A DNA stretch of 64,000 bases from a bacterium (GTDB lineage: Bacteria; Patescibacteriota; Gracilibacteria; Absconditabacterales; Absconditicoccaceae): positions 62,001 to 126,000 of the forward strand of contig JAHDFY010000002.1 in NCBI GenBank assembly GCA_020627925.1. The letters are read 5' to 3'. A program made the translations under genes and the position numbers. The notes under the pieces were generated by a model that was not told the DNA's origin, searched no databases, and worked only from the letters and a program-made list of their open reading frames with translations. Every line of letters begins with the position of its first letter. Position 1 is the first letter of the stretch. Positions 1 to 64,000 of the stretch are shown here, piece by piece.

Positions 1-1701
1 GTGGTGTTTACCCCTTTCTATTACTTTTCATTTTTTCATTACAATAATTTCGTCTGCTTCTTTGACGGTTTGTAATCTGTGGGCAATGATAATAACAGTA
101 CGATTTTTGAACAAGCTATGCATCGCTTGAGTAACTAATTCTTCGCTAATGCTGTCTAATGCTGATGTTGGTTCATCAAGTATGATTATTTCTGGATTTT
201 TTAGGAAAACTTTGGCAATAGCGAGACGTTGGCGTTGTCCTCATGACAGCCTTACTCCCCTTTCGCCTATGTGAGTATCTATTCACTGTGGTAGATCATA
301 TATGAATTCACAGGCGGACAAAGTAATTATTTCTTCTACTCTATTGTTTGAGGGTTTGCTATCTAATCAGTAGCACAAATTTTCGTAGATTGTTCCGTCA
401 AAAACACCAGGATCTTGAGTAAGAAATCAAATATGTTTATAATAGGATTGTAACGAAACATGACTGCTGTCTTGTATTTTCTTGTTTTGTGGAAGGTTTT
501 GATTGTCTATGCTGATGTGTCACTGCTGTGCAGATAAATATCATGCGATAAGTTTTGCAAGTGTTGATTTTCATGAACCAGATGAACCAACTAATGCTGT
601 TTTTTTTCATCATTGGAGAGTTAAAGAGAACTTATCAAACAATGCTTTATTTCATTTGTAGCCAAACGTGATAGCGTCCAGTGTTATATCTCATTTTTTG
701 TGTACAAAGGTATTCCCTGTATGATATCAATAAATTGGCTTATTTTTTTCGAAAGTTTTTCGGAGCTTCTCGATGTGAGGTGTCTTTCTTGATATGCTTC
801 TAAATCGATTGACTAAACCACCTACCATGCGATTGATGAGTCAAAAAATGGTAACAAATACGACGAGATCAGAAAGTGTTAGTGTTCCTTGAAAAACACC
901 ATATCAGATGTAGCTATATCATATTATTTCTCCTATCGCTATCAAAAAAGGAAGCAAGGCATGAAGACTCCATTTGTATGGTACTTCACGTAGTTTGTTT
1001 TGAATGAATTTTTGTCTTAGTTTTTGCATATTTTGCAGCTCTTGCCTTGTTTTTCCGGCTTGTAATATTTCATATTTGGACATAATTTGTCTTACAAACA
1101 GTCTTGTGATGTCCATGCTTGTTTCTTTTGTTTCTTTTTTTACCTTATTTTCTGCTTTGAGAATAGCGCTTCATAAAAGAATAACGATTAGCACAATTGC
1201 TATTCACACTCAAAATGCTTGCCATGAGTAAATAAAAAGATAGGTGATAGAGACAATTATAGTGCATACTTGTCTTAATCAGACAGAAAAGACTTCATAA
1301 TGCATGTCTGCTCGGTTTTCGTATCCTTTTTGTACTATTGATATCGTTTTTCATGTACCAATACTTTCTGCTTGGCTTGCGTTCAGGCATAGGAACTTTT
1401 GCATATATTTTTCATATATAAGTTGCCTTGTTTTTGCTAATGTTGGTCGATCACTTTGTTTTTTATATCGCTCGAATACTGGTCGAAAGCATTTTATTGC
1501 GATGAGACCTCATAACATATAAATAAATTGTTGTTTGTTTTGTGTTTCAATTGCTTGTGACAGTTGTCTCAAAAATTCTACATTAAGAATGTTTACTAAC
1601 GAAACAGTAATAACTAAAAAAGTAATAATGATGTAATGACGCGGTAATTTTTTGAGCGGAAAAAAAAACTCTTTCCATTTGTTGGAATGAATAATATGCA
1701 T
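1..1701 (-). CDS. ABC exporter, fused membrane and ATPase domains (partial)
   Basis: This is a half-transporter of the MsbA/LmrA type that would use ATP to export a lipid, peptide or drug; the substrate cannot be told. About 330 N-terminal residues hold the membrane helices and the rest is the nucleotide-binding domain. Walker A (GSSGSGKST) ends near residue 380 and its last glycine (residue 377) is TGA. The signature LSGGQRQR has its first glycine as TGA (residue 487). Walker B reads [10 protein letters not shown] and is followed by the switch histidine in IIAHRL. The C-terminal GKVIERG also uses TGA. The frame is still open at the left edge, so the end lies outside the window. The ATG start follows uppS and a possible small gene on the same strand. 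Confidence 0.93.
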
Positions 1702-1777
1702 GCTATTGCAAAAAAAACTAAAAGGTAACGACCTTTTTCCTATCTCTCATCTTTTTTTCAAAACAAAAAAAGACAGA

Positions 1778-1939
1778 CTAAGGGGTTTCAATGATCTCAT
1801 TGAGAATGATCGCATTTATAACATAGTAATCTGTTTTTTTTACAGAGGTAATACTCCTTTTTTTTGGTAGCATGACATGATGCACTCGGCGAGTCCGAGG
1901 CTTATTAGAGTAAACGATGATATCGTTGTTTTGTGACAT
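1778..1939 (-). CDS. possible small protein, 53 residues
   Basis: An ATG-started frame closed by TAG fills most of the gap between uppS and the ABC exporter, on the same strand and 38 bases after the uppS stop. The first half is basic (KPRTRRVHH, PKKRS) and the second half is more hydrophobic (DYYVINAIIL). It has no TGA codon and no family is recognised. The case for a real gene rests on position and charge pattern only, so it may be untranslated spacer. Confidence 0.35.
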   Translation of the reverse strand: MSQNNDIIVYSNKPRTRRVHHVMLPKKRSITSVKKTDYYVINAIILNEIIETP

Positions 1940-1977
1940 CTTTTTTGCATTCATTTTTTGTTTGTATGATATTCACG

Positions 1978-2682
1978 CTATTTTCAAAAATTTCTATATG
2001 CACTGATTGTATCAAACCATTGTAGTGCTTCTTCAAATTTTTCTACGGTAAAATCTGGACACTTTAGCTTAGAAAAGTATAGTTCTGCATAGCCAATTCG
2101 CCAAGAAAGAAATCATGAAGTTCTTTGAGCCATGTCTCATTTGGTTCTGATAACAAGATCAACAGGCGGTAATCACGCAAGGTCACTGTGTTGTGATATA
2201 AGCTCTTGCGTTACGTCTTTCGCTTGTATATTTTTTTTGATGATCTTTTGTACGGCCCTAACGATTTCGTCTCTTCCTCCATAATTAATGGCTGTGACAG
2301 AATATTTCTCTGATTTTGGGTAGGTGTGACGTTTTTCTTGATGGCGCAAATAACTCACAAGGTGATCAGGTAGTCATTCAGCGCTCCCTATCCATTTGTA
2401 ATTTATTTGTTGTTTTTCCATCAATGAATCTAGTTCGTTTCCGATTTTTTCATAGAGTTTGAATAAATATTCAAGTTCTTGTTGAGATCTTTTTGCTCTG
2501 TTTTCTGTGCTTAGTCCCCATGAGGTAAAAACTTTGATGGGAGTATGAGAAAATACGTACGTGATAAGCTCTATTCCTCTTTGAAGACCTTCAAGATGTC
2601 CTTGAAGGGAGTCAAGATTTTTTTCTTTTGCCCATGTTCTATTTCCATCAGGAATAAGAGCGACATGTGTAGGATAATGCAT
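1978..2682 (-). CDS. uppS: isoprenyl transferase (undecaprenyl diphosphate synthase)
   Basis: It makes the C55 lipid carrier used for peptidoglycan and surface glycans by adding isopentenyl units to farnesyl diphosphate. The 234 residues match the usual family length. The catalytic Asp is in PDGNRTWAKE (Asp12); the family usually reads MDGN, so the Pro is a variant. Also visible are a central SWGLSTEN, the substrate-binding arginines in VIRTKG and SWRIGYAELYF, and the terminal NFGK whose glycine is TGA. ATG 2682 is chosen because an upstream in-frame TTG lies against a terminator hairpin. The product feeds the penicillin-binding protein and flippase elsewhere in the window. Confidence 0.92.
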
Positions 2683-2690
2683 AAGTGTGC

Positions 2691-2721
2691 AAAAAAACAA
2701 AAATCCTCACTTTGTGAGGAT
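2691..2721 (-). terminator. intrinsic terminator after the TIM-barrel gene
   Basis: On the minus strand an 8-bp perfect stem (ATCCTCAC/GTGAGGAT) with a 3-base loop is followed by a T-rich run. It separates the TIM-barrel gene from uppS, so uppS probably has its own promoter or depends on read-through. Confidence 0.75.
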
Positions 2722-2750
2722 AGTTAGATAACTTATGGATGTATAGTAGT

Positions 2751-3542
2751 TTATACCGTAATGTCAACAAAATTTTCTTGGAAGTATTTTACGGCTTTCT
2801 TGAGAATAATGAGTACTTTATCACTATCAGCGAGATCTTTTTTGCTGATTTCCACTTTGAGACTGATAGGTCCTTTGTAATTTCCCTTTTTTAGTTTTTT
2901 GAGTATGCTTGGTAGTTTGAGTGTTCCATCCCCAGGAAGTACATGACCTTGACCGATTCTTGTCTTATCAGAAAAGTAGACTGTTGATAAATGAGGAATG
3001 AACTTATCAAGTTTTCTTAGTAATTGTTGCTCCAGAGCATCTTCGTCGATATTAACGATATCCAAAGCAAGGTCTGCATTAAATTTTTTGATGATTTCAA
3101 CAAGATTGGTGAAACGAAATTTGGGAATTGGCAAAAGGTAGGTTGCTTGCGATGGATTGATAATAGCAAATCTGATGTCCTTGTTATGTTTCTTGTAGTT
3201 GTTAAGGTTGTCAGAAATGAAATTGTATGTTTTGAGACTGAAATAACTAGGCGCGTTGATATTAATAATTCTTGCTCCTGTTTCTGCACACAGATCAAGT
3301 GCTTGGTTTAATTCTTTGGGGTTAACGTTTGATGATACTTGGATACTGGTCACTGGTATTTCATATTTTTGTGATAATTTTTTTACATATCCTTCATTCC
3401 ATGCGTCATAACTTTTCCATGTTGCTAGATCGATACCATCGAATCCTGCACTTTTTGCTAGATCAAAAATAAGATCGAGACCATATCCGCTCAATGTATC
3501 CGTACTTAGTACAAAGTTTGCTCATTTAGAAGATTCAACCAT
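2751..3542 (-). CDS. sugar phosphate isomerase/epimerase-like TIM barrel
   Basis: The 263-residue protein resembles the xylose-isomerase-like TIM-barrel superfamily (AP endonuclease 2/IolE type). Visible elements are FDGIDLATW near the N-terminus, the strand ARIININAP, FNADLALDIVNID in the middle and GQGHVLPGDGTLKLPSIL followed by GPISLKVE near the C-terminus, which is the typical metal-site region. The ATG start at 3542 comes from reading one TGA as Gly (residue 7), which adds 16 residues to the otherwise open frame. The substrate is unknown. It lies downstream of pth and upstream of uppS on the same strand. Confidence 0.75.
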
Positions 3543-3635
3543 TAACTCTCTGCATATTAGTAATAAATTCTACTACAACCAATTGTATGTAGCTTGGTCG
3601 GTATTTGCAAATTTTGTGAGCTTTTTTGGTGTTGC

Positions 3636-4172
3636 TTATTCATTTTTTATAAAATCCATTACCATATTTTCAAATTCTAAGTAATGACTAAGCAATGTTT
3701 CGAATTCTTGCTCGCCAAATTTACCAAGCACATAATCAGCAACACTCATTCATTCATGAGATGGCCTTCCTACTCCGATTCTAATTCTTTTGAAATCATT
3801 AGTTCCTAAGTGAGTAATAGTGTCCCTGAGTCCATTGTGTCCTGCATGCCCTCATCACACTTTGTATTTTATCGTACTACTTGCTAAATCTATTTCATCA
3901 TGAGCAATAAGCACGTCTTGGACAGCTATTCCAAAAAAATTCATGGCTGCCTTGATTGATTTTCATGAACGATTCATGTATGTTTGGGGTTTCAAGAGTA
4001 TTACTTTTGTTTCGTGCAATCTTGCTTGTGCGAGATCACCAAAAAACTTTTTTTCTGCATGAAAAGAAAAATCATGATGATATGCCATTTTGTCGAGAAA
4101 CAAAAAACCGGCATTATGTCTAGTAAATCTGTAATTATCTCCAGGATTTCCTAATCAAACAATCAATTTCAT
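3636..4172 (-). CDS. pth: peptidyl-tRNA hydrolase
   Basis: It cleaves peptidyl-tRNAs released from stalled ribosomes. The 178 residues fit the bacterial Pth family. N-terminal LGNPG is followed by the catalytic His in TRHNAGF (His19). Other family motifs are KPQTYMN, the Asp in AHDEIDL and the loop [12 protein letters not shown]. The first two glycines of GGGH are consecutive TGA codons, so under the standard code the gene would be broken at its most conserved loop. Further TGA glycines follow the N-terminal LIV and lie in NRSG. Its neighbour infB is also a translation gene. Confidence 0.95.
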
Positions 4173-4190
4173 GACTAAACATGACTAACA

Positions 4191-4217
4191 AATAAAAAAC
4201 CTGACAGCTGTCAGGTT
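4191..4217 (-). terminator. intrinsic terminator of infB
   Basis: A perfect 20-base palindrome (AACCTGACAG/CTGTCAGGTT) overlaps the infB stop codon. On the minus strand it is followed by a T run, as in a Rho-independent terminator. Confidence 0.75.
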
Positions 4218-6450
4218 ATTCAGGTTTTACTTCTTTGAGAACATAGAATTCGAGTGTGTCTCCTTCTTCAATTCTTTTTTTCGATGTTACTTTCATTCCA
4301 CATTCGTGACCTTCTCCTATTTCTTTTACATTTTCTTGTTCTTTTTGTAGCGATGTTATTTCTCCTTTTCCAATCTCCTCTTCTCCTCTGAATATTCTGA
4401 ATAATGCTCCATTCATTGTTTTTCCTTGTACTACTTTTCCTCCAATAACCATCATTCTTTCTTTTCTGAAGAAATTTGCGAGTACTTCTAATTTTCCGAT
4501 AGCTTCTTCTACAATTTCTACTTCTACCAATCAATAAACAGCTTGTTCGATAAATTCGATAATTTCGTAGATAATATCATATGATTTGATTGATACTTTG
4601 TGTTGTTCTGCTTTCTTTTTCATTGAAGCGTTTGTTTTGGTGTTGAAACCAATAATAACAGCATCAGCAGCTTGAGCAAGTGCAATATCCGAATCACTAG
4701 GATCTCCAACATCTTTGTGAACAACTTTGATGCTTACGGTAGAAGGTACCGTAATTCCTTCTACTGCTGCAGAAAGAGCTTCAAGGCTTGATGGACCATC
4801 AGATTTTAGGATAAGCTTCAATTCAGCATTCCCTTCTTCTTTCATTTGTTGTAGGAAATGTTGCATGGTGCTTTGTTGTTTTTCATCTGCCATTTGTTCT
4901 TTGATGATTTCTACCTTTTCTTTTGCTTCTTTTTCATTTTTTACTCCTTCTACTACTCTACCTGGTTCTGGTATTTCATTGAGTCCTAGGATCATTACTG
5001 GATCTCCACCAACAGCTTTTTTCATTGGTTTTCCTTTGTAATCAAGCATTCTTTTTACCTTTCCATACGTGTTATGTACTACGATAACGTCTCCAACTTT
5101 GAGCGTTCCTGTAAGTACGATCAATGATGTAGAAATTCCTTGACGAGGATCCTTATGGGCATCAACTACGACACCAACTGCCTTTCTATCAGGGTTGTAT
5201 TGTAGTTCTAGTACCTCTGATTGTAGGAGAATATGATCAAGAAGGTCTGGGATTCCTTGCCCTGTTACAGAAGAAACACCTATAACGGGAATATCTCCTC
5301 CCCATTCTTCAGGAATTAGTCCGTGTTGACCGATATCTGTTTTAATTTTTTCGTAATTGTTGTTTGGTTTATCTATTTTGGTTACAGCAACGATGATCGG
5401 TACTCATGCATCTTTGGCATGATTGATTGATTCAATTGTTTGTGGTTTTATACCGTCATCAGCAGCAATAATAATAATAGCAATATTGGTCAGTTTTGCT
5501 CCTCTTGCTCTTAGTGCAGTGAATAACTCGTGACCTGGTGTATCAATGAAAGTAATTTGTTTTCCATCATGAGTGATGCTTGATGCTCCAATTGATTGCG
5601 TAATTCCTCCTGCTTCTCCTCCTGTGACGTTACTTTTTCTCAAATAGTCAAGTAACGATGTTTTTCCATGATCAACGTGACCCATTACCGTTACAACGGG
5701 AGGTCTTTCTAATAGATTATCTGCATTTTTATCATTATCAAGAATTGCTTGCAGATCTCCTGTCAATATTTTATCAAGATCAACGCTTTGTTCTTCTCCT
5801 TTGGCAGCTACACCAAATTCAAGAGCAATAAGTGATGCTGTATCAAAATCTAATACTGTATTCACTCCTCCCATAATTTTGTTTTGTAGCATTACTTTAA
5901 GAACATCTTGGAGCGTTACTCCCATTTTTTCAGAAAATTCTTTTACAGTAATATTGTCTCCAATAAGTATTGATTCTTTTTTTGTCAATGTACTTGATGT
6001 TGTTGCTACTTTCTTTGGCTTTGGTGGTGCCTTTTTTTCTACTTTTGGTGATGGAGTTGTTGCTGGTTTCTTTTGGTAGCTGTTTCTTGTGAAACTTCTC
6101 TCTTTGTTTTGTGAGTTATTTCTCGCTCCGCTTCCTCTATTGGTTGTACTCCTATTCCCTCTTGAAAATGTAGGTCTAGAACCAGTTGGTCTTGTATTTC
6201 TTGTAGGAGATGGTGCTGCTTTTCTTATTACTCTTGCATTTTCTCAAGAAAAAGAAACCGATTCAGTATCTTTTTTGTGACTTTTGGTTGCTGCATGTAC
6301 GAGAAGATCATCTTGTGTTGTATCTTCTACTTTTTCTTTTTTCTTCTCTTCTTTTTTTTCGAATCATAGTCACGAAAAAAAGCCTCCTTTATTTGATCAA
6401 AATTCTTTGCTTTTGATGACAGCTTTTACTTTCTTTTCGTTGTTTGTCAT
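4216..6450 (-). CDS. infB: translation initiation factor IF-2
   Basis: It is the GTPase that brings fMet-tRNA to the 30S subunit and promotes subunit joining. The 744 residues hold a basic low-complexity N-terminal part (about 1-150, rich in K, S, T, P, R), the IF2_N segment around the KEFSEKMGV helix, the G domain with GHVDHGKTS and DTPGHE, then domain II (TGTLKVGD) and the C-terminal domains ending in [11 protein letters not shown]. Four or five TGA glycines fall in the N-terminal region and only a few in the conserved core. The ATG at 6450 follows tandem hairpins in the leader. Confidence 0.96.
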
Positions 6451-6475
6451 ATATTAGGTACCACCAATTATAAAA

Positions 6476-6518
6476 ATGCTACAAGCTCTGTAGCATGCTA
6501 ATGTTACAACGAACATTA
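6476..6518. promoter_or_regulatory. two adjacent hairpins upstream of infB
   Basis: Two perfect inverted repeats sit side by side between infB and the divergent trigger factor gene. The first is 6476-6496 (8-bp arms ATGCTACA/TGTAGCAT, 5-base loop). The second is 6499-6518 (7-bp arms TAATGTT/AACATTA, 6-base loop). They lie 26-68 bases upstream of the infB start. No T run follows, so an operator or leader structure is more likely than a terminator. Confidence 0.45.
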
Positions 6519-6658
6519 ACAATTTATACAAGAAAAACAACAAGAAATATAGAAATAGCAGTCTTTTTTTGCTTTTTTGATTGAAAAAAAATTCACAAAC
6601 CTTACAAAGTCGCTGATAGAAATTTTTTTCTGTGTTTATATTTTATGGCAAAATTTGA

Positions 6659-7936
6659 ATGAAATACTCATTGGAGAAAGGAAATAAATCGAATTATGAA
6701 ATACAAGTAGCTCTTGATGATGCCCTTATGGCATCATTAAAAGAAAAAGTGCTCAAAACATTTCAAAAAGATATTAAGGCGCCTGGTTTTAGGCAAGGTC
6801 ACGTACCTCTTGATATGGTAGAAACTCAAATTAGACCTGGATATCTTCAAGTAGGTATCTTGGAAGAAGTGGTTCATGATGTAATGACAAAAGTATTGGA
6901 TGAAAATAAGGATATCCAGTTTATTGGTCAACCATATGATTTTGATCCGTCACAATTGATGGTAGAAAAAGATAGTGTATATAATGTTGTTTTCAAGGTG
7001 GATGTTTATCCAGAGATGCAAGAAAAGGATGCTAAATGGAAAAAACTTTCATTAAATAAGATTGCAGTAAAAGTGGAAGATGAAAAAAAGAATTCAGTAT
7101 TGCAAACTATTAAAAAGCAATATGCTGAATACAAAGACACTGATGCGATTGCTGAAGATACTGTATCAAAAATTGCGGTAAGATTCTTAGACAAAGATAA
7201 TAACGAGCTTTTGAAAAGAACTGTTTACGTAGGAGAAGAAGAATTTACGAAAGAAGCAAAAGCTAAAAAACTTTTTGTAGGAATGAAAAAAGGTGAAGTA
7301 ATAGAAAAAAAATATTCTGCAAAGACAACTCCAGATTTTCTTTTGTATACAGGTGAAGGAAAACCAGCGCTTATGATGTTTGATATCAAAGACTGTAAAA
7401 AAGTTGAATTGCCTGTATTTACTGATGAATTTGTTGCAGAAAAATTTGGTGGTGATGGATGAATCACTAGCGTTGCTAGCCTTATGGAACAAGTAGAAAA
7501 AACATTGGGAGAAACACAAGCACAAGAGGAACTACAAAAAGCAATGGAAGACTTTTTGACAAAAGCGGAAGCTTCTTTTGATCTCATTATTCCAAAAACA
7601 TTCGTACAAGAAGAAATGAAACATAGAATGAAATCTATGGAACAAAAATTAGGAGGAGAAGCTGGATTCAAAAAATTTATCGAAAGTATGGGAGAAGAAA
7701 AAGCAAAAGCATACTTGGATGAAATGGAAAAGACAGCTGAAAAAAGTCTACATAAGTTCTTGTTGTTGAAAAAGATTGTTGATGAAAACAAACTTGATAC
7801 GGTTGACTGGAATACGGCAATGGATGCAGAAAAGAAACTCTACGAATTTATGACATGAGATAAGACTCTTTTTGGAAAAGAAGAGAAGAAAGAAGAAGAA
7901 AAGAAAACTAATGCAAAAAAATCTACAAAAAAATAG
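6659..7936 (+). CDS. tig: trigger factor chaperone
   Basis: It is the ribosome-bound chaperone that meets nascent chains at the exit tunnel. In 425 residues the N-terminal ribosome-binding domain carries a variant of the family signature (APGFRQGHVP near residue 45, normally GFRxGxxP). A PPIase-like middle region follows, then a long helical C-terminal domain and a lysine-rich tail. Two TGA codons are read as Gly (7460 and 7856). ATG 6659 is chosen because the protein then begins MKYSLEKG as expected; another ATG at 6645 is out of frame. The leader has no clear Shine-Dalgarno. YbaB follows 35 bases downstream. Confidence 0.93.
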
Positions 7937-7971
7937 TCATCACTCATTTATATTAGACGACAAATAATAAT

Positions 7972-8355
7972 ATGTTTGGACAAATTGGAGAATTAAAAAA
8001 GATGTATGATAAATACAAACAGCTACAAGATAAACTAAAAAAATTAGTTATTAGAGCGAAACAAGGAGAATACACCGATGGAGGCGGTGAAACCCAAGAA
8101 GGTGCAGTAGTTATTGATATTACTGGAGAAATGAAAGTAAGAGATATTTCTATCAATGATTTGGCCTTACTTGATCCTTCTAAAAAAGGGGATCTTGAAG
8201 AAACAATCAAAGCTGCTTTTGTAAAAGCACAATCAAAAGCACAAGAAGTGGTAGCTGCCAAGACAAAAGAAATTCTTGGTTTTGATCCATCAGATCTTGC
8301 TGGAATGATGGGAGGTGCTGGAGGCGGAATGCCTAAAATACCAGGATTATCATAA
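7972..8355 (+). CDS. ybaB: YbaB/EbfC family nucleoid-associated protein
   Basis: This 127-residue protein belongs to the small DNA-binding YbaB/EbfC family, dimeric tweezer-like proteins that coat DNA. It starts with a lysine-rich helix (ELKKMYDKYKQLQDKLKK), then a short beta region (GAVVIDITGEMKV, matching the family's V-x-G motif area). The following helix precedes a Gly/Met-rich tail (GMMGGAGGGMPKIPG). In many bacteria it neighbours recR or dnaX, but here it follows tig and ends at a terminator. It contains no TGA codon. Confidence 0.9.
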   Translation: MFGQIGELKKMYDKYKQLQDKLKKLVIRAKQGEYTDGGGETQEGAVVIDITGEMKVRDISINDLALLDPSKKGDLEETIKAAFVKAQSKAQEVVAAKTKEILGFDPSDLAGMMGGAGGGMPKIPGLS

Positions 8356-8372
8356 TCAACCTAACAATAAAA

Positions 8373-8396
8373 ACAGAGCTTAATGCTCTGTTTTTT
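8373..8396. terminator. terminator between convergent ybaB and an unknown gene
   Basis: The 7-bp stem ACAGAGC/GCTCTGT with a 5-base loop is followed by a T run on the plus strand. The stop codon of the minus-strand gene (8380-8382) lies in the hairpin, so one element closes both genes. Confidence 0.75.
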
Positions 8397-9891
8397 GTTT
8401 GGGAGAAAATAACTGTATGAGGTCGTTGTTTGGTGATCATCGGCGAAAAAAAATAGCAGATTCTGGTTTGTGCTCTTTGATGTTTTGTTGGCTCACATAG
8501 GTATCTATTGGATTGACCCTATACTCCTCTTTTTCTCCGTTTATTTTATTACTATCTTCTCCAAATGAGATAAAATAGTTTGCTTCGGTTTGTTGTAGCG
8601 CATTATCAACATAAGCAGCTATACCATTTCATTTAGGGTTATTGGGCCCCGAAAGTTTGTTTGATCGGTCGGTGTCGACAGGCAATTTTGCTGCAAAAAA
8701 TTTATAAAAAGTCTTGTTGTCGCTTCCTTTTACTAGATAATAGTGCTCTTGTTCGGAATAAGCTATTATTTTTTTGAAATGGTTTCCATGGTTGACAATA
8801 TTTTCAAGAGTCGTTTCATTGATACTCATGACTCAAAAGTCGTTGGCTCAGACTGTTTGTTGCTCTTGATACCCGTTATGAAGGATAAGCTGGCTTGTGC
8901 GATTAGTGAGTGATGGTGGTGTTTCACTGCCCGGTAAATCAAATCAAGGAAAACAGCTTAGAACAATAGTGATGGTGTCATTTTTGTTGGATTGTTTTGC
9001 GTGTAGGAGTGTATCGAGAAAGAGAGCTGTATATTGTGCAAAATCATTAGCAGAAAGCTGTGGCGTTATATGTACAAAAGATTGTTGTTCAAGGTGAGCA
9101 TATGCTTCTTTGTTGGTAATCTCATTAAGATAGGCAAGCAAAAAACTACATACATAATTACCACTTCATGAGCCAGTTGTCGTAATGAATGCCTGGGAGT
9201 CCTCTGTTTGACTCAGTAGTATATGAGGAATCGTGTTACCAAAAGAAAGGCCTCGTTCTGATGATTCACGAATTATTTTGTACAAATGGGCGTCTTTTTT
9301 GTTTTGTCATGATTGTTCCCAAAAATAATGTGCGCTGTATTTTCCTTCTCTTCGTTGTTTGTCTAGGGTGAGAAAATTTTGTGTAAGAAGCTCTTTGAGA
9401 TGACGAGATGTTGCAAATGGAAGCAAACAAAAACGTGAAATACTATTTGCATCGTATGTTTCTGTAATGATATGAATGTTGTCTTGATTAATATTTTGAC
9501 AAATATTATATATTTCACCCATTTCTTTGATTGCATACAAGTAGCTTTTTACTATTTTTTCAAAATTACTGTAATAAAGTGCCGCGTTTTCATTATGAAA
9601 TTGATCAAATATTTTTGTTGCGCTGCTATCGCTTGCTATTGTATGGACTTTTTCTTTCCAAGTTTCCAAAAATTCTTTATGGTCTTGGTAAACATTTTCA
9701 GGTAGGTGAAATATTTCTTTGAGCTGTTTTTTGTCTAAGGTCTGAATTTGTAGCAAGGCTTCTGCTAGATAAGTAGAATAATACGTCAATGAAGAAGCAG
9801 TTGCAGATCCATTAATCAATGCATGAACAAGTGCCAACATGTAGATGTTTTTTTTGATTATTCTACTTGTGTAGTGAGGTTGTATTTCCAT
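8380..9891 (-). CDS. protein of unknown function, 503 residues
   Basis: No family is recognised. The frame is continuous over 1.5 kb only with seven TGA codons read as Gly. The N-terminus has a short hydrophobic stretch (IYMLALVHALI, residues 17-27) that could be a helix or weak anchor. The middle part is helical with many Asn and Tyr. A glycine-rich TTGSGSGNYV lies near residue 238. An Asp-rich segment (TDTITIV-like, NDTITIVLSCFPGFDLPGS) may be a buried strand with a following loop. It shares strand and AT-rich composition with the next unknown gene (10007-10819), and the two may work together. Confidence 0.7.
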
Positions 9892-9937
9892 TCCTTCTTT
9901 CTTGTTAAAACTATTTTTTATGGTCCGAAAAAGTTGT

Positions 9938-9957
9938 TATTTTGCAAATGCAAAATA
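9938..9957. repeat. inverted repeat between two unknown genes
   Basis: Perfect 8-bp arms (TATTTTGC/GCAAAATA) enclose a 4-base loop in the 115-base gap. On the minus strand a T-rich stretch follows after a few bases, so it may be a weak terminator of the 10007-10819 gene. Confidence 0.4.
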
Positions 9958-10006
9958 GTAAAAAGTGTTTTTGATTTGGTGTGTTCGTGATAATTTTGAG
10001 TATTTT

Positions 10007-10819
10007 TTATGACTGTGTTTCTATTATTTCTTCTGCAATGTGTAGTGAATCAAAACGAGTTTGTTCTATCATATAATCACTAATAATGGTAGAAAGGTTT
10101 TGATAATTAGGTGAAATGACATAGATATCTTTGTTTTTTACTCCTTCACGCTGTAATTCTTCTTTGAGGTTTGCGAGGTATGGGTCGGTTGGCAATACAT
10201 CTAATGCCAGCACTACATTGTTATTGGTCTTGCAGCTTTCGAAAAAATCAGGAGTGAATGCAAAATCATATCTATTGATTGCAAACAAGTTGAATGCCTC
10301 TTGTTTTTTTTGTTGTATATAAAAATGTGCGTTGGTGAGTTCTGGTAGGTAAGCAGCACTTCCCAAAACCGTTGTGGTGTTTCATGAATAAGAAAATGGT
10401 CTCATATCGATGAGTCATGATTTTCCCGTAGGGTGACCTTCAAAAAGCTGTTCTGGATATTCTTTATCGTATAGTCTAATAATTGCTTTTTTTTGTGATC
10501 AGATTAACTCGATCATTTGTCCTAAGTCATATGCTTCATAGGTTTTTCGTCATGTGTGTTCAATAGTACTTTCGCTTATTTTATGAAGCTTGGATGAGAT
10601 TCATGCGAAACAGTCGATAATGATGCTGCGTTCACTATTTGTAGGTTGGTTGATGTAATAATCTGCCGGAAGTTTATGAGCGATAAACAATGTGGTGTTC
10701 CCTTCTTTGTTTGTTTCTTGGTTGCTTTCGGGATTTTCAAAAAATATTTTCTGGATGTTTTTCTTGTTTTGTATGTCATTCACGAATGTTCCGTATGCAA
10801 CGTATTTACTGAGGTTCAT
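10007..10819 (-). CDS. protein of unknown function, 270 residues
   Basis: The frame from ATG 10819 includes five TGA codons read as Gly. No family is recognised. Visible features are a hydrophilic start (NLSKYVAYGTFVND), a putative strand SERSIIIDCFAG near residue 65, KAIIRLYDKEYPEQLFEG, the glycine-rich PFSYSGNTTTVLGSAAYL and a C-terminal half with NVVLALDVLPTDPYL and KDIYVISPNY. The alternating strands and helices suggest an alpha/beta fold. It lies 17 bases after dnaE and may be its operon partner. Confidence 0.7.
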
Positions 10820-10836
10820 GGTAAGTAATACTTATG

Positions 10837-13800
10837 TTATGAAAGTAATTGAGTAATTTGTTCTGCACCTTGCGGGCTAACTGATATTTTTTTTGTCCCA
10901 ATAGTCATCTCTTGTGATCCTGGATTGTCTTTGATGATGCCAATGATCTTTTGCAAAATAGACATAGATTCTGGAAGTGGAAAAGTTGTGGTTGGTCATT
11001 GTTCGCTTTTTTTTGTCTCTTCTGGTGGTGTTGTCACTTCTTGTGTTTGATGTTCTTTTGAGATGTTTGCTTCTTTGTCTGCTTTTTTTGTTGTTTCTTG
11101 CTGTTGAGTGTTGTTGGTTTGGTTATTGTTTGTCGCTTGTGTCATTGGAGTTGCTAGTTTGTCTTGTAGACGTACTTTAGATTTTCTCGATGCTTTTACT
11201 TTTGCGACAGTTCGTTCAGGGTCAAACTTCTTTGTTCTTTTTGCCTTATTGACTAATTCGTCCAGTGTTACTTTAACCATGTGATCAATGGTAGTTGTTC
11301 TTCACTTGTATCACTTGATATGAAATATATCAAACAGTTTGATGTCTAACATTTCTTTGAGGAATATTTCGAAGCTATCGGTTGAATCTTCTAGCGTAAC
11401 AAAAAATCATTTTTTTCTTGCTCTTTGAATTTTTTTGACATATGCAGTAATGTGAAACTCCCCCGCTTCAGGAACATCTTTGAACTGAGTAATGAAATTC
11501 TTCTTTTTGAGTACAGGATAGAGCCCATCAAATGGATGACCAACGATAAATGTTTTGAATATATCAAAGTCCATTAATAGCTTTTCCATCATAGGAGTTT
11601 CGTATCTTTTGGTGAATTCTAGTTTTGATTCGATCATTCCTCCAAATAGACCAGCACCCATATTTTTACTTGCTTTGGTTCGTTCTATGATTTGAGGTAC
11701 TGCTTCAAGCATTGTTTTACGATCATCGAAGCAATCAAAAGCACCTGATTTGATTAGAGATTCTAATGACTTTTTGGTAATAATTGTTTCACATCTTGTA
11801 AGAAAATCTTCAAGAGAGCTGAATGGTCCATTTTTGTTTCTCTCTTCTTCGATAAACTCTCCGACACTATACCCTATTCCTTTACACGCAAGAAATCCTA
11901 TTCTCACATGATCTTCTACTGCAGCCACATGATTATATGATTTGTTTACATCGGGAGGTAAAATATTGAGTCCCGCAGTCAAAATTTCATCAATAAAGAA
12001 ACTGAATTTATCCGTATCCTCTTCTACCGATCTCAGCAGTGCTGCATAAAATTCTAACGGATAGTGAGCTTTGAGAAATCAAGTTTGATAAGCAATGTGT
12101 GAATAACATGCAGCATGCGATTTGTTGAATGAGTAAGCTGCCGCCGGCTCAATCATTTTTTCGTAAATGATTTTTCCTGTTTCTGGTTTATAACCTCTGT
12201 GTGATTGTGATCTTTCGATGAATTCTTTTTTGAGTTTTTCTATTACTTTTTTCTTCTTTTTACCCACTCATCTTCTCAATAAGTCCGCTTCAGGTAGAGA
12301 AAATCATGCCATACTTTGTACCAAAAACATTAGCTGTTCTTGATAAACAGCAATACCGTAAGTAATTCCCATAATAGGATCAAGATCTTCAATTAGTTTC
12401 TTTCTCTCCTCTTCTATAAGGTCCTTTTCTTCTGGGTATTTTTCTTTGAGGATATTTTCCAGCACAGGAAGCATGTAGTCAATTTCTTCTTTTCCATGTT
12501 TTCTGTTGATGTAGGTAGGGATAAATTCCATAGGACCAGGACGATACAGTGCCGCCATTGCAATCAAATCATTGATGTTATTGGGTTCTAGCATTACAAG
12601 AAACCTTCTCATTCATTGTCATTCAAATTGGAAGATACCTGAAGTATCTCATTTTTGAAACACTTGTTCATATGTATAAATATCATTTAATGATGGTTCA
12701 AATTGCATGGTATCCAAAAAATTTTGGAATAGACTTGGAAGTTCTTTTCCTTGATATTCTTTGATTGCTCTTTGTGACAAACCATTGTAATAGATTGGCA
12801 CTCACTCATGACCTACTTTGTGCCTTGCTGCAATAATTTTTATTGCGTTTTTGATCACAGAAAGATTTCTTAGTCACAAAAAATCCATTTTGAGAAGACC
12901 AATTGTTTCCAATGTTGGACCGTCATATTGACTTACAAATCAATCATTTCATTTTCCCATTGGTTGTATTGCTGTGTATTCTGTGATGTTTTCTGGAGCA
13001 ATAATGAATCAACAAGCATGTACTCATGTTTGTCTTAGGTTTCATTCTAATTTTCCTCATAGGTCTATTGCTTTCTTTACTATTTCATCGTTGTCGTAGT
13101 AATTTTTGATTTCTTCATTGTTTTCTGCTGTAGTAACAGCTTGTAGTAAGGATGCTTTTTCGGGTATGATGTTTGATATTTTATTTGCTTTATCAAAGGG
13201 AATTCCCATTGCTCTTGCTGCATCTTTGAATGCTGCTTTGGTCGCCATTTTCATATAGGTTCCAATGTAGCATACTTTGCTTTTCCCATATTTGTGCGTC
13301 ACGTATTCGATAACTCTTTCTCTCTGTGTATCTTCAAAATCGATATCGAAATCGGGCATCGATATACGGGCAGGATTAAGAAATCTCTCAAAGAGGAGAT
13401 CATACGCAAACGGGTTTATTTCCGTGATACCTGTCACCCACGCTAATAGCGATCAGGCCCCTGATCATCTTCCAGGTCCTACCACGATGTCATTTTCTCT
13501 TGCCCAATTTACAAAATCAGAAACAATCAACATATACGTGTTGAATCACATTTCTTTGATCACTTTGAGCTCATACTCAAGTCTTTCTATATATTTGTCG
13601 AGCGTATCATAGGGAAGTTCTTGTGTGCTGTACTTTTTGAGCTTTTTTCTTTTGTAGTTACTGTAAGTATCTGTTGTTAATTGTTTTAGCTCAGTAGGGG
13701 AAATTTCTTGGATTTTTTTGTCAGGAACTCACTGATTACTAATTTGCACCAATTGAATGAGGTCTTTTTCTTCCCATCATAATGAAAATTTATGTCCTAA

Positions 13801-13845
13801 TCCTTTGAATGATTTGTAACGTAGTTCAAATTCAAAAATATCCAT
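10837..13845 (-). CDS. dnaE: DNA polymerase III alpha subunit lacking the PHP domain
   Basis: It is the replicative polymerase catalytic subunit, here 1002 residues. The palm begins near RLEYELKVIKEMGF, and GPGRGSGAGS has two TGA glycines. Catalytic Asp165 and Asp167 are in PDFDIDFED, and the third Asp (321) is in KMDFLGLRNL. In E. coli these are Asp401, 403 and 555, so about 235 N-terminal residues, the PHP domain, are missing. An in-frame TAG lies just upstream of ATG 13845 and a terminator lies beyond that, so no longer frame exists. The fingers, helix-hairpin-helix and OB regions follow. The tail is an unusual Asn/Gln/Thr-rich linker and a small terminal domain (MTIGTKKISVSPQG). Confidence 0.93.
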
Positions 13846-13913
13846 TGATCAAAGCTGTATTCACTAAAGTATGCAACACTATGTTGTGTGCTATTGGTTG
13901 TTTTTTTTGATAA

Positions 13914-13945
13914 TAAAAAAAACTTCCCCAAAGGGAAGTCTTTTT
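13914..13945. terminator. bidirectional terminator after the VirB2-like gene
   Basis: The stem ACTTCCC/GGGAAGT with a 4-base loop is flanked by an A run and a T run, so it can act both ways. It ends the minus-strand gene at 13977-14399 and insulates dnaE, which starts 69 bases further on. Confidence 0.8.
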
Positions 13946-13976
13946 AGATTTCTAATCACGCGATTAGTTCAGATGA

Positions 13977-14399
13977 TTAATTGGTAACCAATCAGAACAC
14001 AAAGAATATGAAAGTTACTAGGAACCATGAGATACCTATAAATCAGATACCGATAGCTGCATTTCTGAGAATTTGCATTCCAGACTTGGTTGCTCCTTCG
14101 TCTTCACCTCCGGTAACGATCTTCCATCCTCCGTAAAGTAGCATGATAAGAGCAACTAATCCTAGGAATCCTAGAACGTAATTGATAAGATTCTTTATTA
14201 CTTGAATAATTCTGTCTCCTTGATCTGTGTCTGTCCCTCCAGCAACATTTATTCCACCTTGTACAGGGGAATTTGATGTTGTTTGATCCCAAGAAGATGG
14301 GATATTAGAACCCTGTGCATTCACGGGATTTACTGCAATAGTACTCAGTCCAAAGACAGCCATTATTGACATAAAGAATCCTAACACGAGCTTTTTCAT
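13977..14399 (-). CDS. TrbC/VirB2-like small membrane protein
   Basis: The 140-residue protein has a signal peptide (MKKLVLGFFMSIMAVFGLS, cleavage likely after VNA), a polar Ser/Gly linker, then a hydrophobic helix (LGFLGLVALIMLLYGGW), a short charged loop (VTGGEDEG) and a second hydrophobic helix near the C-terminus. This layout matches VirB2/TrbC pilins and the related small membrane proteins common in Candidate Phyla bacteria. It could be a surface filament subunit or part of a secretion pore. No other secretion genes adjoin, but a PilB/GspE-type ATPase lies at 43-44.6 kb. Two TGA glycines occur in the second helix region. Confidence 0.7.
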
Positions 14400-14606
14400 G
14401 TGTTACGTAAGTATAAACTAAAGTGTTTTGATTGATGCTATGTCCTCATTATACACTGCTTTGGTGTAAAAAGCAAATTTTTTGGCCACTTTTTTGTTGT
14501 TATGTGCTTTGGCGTAATCTTTCGTGATTTTATTGTTTAGGATTGCATCGTTTTGCGATATGTGTATATTGGTTTGTGAAACTATTTCGCTATCTATTGA
14601 CTATTC

Positions 14607-17186
14607 ATGGCTAAAAAAAAACTTTTTTCCTACATAAACCATTATCATCAACTTTTGTTCAAAAAACTTTCTGCTCAAATACCTGCGATCAAGCAAATGG
14701 GTAATCGCAAAGAGTTTGCTATTTTTCTGTTGTTTGTGTTCTTTTTTCTTGTTGTCTTGTTGAGAATATTTTATTTACAAATTGTGAGAGCTCCCTATTA
14801 TGATGCGTGGCTTACTGGTCAGCACTTAAGAGAAGCGAAGCTAGTCGCTCAAAGATGACATATTTACGTGACTGACAGTTCTGATAAATCTTTGCAACTC
14901 ACAGAAAACATCACCTTATACAATCTTTTTGTTGATCCTGAACATATTAGTAATAAAGATCATTTTATTTCTCTTATTACTCCGGTTGTCTATTATCACT
15001 TATGTAAAATCAATGGTTTTGAGAGAGTGGATAAGAGAACATGTATCGAAAATATTGAAGATTTTACAAAAGAAACATTAATTCCTGAAGCCCCTGAGGT
15101 GTTCTATTTTGGGAGTGGTCTGTATTCTGAAGAACATTACACTTATGATTGGGATAGTTATAATCAAGAGGTGGATACTATTATTACTACTTTTTCTGGA
15201 CAACAAGCAATGGCCTTAATTTCTGAAAAATTGACAGAGCGTATCAAGGTAGGTTTTAGAGAATATAATCCGCTTGGTTTTTTTTCGGATGACCTTGTTG
15301 ATGATTTGAGAGAGCTTGCCCTTCCTTATGTGACGATTAGATATGGAAACTATGTTTATATACAGCCAGAAAAAGTATCAAACCCTACGATAGCAAAAAA
15401 TATTTTGGATCCTATTTTTCTCAAATATGACCAAGGAAATGTAGTAGAGTTTTTACCCAAAGCCTTGGAAAAACAAAAACACAGGTATGTCAGACTACTC
15501 ACGGACGCAAATCCTGAAATAGCACTGCTTATCAAACAACTCAAAATTCTTGATTTCTATCGTGGAAAAAAAGAAAAAGAGGTATATCTGAACAAATTGG
15601 CGTTTGAGTTTGATTTTTTCGAGTATTATAGAGACATTCTCGAGACTATTTATTCTCTTGATTATAATCCAAAAGTAAGGTACCTTTATAGAAATACACA
15701 CAAAGAAGAAGGATATAAATATATCAAAGCGCCACAAAGAGAGCTGTATGGTTTGTGAATAGAGCCTTACACCAAAAGATATTACCCTTATAATAATTTT
15801 ATGTCGCATGTGTTGTGATATATCAATGATGATGGTAAACCATATCATGGTATTGAAGAATATTATCACGATATACTGAGATGACAAAACGGAAAAATTA
15901 CTTGACGCTCCTCTGCTTGGGTTGGACAAATTGGAGCGAATGATTTTGAAATTGATAAAGTAGAACATGGACAAGATATTTATTTGACCGTAGATCCTTC
16001 TATTCAAAGACAGGTAGAACAAATAGCAGAACGTTTTCACAAATTTTTTAGGGCAGATAGTTTGAGTGTGTTGGTGTATGATCCTTATTCAGGTCATATT
16101 GTTTCTTCAGTAAATTATCCTAATTTTAATCCTAATACTTATTATGAAGCCTATGGGTTGAGGCCATTGACTGAGTTTGATGAATATGTCATCGATGACA
16201 ATACTCATTTGGATATTCCCATTTATATCAAAACTGGCGATAGAATAAGGCAGGCATTTTCTTATGAAAGGGATGATGTGACATTGCCCAAGTATATTAG
16301 TAACAATATTTTTGGACCGACTGCTTTTGCTGATAAAAATATTACCTATGCATACGAACCAGGTTCTATTTTTAAAGCATTTACTTACGCTATTGGATTA
16401 GATTCTGATGAGATAGATATGTATGATCTGTATGATGATCCTTATGGAGAGGTTGATGTTGGTCAGTTTACGATTAAGAATGCTGATGATAAATGTACAG
16501 GGACTCATAACTTTCTTTTTGCCTTGCAGTATTCATGTAATGTAGGAATGGTGAGAATTGCACAGAACATTACAAGATATGTATTTTATAATTACATAGA
16601 AAAACTTGGTTTTGGTCAATATACTAATATTGAGCTTGGATGAGAAGATAAATGATTTGTGGAGTCTGTAAACAAGGCATCGGATGCGAGGTTTTATAAT
16701 AATACGTTTGGACAGTGATTGCTTGCAACGCCTTTGCAAATAGCAGTCGCATATTGATCATTCTTTAATGGTGGTTATTATATGAAACCAACTATCGTAA
16801 AAAAAATCTGTGATGGCACAGAGTGTCAGCCAGTCACAGCCAAAAAAATAAGGAGAATTTTTGGTGAAGATATCGCCGAAAAAATGAAAGAATCACTACT
16901 AAAAGTAATGGATAATCCAGGTAATCAGAAGTTTTCATTTTTGGAAGGTTATACATTGGGTGGAAAAAGTGGAACATCGCAAATTGCTTATAAAGGTAAG
17001 TATAGACAATGAGAATGATGGACTAATGGTTCTTTTGTATGAATTGTTACTGAAGACAACCTTAAATATGTTGTTGTTGTGCAAGTTCGTCGCCCTAGAC
17101 AAAGTCAATGGTGAGGTGAAACAGCAGGTCGTGTATTCAAAGAAGTGGCAGAATTTCTTGTAGGATATGATTTAATTGATAAATAA
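14607..17186 (+). CDS. penicillin-binding protein transpeptidase (PBP2/FtsI type)
   Basis: It cross-links peptidoglycan peptides outside the membrane. The 859 residues are longer than a typical class B PBP (about 580-650). A cytoplasmic N-terminus is followed by one membrane helix (FAIFLLFVFFFLVVLLRIFY, about 32-51), a large dimerisation region (to about 470) and the transpeptidase domain. Catalytic motifs are complete: S587-I-F-K in EPGSIFK, S643-C-N in YSCNVG and K787-S-G-T in GGKSGTS. The extra length lies mostly between the anchor and the catalytic domain. About a dozen TGA glycines occur. It runs into the DHH gene, whose start is 5 bases after this stop. Confidence 0.92.
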
Positions 17187-17190
17187 CCCG

Positions 17191-18216
17191 ATGGTTGTAG
17201 AACAAATAAATAACACTATGATAGCAAAATTACGTGACATTATTGAAAGCGGAGATTCTTTTGCTTTGTTTGGTCATAGAAATATTGATGGAGATGCATT
17301 AGGATCTATGTTGGGACTGGGAGGTGTACTTGAAAAATTAGATAAAAACGTACGCTACTTTACTTCCAATGAGCCTTCTGTTGTTTTTGATTTTGTTCAA
17401 TGAAGGGAAAAAGTAGATACTGAGTTTGACTATGGGGAATATGATGCCTTAATTTTCCTGGATTTTTCTCCATATGACCGTATTGAAGAATTCACCAAAG
17501 AACATGAAGCGTGGTTTGACGAACAAACACTTATTGTGATAGATCATCATCACGGTGATGCTCCTGAACATGCTTCTGTTGTGCTTAAAGACGTTACCTC
17601 AATGAGTAATGCTGAGCGAGTATATAAGATTATTACTATGCTTTGGGAAGATAAAATAGATAGCACTATTGCAACTAACCTGTACTTATGACTTGCGACT
17701 GATAGCGGTAATTTTGTTTACGATAATAAACAACAGTCTCCTTGAGTGATGCGTACTGCGTATGAGCTTATAATGAAATGAGCAGATAAGCAGCTTATTG
17801 TAGAAAAAATGTTTCGTAGTAAGTCGCTTGCTTCAGTAGAATATATGCAACTTGTATTGCAAAGAATGAAACACTACCAATGAAATATCTTGACCTCGTA
17901 TATGCTTGAAGAAGAACTGAAAGAAAAATGACTAGACAGATATCAATGATGATATGCGCAACCATTGATGCAACAAATCAAATGAATTGACCTCATAATT
18001 TTATTTAAACATAACTACGAAAAAGCCTCTATGAGCTGTTCATTGAGAGGAAGAAATAAATATGATTGTTCAAAGATTGCTCAAAGCTATGGTGGTGGTT
18101 GACATTTTAATGCAGCTGGTTGCAGAATTCCAGTTGGCGATAGAAATTTTGAAGAAGCGATGCTGAGAACTATTGATGAAATATATGAAAATTATGTAAA
18201 GAAAGCATCTAATTAA
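17191..18216 (+). CDS. DHH family phosphoesterase (NrnA-like)
   Basis: It belongs to the DHH/DHHA1 superfamily that hydrolyses nanoRNA, pAp or cyclic dinucleotides. In 341 residues motif I is GHRNIDGDALGS, a further metal-site Asp is in LIFLDFSPYD, DHH appears as VIDHHHGD, and the DHHA1 domain ends with GGGGHFNAAGC, whose fourth glycine is TGA. Which substrate is used cannot be told. ATG 17191 is chosen; an upstream in-frame TTG (17176) overlaps the previous gene, and a later ATG (17218) is also possible. It is probably co-transcribed with the penicillin-binding protein. Confidence 0.88.
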
Positions 18217-18227
18217 TTATGAGTAGC

Positions 18228-19130
18228 TTAGCTCTCATTTGGTTCTATTATTTGTATATCTTTAAACTCTCCTCCACATATTGGTCAGTGGAATGAATGA
18301 TTATTGTCTCCAATAATTATTTGATAGTTTCCTATCATAGTGATTGGATTATTTATACTGCTATTGAGTAATTGGTTTGTAGTACTCTGCGCTATTTCAT
18401 ATAATTTTGTAGCGCTTTTTTTAGTAAATGGTGTTTCGGTGTATTGACTGCTTATTAGCGTGTTTTTAGGTGATTTACATCCTAAAACTATTTCATCTCC
18501 TTTTTCTAATTCGTTTCCTACCGTAGGAATATTATCAAAAGAAACTTTGCCAAGCAAACGAATGTTGGTGTTGGGTTTTTCTGTAAGCGTAAATATGATT
18601 TTTTTTACCAGATAATCTTCACATGCATTTGATTCACCTCTGCACGAACTATTTATAATTTCCATATTTTTTTCTGTTGCATATCATGTAATTTTCATAT
18701 TTCATCAACCTATTGCGTAGATATTTCAGTTTTGGTAGTTATTGTTTATGTTTCCCATGAAAAAATCGTTATTGTATTTATTATCATAGTATGACAACAA
18801 ATATTTTGTAGTAGGCTCATCTAATATATCTTGCAAAAGATTTTCTTTGTTTTTTAGCGTAGTATATATGACTGCCTGTAATTGATTTTTTTGATGATTT
18901 TTACTGATTATTCCATCTATTTTCTCAATAAAATACTGGAGCTTATAAAATGATTTATGTTCTTCTGATTCGTAAAATTTTTTTGTACTGTCATTTTCTG
19001 TGATATATGACTTTGTCAGCTCGTATGCTTGTTTTCCATCTAATGTGATGTGGCTTTGTTCTGCATATATTGTTGTAATGGAAATTACTGCTGAAATAAA
19101 AATTATAGATTTGGTTAGAAATATTTTCAT
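18228..19130 (-). CDS. secreted protein of unknown function
   Basis: The 300-residue protein starts with a clear signal peptide (MKIFLTKSIIFISAVISITT, cleavage after IYA). The mature part is helical and rich in Lys, Asn and Tyr, with cysteines at SSCRGESNACEDY, LGCKS and PICGGEF that could form disulfides outside the cell. Five TGA codons are read as Gly, three of them within a few residues of NIYAIG. ATG 19130 is chosen because the signal peptide starts there; an in-frame TTG further upstream would hide it. No family is recognised. It converges on the DHH gene. Confidence 0.7.
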
Positions 19131-19241
19131 TATGCTGTATTGTAATGTAGTAAAAATTGAAGTAGAGAAAATATTCAAAAAAATAATTACAAAAAAATAA
19201 TCTAGATGAAATAGAAACTTTTATGAAAATAGTAGCTTAGT

Positions 19242-20441
19242 TTACTGTTTTTTAGGTGTCAGTAGTCATATTTTTGTTGAGTATATGAGGCTCCCTACAA
19301 GGAGTAATAATAGCGTTATTCACCAAATAACTAAACCGTCTCTATATTTGCCAAAATAAATGTTTTGTTGAAAAAGATAACCAGCTATGATAGGCGTGAT
19401 TATTGATAAAATTCCTCACAATTGAGCTTTCAATGAAAGAGCTGTTGCTTTATATCTTGGATCAGGTAATGACTCCATAATATATTGACTTACTATAGGA
19501 CCTCTTACATATCTATAACCAAGACCGACGGCTAGTATTATTCATATTATGTAGGTATTGGTAATTACTCCAGCCAAAATAAAATATGATCCAAATATCA
19601 CAATATCAAGTAGCATAAGTTGTTTTAGATTGCTTTTCTCTTTAATTCGTCATGTTGCATATGACATAGCCCATCGTAGTAGTCTTGATCATGAGGCTAC
19701 TGTTCCAACTAAAAATGTGCTGTATCCAATTGATAATAAAAATGGTTCTCTAAATGTTGTAAGTCACATAAAAAAAGATCAAATGAGGCTAAAGAATAAA
19801 GCAAGTGGATAAAATCCAATTCATTGAAGTTCTTTAGCAATAGTTATAATGCTTTTTCTCTCTTTGATTGCTGTATGATTATTTGGTTTTACTAAACTGT
19901 ATGCTATAAGAAGTCAAATGATGTCAGCAAAGAAACCAATATAAAAAGGAATCATAAATTCATATTGGGCAATCATAGGAAATAGTAAAAATGTTCATGT
20001 TTGTATTAAGGATACTTTTCCTTTTATTTTGCTAAATATTGAAGAATATTCTTTGTCTTTACCTATACTTATTAGAGTTTCATGCGTAAAAGCGCTTAAT
20101 GTTCCAGATACGAATGAAAATGAAATAGAAAGAAATGCTGATGCGATGAAAAACCAAATGTATGACTCATAAAAACTTGCTAATATGAAGCAACTAGAGT
20201 TTATTAACATAGACCGTTTGGCTAAAATTAGTGCTTTTTTATGCCCCATTGTGTCTGAAATATATCCACTTGGTACCTCTAGAATAAAGCCAACTATTTG
20301 TCCTAATGCCATTGCGTACCCTAGTGTTTTTTGAGTAACATCAGGTTGCATTAAGAAGTAAATACTTACAAGAACAATAAAATGCCTTCTATTTGTTAGA
20401 ATATAGGCAAAAATTTTTCGTATATTTGACTCGATGTTCAT
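19242..20441 (-). CDS. major facilitator superfamily transporter
   Basis: The 399-residue protein has about 12 hydrophobic segments. The loop between helices 2 and 3 reads GYISDTMGHKKAL, close to the MFS motif G-x-x-x-D-x-x-G-x-[KR], and a second copy region reads GLGYRYVRGP in the C-terminal half. The gene would move a small solute or drug across the membrane; the substrate is unknown. TGA glycines follow SLIQT and occur in VASGSRLL, SYATGRIKE and elsewhere. It is one of three minus-strand genes at 18.2-21.5 kb, with 97-111-base gaps that give no firm sign of an operon. Confidence 0.88.
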
Positions 20442-20477
20442 AAAATTGGTGTGAGTGTAAAAAAAAGTCTACAAATA

Positions 20478-21491
20478 TTAATACACCCTCACTACTATTC
20501 CATTGTGATCAGATCATTCAATAGGTATTATTTGTGCTTGGTAGAGAGTGGTGTTGTTGCTGAACCAAATGTGATCGATATGTGACCTAATGAAAGATTG
20601 TGTAAATCCTAAATAATGTTCTCCCCAACGTTGCAATCATCGTGTTGTGTAGGGAGGCATATATTGTGCAATATGCGTCATTGGATTTGGTAATTTTTGT
20701 AGTTGTTCGTTGAATTGTTTGAACATAGGGGTTCGTGGAGAAACATTGAAATCACCGACTATAATAACTTTGTCTTCAGGTAATCTGCGTTGTTCATGCT
20801 CAATCAAATTACTTTGAAATAGTGCAATTTGTTTGTTTCTATTGTCGTATAATTCTTCTGATACTGGTGCGCTGGTATGTACGAGATAGAAATAGTAGTC
20901 CTGTTGTTCGTGCGTGATAGCAACGTAGCCATATCTTCGTGCTCATTGATAGATTTTGGGTGCGAAGTCTTCCAGCGGAATCTTGGAAAATATAACATTC
21001 CCTACCACGTCTTGCTCCCCTTTGATGCGATTCACATAAGGATATTCTTTGCTAAAAAACATCTCAAGATTGTCATGATGATGCTGCTTATATTCTACAA
21101 ACATGACGACATCAGGATGGTGTTCCTTTATGGTAGCAATAAGATCGTCATAGTTAGTATTAAACTTCAAGATATTTGCAAATAAGACTTTGAGACCGAT
21201 CTCTTCTTGAGTTTTGTCAAAGTTTTCTTGAGAAGAAAGTTCTTCGTTTTTGTAAAATTGTGTTTGTTGTAAGGTAGTATGCAGACTCATGATCACCAAA
21301 AATACGATACACAGCAGTTTGGCTCACCATTGTTTGTTTTTGAAACGTAAGCATAGCACGAGTGTCAAAAGAAAAAGAAAAACACTGTGATATGGCAAGA
21401 AACTTAGCGCAAGTTCGCTGACAAAATAATGAGGCAATAGAATAGTTATCAATAAGACAGTAGCATAGACTAATGCAAAAACATAGATCAT
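20478..21491 (-). CDS. membrane-anchored endonuclease/exonuclease/phosphatase family protein
   Basis: The first 75 residues form about three membrane helices (FALVYATVLLITILL, FLFLLTLVLCL, LLCIVFLVIM). The rest is an EEP-fold hydrolase with KVLFANI, PDVVMFVEYK (metal Glu), VIIVGDFNVSP and the final GSDHNGIVV. The glycine before SDH is TGA. Members with this membrane anchor are widespread in bacteria, and their substrate may be a phospholipid, nucleotide or nucleic acid. ATG 21491 is chosen because it begins the first helix; an upstream TTG would overlap the divergent miaB start. It faces miaB. Confidence 0.87.
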
Positions 21492-21626
21492 TTGCTTGAT
21501 TATAATCGCAAAAATATTTACTTGACTATTGATAATAATTGATGTATAAAAGTCCAGTAAAAAAATCTTCTGGGACCATTCGCTTTGCGTTGTTTGACCA
21601 GTTTGTTTATGTTCTATTAATGTGCT

Positions 21627-23360
21627 ATGGGATCTTGCAATGATAACTGTGGTTGTCAATCTGATGAAAATATAAAAAAAGAAAGCTGTGGCGGTTCGTG
21701 TGGTTGTTCTTCACGTGGAGAGCAAAAAAAACGTGACGAAGCACTTCATCTGGACAGCAACACAACATCAATAACATCCACAACAGGAAAGAAATTTCAT
21801 ATTGTGGTTTTTGGTTGTCAAATGAACTATTCCGATTCTGCAAGAATTAAATCTGTTTTGCAAAATTGTGGGTGGGAATTCGTTTCTCGCATTGATGATG
21901 CAGAAGTAGTTATTTTTGATACTTGTAGTGTGAGGCAAAAATCTGAAGATAAAGTAACTGGAAAATTAAAAGAACTCCACCCTGAGCAAAAAGTATGGAT
22001 TACTGGTTGTATGGTGCAACATAATCTGAGAAATGCAAAAATTTCTGCCAATGCCAAAGGAAAAAAAATTAAAGGATTGATGACTTCTGGTAATTTTGTT
22101 GGAACGGTAGAAACCAAAGATCCTGCCATTATGTGATGGACCAACGAAGAAATCAAAAAATGATTAAAAAACAACACAATTAATCCGGATGCAATTGTCT
22201 ATGTTAATCATGCGTTTAATCCTATGTTCTTTAATTTGCAAAAAAATAACGCAAATGTTGAGCTTCTTTTCCGTATTGACGATACTGGTTTTTTGCCACT
22301 GATGATGAGAAGTTTGGGATATGACGTTTCGTATGATGTTGAAGTAACCAATGAATACTCTAGTATTATTCCACAAGGAACCAATCAATTGATGAAAAAT
22401 AATACAAAAACAGCGTTTGTGCCTATTAGTACCGGTTGTAGTCAGTTTTGTGCATTTTGTATCGTTCCTTATGCGAGAGGAATCGAAAAACATTTGCCAG
22501 TTGAGCAAATAGTAGCAGAAGCAAAACATCATATTGAAAATGGTGTAGAAGAAATTACTCTGCTTGGGCAAATTGTTAATAAACATCCGCAGTTTGTAGA
22601 AATTTGCCAAAAAATATTGGATCTTCCTGGTAATTTGAGATGGTTGAGATATACATCGCCCTACCCTACTCATTATTCAGATGAACTGCTTGCTCTACAT
22701 GAAAAAGAAGAAAGAATGTGTCCACACATCCATATGCCATTGCAGTCATGATCGACAAAAATCCTCAAAAAAATGTTTAGATGATACAACAAAGAACAAT
22801 TTATAGATTTTGTGGATAAAATTCGCGCACTTTCAAGGCCAATTAGTATTACTACGGATATTATTGTAGGATTTACTGATGAAACAGAAGAAGATTTTCA
22901 AGAATCACTGGAATTGGCAAATTATGCTCGTTTTGATATGGTGTATATTGGTAAATACAGTGTTAGACCTGGAACGTATGCTGCAAGAAAATATGAAGAC
23001 AATGTTAATCGTGAAGATAAACATGATAGATGGGACAGACTTAATGAATTGCTCAAAACCATTTCATCACAAAATAATCAGCAAGAACATGGTACCACAA
23101 GAACGATTATGGTCAATAGAATTGAACCTGATTGGATTGGCGGTTACTCCGACAATATGAAGAATGTTATCATCAAATTAGACAAAGTAGCAGTGACTGA
23201 ACAAACGCAATCAAGAATAACTAACAATGCTCCCAAAGGGAAAAAATGAGGACTGACCTCGATGTACGTAGGCGATAGACTAATTAAGTTAGGAGATTTT
23301 GTTGATGTTCGTATCATAGGTTCTGAACACTTCAAGCTTTTTGCTACATTGGATCAATAA
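21627..23360 (+). CDS. miaB: tRNA-2-methylthio-N6-dimethylallyladenosine synthase with Cys-rich N-terminus
   Basis: This radical SAM enzyme adds the methylthio group to i6A37 of tRNAs. The 577 residues exceed the usual 440-470. The N-terminal cluster-binding domain shows FGCQMN, DTCSVR and TGCMVQ. The radical SAM motif CSQFCAFC is at 271-278 and a TRAM domain ends the protein (GDFVDVRIIG). Before the first domain come about 50 extra residues with two similar cysteine motifs (CNDNCGC and CGGSCGC). The extension may bind metal or aid cluster supply. Several TGA glycines occur, none in the cluster ligands. ATG 21627 is the only good start. Confidence 0.93.
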
Positions 23361-23385
23361 AATACTTATATAATTATTTATATAA

Positions 23386-23420
23386 AAAATAGAAGATCGT
23401 TCTGGCCTTCTATTTTTCTT
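23386..23420 (+). terminator. intrinsic terminator of miaB
   Basis: The 10-bp stem AAAATAGAAG/CTTCTATTTT has an 11-base loop and is followed by a T-rich tract. Confidence 0.65.
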
Positions 23421-23518
23421 TTTTATGCTTGATTTATTGCTGCACCACTTCTACTCATAATAAAAACAATGTTTTCGATAATTGTTTTTATTGATTATTG
23501 ACATTTTTTAATATTTGT

Positions 23519-23546
23519 TTGACATCGTCCTCAAAATAAGTATACT
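23519..23546 (+). promoter_or_regulatory. sigma70-type promoter of the beta-barrel-like gene
   Basis: TTGACA (23519-23524) and TATACT (23541-23546) are separated by 16 bases, 112 bases upstream of the next start codon. The rest of the 298-base gap holds the miaB terminator and a second hairpin (23459-23492), and nothing that looks coding. Confidence 0.55.
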
Positions 23547-23658
23547 TTTTTCATCATTAAGGGTCTACTATAAGAACACCGCTTGATGAAAAACAAAAAA
23601 ACAATTAAATAACAACAACTACATTTTATAAATGTAGTATGAAAATCGATTACTGAAA

Positions 23659-24693
23659 ATGAAAATTATTAAATTAACTATTATCTTAGCTTTTTCTTTG
23701 TTTGTTTCATCTTTTTGTATAGGACAAAACAGCACAAAATCTTATACAACTACTGATGTACAGACTGGTGTAACTACAGAAGTTCGTGAGACACTAAATG
23801 CCAAGGGAGACATTATTTATACTCAAATCACAGAAACAACACGTCATAAGCATGGTACGGGTGGTTTTACAAAAAAAATTACAACCATTGCAAACGGCAC
23901 CAAAGTCGTCTCTGAGATGGGGAAAAAAGTAAACCCTGAAACAGGTCAGATGATTCCTATTTCTGAAAGATTCATTTTAGGATCTGCAGAGCAAAGAAAA
24001 GAACAAGGGAGAGTAATAACAAAAAACAAGGAACAAGTAGAACAGTCCAAAGCAAGCTCATTGAAGAAAACACTAGAGCTAGCACAAAAGGTTCATTACG
24101 GAATTAATTATGGACTAGTTGCTTATGGTTATGAAGGAAATTATGAGCCTGAATTGGATAATTTTGCTTTCGCCATAGGCGGTCATTATCATTTTCACAA
24201 TAACATTCCTAGTGTTTATGCTACATTGACAACAGCATATGTGCATATGAATAATGATGTGTATCAAAGAGAAGATCGAATGCTTCAAGGTGCTTTAGAT
24301 TGTGGAATGATTATTAGAACTTCCGATAAATGGAGTTTGCCTTATGCTTTTGTTGGTGGTGGTGTTTCTATTGCTTGGAATTACTGGGGACAAGGAAATA
24401 GTACTGCAGAACAAAAACCTTTGTCTGATCCTTTAATCTCCTCAGGGTTCTTTGGTGTTGGAGGTGTTGCCCAAGTAGGTTTCCGCGTTCCAATTCTAAA
24501 AAACAAAAAAATAACATCTTTTGTTGAAATTTGGGGAGGTGTAAAAGTTTATTACGGAGAGTTGGATAGTCGTGCGATGGCTAACCAAAGCTTTGTGGAG
24601 CAAGGAAATAAAAGTAGAGTTACAAGAATTTTCTTTGTTGGTGTTCGCTCTGGTTTAGAGTGGCACGTAGACGACCCAAGAGATTTCAATTAA
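23659..24693 (+). CDS. secreted beta-barrel-like protein, possible acquired gene
   Basis: The 344-residue protein begins with a signal peptide (MKIIKLTIILAFSLFVSSFC) ending at GQN, a style frequent in Bacteroidota. A polar region of about 110 residues is followed by a 200-residue part of alternating glycine-rich and aromatic strands (YGINYGLVAYGYEG, YAFVGGGVSIAWNYW, FFGVGGVAQVGFRV, FFVGVRSGLEWHV), resembling small outer-membrane barrels. All of its roughly 40 glycines use GGN codons and none TGA, unlike most neighbours of this size. The host lineage is thought to lack an outer membrane, so gene transfer or a different envelope role is inferred. Composition alone cannot decide. Confidence 0.75.
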   Translation: MKIIKLTIILAFSLFVSSFCIGQNSTKSYTTTDVQTGVTTEVRETLNAKGDIIYTQITETTRHKHGTGGFTKKITTIANGTKVVSEMGKKVNPETGQMIPISERFILGSAEQRKEQGRVITKNKEQVEQSKASSLKKTLELAQKVHYGINYGLVAYGYEGNYEPELDNFAFAIGGHYHFHNNIPSVYATLTTAYVHMNNDVYQREDRMLQGALDCGMIIRTSDKWSLPYAFVGGGVSIAWNYWGQGNSTAEQKPLSDPLISSGFFGVGGVAQVGFRVPILKNKKITSFVEIWGGVKVYYGELDSRAMANQSFVEQGNKSRVTRIFFVGVRSGLEWHVDDPRDFN

Positions 24694-24699
24694 ATTAAA

Positions 24700-24732
24700 A
24701 CTGGTTACTTATTTTGGTAACCAGTTTTTTTT
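24700..24732. terminator. terminator between convergent genes
   Basis: The 9-bp stem ACTGGTTAC/GTAACCAGT with an 8-base loop precedes a T run on the plus strand. The stop codon of the converging minus-strand gene begins at 24731. Confidence 0.8.
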
Positions 24733-26524
24733 ATTCACCAATTCTATACTTTTGTCTATCTTCTTCACTCATGTAAATACTTCCATTTTTGTATTTTAGT
24801 AGTAAATGAGTTGGTACTCAATGAATTGTGGATTCAGCAAGTTTCATATTTCATTTTCTAGCAAATTTACTTTTGCCTAAACTCCCTGCCCAGCCTTTTG
24901 CTGCATAAATACTTTGTCTCCCATTGTTGTCTGTGCGTACTATTGTTTCTGATGGTTTATTAATTCTAAGTTTTTCTAATTTGGGAAATGTTTCAACAAG
25001 ATTTACTAACTCTCCATCTTTTTTTACGCTTCATCAAAATGCATTAAGTTCTTCCAAATCATTATTGATTCATGCGAATGTATTGATGTCGGGAATGTCA
25101 GTCATTCTTAGTCTTGTGACTTTTTGATTTTTGACCGTAATTCATGAGATGATTTCATTGTTTGCTTTGTCTCATTGTCCTGTATATGTGAGCAAGAATG
25201 CTTTTTGTGCAGGTTGTAGGGTCGACGGACTCATTCAGTCAATCAGTCAACGTAGTGCTGAAATTTGATTATGATTAACTCTATTAACGGTAAAGCCAGT
25301 TATTTCTCTTGTGATTGGATCTATATTGATCCCATCAAATGGGACTTCTTCCATTGCTTGATTAAATTCATCTGTGTCGAGTGAAGGAGATAGTTTTATG
25401 GTTTGATTGTGTGGAATAGTTTTTTCTTCAAATTGTACCATATTTTTAACTACTTTATAGACGTCGTGATTCATTGCTTTGCTTTTTTGTGGAGAATCAG
25501 TGTTGATATAAAAAGTTTTTTGATCTTCTTTTTCTCCGTTTATATAATTTGCTAATATTGCTATTGATGTATAGTTTGGTTGTTCCATTTGTACATAAAT
25601 GAATTCTTGTGCCATTGGATCAAAAGCGAGATAAGCATCATTACCAAGGTTTTGCAACGCATAAGGAGAATCCTTATGCAATTGAGAAGGAAGAATGTTG
25701 AATACACGATTTCATCAAATAGTACACGTTCGGCTCCCATCAGCGTTTTTTGTTCTTTCTACTTTGCTAAAAGGTGATGTTTGTCCCGGTAACACAACAA
25801 TACTTTTATCCGATAATTTTTCTGTTTGCTTTTCTTCTTCAGGGGCTACCTCAGGTTGATTGTTTACGATTACTTCCTCGTGTACACTGATTGTTTCATC
25901 ATCTTGTGCTAACCTTTCTCGAGTTTCTGGTCCTAATCTACCATCTGCCTGAATGCCATTAGTTTTCTGAAAAAGCATGATGTGATAAACAAGATCCTGG
26001 TTGGATTGAATACTTCATGTCAGTGAGTATCACGTCTGTTCCAAACGTTGTATGACTATCGAAAACATTTCTCAAGGCGTAACATCATTTCGGTCTGGCA
26101 TTTCTTTTCATATTTTTGTCGCGACTATATTTGCGAATTTTTTTGCTTTGGCTGAAATTCCTGTGAGACGAAAACCCGTATTGAGAGTAATATAATCATC
26201 TGATTTATCACTATTGTCGGTACCTCCATAAAAATTACTATTCCAAAAATCAGTGTTTTCTTGCGAAACATGGTATTTTTTGCTTTCGCCATATTCCTCT
26301 ACCGAATTGTAAATGACCGTATGTAGAAATTCCTTTGCTCTGTTAAAGCGTTGGTTACGCTCAGTTTTTATGGCAACATTGAGCTCTTCGTATTCTTTTT
26401 TTGTTCACTCAAAAACCTCTTGTTGCTCTTTGTCTTTCATTTGTGTTGTAAGAGATTCATGAGTTCTTGGTGCAGTTTCACCTGCATAGTGTTGTTTTTC
26501 ACCTCATATATTAGGTAGTGCCAT
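24731..26524 (-). CDS. large protein with a peptidoglycan-binding-like domain
   Basis: The 597-residue protein has no obvious signal peptide. After a helical, Glu/Lys-rich N-terminal region (about 1-140) comes a segment resembling PG_binding_1: three helices with MLFQKTNGIQADGRLGPETR around residues 182-202, ending in the DG-xx-GP-x-T signature. An acidic linker (VAPEEEKQTEK) leads to a C-terminal half of strand-rich sequence, with repeated short leucine motifs (VTRLRMTDIP, LEELNAFGS, LEKLRINKP). About ten TGA glycines occur. A similar domain type appears in the 1427-residue protein at 55-59 kb. Cell-wall attachment is inferred. Confidence 0.7.
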
Positions 26525-26709
26525 AGTGTGTTGATGACGCAAAATAAATTTACTTTGATTGTATAGACGTTTTTGCTTTTTGTCAAAAAAATAGTGATAT
26601 TTTTGCGTGGTTATTTTTTATAGAGACCTTGCAATTCCTTTTTCAAAGCGTATATACAAACTAGTTGGATAAACAAAAAGTTATCATTTAGGTAGTGTTT
26701 GACTTGTTG

Positions 26710-27243
26710 ATGAATTTGGAAAAACTATTTGGTAGTAAAGCAAAAGTAGATATTCTCAAGTATTTATTGTTCAAAAGACAGTGACTTTCTTTGAGGGCGT
26801 TGGAGAGCGAACTTCAATGGACTTTTCCTGCTATCAAAAAACAAGTGGACTCTCTTTCAACAGCAGGTGTTCTTGTTGTCAACAAAGAAAAAATGAAACG
26901 ATCTATTGATATTTTTGAAGAATTTCATCCTCATATCAAAAACATATTTCTCTATGCTCTCAAAGCAGAAGTAGAAAAACTTTTTGAACAACATGAATTT
27001 AGTATTGATCAGTATTTTTTTGGAAAGGTTTTTGGTAAAAACTTGGATATGGATTTGGTATTAATCCATTCTAATGCAGAAAAACCTATTCTTGAGCAAA
27101 TCAAAAGTGAGATTAGTGATTTATTTACTAAGTACTTTATTTATAACCTTTCGGTTACTTTTATGTCCACATCTGAGTGGGAAAAACGTTATAGATTAGC
27201 AGACAAATTTGTCTTAAAGATTTTGGGTACTATCGGAAAATAA
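26710..27243 (+). CDS. winged helix-turn-helix protein
   Basis: In 177 residues the N-terminal part (FGSKAKVDILKYLLFKRQG, then ALESELQWTFPAIKKQVDSL and AGVLVV) has the helix spacing of ArsR/MarR-type winged helices. The C-terminal half (VEKLFEQHEFSIDQYFFGK, NLDMDLVLIHSN) may be a nucleotidyltransferase-like or sensor domain: FGKxFGxNLDMDLVLI somewhat resembles the acidic strand of such folds. One TGA glycine occurs. The following gene starts 4 bases after the stop, indicating an operon. The target is unknown. Confidence 0.7.
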
Positions 27244-27246
27244 CTT

Positions 27247-27978
27247 ATGACCATATTACATTCGACAACAGTCATTGCCAAGGCAGATCCACATATGTTG
27301 CTTTCGCAAATTCTTTATTATCTTTCTCATGCTCCACAGTGAGCAAAAACATGAGCACAGCTTTTGTTTGTTCCTTCTTTGCATGTATTGCATGCAGGAA
27401 ATATGCTAGCGCTTGCATATGCTTCTCTTTCTCAACACTACAAAAAATTTCTTTTGGTAATGCAATCAGAACAGGAAGATGATATTATTGTTCCTTCTGC
27501 AGATGCTTTTCAAACTCTTTTGGGCTGCACTATTGCCATCGACTTCCCTCTTGCTGACCACCCTACTACGGTGACTGTTGCCAATGATTTTTTTTCTTAT
27601 AATGAAGAATTACGAACGCAATTGGCGTTTTTGAGAGTAGGTTTTGCGTGTGAGAATGTTTTTCCTGTTTCTTTTGCTTCTCATATGACAAGCGATGCAA
27701 TATTTTCTTGGTTAGATACACAGCTGCATGGACACGATGATGTTGCTGTTATCTTTTTGTGATCATTGAAGCAATGAAGTGATGCACCACTATCTACAAA
27801 AAAAATTACTACTCTTATGCTAACAAACCAGAAAAAATGACTGACTCCCCTCTTTGTTTCTTATGTGGCTCTCGCTGAATCTATGAATTTGTTGCCAGAA
27901 CATTTGCATGTTGATGATTCCCATTCGCTAAGTATTCATAATGAGAAAACACAAATCTATGTAGTTTCTGTTGCTTAG
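27247..27978 (+). CDS. Memo-like protein (tentative)
   Basis: The 243-residue sequence follows the layout of the Memo family (AmmeMemoRadiSam system protein B). LLFVPSLHVLHAGNMLALAYASL stands where the family has PHAGYxYSGxxAAxAY. FLLVMQSEQEDD lies at the GPSH position, TLLGCTIAIDFPL matches TPLGxVxVD, and ELRTQLAFLR matches the EVQLPFL region. Metal-ligand histidines are only partly kept, so it may be inactive or use different residues. Read with four TGA glycines. No AMMECR1 or radical SAM partner is nearby. The start is the ATG 4 bases after the wHTH gene. Confidence 0.45.
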
Positions 27979-27990
27979 TTCTTATTTTGT

Positions 27991-28020
27991 TTCTACTTCT
28001 ACTTCTACTTCTACTTCTAC
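27991..28020. repeat. hexanucleotide microsatellite (TTCTAC)5
   Basis: Five exact tandem copies of TTCTAC lie in the 153-base gap between the Memo-like gene and the next gene, followed by a partial copy. It is not part of a coding frame. Confidence 0.9.
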
Positions 28021-28131
28021 TTGAAAGCACTACTAATAATCTAGCTGAACTTTAATAAAAAAAATAATTTGTTGACATTTTTTTGTTTTATGTTTGTCGT
28101 CTTAATTGTTTATTACTTTATCTGTACTTGT

Positions 28132-28704
28132 ATGGGACTCCATTCTTTGAAAAATAGCCTTATAGACAAAACTAGTGATACATTAGGTGCTGTAGTTTCT
28201 TGATCAAAAACAGGTTCTCGTCTTGCTAACGTATTATTGGCTGAACATTTAGATGAACTTGCTGTTGTTGCTGAAAAAGAAAAACGTGAAGAATGTGCTA
28301 CTTTGAAACAAGCTTTGGAGCACCCGCTTTTTATCAAATGACTTAGTTTAGGACTTGCAAATGCCGTAAAAAGGGTCGATAAAAAAGAATCTATTTATAC
28401 AAATCCTGATTTTTGGCAAGAAACTTATCTTCCTTGGTTGTCAAGTGACCAAAAAACTTACCCTCTTGAACATTGGCAGGAAAATCAACTACTGCGAGGG
28501 CTTAAAGCAATACAAAGAGTAGTTAATTCAAAAAATGCCCTTATTATGCTTACTCATTATTTGCAACGTATTTTTGCGCAATCAGACAACGAAGAAGTGG
28601 TAAGATGAACAGATTCCATTTTTAGATCAGTTTTAGGTTCAGTTGACTCACGAAGAGTTATGTATGAATTAAAAGAAGCAGCTTTCAAAAAAACAACATT
28701 TTAG
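28132..28704 (+). CDS. protein of unknown function, 190 residues
   Basis: This frame has three TGA codons as Gly and ends in TAG. The predicted protein is mostly helical (LLAEHLDELAVVAEKEKREE, IMLTHYLQRIFAQ) and ends in basic residues. It starts MGLHSLKNSLIDKTSDTLG. An in-frame ATG at 28090 would add a hydrophobic N-terminus (FVVLIVYYFICTC), which could be a membrane anchor; 28132 is the conservative choice. No family is recognised. It precedes the secE-nusG group on the same strand. Confidence 0.65.
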
Positions 28705-28758
28705 GTAAACGATTATGATAGAAAGATTGATTATTTTCTATTTAGACTTGCAAATTTG

Positions 28759-28798
28759 GCTGACTTGAATATTGTTCAGGTCAGCAGATTTTTTTTTA
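28759..28798 (+). terminator. strong hairpin with T run just upstream of secE
   Basis: An 11-bp stem (GCTGACTTGAA/TTCAGGTCAGC, one G-T pair) with a 5-base loop is followed by nine T residues, a standard terminator. It ends only 18 bases before the secE ATG, leaving little room for a promoter, so it may act as an attenuator rather than a simple gene end. Confidence 0.8.
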
Positions 28799-28816
28799 TT
28801 GGTAAAAAACGGAAGA

Positions 28817-29002
28817 ATGAGTTTTCTTTATGATAGCTTGGATACAGTGAAAAAATTGAAATACCCAACTAAAAAAGAAATTACAGAGTTAACTATTGCT
28901 ATTTTTGCAGTAGTGATTGTTTCTGGATTGATTTTTGTTGCACTTGATACGGTATTTTCAGGATTGTACAGATCAGTATTCTTTGCAGTAACAAGCGGAT
29001 AA
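28817..29002 (+). CDS. secE: protein translocase subunit SecE
   Basis: The 61-residue SecE has the family's minimal form: an amphipathic helix containing LKYPTKKEI and one membrane helix (IAIFAVVIVSGLIFVALDTVF). It clamps SecY in the translocon. ATG 28817 gives the usual short form, and an upstream in-frame start would add the hairpin region. It leads nusG, as in most bacteria. Confidence 0.92.
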   Translation: MSFLYDSLDTVKKLKYPTKKEITELTIAIFAVVIVSGLIFVALDTVFSGLYRSVFFAVTSG

Positions 29003-29068
29003 TCGCTTGAAATTAGCGATGATAATCTATTTTTGAATAAAAGTTTTTATTAATTTTGGTGTTTGTTT

Positions 29069-29647
29069 ATGGCTGCTCCAACACAATCGGAAATTAAAAA
29101 ACAAATAGAAGATAATTCATACAAATGGTATGTTTTGAGTGTTGTTTCTGGACAAGAAACAATGACAGTAGAAAATCTTAGAGAAAGAGTAAAAAAACAC
29201 GGTCTTGATGAAGATGTTGTTGACTTTCTTGTTCCTGTTACACAAGAAATTTCTATGACAAAGGGAAATAAAAAAATCAAAGAGAAGAAAATGTATCCAG
29301 GATATGTTTTTGTTAAATCAAAAATGAATGATAAAATCTGGTACGTTATCAGAAACACCCCTGGTGTAAGAATTATTGTTGGTGCAGAAACTCACCCGAT
29401 CCCATTGACTGATGCAGAATTTGATAATATGATGTCTCACATTCAAGCAAGCCAAGAAAGATCTGAATTGGTTGTTCCTTTCAAAGAAGGAGATGTTGTT
29501 TTGATGAAAGCAGGTGATTTTGCAGGAACAAAGTGAAGTATTAGAGAAATTGATGCAGAAAAAGGATTTGTTATTGTGAATGTAGAAATGCTTGGAAGAC
29601 TTACTCCAGTGATGCTTCCTTTTGACAAAATTGAGCTTGTTAACTAG
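29069..29647 (+). CDS. nusG: transcription termination/antitermination factor NusG
   Basis: The 192-residue protein holds the NGN domain (WYVLSVVSGQE, YPGYVFVKSKM, NTPGVRIIVG) and a C-terminal KOW domain (FKEGDVVLMKAGDFAGTKG), in which the last glycine of the KOW motif is TGA. NusG couples RNA polymerase with the ribosome and Rho. ATG 29069 is preferred over an in-frame TTG two codons earlier. It sits between secE and an unexpected membrane protein gene. Confidence 0.95.
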
Positions 29648-29654
29648 TTTTTTG

Positions 29655-30491
29655 ATGGCAGTATCTCATAGATATCGTGAAGCAGATATAGTAAGGGTAA
29701 CACTTGTTGTTATCTTTTTAAGCTTAGTGATAATTTATGTTGCATATTTCCAAATAGAAGAAGTTCCTTTTCAACTCACCCCTTCAACTTCGGTTGTGAA
29801 TACTGGTTCTGTTGTGAGTACTGGAGAGGTTTTTTCTACGCCAGCGTTGGATAATAAAGAAGATACTCTTGTGACGTGAGCATTGCTTACGTGAGATACA
29901 AACCAAACGTGAGCGCAGTCAGATTCCTTGTTTGATGCGACTAGTGTCATTCGTGATATTGATGCAACACAAACAGGAATAGTAGCAACAACGGGAGAAA
30001 TTTTGTCACCGGAGACATCAATAACGAACTCTGTGGATAATTCGAATGATCAAGCTGATTCAACTACTCTTTCATGAAACAATACAGAAATTATTGTTCT
30101 GAGTGGTACAAAACAATTTTTTGGCAATATTGAGTCAACCCAAATATTGGGCCTTGATTACAAATATATATTGACAGATAATGAATCATATTATGTCTAT
30201 TTGGGTACATGAGACTATGATTTTGCTTCGTTGGCTAGGAACTTGGATGGAAATATTGTTGAAATAGTAACGGAAATAGATATACTGAAGAACGATCTTT
30301 TCTGAGAAAAGATAGCTTTTGTTAATATACCAGGTGTGACTTACACGACCATACCTGTAGAACAAAAGATAACTGTTTTCATGATTGTATGGTACAATAA
30401 TGATAGACGGCTTTTACAAGCCGATTACGCTTCTTATCATCGTTTAAAACCAATTATGAAACAACGTTTTGCTTGATACTATGAAGAATAG
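29655..30491 (+). CDS. membrane-anchored protein of unknown function
   Basis: The 278-residue protein has a short cytoplasmic part, one membrane helix (VTLVVIFLSLVIIYVAYF, near residues 15-32), a 110-residue Ser/Thr/Asn-rich stretch and a C-terminal domain with KYILTDNESYYVYLGTG, IVTEIDILKND and VFMIVWYNNDR. Seven TGA glycines are present. The layout suggests an outward-facing domain on a flexible stalk. It begins 7 bases after nusG and lies 42 bases before rplK, so it interrupts an otherwise conserved nusG-rplK order. Confidence 0.72.
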
Positions 30492-30533
30492 TGGCGAGTA
30501 GATGCTTTTATTGATTAATGTATGTAAAAGAGA

Positions 30534-31022
30534 ATGGCAAAAGTACAAACTATTCTTAATTTGGAAATTCCTGCTGGTAAGGCGATGCCAGCTCCACCTC
30601 TAGGACCTATGCTTGGAGCAAATGGAGTAAATATCGGACCATTCATCAAAGAATTCAATGATAAAACTATGGATTCAATGAAAGAATTTGGTGGTGCTGA
30701 AGTAAGAATTAAATGTAAACTTACTGTATTTGGTGATAGAACTTACAAACTAGAACTAAAAGGACCTGTAACATCAGATCTTGTTAAATGGAAACTTGGT
30801 ATCAAAAAAGGATCAGGAGAACCAAATAAGAACAAACTAGGAAAAATCACAAGAGCACAATTGGAAGAAATTGCTGCTATCAAAAAAGATGGTCTTAATA
30901 CCATGAACCTAGAATCACAAATTTCATCGATTGCTGGTACTGCAAAAGCTCTTGGAGTAGAAGTAGAAGCAGGTGCTGTAAAAACAAGAGATGAAATCAA
31001 AGCAATGAAAGATGCTGCATAG
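30534..31022 (+). CDS. rplK: 50S ribosomal protein L11
   Basis: L11 of the GTPase-associated centre, 162 residues versus the usual 140 or so. The N-terminal PAGKAMPAPPLGPMLG, NIGPFIKEFND and GDRTYKLELKGP match the family, and the C-terminal rRNA-binding domain reads GKITRAQLEEIAAIKK...LESQISSIAGTAKALG. The extra residues are a charged tail. No TGA glycine is used. Confidence 0.97.
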   Translation: MAKVQTILNLEIPAGKAMPAPPLGPMLGANGVNIGPFIKEFNDKTMDSMKEFGGAEVRIKCKLTVFGDRTYKLELKGPVTSDLVKWKLGIKKGSGEPNKNKLGKITRAQLEEIAAIKKDGLNTMNLESQISSIAGTAKALGVEVEAGAVKTRDEIKAMKDAA

Positions 31023-31121
31023 TCCATCCACTCAATATAATTTGATTATTGATTGGTTTATGGCGATTCGGGAGGACAATGTCCGCTACTACCGTTTTAT
31101 ACACTTATTCATAACAAGCAA
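31023..31121 (+). promoter_or_regulatory. rplK-rplA intergenic leader
   Basis: A 99-base spacer precedes rplA and contains GGGAGGACAATGTCC near 31074-31088, with a 4-bp GGAC/GTCC hairpin. In many bacteria L1 binds a mimic of its rRNA site in this mRNA. That this segment is such a site is a guess from position; no L1 consensus is certain. Confidence 0.3.
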
Positions 31122-31802
31122 ATGGCTAAAAAAGGAAAAAAATATGTAGAAGCTGCAAAGCTTATCGATTCAAGCAAAAAATACACAGTTGAAGAAGCTG
31201 TTGCTCTTTTGCCACAAACAGTATGTACAAAGTTCACTTCATCAGTAGAATTGGCAGTAAAAACAAATGCTAATCCTAAGTATAATGATCAAATGATCAG
31301 AGCAACAACAACACTTCCTCATGGAACAGGAAAAACAGTTAAAATTGCTGTTTTCACGACGGAAGATAATACAGCAGACGCAAAAAAAGCTGGTGCTGAT
31401 GTTGTTGGTTATACAGAATTGCTTTCTAAAATCGAAAAAGGAGAAATCAACTTTGATGTGTTGATCACTACTCCAGATTTGATTAGAGAACTAGCAAAAG
31501 TTGCTAAGATTCTTGGACCAAGAGGGTTGATGCCTTCTCCAAAAGCAGGTACTGTTGCAACAAATATTGCTGATGCAGTAAACGAAATCAAAAAAGGTAA
31601 GATTGAATTCAGATTGGATAAAACTGGAAACATTCACGCGTTGGTTGGTAAAGTTAACTTCTCAGCAGAACAATTAGTGGATAATGTTAATGCACTTCTT
31701 GCTGCTATCGATGCGAATAGACCTACTGGAGTAAAAGGAAAATTGATTAAGAAGATTGTTCTTTCTACTACTATGGGACCTTGAATTTCATTAGAAGCGT
31801 AA
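31122..31802 (+). CDS. rplA: 50S ribosomal protein L1
   Basis: L1 of the ribosomal stalk, 226 residues as usual. Visible family elements are the N-terminal KKGKKYVEAAKLID, ELAVKTNANPKYNDQ, TLPHGTGKTVKIAVF, ILGPRGLMPSPKAGTV and the C-terminal KLIKKIVLSTTMGPG, whose last glycine is TGA. ATG 31122 starts the typical MAKKGKKY. It ends the secE-nusG-rplK-rplA group. The usual rplJ-rplL do not follow: a terminator comes instead. Confidence 0.96.
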
Positions 31803-31824
31803 TCAAAACGTACCATAATAAATA

Positions 31825-31858
31825 AAAAAAGATCATACCATTTGGTGTGATCTTTTTT
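31825..31858. terminator. bidirectional terminator after rplA
   Basis: The 11-bp stem AAAAAAGATCA/TGATCTTTTTT, with an inner ACC/GGT pairing, is flanked by A and T runs. It separates rplA from a converging gene. Confidence 0.8.
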
Positions 31859-31883
31859 GTAGTAATGAATATTTGTCATTATA

Positions 31884-32588
31884 TTATGCAGCAGCTGTTT
31901 TTTTGTTGTTTATATCTACAATTTTTCATGTGTCTTTATCTTGAGTCGTTGGACTATTTTGTGCAATAGAACTTTTTCCATATAATGGATGGTCTTTTGA
32001 GAAGGCTTCTTTTATATTCTCTTTCGGATTTTTTGCTGTAAGCGTATTACTTAGCGCATGGTTTGTTCTGTGTCGAATTCTTCCTATTCTACTCCCTCTT
32101 GATGTATCAACCTTGAGTGATTTGATTCACAAAAAATTGGCCAATCCATATATTGCATCTTTACCAATCCCTACGGTATTTCTAATCAATGACGCTCCAG
32201 CTTTGGCGTAGTGGACAGGAGCTATAGCTAAGTTTGCCACTCCTGATAATGGTTTTTTTGCCATATCTAAAGCTTTTTGCTTACTTCAAGAAAAGTATTC
32301 TTTCTGTCTAGCCTTTCTTTGTTCTGCTGTTTCGTCGCTTCTAAATATACCCAAAAGAGCGTCAGTTCCTTTGTTGATTATGTCTTTTCCTCTCGCTCGC
32401 GGTGTTTTAGGATCTTCTATTTCCGTTCAAAAAATAGGCCTCCTGATCAACACATTCACCAGATCCTTTGCTGTTCCTACGGTATTTCTTGCAACAGATG
32501 TTCCCAAATTAATAAACCCTCTAGGAGTTCCTAGTACTTTTTTTCCTGTTTCTTTTAACCATATTCATTTGGTTGCTGTTTCGCTCAT
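31884..32588 (-). CDS. protein of unknown function with internal repeats
   Basis: The 234-residue frame includes four TGA glycines and ends in TAA. It is basic and helical, with a repeated motif: ARNTVGTAKDLVNVLI near residue 33 and IRNTVGIGKDAIYGLANFL near 140, each following a VA/GASL-type segment. A charged middle part (DETAEQRKARQKEYF) separates the repeats. No signal peptide or family is recognised. The repeats could be membrane-associated amphipathic helices. It converges on rplA. Confidence 0.65.
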
Positions 32589-32727
32589 AGAGGTGTATTG
32601 CGGGTAAAACTATATATATTATATCATTAAAATATAAAAAAGCAAATAGTTTGCAACCAATTTCTCTGTGAAGAGTCTGTAGTAATCATATAATTCATAG
32701 TATTTATTCGTTTTGCTGTTTTCTTTG

Positions 32728-33921
32728 ATGAGACGTACTTCATGAATAATTGTTTTGTTTGCTTTGCTGGCTTTGGGTAACATGCTGTTGTTCCTAGGCT
32801 TCCAATTTTTTCTCTCTAAAAAATATATTTTTGCCGAAAAACAAGATCTAACAAAATTTATTCAAGAAGAATTGCATATAACACCATCAAAAAATGATGT
32901 TGCGAATTCACTACTTGAACAATCGGTATTTGATTTACAAAACCAAGTGGTCACTACAATTAGTGACAATCAAAAAAGTGTCGTTAATATTGTTATTACA
33001 AAAAATTTAGAGATTTTTTTGCAAGATCCTCGTGGTTTTTTTGGACAATGAAGTATTGCACAAAAAAGAACACAAGTAGGAGGAGGAAGTGGTATTATTG
33101 TTTCTAAAGATTGACTCATTATTACAAACAAACATGTTGTTTCATTACTAGATGCGGATTACTCTGTCGTGCTGAATGATGGAAGAACCTATCAAGTACA
33201 AAATATTTGGCGTGATCCATTGATTGATTTGGCGGTGATTAGTCTTGCTGTAGATGAGCAAGAAAATGTACAATTTGATCCTGCAACGTTCATTGATTTT
33301 AATCAAGACGTGATGATCGGTCAGTTTGTTCTTGCTATTGGAAACGCTTTAGCCGAATATCACAACTCGGTGACCTTAGGTATTTTGAGTGCAAAAAATA
33401 GAATGTTAGATACCTACTCTGCCGATAGTATTTATGTTGGTCTATATCAAACGGATACTTCTATTAATCCTGGAAATAGTGGTGGCCCTCTGCTGGATAT
33501 CTTTGGTAATGTGATAGGAATCAATACGGCAGTACGTACAGAAGCTGACGGAATTGGTTTTGCTTTGCCAGTGAATAAGCAATTTATTGATGCAACCTTG
33601 GAGATCATTCGTACGCACAATAGTATACAAAGACCGTTTATTGGAATACAGTACCAAGATTTGCATCCGACTGATGCACAAGCGCTGGGTATGGGGATTA
33701 GTAATGGAACACTAGTAGAATATGTTGTTCCTGACTTGGAAGCAGAAAAAGCATGACTGCTATCATGAGACGTGATAGTTGCTGTTAATGAACAGGCTAT
33801 CCAGTCAGATCTTCCTTTTTTGTATCATATCTATCAGTATGTACCGGGAGATACGGTTGCATTAACTATCTTGAGAAACGGACAAAAACAACAACTATCT
33901 GTTGTTTTGGGAAAAAAATAA
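32728..33921 (+). CDS. HtrA/DegP family serine protease
   Basis: The 397-residue protease is anchored by an N-terminal helix (residues 6-28), so the catalytic domain lies outside the membrane. The triad is His136 in ITNKHVV, Asp167 in DLAVI and Ser251 in NPGNSGGP. A single C-terminal PDZ domain follows (PFIGIQYQDLHP, SGDVIVAVN, PGDTVALTILRNG). Three or four TGA glycines occur, one in SGDVIV. Such enzymes degrade misfolded exported proteins. ATG 32728 gives the full anchor. No regulator is adjacent. Confidence 0.93.
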
Positions 33922-34052
33922 TTATTAGACATAATAAAACATATTTGTAAATAAATAAAATTTGTTGAATAGAAGTTTTTTATCCTTTCTTGTTTGGCTT
34001 GAGTATAGTAGCACTAGGACAACAATTTACTTTCTTATCTTGTGGAAACCTC

Positions 34053-34673
34053 ATGGCTCATATATTACCTTCTCAAATTGAAAAAATAGAATCGCTCAAA
34101 GAAGAGTGAAAATTTGATCAAGCAATTTCTTTGGTTAATAAAATCTTGATGAAAGATCCGACCAATGAAGATGCGCTTTTGCAAATTGCTGATATTCAAT
34201 ATAGACAAGGAGAAATAGAAAAAGCAGAAAAGGCTATTGATTTTTATAATAGCAGAAAATCAGACAAAGATCCTATGGGATTGTATATCAAAGGAGTCTT
34301 AGAGATGGAAAAAAATTTATGGCATGAGGCAAAAAAATATTTGGGAAAAGCCTTAGATTTGACTGATTATGGAAACCATGAAATTTTGAGATGCTATGGT
34401 TTGGCTGAATATTGGTATGGAAATAGAGAGAAGGGAGTGAAGTTTGTTGAAAATGCTTTTGAAATAAATAAGATGGATGCAGAAGTTATCTATAATTTGG
34501 TTGAATTGTATCTCTTAGAACGTAGGTTTCGTAAAGCAGAAAAAATGATAAAACACTATTTTGATAACCACAAAGATATTAAGGCGTTTGATAAAGATAT
34601 TACGTTCTATGATAGCAAAATTAACCTTTTTCAAAAGTTCATTAAAAACTACATTTCTCTACAAAGCAGTTAA
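34053..34673 (+). CDS. TPR repeat protein
   Basis: The 206-residue protein has about four tetratricopeptide-like units, such as GKFDQAISLVNKILMKDPTN, EDALLQIADIQYRQGEIEKA and EIFGLAEYWYGNREKGVKFV-like segments. TPRs are protein-binding scaffolds; the partner is unknown. One TGA glycine occupies the conserved Gly of the first repeat. It lies 26 bases before ftsX. Confidence 0.8.
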
Positions 34674-34699
34674 TTTTGTACATTCACCACATCTGTTAA

Positions 34700-35692
34700 A
34701 TGAAAAAAAAAATTACGCGTAAATCAATTATTAAAAAATCAATTGTTTGGGATGATGTATTGAGCATGATACGTTATTCGCTTCCCAAATTTTTGTTTAT
34801 GGGAATAATAATTGGTTTTTTGCTTTTTTTCTTAAACCTTTTGATTGGTTTGTCAAATCATGCAAACAATTTTGCTGATACATTGCAATCAAAGCTTGGT
34901 ATGTATTTTTATATCAAAGATCTTCCTTGAGAAGAAAATAATGTATACACTAGAGTTTTGCATCTTCAGCAAAAGCTTGAAGATAGAGGTGTTGATACTG
35001 ATTTTGTTTCGAAAGATGACGCCAAACAGTTTTTGGCAAAAAGAATACCTGATATATTAGAGCAGTTTGAATATTATGGTATTGAGAGCCCTTTCCCTGC
35101 TACTTTGTACATTATGATTACCTCCAAAGAATCGTATGAGGCAACCTCACAGGTTTTGCCTGAGTATAGCGATATTATTCTTAATGTAGCAGATATTACC
35201 AAATGAAGAACTATTGCAGAACAAGAAAAAAGAATTGTTAGAGTGATGAATTTTTCTAACGCTGTAGTTCGATTATCCTACTTTCTTATTGGATTTTTTG
35301 TCGTCATTATTGGCGTTATTATGTTCTATATGATTCAGACAAAATTCCAACAATTTCATGATAAAATTGAGCTCAAAAAATTACTCTGAGCAACTTACAT
35401 GCAGATTAAATTACCATTCTTGTTGAGTAGTTCGCTTCTTCTTGCTCTAGGGTTCTTGATTATGATCTTGCTTCTCCTTGTGACTAATGGATATGTGCAC
35501 CAGTATGATTTATCGGTCGAATATCTAGCGCAGTTATTTCAATTAGATATTGAGCTATGAGATGCTCTTCTCAAAAATTATGTAGGAACATGAGTGTTTA
35601 TGATACTGTTTGAGATGGTTGTTTTCTTTGCTTGTTTGTGGATTTTTGCTGGTATGTATCTTCACAGGTTAGTAAAAAAAGTCTCATTCTAG
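34700..35692 (+). CDS. ftsX: FtsX-like permease
   Basis: FtsX with FtsE forms an ABC-type complex that activates wall hydrolases at division. The 330 residues show the family plan: a cytoplasmic N-terminus, helix 1 (MGIIIGFLLFFLNLLIGL), an extracellular domain of about 170 residues (QSKLGMYFYIKDLPG, VSKDDAKQFL), then three more helices in the C-terminal half and the motif IELKKLLGATYMQIKLPFL. Six TGA glycines are used. No ftsE is adjacent, so it must lie elsewhere or be absent. Confidence 0.85.
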
Positions 35693-35711
35693 TAATTTGT
35701 TTCTTTGCTAT

Positions 35712-35746
35712 AAAAAATCCGAAGTTTTATTCTTCGGATTTTTTTT
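35712..35746. terminator. bidirectional terminator between ftsX and the C39-like gene
   Basis: The stem AAATCCGAAG/CTTCGGATTT with a 7-base loop is flanked by A and T runs. It contains the stop codon of the converging gene (35727-35729). Confidence 0.8.
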
Positions 35747-36419
35747 GTGTAGAGATAACAAGCGCATAGTGCTGGTAAAAACCATATACTCCTCCTCCGT
35801 TTCGGAACTGTAATAGTTGTTCATTGTCCCAGGTTGTGTTTCCGGTAATTTCCCCATTTTGGTCAATGGTGTATCATTTGTTTCACTTTTTTTGAATGGG
35901 GTCATACAAATACCATTCGTTTTTTTCTTGATCATATCACAGAAGCGTAAGAAAATGTTGGTAACCATCAAGATCTCCTAGCAAAATAATTGGTTTGTTT
36001 TGTGCTAATTGCGATTGTAAGTAGTGAAATTTTTTATCATCAGATCGCTGGCTCAGTTTGGGTGTTTGCGTCGAGTATCATTGTCTATGAAGGTACATTT
36101 CTATTCATTTTGGTAATGTGCTTTTTCTTCTTGGAACTCTTAAAGGCATTGCTTCTCCTACTTTGAGTGAGTCAACATTTTCGTCTCCTAAGGCTCTCAT
36201 AGCTGCTGCAGCGCTAAATGGACCACATCCATTGTAGTCTTGTCTGTAATTCCACTCTGTTTTATAGCTAATTTGATGGCTTGTCGGTAGCGTTGGTTCT
36301 GTTTTAATGATTGGTTCCGGTTTTGGATCAAGAAAAACGTTTGTTTCTGATCTATACGTGATAACTGCTAGTAAAGATAGGAAAGCAGCCGTAAAAATAA
36401 TTTTGTAGTAGTTGTTCAT
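35727..36419 (-). CDS. secreted C39-like cysteine peptidase
   Basis: After a signal-anchor helix (IIFTAAFLSLLAVITY, residues 6-21) the 230-residue protein has the two marks of the C39 fold: a Cys box (DYNGCGPFSAAAAMRAL) and the downstream His in GYQHFLTLLGYDQEKNEWYLYDP, with the usual GY-D and DP. This gives a papain-like Cys/His pair for cleaving peptides, probably outside the cell. Some members cut leader peptides before export or act on wall peptides. Five TGA glycines are read. The overlapping frame at 35708-35971 is a shadow. It lies 132 bases after the Fic gene on the same strand. Confidence 0.7.
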
Positions 36420-36551
36420 TTTTGGCAAAAAGCAAAAATTAAATGATTACTGCTTTTTATTACGACATGAAGCGTATTAGTTGTGACAAAATAGGATAGC
36501 CATTTTGTACATTTTTACACATAGAAAAAAAGTACAACAAAGTGAGCATAA

Positions 36552-37523
36552 TTATTGGGTCTGCTCATTTTTTTTCTTGTAAAAAAGATCGGGATGCGAA
36601 TGTCGCTGTTTTCCAATTTTTTTTGCTATGATGAGTCCCCTTTCGATCAGCTTTCTTCCATAGTCTGCAGAGTAGCCGTTTTGTACTACCAGATCACTCA
36701 ATGGTACAAGCTCATTTTCATTTAACCTTGAGGTAATAAGGTAATCCATACTATGAAAAAGAGCTTTTTCTATTATGCTTGTTAATAGAGAAAAATCTCC
36801 ATCTTTTTCTCGATTGTCTTGTGGAATTTCTCCTGGGAAAAAATTATTTAACCCTTTTTCTGCTAGTTCGAGACCTAAGAAATAATTGTCTTTAGCTTTC
36901 TCTGTTCATTTGATAATAATGTTGGGAAGTCAGTGTATCAGGAGTAAATAATTTATTATAATTCTGCCTACTCTACCATTTCCATCTTCAAAAGGATGAA
37001 TTGATTCAAATAGTGTATGCATTTTTGCAAGTTGCTCTGGCAAATAGCCAAGTCCGATATTTTTCTTGTTTCGACTGACAAAGTATTCCATCATTTGGTC
37101 AATCATTACTCCATATGGTGGATTAATTTTTGCCTTATTTATCATGATATTTCACTTTCTTCGTTCTCCTGTTCTGTATTCTGGTGATCAATATTTGAAC
37201 ATAAGTGAATGTATGGTTTTAATTTCACTGAGACCAATGATTGCTTCATCGTTGTTTTTCCATTTTTGGTAACCAAATTCATACAGTAATGTGGCTGCTT
37301 CAAAATATCACAAGATTTTGTCTGAGTGGTTTCATTCTTTTTTTCATTGAATGACGTCTTGTAGGTTTTTTTTGTTGGTAAAATATCATTCTATCATAAT
37401 AGAATTTCTTGTTTCTTCTTCAAATAGATACATCCATTCTTGATTTTTTACCATAGGTTGTTTCAATCATCCCGTTTGCTCTAAGAGTGTTTTTCTCCAC
37501 TGAAGTAGTGCTTGATTTGTCAC
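36552..37523 (-). CDS. Fic family protein, likely AMP transferase
   Basis: Fic enzymes transfer AMP or related groups to target proteins. The 323 residues carry the active-site motif HPFEDGNGRVGR (His176) and the regulatory N-terminal inhibitory motif S-x-x-x-E-G as SIMIEG. The glycine of this motif is TGA. This is the class II arrangement with the inhibitory helix ahead of the Fic core. A C-terminal winged-helix-like segment (NGYSADYGRKLIERGLII) follows. The start is GTG at 37523; no better start exists after the upstream in-frame stop. A possible operator lies upstream. Confidence 0.85.
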
Positions 37524-37609
37524 GGTTATTTTGTTTTATCATATAAAACATATTATATAACCTATACTGAAAGCTTGTCACGTTTGCAAGGTTTTTACAA
37601 ACGTGACAA
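37517..37609. promoter_or_regulatory. perfect inverted repeat and extra half-site upstream of fic
   Basis: TTGTCACGTTTG at 37575-37586 and its complement CAAACGTGACAA at 37598-37609 form a perfect 12-bp inverted repeat with an 11-base spacer. A third half-site (TTGTCACG, 37517-37524) overlaps the GTG start of fic. The pattern resembles a transcription-factor operator for fic. Plus-strand reading also shows a T run after the right arm, so a terminator role is possible. Confidence 0.5.
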
Positions 37610-37623
37610 TTTTTTGCTATAAT

Positions 37624-38343
37624 TTATGTGTTTGTAAGTCTCTGCTTCTTGATTGAAATAATATCTTTTTTCTTCATATGAAAGTGTTTTTTCATATAGG
37701 TATACAATATTTTTTCACATTTTTTTTTATACAACATTTTATCTCGTCGTCTAATTCAATTTCCAAAGATTTTGTGATACCATGTCGTGTAGTGCTTTCT
37801 TCTAAATGATAAATTTTTTTCTCCTTTTTGTATCACTTTTGCAGCTATAGCTTTGTCTTTACGAAAAGAAGGAGGAAAATATTGTAAAAACTTTTTTGCT
37901 TCAATTATTTTATCTGTACAAATAAGCTTTACTATAGCGTTTACTCGTAAAGATTTAAAATTAGGAATATGCTCTAACATAGTTATATATTGCATGAGCA
38001 TATAATAATTATAGTTGAGATTTAATTTACCTACTTCGTTATATTTTTGTAACCAATTGAAATTTTTTATAGGAGTAAGTGAAAATGGATCATTTTTATA
38101 TACTTTGGGTCATACTAGCTTTTTGTGTCTTAAATCTATAAATAGCTTATAGTCATCTAAAAATATAGCAAGATGGCTGTCAAATATAGCAAAACTATGA
38201 TTTATTTTTCTTTTTTGTAATTCCTTGGAAAATCGTCAAGAAAATTTGACGCAAGGGTTTGATACTTTTTTATTCTTGTGGTGATATCGAGCATAGAATA
38301 CCTTGCTCTTTTGTATGTATAATTGTTCTATCTCTTTTATCAT
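37624..38343 (-). CDS. basic protein of unknown function, 239 residues
   Basis: No family is recognised. The frame is continuous with three TGA glycines. The protein is very rich in Lys, Tyr, Ile and Phe and strongly basic, with an extremely basic C-terminus (RRRDKMLYKKKCEKILYTYM). It is predicted helical, with HSFAIFDSHLAIFLDDYKLF near the middle. Basic proteins of this kind often bind nucleic acid, but nothing here proves it. It lies upstream of fic on the same strand with the inverted repeat between them, so it may be its antitoxin or a neighbour only. Confidence 0.6.
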
Positions 38344-38367
38344 TGTTAGTTTTATACTAGTAGTTAT

Positions 38368-38404
38368 AAAAAAGTACGATGAAATATATTTCATCGTACT
38401 TTTA
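38368..38404. terminator. terminator of sufB
   Basis: A 14-bp stem (arms AAAGTACGATGAAA and TTTCATCGTACTTT) has a TATA loop and a T run on the minus strand. It is followed by a second run on the plus strand. Confidence 0.8.
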
Positions 38405-38417
38405 ACTATATTTTTGA

Positions 38418-39809
38418 CTATCAAACTGATCCTTCCATTTCCATTTCAATGAGTTTGTTGAGTTCTCATGCATATTCCAATGGTAGTTTTTTGACGACAG
38501 GAGAGAAAAATCCATTAACGATCATTGCCATTGCTTTTTCTTCATCGAGTCCACGTGCCATTAGATAGAATAGTTGTGTTTCATCTACTTTTCCAGCGCT
38601 TGCTTCGTGTGCTACGACTCCGTGTTCATTTTCTACATTAATATGAGGGATTGTTGTTGAAATTGATTGATCATCTAACAAGAGCGCATCACATTCTGTT
38701 GCGTTTACCGCTCCTTCCGCAGTTGCTTTGATATCAACAATACCTCTGTACGTAGAGATACCTCCATCCTTTGAGATTGTTTTGGAAACAATTGTTGATG
38801 AAGTATTTTTTCCTATATGGATGACTTTTGATCATGTATCTTGATTTTGCTTGTGACCGGCAACGGCAATACCTAATAAGTCTGTTTTACTGTTGTGACC
38901 TTTGAGGATTGTGCACGGATAAAGCATTGTTGTACATGAACCAAGATTTCCGTTGACCCATTCCATATACCCGTCATTTTCTACGAGGGCTCTTTTGGTA
39001 TTGAGATTGTAGGTATTGGTCGATCGGTTCTCGACAGATGAGTATCTCATGTGAGAGCCTTTTCCAACGAACACTTCTACGAGTCCAGCGTGAAGGGAGT
39101 TCTTATTAAATTTTGGAGCAGAACATCATTCGATGTAATCACCTTGTGCTTCATCGTCAATCACAATTAGTGTATGTTCAAACTGTCATCCACCATAGGT
39201 ATTCATACGGAAATATGCTTGCAAAGGCTCTGTTACCTTTACTCATTTGGGCACGTAAATAAACGTACCACCACTCCAAACAGCTCCATGAAGTGCTGCA
39301 AAAATATGGTCATGAGCAGGCACTAGTTTCATGAAGTATTTTTTTACCAATTCTTCATGCTCCCTTACAGCGACTGCCATATCTTCAAAAATTACTCACT
39401 TTTGTGCTCGCTTCTTTTTGATTTTGTGATAAACAATTTCTGCATCCATTTGACCACCCGCACCGGCAAGATATTTACGCTCTGCCTCAGGAATACCTAG
39501 TCTTTCAAACTTTTCTTTGATGACAGGATCTACTTTGTTCCGATCATTGGCGTATCATTCGTAACCTTTTTTGGGTCTTGCATAATACACGATATCATCA
39601 AGATTGAGATCTGACAAATCTGGTCATCGCTTAGGTAACTCCATATTTTTAAATGTTTTGAAACATGCGAGTCTGTGTTGCAGCATCCATTCAGGTTCTT
39701 TTTGATCCGCAGAAATTTTTCTTACAGTTTCCTCTGTAAGTCATTCAAGATAAATGGCATATTCTATATTATCAGGTGTTTGTATTGCTTGTTGTAGGCT
39801 TGTATCCAT
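38418..39809 (-). CDS. sufB: Fe-S cluster assembly scaffold SufB
   Basis: SufB, with SufC, forms the scaffold that assembles Fe-S clusters. The 463 residues match the family length. Typical sequences are [46 protein letters not shown] and the C-terminal [21 protein letters not shown]. Conserved cysteines and the catalytic His/Glu region are present. About eight TGA glycines are read, including the last residue (GSVG). It starts 7 bases after the sufC stop. sufD, sufS and sufU are not in this window. Confidence 0.95.
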
Positions 39810-39816
39810 AATATTG

Positions 39817-40542
39817 TTATTCTATCGCTTTAAATCATTCTTCTTTGATTTTCATTGCCATTTGTTTGTCACCAGTTTTTACTAATTCACCTTTTTGTAG
39901 GACAAATACCTCATCAACATTGATAAAGTCCAGAATAGTAAAGTAGTGAGTGATGATAATAAAACAGTTATCATCATGATCAATTTGTTTGATTAAGTTC
40001 GCAACGGAGCGGAATGCATCGACATCAAGACCGCTATCAACTTCATCCAAAAAGATATATTTGGGATCAAGTAATTTGAGTTGTAATACTTCTATTTTTC
40101 TTCTTTCACCACCTGAAAAACCAACATTAAGATCTCTCCACAAAAATTCGTGATCAATATGGAGTTCATCCATATGGGCGATAATAATTTTTTTGAATTT
40201 TACAAATGAGATATTTTCTCCTACTTTTGCACTATAAATAGTTCTGAGAAATTCAAAAAGTTTTACTCCTTTAATTTCGGGGATTTTTTGAAAAGCAAGA
40301 AAAATTCCTTGTTGTGCTCTTTCATGAGGCTCCATTTCTTTTATTGATTCACCATCAAGTAGAATATCTCCATCAACTATTTTGTACGAGGGATGTCACA
40401 TAACAGTCAGGGCAAGTGAGGATTTTCCTGAACCGTTTTTACCAAGAATACAAAAGTTTTTACCTGGAGTAAACTCCATAGATAGATTCTTAAGAACGGT
40501 GTTTTCTTCGATATGTACGCTGAGGTTGTTAATAGTAAGCAT
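39817..40542 (-). CDS. sufC: Fe-S assembly ATPase SufC
   Basis: SufC is the ABC-type ATPase of the SUF system. In 241 residues Walker A is GKNGSGKSS (34-42), the signature is FSGGERRKIEV, Walker B is YIFLDEVDSGLD with the Glu typical of SufC, and the H-loop is IIITHY. No membrane domain is attached. TGA supplies Gly49 (VMGHPSYK) and one near the end. Its product drives SufB in the same operon. Confidence 0.95.
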
Positions 40543-40852
40543 CAATGTTGTTTGCATAAAAAAAATGTCAGTAGTTGACTGATGTTCTTTTTAGTCATAT
40601 TGCTGTATTTTTCAACCTTTTGCACAGTGTTTTATTTGGTGCTATATTTCACTTTTTTGCAATACATTGATATTCTAGTTATAAGTCAAATTATTGCGTG
40701 ATGTTTTGTATTAGCTTAATGATTTTAATTTTTTTGGACTTGATTTGAGGAGCTTTTATACTACTATTTTTCTAATTATATGGGAAAGTGGCTCTCTACT
40801 TATCCTCTATTGTCTTACCCTATTTTAGCATCATTGTGTTATTTTCAATCGA
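40543..40852. other. 310-base gap between sufC and a small gene
   Basis: It is AT-rich and holds no supported gene. Near 40566-40586 a weak hairpin (TCAGT/ACTGA) is followed on the minus strand by a T run just upstream of sufC, which could be a leader attenuator. Nothing else stands out. Confidence 0.4.
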
Positions 40853-41083
40853 ATGGCATTTCTAGAAAAAAAATTAAACAAATGGCTGGCTGGTTTCTTG
40901 CTGGGAAAAGTAGAGTCACGTGACAAATCAGACGATGGCGTTTCTTCTGCTTCTCCCTCCCCAAAAAAGACCAAAAGAAATGTTTGGACAAGAACATCTG
41001 ATTTTTTTAAGAGCGGTATAAAAGAAATGGAAAAAGAATTGTGAGGTCCAATGGAAGATATTTCTGTCAAAAAAGACACCTAG
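40853..41083 (+). CDS. small basic/acidic protein, 76 residues
   Basis: This short frame starts MAFLEKKLNKWLAGFLLGK, which could be an amphipathic helix or a weak anchor, followed by a polar Ser/Pro/Lys stretch and the helix-like DFFKSGIKEMEKEL. It has one TGA glycine (GGPMEDISV region) and ends in TAG. It precedes the GH26 gene by 46 bases and may be co-transcribed. No family is recognised. Confidence 0.5.
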
Positions 41084-41129
41084 TATTTTTTTGTCTATAT
41101 TTATCTATTCTAACATTACTTAGCGCCTT

Positions 41130-42431
41130 ATGCTTATTAGATTTTTTGTTGCTTTTCTCTTTTCTTTTCTCTTTTCTGGAACAACGTATGCTTATGTGTT
41201 TTGAGTAAAATCTTTCGACAATACCATTCGTAATATTGAAATGATAGAACAACGCTATGATCTGCATTTTCCTATGGTTTGACTTATTTTTGATACACGA
41301 AATGAACGAGAGCAACAAAAAATAACAGATTTGGCACAAAAATTATGAAGAAGTAGAATTTATCACTTAAGTTTCTCGCCAGAGCACTACTCTGCATGGG
41401 AAGTTGCAGAAGGCTTGTATGATCACGAATACAGATCTTTCTTTGCTATTATTAAAGAATACGATCTTAAAGTAGTCTTCAGAACTATGCATGAAATGAA
41501 CAGTGGGTGGTTTCCCTGGTCTGATGATACTGATTCCTTCAAAAGGGCGTGGAAACATATTCATAGAATTTCTAGAGAAGTTGGTTTGGATCAAAAAAAT
41601 ATTCTTTTTACGATGTCTTCCAATCATCGAGACATGCCAGCTGAATATGGAAAACCTTCTCAACAGGCTCCACTTGTAGAATGTACTATTGAACACAAAA
41701 AACAAACCAACTGTTCTACATTTGAAAATTATTATCCAGGTGATGAATATGTAGACTTGGTCGGTGTTACTTTTTATAACCGATGAAAGTGAAATAGTGA
41801 TAGAAAATGGTTGATGCCTGATTCCATACTCAATGATCCTGATTGGGAAACATTGACAAGATTAAAATCATTAGGAAAACCTCTTTTTATTGATGAAGTA
41901 GCAACGACAGCGATTTGGTATGAAGGGATGTATGATCAACAAAAATCACAAGAAATGTACACGCGGGCCAAGGATAAAAAAAATGAATGGCTGAGCGCTC
42001 TTGCTCAATTTATTGCAGAAGAAGAAGCTTTTTTGGGTATGCTTTATTTTAATACTGATTATACCGATGGCCTTGCTGGTTGGCATGTAGGAGAAGCAGA
42101 CTGGGCTGCAATCAACCTTAATCAAGGAAAGCTTTATACGTGAATCTATGATCTATTCGAACACAGTAAGCGTAACTCACATCGCAAACTTGCTGCTCTC
42201 TTTCATCATAAAATATTATGGAAAGGGCAAAAAGCAATTATGATAAGAAATGACGATTATGCCTTGTTTCTTCGTTTGCGTAATATATTGGAAATTAAGG
42301 TAAAGAAAAAGAAATTAATTCTTGCTGTCTTAGAGCAAATTCAGGGAAAGTTATACAAAAAGGAAACTCACACACCAAATGATAAAAAATTACAAAGAGT
42401 GATTTTTTCTTTGTATGAGTTGTATGAATAA
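41130..42431 (+). CDS. secreted GH26 family beta-mannanase-like glycosidase
   Basis: The 433-residue protein has a signal peptide (MLIRFFVAFLFSFLFSGTTY). The mature TIM barrel resembles glycoside hydrolase family 26, which cuts beta-1,4-mannans or related glucans. The acid/base Glu122 is in TMHEMNSGWFPW, and the nucleophile is likely Glu256 in LFIDEVATTA. Supporting aromatic-rich motifs are DEYVDLVGVTFYNRG and AFLGMLYFNTDY. About seven TGA glycines are read. A helical C-terminal tail of about 90 residues lacks a recognised domain. Such an enzyme in an organism of this type suggests use of host or environmental glycans. Confidence 0.8.
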
Positions 42432-42517
42432 TGATTCATAAAATGTTGTAATTTATAGGCTCTTTTACCCTTGTAATAGAGCGTTGTAATGATTATATTG
42501 ATTCTAACAAAGGAAGC

Positions 42518-42554
42518 GCCATACAATTAGTAATAATTGTTATGGCCTTTTTTG
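42518..42554 (+). terminator. terminator after the GH26 gene
   Basis: A stem formed by GCCATACAATTA and TAATTGTTATGGC (one bulged base) is followed by a run of seven T residues. Confidence 0.7.
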
Positions 42555-42582
42555 TCGCTGTTTATTACCACTATTCCCCACA

Positions 42583-43050
42583 ATGAAAGAAGAAGATAAA
42601 AAAAATATTTCTGCATTAATTCTTACTTTTGCAGAACAAAAACAATATGTCCCATTTTTTGAGGACTTTGTTGCTCATCCAGCTTATGGTCCGATATTCT
42701 CAGCCTTGGATGATAAAGACAAACAAGAAGTAACAACACTTATTGATAATCATATCAATGAAAAAATATATTCATATAGAACCAAAGGGTGACAATATTT
42801 TCAAAGATTTTTTGAAAATAATCCCACTGATTTCTGGGCTTTTAGGAAGCTCAATAGAAGTGACGATTTAGTAAAAACTCCTGAGTTCCAATCATTAGGT
42901 AAAAAAATAGAACAAGAGATGTTTCGTTATGAGTGACTGCTTACTGAAAGCATGCTTCATAGACCAGAAGCGCTCGACAAAGTAGTTGGTGCTTTTTACA
43001 ATATTGTCTATTATTTTTTCCCTCGCTTTTGAAAAATTGAGACCGAATAG
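42583..43050 (+). CDS. protein of unknown function, 155 residues
   Basis: This acidic, helix-rich protein (MKEEDKKNISALILTFAEQK, FFEDFVAHPAYGPIF, KKIEQEMFRYEG) has no signal peptide. Three TGA glycines are read, in TKGGQYF, YEGLLTES and RFGKIETE. It ends in TAG inside a hairpin that serves as terminator. No family is recognised. It is isolated between terminators and probably transcribed alone. Confidence 0.65.
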
Positions 43051-43062
43051 TCTCAATTTTTT
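43033..43062 (+). terminator. terminator overlapping the stop of the 155-residue gene
   Basis: The 11-bp stem AAAATTGAGAC/GTCTCAATTTT with a 6-base loop is followed by T residues. It also faces the pilB stop codon. Confidence 0.75.
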
Positions 43063-43067
43063 GTTTG

Positions 43068-44648
43068 TTAAATAGTTCTTCTCAACTCTTCTAATGTTGT
43101 TGTTCCTTGCAGCATTTTGAGGTAACCGTCTTCTTGTAATGTCAAAAATCAGTTGATTCTTGCTTGCGTCATTATTTCGCTTTCACTCCCTCCATTGATG
43201 ATGATTTCTTTGATTTTTTCATCGATTTTGAGTACTTCGATTACTGCTACTCTCCCTTTGTATCAGGTGTTGTTGCACTCGGGACAGCCTTGCGCATGAG
43301 GAATTCTATTATTGAACTCTATAGCTAAATCTGGTTTTACTTCTTTGATTTTTTCTATACGTTTTTTGATTTCTGCACTTTCCATATCATTTGCTTCTCT
43401 CATAGTCCCACATTTTTTGCATACTTTCCTTACCAATCTTTGTGCTTGAATCATAATAAGCGCTGGCGCAAGTGTGTATCCTTTGATTCACATATTGGCA
43501 ATTCTTGTGATTGCTTCAATAGCACTATTGGTATGTAATGTTGTGAATACTAAGTGACCTGTTAGGGAGGCACTAAGTGCTGTTTCTGCCGTTTCTAAGG
43601 TTCTTGTTTCCCCGACAAGAATGATATCCGGATCATGTCTCAAACACGCTTTTAATCCTTTTTCATAGTTGTAATTCTTGCTGTAATTGATTTGTGATTG
43701 TTGGAGTCCTTTTACTTTGAATTCGATAGGATCCTCAAGAGTAATAATTTTTTGTTTCCCATCATTTAAATAGTTTAGAATGCTGTATAGTGTCGCTGTT
43801 TTTCACGATCCGGTCGGTCACGTTACCAGTACCATTCAAAAGTTTTTATCTAATGCTTCTTTGAGATTGTCATACATTTGACCCCAAAAACCAATATCTT
43901 CAAAGGTTCTAATTGATTGTGAACTATCCAAAAATCTTAAAACAGTACTCTCAAGACCAATACCAGGCATAAAACTGGCTCTGACATCAATAGTTTTTTT
44001 GACGTCATTAATATGTACATCAAAACTAAATCTACCATCTTGTGGTACATAATCGATATTCATTTTTGTTCCGGCTATGAATTTTAGTTTTTGGATATAG
44101 ATGGTAAATTCTTTGTGAGAAAACGTATGTACTGTTTGCAACACACCATCTATTCTCAATCTCATATGGACGCCGTTTGCCTCCGGTTGAAAGTGGAGAT
44201 CAGATGATCCTGCTTGGAATGCTAATCTTACCATTTCCATAATAAAATCTCCTGGATCCATTGTTGCTTGTTTTGCTACTACTTTGTTGATCATTGCAAC
44301 AGCATTTAATCCTTCAGCATTTTTTTGCGCTTCTTTTTCTGTATATATTTGCGTATCTTTTTGTTGTTTTAACTGGTACCAAGTATATGCAATTTCTATT
44401 CATTCTTTACTGGTGTAGTAGACATCATACTCAAATCATTTTTTGCTAAGATTGGTATAGAGTTGTTTTAGTTGTTCAGAAAAATTATTAGTTGTCAATA
44501 CTGCAACTTTTGCTCCATCACTATCGAATATGACTGCCTGTAGCTGACGAGCAATAGTCTCTGGAATCATCCCTATTTTAGAAAGGTCAGGCTGTATGCC
44601 CTTAATATCATGTACTTCTAATATTTTTTTTGTGAGAGTATTGAGCAT
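43068..44648 (-). CDS. PilB/GspE family assembly ATPase
   Basis: This hexameric secretion-type ATPase drives pilus or type II secretion assembly. In 526 residues a MshEN-like N-terminal domain is followed by the catalytic domain: GSSDLHFQPE, the Walker A VTGPTGSGKTATL with glycines encoded by TGA, the Asp box in ILVGETRD-type sequence and the Walker B region. The tetracysteine zinc site is CKKCGT and GCPECNNTGYKGR. TGA density is about one in five glycines. No other pilus gene adjoins, so the operon is split or reduced; its partner may be the VirB2-like protein at 14 kb. Confidence 0.92.
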
Positions 44649-44767
44649 CGGTGGTAATCGATAGACAAGATGTAGATAATATTCTGTCTACATTATAGAT
44701 GGAAACTTGTTTTTTTGCAAATTTTCTTCATGTTTTTGTTCTATGTTTCTTTAGTTTTTGGAGATAT

Positions 44768-44798
44768 CAAAAAAACACTCCGGAGAGTGTTTTTGTTT
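44768..44798 (-). terminator. terminator of pheT
   Basis: The stem AAAACACTC/GAGTGTTTT with a 4-base loop, just after the pheT stop, is followed by a T run on the minus strand. Confidence 0.75.
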
Positions 44799-44799
44799 T

Positions 44800-47343
44800 C
44801 TATTTTCTCAGTTCTGCACCAGTTTTTTGTGCTTTTTCAATTGCTTTATCCATTATTTGATTGATTTGTTCTGTTGTCATATTTCCATCTCCTACAATTT
44901 TCATGCTGAGTGCTATTGATTTTTTACCTTGTGGTAAATGTTCTCCTTGGTACAAATCAAAGATGCGAAGAGAGGTTACTTCCTTGACTGATTTTACTGC
45001 ATGAATTACTTCTCCGAACGTTTTTTCTTGATCAATAACGAAACAAAGATCTCTTTGTACTATTTGGTCCTGTAGTGTTTCGTAATTGCTTCCTGCTTTA
45101 TTTTTTTTCTTATTATATCGATGAATAATCATATCAATATCTATTTGCATATAGACAAGTTGGCTGTTTTGTTCCATTTTGTGCTTGCTAAGCAAGAGTG
45201 GATGTAATTGTCCTAGGAAACCGATTGGCTGTCTGTTGTATATGATAGTTCCTTGCTTTTTGGGATGGAATTGCGTTTTGTCCGTAGGAACATATTCAAC
45301 TTTTCCATTGAGTCAGAGAGAAGCAAACATCTGTCCAAGGTGAGACTTTGCTTTCAAGACTAAATCGTGAGACCAGTCTGTTTGTTTTTTTTGAAATAAT
45401 ACAGCTCCTCACTGCCATTTTTCATGATTAGGTTGACCAGGAACACCATAAAGTTCCTCATTCTTTTCATGTTTTTTGCTCCATACTTTTCCAATATCAA
45501 ATAGTTTGAACTTATCAAAGAATTTGCTATTTTTGGCTGCGTACGAGAAAAGATTGTATATCATTGAATCTCTCAAATGTTTTGTTTCAGGACTTAATGC
45601 ATTTTTTAAAGTCAGAAGGTCTTGATAGAGTCATTCTTCATTTTTTTGGTGGTCGTGTAACTCCCCCATTAATTTTTGGTCGGCCCACGGATATGTTTCC
45701 ATTTGGTCGTAACCACACAAGTGGGCAAAACTATGCTCTATTGTTCTGATTACTTGAATATCTATAGGAAACGGAGTTGTTTGTACATCGTTTGTCAAAG
45801 GTAGCGGTGCAATATTTTCGTATCCATGGATTCTTGCAACTTCTTCAAAAACATCTTCAGGAATATTGATGTCTCCTGGTCCTCTCCAGTAAGGAACAGT
45901 CACCGTAGATTGTTGGTCGTTTTGTGTTATGCGAAAACCAAGCCCTTCAAGTACTTTTTGTATCGTTGCTAGATATTTTTCTGTGTTTCCATCACCCCAA
46001 ATTGTTTGTATCAATTGATCTTGGTGTAATGAAATAGTCTTTGGACTTGTTGTTATTGATGGGTCTATATAGAAATCCAATCCTGCAAATGTTACTTCTC
46101 CCAAGTCTGGCTTGTTGTATTGTACTTGATCCATTAAAAGGAGTAAACAATGAAGCGTAAACAATGGGTTGATGTTTTTTTCGTATCTCATAGAAGCATC
46201 AGTTCTCAATGCCAGTCTTAATGCTGTCTTTCTTACATGAACAGGATCAAAATTTGCTATTTCTACAAGAATATTTTTGGTGTTTTGGTCCACACCAGAG
46301 TTATTTGCGCCATAAATTCATGCAAGTGCAATAATTTTTTCTTGATCGGCAATCACGATATCATTAGAAGTGAGAACGTGTTCATCGTCATTCAAGTCAG
46401 TAAACTTTTCATCTGGTTCTGCCTGTCTTACAACAATGTCTCCTTTTACTTTGTCTGCATCAAAAAAGTGTACCGGTTGACTACTGAGATTCATAAATAT
46501 ATTAGAGAAATCAACCCAGTTGTTGATCGGTTGTCATTCAATATCTCTGAGCATTACTCTTGTGAAAAAGCTTGATTCTTTTACCACAATATCATTGAGT
46601 TCTACCAATACATAAGACCTAAGGTTTTCTGTTTTTGCATGTATTTTTCTTGTGGAAGATGTTGCTTGTTGCAGATGTTCTAGTATGTTGAGATTCATCA
46701 TGTCTTGTGAGACATTTTGCGCTTTGTTGAATATTATTTTTGCAGAGTCATCAAGTGATTGGTAAATAGCATTTAACTCCATTGCTACTCCAAAATACCC
46801 TGTGAGATCTGGTCTGTGCGTTAATGTTTTATTATCAACATCAAGAATATGGTTTTCTAGTCGTGGATATTTTTCTTTGACTGGCTTTCCTTTATCTTCT
46901 TGTGTCAAATCATCACAGTCATCATTCATTATCCATATCCAGTGCTTATCAGTGTCCTCCATGATTCCTAGTTCTTCTTTTGCACAGATCATTCCATTAC
47001 TATCTACTCATCTCATCTTTCTTTCACCAATTTTTAGATCAATAGACGGTAAGTAACAACCAGGCAATGCATTGGGAACAAAAGCACCTTCTCTTACATT
47101 TTCTCCACCGGTAATTACCTGAAATGTTCCATGAGAACCACAATCAACTTGACAAACAAGCAGCTTGTCCGCATCCGGGTGTTGTTCTACTTTGGTCACA
47201 TAACCAATAACTAACTCATCAGGCAATACTCTGCTATCTATTTGTTCTATCTCACATGATTTACGTGTGAGTTTGTTCGCTAGTTCCTTAACTGCGTCAT
47301 CAACATTAATATATTGCTTGAGTAAGTTCAGTGAGTATTTCAT
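44800..47343 (-). CDS. pheT: phenylalanine-tRNA ligase beta subunit
   Basis: It charges tRNA-Phe together with PheS. In 847 residues the order is tRNA-binding OB domain (ELVIGYVTKVEQHPDADKL), the B1/B5 region (THRPDLTGYFGVAMEL), the B3/B4 editing domain (ALRTDASMRYEKNINP), the synthetase-like core and a C-terminal anticodon-binding FDX-ACB domain (FVIDQEKTFGEVIHAV). Typical length is 790-850. ATG 47343 is preferred over an in-frame TTG two codons upstream. pheS is not in the window, an unusual separation. Six TGA glycines occur. It ends in TAG. Confidence 0.95.
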
Positions 47344-47490
47344 TGTCAAAAGTAAGTGCTAAATTATAGATGTGTGTCATTTTTTTATTATCCTTCTTAT
47401 GGTTACTTGTACTTTTTTGTTCAGAGATTGCAAGAGGCGTAGGAATTATTAGTATACAGATTATGATATTTTGATTGTATAATGATTTTT

Positions 47491-49035
47491 ATGAGACAAA
47501 CAAAAAAAGAGAATAGTATGTTGCAAGACGAAAGCTTATTGCAAAAATTTACCAAAAAAGGTTTTTGGTTATATCTTTTTGCTTTTCTTATTGCGCCAGC
47601 AGGCTATTTGATAAGGATGGTTATTTCGTGAAGTTTAGACACTGATGAAGTGGGGCTTTTTTACTCTGTGATAAGCTTTGTTTTGTTGGTTAGCATTTAT
47701 AATGATTTGTGATTGACTGAAGCATTAGTCTATTTTTTGCCAAGGTACTGGATCAAAAAAAAATATAATTTTTTTGTTACAGCGCTCTTTTCTACTTTGG
47801 TGATGCAAATTACCTCGTGATTTCTTTTGGCATGACTACTCTACTATCTGTCTGATTGGTTGGCTTTTGTTCATTTTCGTGATGTTAGAGCAGGAGAAAT
47901 GCTCCGTTATTTGTTATTTTATTTTATTGGAATAAACATTTTTCAAGTTCTTTCTGCTTTTTTCAATTCGTTTCAGGATATTTTTACCTACAAATTTGTT
48001 GAATTGTGTAGAATTTGGAGTGTTGCAGCCTTTTCTTTTTATTACTTTTGGTCATGAAGTCATGAGGTGCTTGATTTTGTTTTTGCCTGGATCTTTGGTG
48101 TGTTCATAGGAGTCATTGTTGCGCTTTTCTTATTTTTGAAAAATTATTTACGAGTGTGGAAAAAATGAACACTTGTCTATGATTCTCATGAAACCAAAAA
48201 GTATCTCAAATTTGCATTTTGGACCTTTTTGGCAATGAATTCCTGAACACTTTTGGGGCAAGTCGATCAGCAAATGATTACCAATATGTTGACTCTGGTT
48301 GATGCATGATTTTATACTAATTACTTTAGTTTATTCGGTACCTATGCAGTTGTTTTTGCTCCTATTATGGGGTTTATGTATCCCGTGATATCCGAGATGA
48401 TGGCAAAATGACATGCAAAAAGTATCATTTCCTTACAAAACACTATCTATACGTACCTAGTGATCTTATGATGTAGTTTTAGTTTTTTTCTCATCGTGTT
48501 AGGTCCTGAAATTGCAACAGTGCTATTTACAGAAAAATTTCGTTATTCGTGAGAATTAGTGCAATACGGAGCCTGGTTTATTGTGCTCAATATTATTACT
48601 TCTATCAGTTTTTTTATTCTTTCTTGAATGGGATTTGTCAAAGAAAAAGTATTTATTTTGATAGGTGCCACGTTAGTTAATATTGTACTGAATTATTTGT
48701 TTATTCCACTGTGGGGATTAGAAGGCGTTATTGCTTCTACTGCTTTTTGACAGCTTCTGTTGGCATGATCTAGTTTCTATTATGTACATAAGCAGAATGC
48801 TATCACGATCGATGGTTATATTGTGTTGAGTGATGTCTTGCTTTTCGCGTTGTTGGGCTTATCTATCCGACTAGGAAAATGATCACTCGATTTATTTGAA
48901 CAATCAAGATTGACTCTCTTTGTAATAATTTTTTGTTTTGGTATTGCTTATTACTCTATTTTTGCTCTCCTCAATTGGAAAAGACTACAAAAAATATTCT
49001 ATCTAATCAGAAATCAAAAAACTGCTTTATCGTAA
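47491..49035 (+). CDS. Wzx-like polysaccharide flippase
   Basis: The 514-residue protein has about 12-14 hydrophobic segments and the layout of the oligosaccharide/MATE flippase family, which moves lipid-linked sugar units to the outer face. Family-type positions include MRQTKKENSM then GFWLYLFAFLIAPAGYLIRM, and a mid-region TNMLTLVDAGFYTNYFSLF resembling the Wzx core. At least 15 TGA glycines occur, often in membrane helices. A TATAAT box ends 7 bases before the ATG, so its transcript may be almost leaderless. It opens the glycan gene group. Confidence 0.88.
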
Positions 49036-49047
49036 ATAAAGCAGTTT
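49017..49047. terminator. terminator shared by the flippase and the converging glycosyltransferase
   Basis: The stem AAAACTGCTTTAT/ATAAAGCAGTTTT has a short CGTA-type loop. Both stop codons (49033 on plus, 49027 on minus) lie inside it, so the two genes overlap at their ends. Confidence 0.75.
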
Positions 49048-50001
49048 TGCAGTTTGGATAAATTTTCAACGGATGAGGCTATTTATGATTATGCCTATCT
49101 TTTTTTTGATAGAAGAGCTCGTGACAAACTCATAATATAGATTGTTGATTTTTTGTTTTTGATCAATTATTCTTAGTAGGTTTTGGTTATTTTGGATTAA
49201 ATTTTTTAGGTCTGGATAGAATGTTTTGTTGCGAATTATCTGCTTAATCACTCTTTTTTTTATGCTTTTTTTTTGTAAAATATAAGTTGATAATTTCTTT
49301 ATTTTTTTTATTTCTCCTGTTAAGCTTTTACTGTGTATTCTATAAAATCAGAGAGGCTTGCTTCAATTATATTGAATTATAGTACCGTTACTATTGCTTA
49401 TTACTAAACTGATTCGGTGATCTTGATCACATCCTTGTGAAAATGGTATAATTTTATTAATAAATTGTGATGCGAACATTAATCATGAGGTAGTACAGTG
49501 ATTTCCTTTTGTTACAAACTCATTAACGCTTTCATCAATATTTCTTGTTATTTCAAAAATGTCGAATGTTGTGCTTGGTTGTATTTCACTATTTTTATCA
49601 AAAATTTGCATTGAATGATAAGATAAGTCTCATTGTTTTTGTAATAGGTGATCAATTTGTTTCTCTATTTTATCCTTTTGTCGTTTATCATCAGAATCAA
49701 GTAACGCTATGTATTCTCCTTTACATTTTTTTAACCCTTTTTCTGTTGTTTTTTGTAATCATAGGTTTTTTTCATTTTTTAATAATGTTATTTTTTTCTT
49801 TATTGCGTTTTGTTGTCAAAAAATTACTTGTTGAGCTTTATTGAATGAATTATCTGTAGAACAATCATCAACAATAATCATTTCCCAATTGTTATAGGTT
49901 TGTTCTATAACACTTAATATTGCCTCCTCGACAAAGCTTTCGTAATTATATAATGTAATAAGAACAGATACTAGTGGTTTTGTATTTCATTGTTTGTTCA
50001 T
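49027..50001 (-). CDS. glycosyltransferase family 2
   Basis: The 324-residue GT-A enzyme has VSVLITLYNYESFVEEA, the nucleotide-binding VDDCSTDNS and the acidic LLDSDDKRQ. A polar C-terminal helix-rich region of about 140 residues follows. Its sugar donor is unknown. It begins 31 bases inside the methyltransferase end on the same strand, a coupled arrangement. Five TGA glycines are read. It likely helps build the cell-surface glycan with the flippase next to it. Confidence 0.85.
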
Positions 50002-50687
50002 TTTGTGATGGTATATATAAAGCGGTATGGCGTTTGCGATTTATATTCATAAGAAAATAAGTTCACTATATGGCTAAAGTAAATAGAAAAGAATTTTCCT
50101 ATTTTACTACTGCTTTCTATATATGTTATTAGTAATCGTAGATAGATGTTTCCGTTTCCTTGTTTTGTTATGGTGAGATTTGGTTGTTCTTTTTTAATCG
50201 TTTCTAGTATAGTATCAATTTCTTCTTCACTAGGTGTTCATAGCTCTATGTGTTCTTCTAATCGACCATGCACTTTATGTCACAGCTTTTTTTGGTATTT
50301 GTAAAGTATCTGGTCATTATGATAAGCAAAATCACCACAAGGAAATCAAACAATACAAGCTTTGCTACTGACTCTTATAATTTCCCTAAATGCTGTAAGC
50401 CTGTCTTTGGCATCTATGTGTTCTATCATATCTAATGATAGTGCGAAGTCATATTCATTATTCTTTGCCGGGATGGCAAGAGCACTTCACTCTATATAAT
50501 TCATTTGTTTGTTTATCTCTTTTTGTTTTTCACCATAATCATTGATACTTAGGTCCATCCCAGTAAATGGTATCCTGAAAAATTTCCCAATACCTTGCGA
50601 TCACGACCCTATTTCCAAGATGTTTTTGTACTTGTTTTTTTTGATAAAATTTATAATAGGTTTGTACCTAATAATTTGATTAATCAT
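49971..50687 (-). CDS. class I SAM-dependent methyltransferase
   Basis: The 238-residue protein has the SAM site ILEIGSGSQG (motif I), an acidic motif II (GMDLS), and motif IV/V DFALSLDMIEHI followed by FREIIRVSSKACIVGFPC. Such enzymes decorate glycans or lipids in these clusters. The glycine in motif I and others are TGA, so it is invisible as one frame under the standard code. It overlaps the following glycosyltransferase gene by 31 bases. Confidence 0.8.
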
Positions 50688-50813
50688 GGCTAAAGAACTA
50701 GATAAAAAACGTTGTTTAATGAACTGGAACATTTAGAAGTTATTATAATTAGGTTGTTTCTATTGAATTTATTGTTGATTGCAATCTTGTTTTATTCTCC
50801 TTTTACCATTGTT

Positions 50814-51770
50814 ATGGTTTGCGTTTCTGTTATTATGACTACTTACAAACATCAACATTATATTGGGCAAGCAATTGACTCAGTTATCGCACAAAATTTT
50901 ACTGATTGGGAGCTTTTGATTGGTGATGATAGTCCAACACAAGAAACACGGGAAGTTATACAACATTATGTAAAAAAATATCCAAAAAAAATTTTTGCAC
51001 GACACCATAACCCTAATAAATGAATAGTTGCTAATAATAATTTTTTGCTAGAACAGGCAAATCCTGCAAGTGATTATATTGCTTTTTTAGAGTGAGATGA
51101 TGTGTGGACTACTGATTATCTTTCTACCAAATTGACTGTCTTTACTACTTATCCTCAAACAGCATTAGTATACAACAATTTGGATATTATCAATAGTCAT
51201 AGTGTTGTGACCAAACAAAATTATTTTGCTCATATGACAAAGGTTTTGCGTAACGAAACACTTACCCCTTTGGAATTTTTGACGGGAAAATATTATCATT
51301 CTTACTCTACTCTGATGATGAAAAAAGAAATGCTGGCGCAATACCCCATTGTTACTCTGACAGAAAATAAACATTATATTACATCAGATTGGGATTTATT
51401 TTGAAATGTTGCTATTAATTATCCCGTTTATTGAGTAGAAAAAATACTTACTCTTTATAGAATTCATGCAAAAAATAATTCCAAAAATTTAGCGAAACTA
51501 TATGAAAATATCTTACTAAGTACTAAAAAAGTTATAGACACCTATCACGTTCAACCTGATACGAATGTACGTTTTAAACAAACAATGCTGCATGTCATTA
51601 TTTCTTTCTTTTCGGGAAATAGAATGGCAACATTCCGTTTCTTAGTTCGTAGTTTCTTTCTCGATAAAACGACAAAATGTATGCAAAGAGTTTGACTATT
51701 GCTACTCAATTGCTTACCCCACTCATGGTGAATATTTTTATTCAATAAACTAAAAAAATATGCAACCTAA
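50814..51770 (+). CDS. glycosyltransferase family 2
   Basis: This 318-residue GT-A enzyme has VSVIMTTYKHQHYIGQAI, the donor-binding IGDDSPTQETR and the metal site FLEGDDVW (a TGA glycine before DD). A downstream SDWDLFGNVA also fits the family. Its sugar is unknown. ATG 50814 is chosen because it starts the fold; an upstream in-frame TTG would add a hydrophobic stretch. It overlaps the next gene by 11 bases, implying a shared transcript. Confidence 0.85.
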
Positions 51771-52584
51771 GGTTTCAATTATTATTTCTGCATACAATTC
51801 AGGTTTTTATATCAAACCGACTATCCAAAGTTGTCTTGACCAAAACTATGATAATTACAATATTTTAATCTTAGATGATAATTCTCATGATAATACTGTT
51901 GATATTATCAAAGAATTTAATGATGAAAAAATTATTCTATTTGAATGAGAAATAAATCGTGGTCCTTATCGTTGACTCAATTTTTTGATGCAACAAACAG
52001 ATGCTGATTACATAGTAATTCAAGATCATGATGATATATTTCATCCAGACAAACTCAAAGAAACAGTTAATTTTTTGGAAAATAACAAAGATCATATTGC
52101 TTGTGGAAATGATACGTTTGTATTTTTTGAATGACAAGAACAATGATATATCTATACCGCAGATAAATGAAAACATGTAATGCATACTTCTTTGGTTTTT
52201 AGAAATATCTGATTACGTTATAGGGATAAACAGGATTTCTATTTAGAAGATTTGTTTTTTCAAAAAAATATTCTTGCAAAACATGGTAAGATTGGGAATA
52301 TTCCTATTTCTCTTAATTTGCACTTAATTAAACAATGAAATAAAAATCTATCAGCAAAGTGGAACACTTTAACATGCTCATCAGTATCAAAATTTTTTTC
52401 TCTTTATTGATTCAATTTATACGGTATAAAAGTATTTGCTACTATTGTTCTGAAAAGTTTATTTCCTGGTGCTTATAAACAACGAAAAATATCACTTATT
52501 GATCATACATATTGAATAATAAAAACAGATCAAGCAATTCCTAATAATTATATTGCTCGTTTGGTTGTGTGAGTAAAAAAATAA
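51760..52584 (+). CDS. glycosyltransferase family 2
   Basis: The 274-residue enzyme has VSIIISAYNSGFYIKPTI, the acidic ILDDNSHDNTV and the metal site IQDHDDIFHP. TGA glycines are numerous (about ten), including in LFEGEINRGPYRG. It is shorter than the other family 2 enzymes here. It continues the operon of the preceding glycosyltransferase and ends before a 406-base gap. Confidence 0.83.
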
Positions 52585-52990
52585 CTATTTACATTTTTTT
52601 CAAAAAAAATGTCTTCGCAAATTTCTACGATAATTATCAAGTATGATAAGATTTTATAAACTATTCTGACTCGGGCAATTATTTGCTTTTGTCTATGTGT
52701 TTATGACCAATGAGGTGTTTTTTGATCGAGTATTTGCTTGCCATTATAATTAATAGAGTTGGTATATTAGACCGTTGTTTATTGTTACTTTTTGTTATTT
52801 TTTATGAAAAAAAAAGCTACTCTGGAGTAGCGATGACACTTTGCGTAGCAGCAGTTATTTTCTATTAAAAAAGAAAAAATAGATTTTGTTGTAATAATTT
52901 TTTTTGATCGTATTGTTATTTCTAGTACTCTTAACTATAAAAGCGGTAGATAATAAATAGTTTTTATTTTGTATAATATTATTTTTATAA
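52585..52990. other. 406-base gap with an orphan minus-strand terminator
   Basis: No supported gene lies here. A 7-bp hairpin (52816-52831, GCTACTC/GAGTAGC, 2-base loop) has its T run (52807-52815) on the minus strand, but no minus-strand gene lies upstream of it. A TATAAT box at 52972-52977 on the plus strand ends 13 bases before the epimerase start. Confidence 0.5.
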
Positions 52991-53959
52991 ATGACACAAC
53001 AAGAAACAGTATTAGTGACAGGGACAAGTTGATTTATTGGTTTTCATTTGGCAACACGTTTGTTGAATAGGTGACACAAAGTTGTTTGAATTGATAATGA
53101 AAATGATTACTATGATCAACAATTAAAGCGTGACAGAAGGTCAAAACTTGAAAAAAGTCAAAATTTTTCTTTTTATTCTGCTGATTTACAAAACATTGAG
53201 TCTTGTGCTCAGATTTTTCTTGATCACAGAATAGACAGAGTTGTTAATCTAGCTGCATATGCAGGTGTGAGGTACAGTATGCAAAATCCATTTCCTTATA
53301 TTCAAACCAATTTGGTTGGTTTTCATAATATTTTACAGTTAGCCAAAGATTATAAAGTAAAAAATTTTCTTTATGCTTCAAGCGCATCTGTTTATGGAAA
53401 AAACACTCCCCCATTTGACGTGAAAGATAAAACAGAAAATCCTCTTTCTTTGTATGCGGCGTCCAAGAAAGCAAATGAACTAATTGCTCATAGTTATAAT
53501 AATCTGTTTTGAATTAAAACTACCTGACTAAGGTTTTTTAATGTGTATGGTACATGGTGAAGGCCTGATAGCGCATTGTATCTTTTTACCAAAAATATTT
53601 CCGAAGGTAAACCTATTAACTTGTTTAATCATGGTAAAATGAAAAGGAACTTCACTTACGTCGATGATGTTGTTGACTGAATAATGAAAGCGTTGCGAAT
53701 TGAGTCAGACTACGAAATAATCAATTTGTGAAATCCTGAAGTTGTCGAACTAATGTATTTTGTAGAAAGAATAGAACACGAGCTTTGAAAAAAAGCATCA
53801 ATTAATATGATGCCTATTCAGCCATGAGAAATAGAGACAAGTATGGTAAATATTAATCATACAAAAGACCTGCTTGACTGACGAGAACCAAAAATAATTG
53901 TTGATGAATGAGTGCATCGTTTTATTAAATGGTTTGTTGATTACCACAACTGCCCTTAG
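52991..53959 (+). CDS. NAD-dependent epimerase, UDP-glucuronate 4-epimerase type
   Basis: The 322-residue SDR enzyme shows the NAD motif TGTSGFIGFH (second glycine TGA), YGKNTPPF and [15 protein letters not shown] with the catalytic Tyr and Lys, plus [12 protein letters not shown] and [10 protein letters not shown]. The pattern is that of UDP-glucuronate/UDP-glucose 4-epimerases that make glycan precursors. Nine TGA glycines are read. Its end overlaps the converging family 4 glycosyltransferase by about 35 bases. Confidence 0.85.
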
Positions 53960-55100
53960 TAACAATTTCTTGATACTTGTTGTAGTATGTTTGTATATTT
54001 TTTGACCGGGAAAAATTTTCTCTAACTGATTTTAGAGATTTTCCCTTTTTTGTTTTCATTATTTTTATTGCTTTGGCTAGTGCCTTTTGAATCTCTTGTG
54101 TAGATCATGGTTTTATCAAAATGAGATCTTCTTTATCTGATATTTCCGGAGTTCCTCCTACGTTCGTTGCGATCATGATGAGTTTGCTCATTAATCACTC
54201 AACGACAGATGTTGGCAATCACTCTTGATAGCTTGCATTAATTCATATATCCATCTGTGGTAAAAATTGTTCAAGAAAACTTTTAGACTGAAACCCATGA
54301 AAGGTTATCAATTTTTTTGTTTGTTTTGCTTGTCTTTCAAGTTTTTTTCTTTCTTCTCCATCACCGATAATATGTAGATGTATGTTTGATTTATTTACAT
54401 TCTGAGAATTACCAATAGCTTCTATAATTAGATCGACTCATTTTAATTTTACAAGCCTCCCAACAAAAACAACATTGATTTCATTCTTTTTATCTGTTGT
54501 TTGAGATTTTTTAGAATCATTATGCTCAGGAATGAATTCAACTCCTCTGTGGATTACTGAAATTTCTTTTTTTGTAAATTTTTCGGCAAAACGCCTACAA
54601 CCGTGAGATAATCAAAAAACATAGTTACTTCGGGTAAATACCATTCTACCTAATGTTTGATCATATAGTCGTGCTATAGAATTTTTCCACCAAGCATTAA
54701 GCTTTATGTAATCAACTCCGTGTTCAATGTGTATCCATGTTTTTTTATGTAGCTTTGCTAGTACTCCTCATATTATACTAGATACAAAAAATCTTGTGCG
54801 AGTTTGATATATGTCTGCATTAAGTGTTTTTATTTTTTTTATTATTGCTCGAAAGTCTTTATGTCGAAATTTTGGAAAAGGAAATGTTGAGATGATTTCA
54901 AAAGCTGGCAATACAAGTACCTCAAATCCGTCTATAGAATAAACACCTTTTTGGATTTGTCAAACGCTAAAAGTTACGGTTGTTATTTTTCAAAATCCTT
55001 CTTTTGTCCAATGTTTTGCTCGTTGATATGCATGAGTTTCATAGCCTCATTTGTGAGGTGGAAAGTACGCTGCAAATTGCACAACATTGATTTTTTTCAT
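53925..55100 (-). CDS. glycosyltransferase family 4
   Basis: This 391-residue GT-B enzyme starts with FAAYFPPHKGGYETHAY, the typical N-terminal domain with its acceptor loop. The donor domain has VVFVGRLVKLKGVDLIIEAI, LHIIGDGEERKKLE and the E-x7-E motif as SYQEGLPTSVVEGLMSK. Ten or so TGA glycines occur. It probably adds a sugar to the surface glycan. It converges on the epimerase gene. Confidence 0.9.
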
Positions 55101-55172
55101 TCTATTCGTAGTGGTAAAATATGTATTGTGAGAATAATTTTTTATATTCGTAAGGCAAGCTTTTTACCAATG

Positions 55173-55197
55173 AAAAAACCCTCTTTTGAGGGTTTTT
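55173..55197. terminator. terminator of the 1427-residue gene
   Basis: The stem AAAAACCCTC/GAGGGTTTTT with a 4-base loop is flanked by A and T runs, immediately after the stop of the large gene. Confidence 0.8.
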
Positions 55198-55202
55198 GTA
55201 TA

Positions 55203-58200
55203 TTATACAAAATTATTTCTGAATAAGTCTCCTTTTATTTTGTCATGTTGTGTGTAGTTTTTGTTATTTCCTTGTAGGTTTTTATTTTGCAAATCACTGG
55301 TGTTAACTATCATGTCTCTCTTATAATAAGCCATGTTGGCGTATCAAGGGGTTTCTACTTCAATTTTGATTTTACCATTTCATAATGGTTTGAGTTCTGC
55401 TCTGATATCTCCTTTGAAATTTTTTCCCCAGACATTCATTCTTTTTTCTACTTCACTTGTAGAAAGAGATCCATCGTAATTTATATTAAAATTATTGAAC
55501 CAGCGACCCAGTTTTTTTGCTGTAGTTAATGGATGATCATTGCTATCAAATTGGTTTCCTAGCGCTTCTTTGGTAAAGTTTGCAATTGCTATCTGTTCAT
55601 TAGTTTGTGTGGTTTCCTTACTTTCTACTTTTTTTGCTTTAGATGAGACTGAAGACCTTGGTTTGTTGATAGGTGAAGGATTGCTTTTTACTGACGCAGT
55701 CCTTCTAGTATTTACTCTTTCCCAGTTACTACTCGGAGCTTTCTTGCGGAGAGCTGCCTTAGTTTTTGGTCCGACAATACCATCAACTCCTGCTCATGAA
55801 AATCATGCATCAATTTGTAGTATTTTTTTGATACCTCTGAGAGTTCCCTCTCCTCCTATCCCATCGACTACTATTCCTTGTATATTATGGCTGCTGAGTA
55901 CTTTATTGATGTTTGTTTGCATTCTTCTTGTTTTATCTCTAGGAGAAGATTCCCCATCAACTCCATTATAAATGCTCGCAAAGTTTGCAAAAGCGCCATC
56001 AGGAGCATTATCGACCATTGTATTTAGTTGTTTAAGTTCTGCTTTTTGACTGCTAAAAATATACATTTTATCTACCGCGCTACTGTTGATAGATTCGTTG
56101 CTTGTTTCTACTTTATTAGAAGCATTTGCTGATATGTTTGGTGATTTTTTTGCAGATATTCTGTTTGTTTTGTCGCTAATTTTGATTGGTGCTGCAGATC
56201 TTGCTTTTCATGCATTGATTGTTGTTGTTGCACTAGATTTTGTTGGTTTTGTAGCATTGCTAGCAGTAGTGGTTGTGCTTCTTGATCTTGGATCCGTAAT
56301 ATTTTTTGTTGCTCAAGTGTTTTTTGCTTGTGGGTCTGGATCATTATTTGTTTTGGTTGAGGTTGCTTTTTCTTGTGTTGCTTCCTGAATAGTTTCCTCT
56401 GTTACTATTGAAAGCACTCCATTTTCATCAATAGTAATCTCTTCTCCATTGATACTATACGATTCTGCAGCCAAATAAGTAGTTACTCCATTTTCATCAG
56501 TTTTTGGAGTAGCTAACCTGTTTCCTACTATTGCGTATTTATCTGTGCGTTGCATTGCTTGAAGCAATTGAGCTTGTGTTTCCTCTGGTGCACCTTTGAG
56601 TAATGCTGAAAACATTCTTTCTGTTGTTTTGGTATGTCTTTCTTGTAATTTTGTGATTGCTTGAGTTGCTCTGTTTATATCATTGGTTAATGTATCAGGA
56701 ATTGCTAGTTGTTGTGCTTCTGGCAAACTTTTGTTTCTTTCTTCAATGGTTGCTTTTTTGGTTTGAAGTACCGCTAACTCATTTTGTTGCTTTTGTAGTT
56801 CATTGTTGATCTTAGTTAGGTCTACTTGAAATGAGTTATATTTATCGTTTTCCGCCGTCAGCGCATCAAACCCATCAAAATTTTTGATGACATCTTGCAT
56901 TTTTGTATAGTCGGTGAATGTATGATTAAATTCAATAACACTCCCTTCTACCTTGCTAATTGTTATTCCTTCAAGTGTTTGTAATGCTGAAACATTGTTG
57001 AAAATACTTTCTTCCATGATTTGTGGAGGTTGTTCATTGCTCATGTTAACCAGATAATTTTTTGCTCACTCTTGATTAACACCTTGAATTGGCGCTATTA
57101 CTCCATCGTTGAGTGAAAGATCAGTCATGTCATACGTGAAACCATTTTTTGAAACTTTTGAAAAGTCAGACACAACGTCATAGGTGTCAGGGTCAACTTT
57201 TTCAGCAATAGTGAATGATGCCCCGATAAGAAGTTCTTGTATTTTGTTCATATCGATATGTTTGGTAGATTCTATCGATTTTTCGCTTTTTTCTACTTTG
57301 GCATTTTTGTCAACAAGTTCTCCTTCGACATTAACCAAATTGATGTTTTTTGTTGTTCCACTAATTTCTCCTTTTTGGAAAAGCGATGCATTGATGATAG
57401 AACCTCTTTTGTCTATTGTTATTGATGTTAAAGAATTCATTTTGTCTTTACCAGCTTCTGTATCGATGAATTCCTCAGACTTTTGAGTATAGGTGAAGCT
57501 TCCATCGCTATTTTGCTTTGGCTCGTCAAAAGATTGCAAATCAATTCACGCTAGCTCATCATGTGCCGCAAGCGATTCGGCGGCCTTATTTTGTGCAAAA
57601 GTTTTTTTGTCATCAATCATGGTGAAGTGAACTCACTCAGACATTGCTTGACCTTCTTCTCCATTCACCATTTTATCTTTATTGAGAGAAATTTCATACA
57701 AAGAACCTCCCAAAAATACAAATGGATCAGCATCTGGGTTAAGGAAAATCCCCTTGCTTTTGCTGTCATAGTGAATCAAATCCTCTCCACCATCAATTGA
57801 AGCTCCTTGTATAGACACTGTTTGTGTTGCTTGCTTTACTGCTTCTTCAGGTGTGTCGTAAATACCTTTGTTTAATGTGATAGAGCTTTGCACGTCATAG
57901 CCTTCAGGTATTCCTGTTTCATCTCCAAAAAGATCCGAAACTTCTTGATTTCTTTGGGCAATAAGTGTTTGTAAATGCTCATTTTGTCTTACCGAAAAAT
58001 CAGAAGCGTCTTCCATTTTTTCTGTGGTACCACCAGACTCTACTGATGCATTATTGTTTTTGATAGTAAATCCTTCTGTATCTCCATTCTGCAAAATGAA
58101 TAGCGGCGCATTAGCATCGTCGAGTCTTCATTTTTCCATGAATTTGTGCAAATCAGGAAGGTTGATTGTCATGGTGTTTTCTACTGATCCATTTTCGATT

Positions 58201-59486
58201 TTTCCAATATTAATAGCGTTGCTTTTGTACTCAAATGAGTAATCTTGTAAAATATCTCCTTGCAAATCAATTCCTTTGGTGGTCTCCATTCCCCTTTTGA
58301 TATTGAGTGCCGTTTTGTTGATTAAACCTCCTTCTGGAAGCGGTACTTTATTTCCATTAGGATTAAATTTATCAAAGTGGATTTCTTTGCCAAGTTTTGC
58401 TGTTCCTTCAGCGTTGTTGTACTGATCGAGTTCTCCAAGTTTAAATCCTGTTGTTTGATACATTTTTGCAGGTTCTCCTTTTGCATTTAGGAATAATGGT
58501 TGTTTATCAATAATTCCTTTTCATTCTGAAGATTCTTGACTGACTATCACATATTGTGTAACATCTTCGTACCCAGCACTTTCTGAGTGTACCTTATGAG
58601 TAAATCATTCAACAACAATACCTCTATGATTATCAAAAAATCATTTTTTAATGGCAGAAACCTGGCTGCTATCTAAGTTTGTTTCGGACATAGTAAGTTT
58701 TACTCTAGCTCATTCGAAGTTAATATTAACGTCTTGAAAACCTTCTTGTTGTATTCTTGTTGCACCAATATTTTTTAGTTTCCCTTCTTGTTCTGATTCA
58801 TTGTACTCTTGATATCTTATTTGTACAGTATTATCATTGATTGCATGAATTCCGTTTTCTGGCGAATTATTGATTTTCCGATCAGATGACTCTGAATCAA
58901 ATGAAAAATGAAGCAATCCCTTTTGTTTTCCTATAAAATTCTTTTTGAGTGATGGATCATCAGCTGCAAAAGTAGACATTTGTAATGCAATGATCCCATT
59001 CTCTATGGTAGGTTTTCCTACCACAAAATTGGTTCCACCACTATCAAATGCAAATTCTGCATTAAATTTTGCCAAAATTACTGCATCTTTAGCTTTTTCT
59101 AAAGATGTTCATAATGTTTCTGTTGCTTCATCGGTCTCTTCTGAGGCTTTTTCTGGTTCTTTTTTTACTGCTTTATTAGCTGCAGCGTTTTCTTCTATTT
59201 TTATTTTTAGAAGCATAAGTTGTACTGCCCAACTTTTGTCAAAATCTTCAGTAGAAGGATCTAATGCTTTAAGCTCATTTCCTCCTTTTTCAAAAAAACT
59301 ACTAATAGCTTCATCTACTCACAGATTATCAAAATCTTCAAGCGTTTTACTATCAATTGCATGTAGCTCTTTGGCAACTTCATCAATATTTTCCTCTTTT
59401 GACATCAGATTTTTGAGATCATTAAGTTCTTTTGATGATATTTGCTCGTTATTGTCTTGATCAATATTGTGTAGAATTTCTGCCAT
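55203..59486 (-). CDS. giant modular protein with EF-hand-like loop and PG-binding-like domain
   Basis: The 1427-residue frame is unbroken with TGA as Gly. No signal peptide is seen. Residues about 8-19 form an EF-hand-like loop (DQDNNEQISSKE), suggesting calcium. The middle 700 residues are strand-rich repeats with motifs such as IENGIIALQM, DLHKFMEKG and TSITIDKRG. A coiled coil follows (TKINNELQKQQNELAVLQTK). Then comes a Thr/Ser-rich linker, and near the end a PG_binding_1-like module (AGVDGIVGPKTKAALRKK). Function is unknown. A similar wall-binding style occurs in the 597-residue protein at 24.7-26.5 kb. It may be a surface or adhesion factor. Confidence 0.7.
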
Positions 59487-59524
59487 GGTAGTAGATCATT
59501 TTCACAGTGTAAAATTGGAATGTT

Positions 59525-59821
59525 TTATTCAATAAGTTCGTCAATTTGCTTTTCTAGTTCTTGAAGTTCTTCAGCCTCTTTTTCTTTATTTACATTTTCT
59601 ATTCTTCTAATCTTTTCGATGATCTCCATTCAAGCAGTAAGTTTATCTGATAGTTCTTCACCTGTTACTTTTTTTATTGCTGATTGAAGCATCTTTTTTA
59701 TTGCATCGAGTACTTTTTTATCAAGCGTTACTTTTTGTACCAAAATCAAAATTTCGTTTGCCATATCCCAATGGCCCACTAGTGATTCAAGTACTTTGAT
59801 AATATATTCTTTTTTGTTCAT
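59525..59821 (-). CDS. small helical protein, 98 residues
   Basis: The protein is mainly helical (IIKVLESLVGHWDMANEIL, KKVLDAIKKMLQSAIKK, EKIRRIENVNKEKEAEELQE) and ends in a charged coiled-coil-like tail. One TGA glycine follows KLTA. No family is recognised. It starts 38 bases upstream of the giant gene on the same strand and may be its chaperone or partner, which is only a guess from position. Confidence 0.55.
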
Positions 59822-59916
59822 AATGAGGGTTTCCTAGCAATAAAATTAGATTTTCTGATCTAAGTATAGAGCTAATCATCTTTTTATGCAAAAAAATGAC
59901 TAGAAATATCTATTTA

Positions 59917-59953
59917 CAAAAAAAGCCTAGAATGAAGACTCATCCTTAGGCTC
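59917..59953 (-). terminator. terminator of ftsH
   Basis: The arms AGCCTAG and CTTAGGCT lie on either side of a 13-16 base loop and are followed on the minus strand by an A/T-rich run. Confidence 0.55.
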
Positions 59954-59980
59954 TTTGGGGTTTCGTAATTTTTTTTCTTG

Positions 59981-62032
59981 TTACTCGTTTTCCGTGTTTT
60001 TCTTTGTCACTTTTTTGCTTGTTCTTTTGGTCGGCTTTTTCTTTGTTGTTGTTTTCTTTTGTGCGGCTTCTTTTTTTTCTTTTTCCTTAGCAAGTGCGAG
60101 TGCTTTTTCTTCTTGTTCTGATTCAATTTTGTATTGAGCAAGTATTGTTTCAGCTGCTGTAATGTCATTGAATATATCAATAAACTCTTGTTTGCTAAGA
60201 TATTCTTTTTCTAGAAGTACTTCTGCCATTTTGCTTACTGTTTTTTTGTGCTGCTTTATGATTTTGATTGCTTCTTTGTATGCATCTCCTAGAAGTCCTT
60301 TTATTCTTTGATCTGCTAATTCTGCTGTTTTATCGCTGTATCGGCGAACTTGTCCATAATATACATCAGGAGAATCTTCATTATGATACATGACAGGTCA
60401 CAGTTCTTCATCCATCCCGTACTTGAGTACCATGTCAGACGCGATAGCAGTCGCTCTCATAAAATCATTGGAAGCACCTGTTGTAATTTCTTCCTTACCG
60501 AAGAACAGCTCTTCTGCGGCTCTTCATCCTAGCAAGGTAACCATTTCTGATTGTAATTTTGCTTTTGAGTAGAGATGTTTTTCTTCCTCCGGTATTTTCC
60601 ATGTTACTCATAGAGCCATTCCTCTTGAAACTATAGAAATTTTTTCAACAGGATCACCGTCAGGGAGAACATGAGCAGTAATGGCATGACCTAGCTCATG
60701 GTAGGTAATGATTTCTCTCTCTTTTGCTTTCATTGTTTTGATCTTTTTTTCTGGACCCATAATTACTTTTTCAAGGGCGTACTCAAAATCTTTTTTGGTT
60801 AGTATTGTTCTACTTTCTTTTGCAATTTTTAGCGTTGCTTCATTGACGATATTTTCTATATCAGCTCCTACTAATCAACTTGTTCTTAGTGCCAAACTAT
60901 GCATATCTATATTTTTGTCTACTGATTTTTCTTTGAGATAGTAGTCAAATATAAGCTGTCTTTCGTCGGTTGTTGGCCTACCGACTCTTACCTTTCTGTC
61001 GAATCTACCTGATCTCAACAACGCTGGATCCAATATATCTGGTCTATTTGTTGCTGCGATTACAATAATACTCGTATCTTTTTCAAAACCATCCATTTCG
61101 GTTAATATTTGATTGAGCATGTTTTCTTGTTCTTTGTGGGCACCCGATGGTCATCTACCTCTTTTAGCACCGATGCTATCAATTTCATCAATAAATATAA
61201 TTGCTTTTCCTGCTTGTTTTGCTCTTTTGAATAGATCTCTTACTTTGAGAGTTCCTGCTCCTACAAACATTTCAATAAATTCTGGACCTGACGCAGAGAA
61301 AAATGGTACGTGTGCTTCTCAAGCTACGGCTCTTGCTAGAAGTGTTTTTCCTGAACCGGGTGCTCCATGTAAGAGTACTCATTTAGGTACTCTTGCGCCT
61401 ACTTTGTGGTATTTTTGTGGATTTTTGAGATAATCAACTATCTCTGTTAGTTCTTGTTTTACTTCTTCCATTCCAATTACATCGTTGAATCTGGTTGTTA
61501 TTTCTTTTTTGTTGGTAAGTTTTCCTGCACTAGAAATAAAAGGCATTCCTGCTCATCCTTTGGGAGCAAGCAATCTCATCAAGAAAAAGAATCCAGCGAT
61601 AAGTAGTACGAGAGGAATTAGTTCTACTAATACTTTGCTCCAAAATGATGCCTCATTGTAGACTACTTCAATAGTTGTTCCGTTGGCGTTTCCTGTGAGC
61701 AATATTCCCAAATCAGAAAGTGGTGTATCCAATGGTTTATTGGTTTTGTATATTGTTGTTTTTGTATTCTCTTCTTTAGTTTTTAGAGACATGAAAGTTG
61801 ATGGATTATCATTTCCTGTCAGTGTTAGTACTTGGTGTCATTCCAATTTTGTTGCGTCAATTACTTTGACCGTATCAAAAGTATTTTCTTGATAAAGAGA
61901 AATAAACTCATTGAGAGATACCTTTTCTGATTGACTGTTTCCTCGTATATCTCCTCATACATTTTGTGCCTGTGTCAAAAATAATGTAATAATGATTGCA
62001 GCCACCAAGAAGAAGGTGAGACCTTTTTTCAT
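59981..62032 (-). CDS. ftsH: ATP-dependent zinc metalloprotease FtsH
   Basis: This membrane AAA+ protease degrades misfolded membrane and regulatory proteins. In 683 residues helix 1 ([14 protein letters not shown]) is followed by an extracellular part, helix 2 ([16 protein letters not shown]), Walker [11 protein letters not shown] near residue 225, Walker [12 protein letters not shown], the pore loop MFVGAG, the SRH ([19 protein letters not shown]) and the zinc motif H445-E-x-x-H in YHELGH. A lysine-rich low-complexity tail ([15 protein letters not shown]) ends it. Five TGA glycines. The HflB-type order is complete. Confidence 0.97.
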
Positions 62033-62047
62033 ATTGTTTATCTGGTG

Positions 62048-63151
62048 TTATCTAAAAAAGAATTTTTTGTAAATCATTTCTAATCCCAACAAAATACTGT
62101 TTGAGCTTTTTTGTCCTTTTCATAAGGTATACTCATTGTATATAATGTGTACGGGTACTTCCTTGAAACGTATCTTATTTTTGTGTATTTGTTCGTTGAA
62201 CTCATTAGCATAATGAAATCAGTCAGAAGTGATTGTTATTTTATTTAGTGTTTTCAGACTCATCACTCTATAACCTATATGGGGATCTGTTATTTGAACT
62301 CTGTAGAATAATCTTGTGACTATTCTGGATACATAGAGAATCACTCTTCTTACAGGAGGCATATTCTCTACTTTACTTCCCTGTAAAAATCTTGATCCAA
62401 GATACATTTCTGGTTTATTTTGTGTGTGTGCGTCTTGCTCAATATTGTCCATAAAAGTGTTCATATCGTTGATATCCATTTGCCCATCTGCATCGTATCA
62501 TACTACTCGCTCTATGTTGAGTAAATGACCATGCTCTTTGAGAAAAGCGTATCATGTTTGATTAGCTGCACCTGGTCCTCTATTGATAGTGTTGGATAAA
62601 GTGATCATTAGTGAATCCTTATATTGTTTCTTCTTTTCGGTGATAATATCAAGTGAATTATCTTTGGATCCATCGTTAACAAAAATTATTTTTTTGAATC
62701 AATTATTGATAACGGTATCTATTGTTGATGCCAAAACACTTGCTTCATTGTAGACTCTTATAAGAAACACGTAATTATCTTTGGATGTTTTGTTGGAATA
62801 GGTAGTAATTTCGTCGTTGTGTGTTTGTATGGTTTTTTGTACCGCTAGCTGTGAGATGAGTTTTGTTAGTTGAAATTTATCTTTTGTAGTATGATTGATT
62901 ATTTCAATATAGAAATAGAAAAGCAAAATAATAGCTATATATACCAATAAGTCAGCTCCCCTAGCAAGTCAAAAATAACTACCAAATTTATCCAAATAGT
63001 CAGGGCGGATAGAAAACAATATGAGAGAAAGACTTCCTCCAATAAATACCAAGAAGTGCAAAAGCGTTGCTTTTTTTCTTTTGTATCGATCGATACCGAA
63101 AAGTAGAAATACTACTGAAGCAATAATGATTAAAAACTGAAGCAATGACAT
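62048..63151 (-). CDS. DUF2304 and glycosyltransferase family 2 fusion
   Basis: Residues 1-85 hold two or three membrane helices with the DUF2304 pattern, including LARGADLLVYIAIILLFYFY. After it comes a GT-A domain: VFLIRVYNEASVLASTI, the acidic FVNDGSKDNS and VVGYDADGQM, then PEMYLGSRFL and a conserved TDPHIGYRVMSLK. This matches polyprenyl-phosphate glycosyltransferases (DPM1-like) plus DUF2304, often found as separate genes. It likely makes a lipid-linked sugar for the glycan cluster. Four TGA glycines. It is 15 bases upstream of the ftsH start. Confidence 0.87.
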
Positions 63152-63197
63152 GCCATTTCTATAAAGTTAAAAATTTGCTCTGTTATATTATTTTGTT

Positions 63198-64000
63198 TTA
63201 GTGATGTTTGGTAACAAAATTCCAATGATCTTGCAACGCTTCAAACGGTGTTTTTTGGCTTTGTCGTCAAAGTATGTTTTGTGCTTTTTTGCTGTTACCA
63301 ATGAGTACGGCAACTTCTCATTCTTTACGTTCCTCTACTTTGATTGGTATTCTTTGTTCTGTTATTTGTTCCATTGTGTTGGTTATTTCAAGAACACTGC
63401 TTCCCATTCATGAAGCAATATTGAATATTTCGTTTACACCATGAAGGAATTCTATATCATCACTTTCTTTTTGTGTTTTTTCAAAAGTTTCTAGGTAGAC
63501 ATATGAATGTATAAATGCACTCGCCACGTCATCAACGTGAATAAAATCTTTGATCGCGCTACCGTCCTCTGTTGCAAAATCTTTTCCATATAGTGCAAAT
63601 TTATCACGTTGTCCTAATGCTACTTTTGATAAATTACTTGCCAGATTTGCGTGTTTTTTGGGACTGTCTCCGATAAGACCGCTTTTGTCTGCCCCTATAG
63701 TCGTGAATATTCTTAAGGTAACAGAATTCATATATTTGTGCTTTGCAATATCTGATAGTATTTGCTCTACGATGAGTTTGGTCGTCGCTAATGGTGTGAG
63801 TGGTTTTACTTTATCTGTTTCGACAAATGGCGGAATAGTGCTTGCAAAATCATAGACGTTCGCTGTTGATGCAAAAACAATTTTGGTAATGTTGTATTTG
63901 TTGAGCATGTACAACAATCTTATTGTCCCATTGATGTTCACATCATAGTATTCATATGGTTTTTCACAACTCTCTTTGTTTGATTTGTATCAAGCTAAGT
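63198..64000 (-). CDS. GalE-like UDP-sugar epimerase (partial), atypical active site
   Basis: The sequence has GalE marks: AGYKSNKES, KPYEYYDVNINGTI, FASTANVY (catalytic Ser/Thr), DFIHVDDVASA and a C-terminal substrate loop (FEALQDHWNF). The catalytic Tyr expected in the Y-x-x-x-K motif is replaced by Leu: the run reads PLTPLATTKLIVE, with TTA at 63789-63791. Either the enzyme is inactive or a different residue acts as base. The start is beyond the right edge, so the N-terminal NAD motif is not seen. Four TGA glycines are read. Confidence 0.8.

What the first reader, a model, noticed from the sequence alone, without database searches (positions are those of the whole stretch)
10837..13845. 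Replicative polymerase DnaE without its PHP domain
Catalytic Asp residues lie at 165, 167 and 321, versus 401, 403 and 555 in E. coli, so about 235 N-terminal residues are absent. An in-frame TAG just upstream and a terminator beyond it leave no room. Either the PHP part is encoded elsewhere or this lineage has lost it.
Basis: partly seen in the sequence, partly recalled or inferred. Interest (0 to 1): 0.7.

Follow-up and report, generated by a model that had tools for sequence, protein, structure and literature searches.

The report
Replicative polymerase split into two genes
In this family of tiny bacteria (SR1/Absconditabacteria, which read UGA as glycine) the main DNA-copying enzyme, a single chain in the bacteria surveyed so far, is encoded as two separate genes, with its front (PHP) domain made from a gene elsewhere on the chromosome.

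Summary
The dnaE gene (window 10837-13845, minus) starts after the PHP domain, behind an in-frame TAG and a terminator. The PHP part is not lost. The genome has one PHP match, a 312-314 aa ORF 18.4 kb away on the opposite strand (G000:C1:53508-54446, about 7.6 kb outside the window). DnaE profiles match this ORF at positions 1-293 and the window ORF from 299 on, so the two pieces tile one DnaE with nothing missing. The PHP ORF's predicted fold matches DnaE best. In all 36 family genomes with both matches the two are never adjacent, up to 337 kb apart in closed genomes. In all 116 scorable genomes of other families in the class, including UGA=Gly relatives, they lie together. The polymerase tree needs one origin. 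The cut lies in the linker between PHP and palm, with no intein or Rfam intron. The PHP piece is under purifying selection but has lost its metal-site motif, so its role is probably structural, as a non-covalent subunit (inferred, not shown). Two published surveys treat the PHP domain as universal in these polymerases; the only split I found reported is the cyanobacterial intein split. One family genome is named SR1/Absconditabacteria.

The parts
10837..13845 (-). dnaE polymerase piece: palm, thumb, fingers, HhH, OB and C-terminal domain, 1002 aa, code 25; no PHP domain
   Evidence: NCBIfam PRK05673 positions 299-1127, E=7e-230; all PDB fold hits at E<=0.001 are DnaE or PolC.
13345..13353 (-). 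Asp165 and Asp167, catalytic carboxylates (SMPDFDIDF)
   Evidence: translation; invariant in alignment A1
12883..12885 (-). Asp321, third catalytic carboxylate (KMDFLGL)
13819..13845 (-). New N-terminus of the polymerase piece (MDIFEFELR), aligned to the palm helix right after the PHP-palm linker of fused relatives
   Evidence: M1, E5, F6 and R9 invariant
13864..13866 (-). In-frame TAG stop six codons upstream of the start
   Evidence: sequence, (start offset 6 codons)
13922..13939 (.). Terminator-like hairpin between dnaE and the pilin-like gene upstream, found in both orientations

Best explanation
The gene is one half of a split dnaE. In the ancestor of this family, in the SR1/Absconditabacteria lineage, dnaE broke in the linker between PHP and palm. 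Both halves kept working and separated in the chromosome. In this genome the PHP half is G000:C1:53508-54446 (+), about 312 aa, and the polymerase half is the window gene. The two proteins most likely refold non-covalently into a normal Pol III alpha. The PHP half would act as a structural subunit, and as a docking site for a proofreading exonuclease where one exists. It is probably not a nuclease, since its metal ligands are largely gone. Shown: two separate intact ORFs that tile one DnaE; a fixed split point; a single origin on the tree; purifying selection on both; no intein domain, no Rfam intron. Inferred: physical assembly, and a structural rather than catalytic role.
For: One PHP match and one polymerase match in the genome. 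P0002 matches DnaE models at 1-293 (PRK05673) and 1-289 (TIGR00594), and P0001 at 299-1127 and 303-1020. Against the fused relative G057, P0002 covers 3-296 and P0001 starts at 311. The PHP model (pLDDT 92.9) best matches Taq, E. coli and M. tuberculosis DnaE (TMq 0.81-0.85); the best PHP protein outside DnaE/PolC is 7ug9 at 0.48. 36 of 36 same-family genomes are split and 116 of 116 scorable genomes of other families adjacent. The 35 split polymerases form one side of one branch, SH-aLRT 100. dN/dS of the PHP half is 0.07-0.28 in the seven close pairs with unsaturated dS, polymerase half 0.05-0.20. In E. coli, PHP mutations lower stability and activity of the whole Pol III, which unfolds cooperatively (PMC3666897).
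Against: No direct evidence of physical association. The PHP-polymerase distance correlation (Mantel r 0.75) is expected of any two vertically inherited genes. The complex was not modelled. The polymerase model has modest confidence (pLDDT 77, 18 sequences; best PDB TMq 0.59), so the interface was not examined. In most draft genomes the halves lie on different contigs; distance is directly shown only where they share a contig.
Confidence: 0.88

Rival explanations
1. The polymerase half works alone, and the free PHP protein has taken on a different job (for example a phosphoesterase or a repair role).
For: The PHP gene is unlinked. In 12 genomes a cluster that includes a UvrD-type helicase lies within four genes downstream on the same strand. 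The PHP half is less conserved (41% mean identity against 63%).
Against: The metal-site motif is lost in every sampled member, so a free phosphoesterase is unlikely. The fold and the residues beyond the PHP core are DnaE-like up to the cut. In E. coli the integrity of the PHP matters for Pol III stability (PMC3666897).
Confidence: 0.08
2. The halves are rejoined covalently, by a split intein (as in cyanobacterial DnaE) or by RNA trans-splicing.
For: Intein-split DnaE exists in cyanobacteria (PMC3919608).
Against: No room for an intein: after DnaE homology the PHP ORF has about 14 residues and the polymerase ORF starts within 5 residues of palm homology. No intein family hit. No Rfam match reaches its gathering score around either end. 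Each ORF has its own start and stop. Untested: introns too divergent for Rfam.
Confidence: 0.02
3. Artefact: sequencing error, wrong genetic code, or misassembly in this genome.
For: The genome is a draft of 10 contigs, 96% complete.
Against: The same split is in 36 genomes, including three single-contig ones with halves 337, 89 and 200 kb apart. UGA=Gly is established for Absconditabacteria (PMC8080830) and is needed to read both ORFs.
Confidence: 0.01

Closest known systems
Bacterial DNA polymerase III alpha subunit, DnaE (NCBIfam TIGR00594 / PRK05673)
   Same: All domains present in the same order when the two ORFs are read together; catalytic Asp triad; fold hits are DnaE.
   Different: Two genes and two chains. 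Surveys of C-family polymerases describe PHP as universally part of them (PMC3919608, PMC12926913). PHP metal site lost, as in E. coli.
Cyanobacterial split DnaE (intein-joined)
   Same: dnaE is also split into two genes.
   Different: There each half carries an intein half and the mature enzyme is one chain (PMC3919608 for the intein split; the rest from general knowledge). Here no intein, and the cut is between PHP and palm rather than inside the polymerase region (cyanobacterial cut position from general knowledge).
Split family-B polymerase of Methanothermobacter (general knowledge, not checked)
   Same: A replicative polymerase encoded as two polypeptides without inteins.
   Different: Archaeal, unrelated polymerase family, different cut.
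E. coli DnaE PHP domain
   Same: Degenerate metal site with a structural role (PMC3666897) and an exonuclease-docking role (PMC3919608).
   Different: Fused to the polymerase.
Free PHP phosphoesterases and RNase AM
   Same: PHP fold.
   Different: Much weaker fold match (TMq 0.48 or less); the only such family among the ORF's NCBIfam matches at E<=0.01 is NF041577 at 23.7 bits against a cut-off of 400.

Membership tests
DnaE (Pol III alpha, TIGR00594/PRK05673) | Polymerase core with PDFDIDF and the third Asp | tested here: met
   P0001 scores 719 bits on TIGR00594 (cut-off 434); Asp residues invariant
DnaE (Pol III alpha, TIGR00594/PRK05673) | N-terminal DnaE-type PHP domain | tested here: met
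   Met by a second gene: P0002 matches PRK05673 positions 5-293, PDB fold hits DnaE
DnaE (Pol III alpha, TIGR00594/PRK05673) | PHP and polymerase on one chain | tested here: not met
   Not adjacent in 36 of 36 family genomes with both matches; separate ORFs wherever translated
DnaE (Pol III alpha, TIGR00594/PRK05673) | Polymerase activity and binding of clamp, tau and epsilon | not testable with these tools
   needs biochemistry
Intein-split DnaE | N-intein at the end of the first half, C-intein at the start of the second | tested here: not met
   Only a few residues beyond DnaE homology at either end, no intein family hit
Catalytically active PHP exonuclease | Nine-residue metal motif HHDHEH[C/H]DH (motif as in PMC12926913) | tested here: not met
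   Own HHEYETGNH; the 4th (His), 6th (His) and 7th (Cys/His) ligands absent in all 36 split sequences

The most novel reading that the evidence does not exclude
A bacterial family has run chromosome replication with an alpha subunit of two independently encoded chains since its origin. It would be a naturally two-subunit C-family polymerase held together without covalent linkage, in which the PHP half could be exchanged or dosed separately.
Probability: 0.85. Interest if true: 0.7.

Novelty: new variant of a known kind. Interest (0 to 1): 0.62.

Why it matters
Surveys of thousands of bacteria treat the PHP domain as an inseparable part of the replicative polymerase, and its role is debated. 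A lineage that has kept PHP as its own gene, with no intact nuclease site, separates structural role from covalent linkage and lets each half be expressed alone and together. The split also marks a clade. Annotation pipelines that expect full-length DnaE, or that read UGA as stop, could miss the PHP piece or call it a stray phosphoesterase.

Tried and rejected
A hidden upstream frame (in-frame TAG, no PHP homology upstream). A second dnaE or polC (one PF07733 match in each family genome that has one). Inteins and introns. Common gene order with fused dnaE in three UGA=Gly relatives and one other: no shared neighbours of the polymerase piece found. The mBio SR1 genome paper is not in the library. 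PHP-polymerase distance correlation carries little weight.

Full report
What is there. Read with UGA=Gly, the minus-strand ORF at 10837-13845 is a 1002-aa DnaE without PHP. Its start lies six codons after an in-frame TAG, with a terminator-like hairpin and another gene beyond it. Catalytic Asp 165, 167 and 321 are confirmed and invariant among relatives.

Where the PHP went. The genome (1.27 Mb, 10 contigs, 96% complete) has exactly one PHP match and one polymerase-core match. The PHP match is an intact ORF at C1:53502-54446 on the plus strand (TTG; the ATG two codons in, at 53508, is the likelier start since most relatives begin there). Its end is 18.4 kb from the nearer end of the window gene; the window begins at C1:62001. 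It matches DnaE models up to position 293 while the window ORF matches from 299 onward. Aligned to the fused DnaE of G057 the halves cover 3-296 and 311 onward; the intervening linker corresponds to the last residues of one ORF and the first of the other. Nothing is missing. The AlphaFold model of the PHP piece (mean pLDDT 92.9) has Taq, E. coli and M. tuberculosis DnaE as its nearest solved structures, far ahead of free PHP enzymes. A profile of the PHP family finds the same in PDB sequences.

How general it is. I compared the places of the two domains over 59 relatives and 145 genomes drawn across the class, fetched the loci of the family and several others and translated them. In all 36 family genomes with both matches the domains are not adjacent: 28 on different contigs, 4 on opposite strands, 4 on one contig at least 4.8 kb apart; single-contig genomes give 337, 89 and 200 kb. 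Where fetched, the PHP ORFs are 295-371 aa (one more is cut by a contig end) and the polymerase ORFs 879-1072 aa. In all 116 genomes of other families where both could be placed, the two domain matches lie 349-748 bases apart in order, as in one gene. That includes families f12, f14, f22 and f24, which also carry in-frame TGA. The seven other-family genes that I translated are single ORFs of 1170-1384 aa. A polymerase tree puts all 35 split sequences on one side of a branch (SH-aLRT 100). The simplest reading is one fission in the family ancestor. The f14 relatives carry a longer PHP-palm linker (LYNEYQDNLSSGLKKLDSDEWYLRY) and the break falls in it; that the longer linker came first and allowed the break is my inference.

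Function. The PHP half is under purifying selection (dN/dS 0.07-0.28), yet the metal-binding motif HHDHEH[C/H]DH reads HHEYETGNH here and is intact in no family member. It was already degraded in the two f14 fused relatives examined. So the PHP half is kept for something other than metal catalysis. In E. coli, whose PHP is also degenerate, mutations in it lower stability and activity of the whole polymerase (PMC3666897), and it binds the epsilon exonuclease (PMC3919608). I conclude that the halves very probably assemble non-covalently. This is inference.

Proofreading. Ten family genomes have a strong match (E below 1e-33) to the RNase_T exonuclease profile; one of them gave the epsilon-like query, and five others among those scanned match it strongly. 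This genome shows only a DEDDh exonuclease at the head of a long protein of at least 700 aa. With a degenerate PHP, its proofreader is not obvious; the genome is 96% complete, so a gene missing from the assembly is possible.

Known or new. The 2013 and 2026 surveys of C-family polymerases treat the PHP domain as a constant part of them; the 2026 text calls it universally present (PMC3919608, PMC12926913). The passages I read mention only the cyanobacterial intein split, and the 2026 text has no mention of Absconditabacteria, SR1 or Patescibacteria. Literature searches found no report of this split, within the open library held here; the original SR1 genome paper is not held. I call it a new variant of a known kind: a DnaE in two genes, at a new cut and without inteins. 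One genome of the family carries the public name SR1; the window's own genome has no name in these tools.

Noticed in passing
L223:1401-3501 (G000 C6): The only RNase_T (DEDDh) match of this genome heads a long protein (at least 700 aa); an epsilon-like short exonuclease is present only in some family genomes, so the proofreader here is unclear.
   Followed up: partly
PHP loci of 12 family genomes, e.g. L086, L076, L093: A gene cluster including a UvrD-type helicase lies one to four genes downstream of the PHP piece on the same strand; in 16 genomes a peptidoglycan-amidase-like gene cluster lies upstream on the opposite strand, usually adjacent.
   Followed up: partly
window 13977-14399 (-), 14553-17186 (+), 17176-18216 (+): Pilin-like small membrane protein, penicillin-binding-protein-like gene and DHH-phosphoesterase-like gene next to the polymerase piece; clusters of these recur near it in 12-16 family genomes.
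   Followed up: partly
L002 (G000 C1:45000-64000): By sequence appearance ftsA-like, ftsZ-like and dnaN-like genes lie between the PHP piece and the window.
   Followed up: no
window 10007-10819 (-) and 8380-9891 (-): Two ORFs downstream of dnaE without an assigned function (270 and 503 aa).
   Followed up: no
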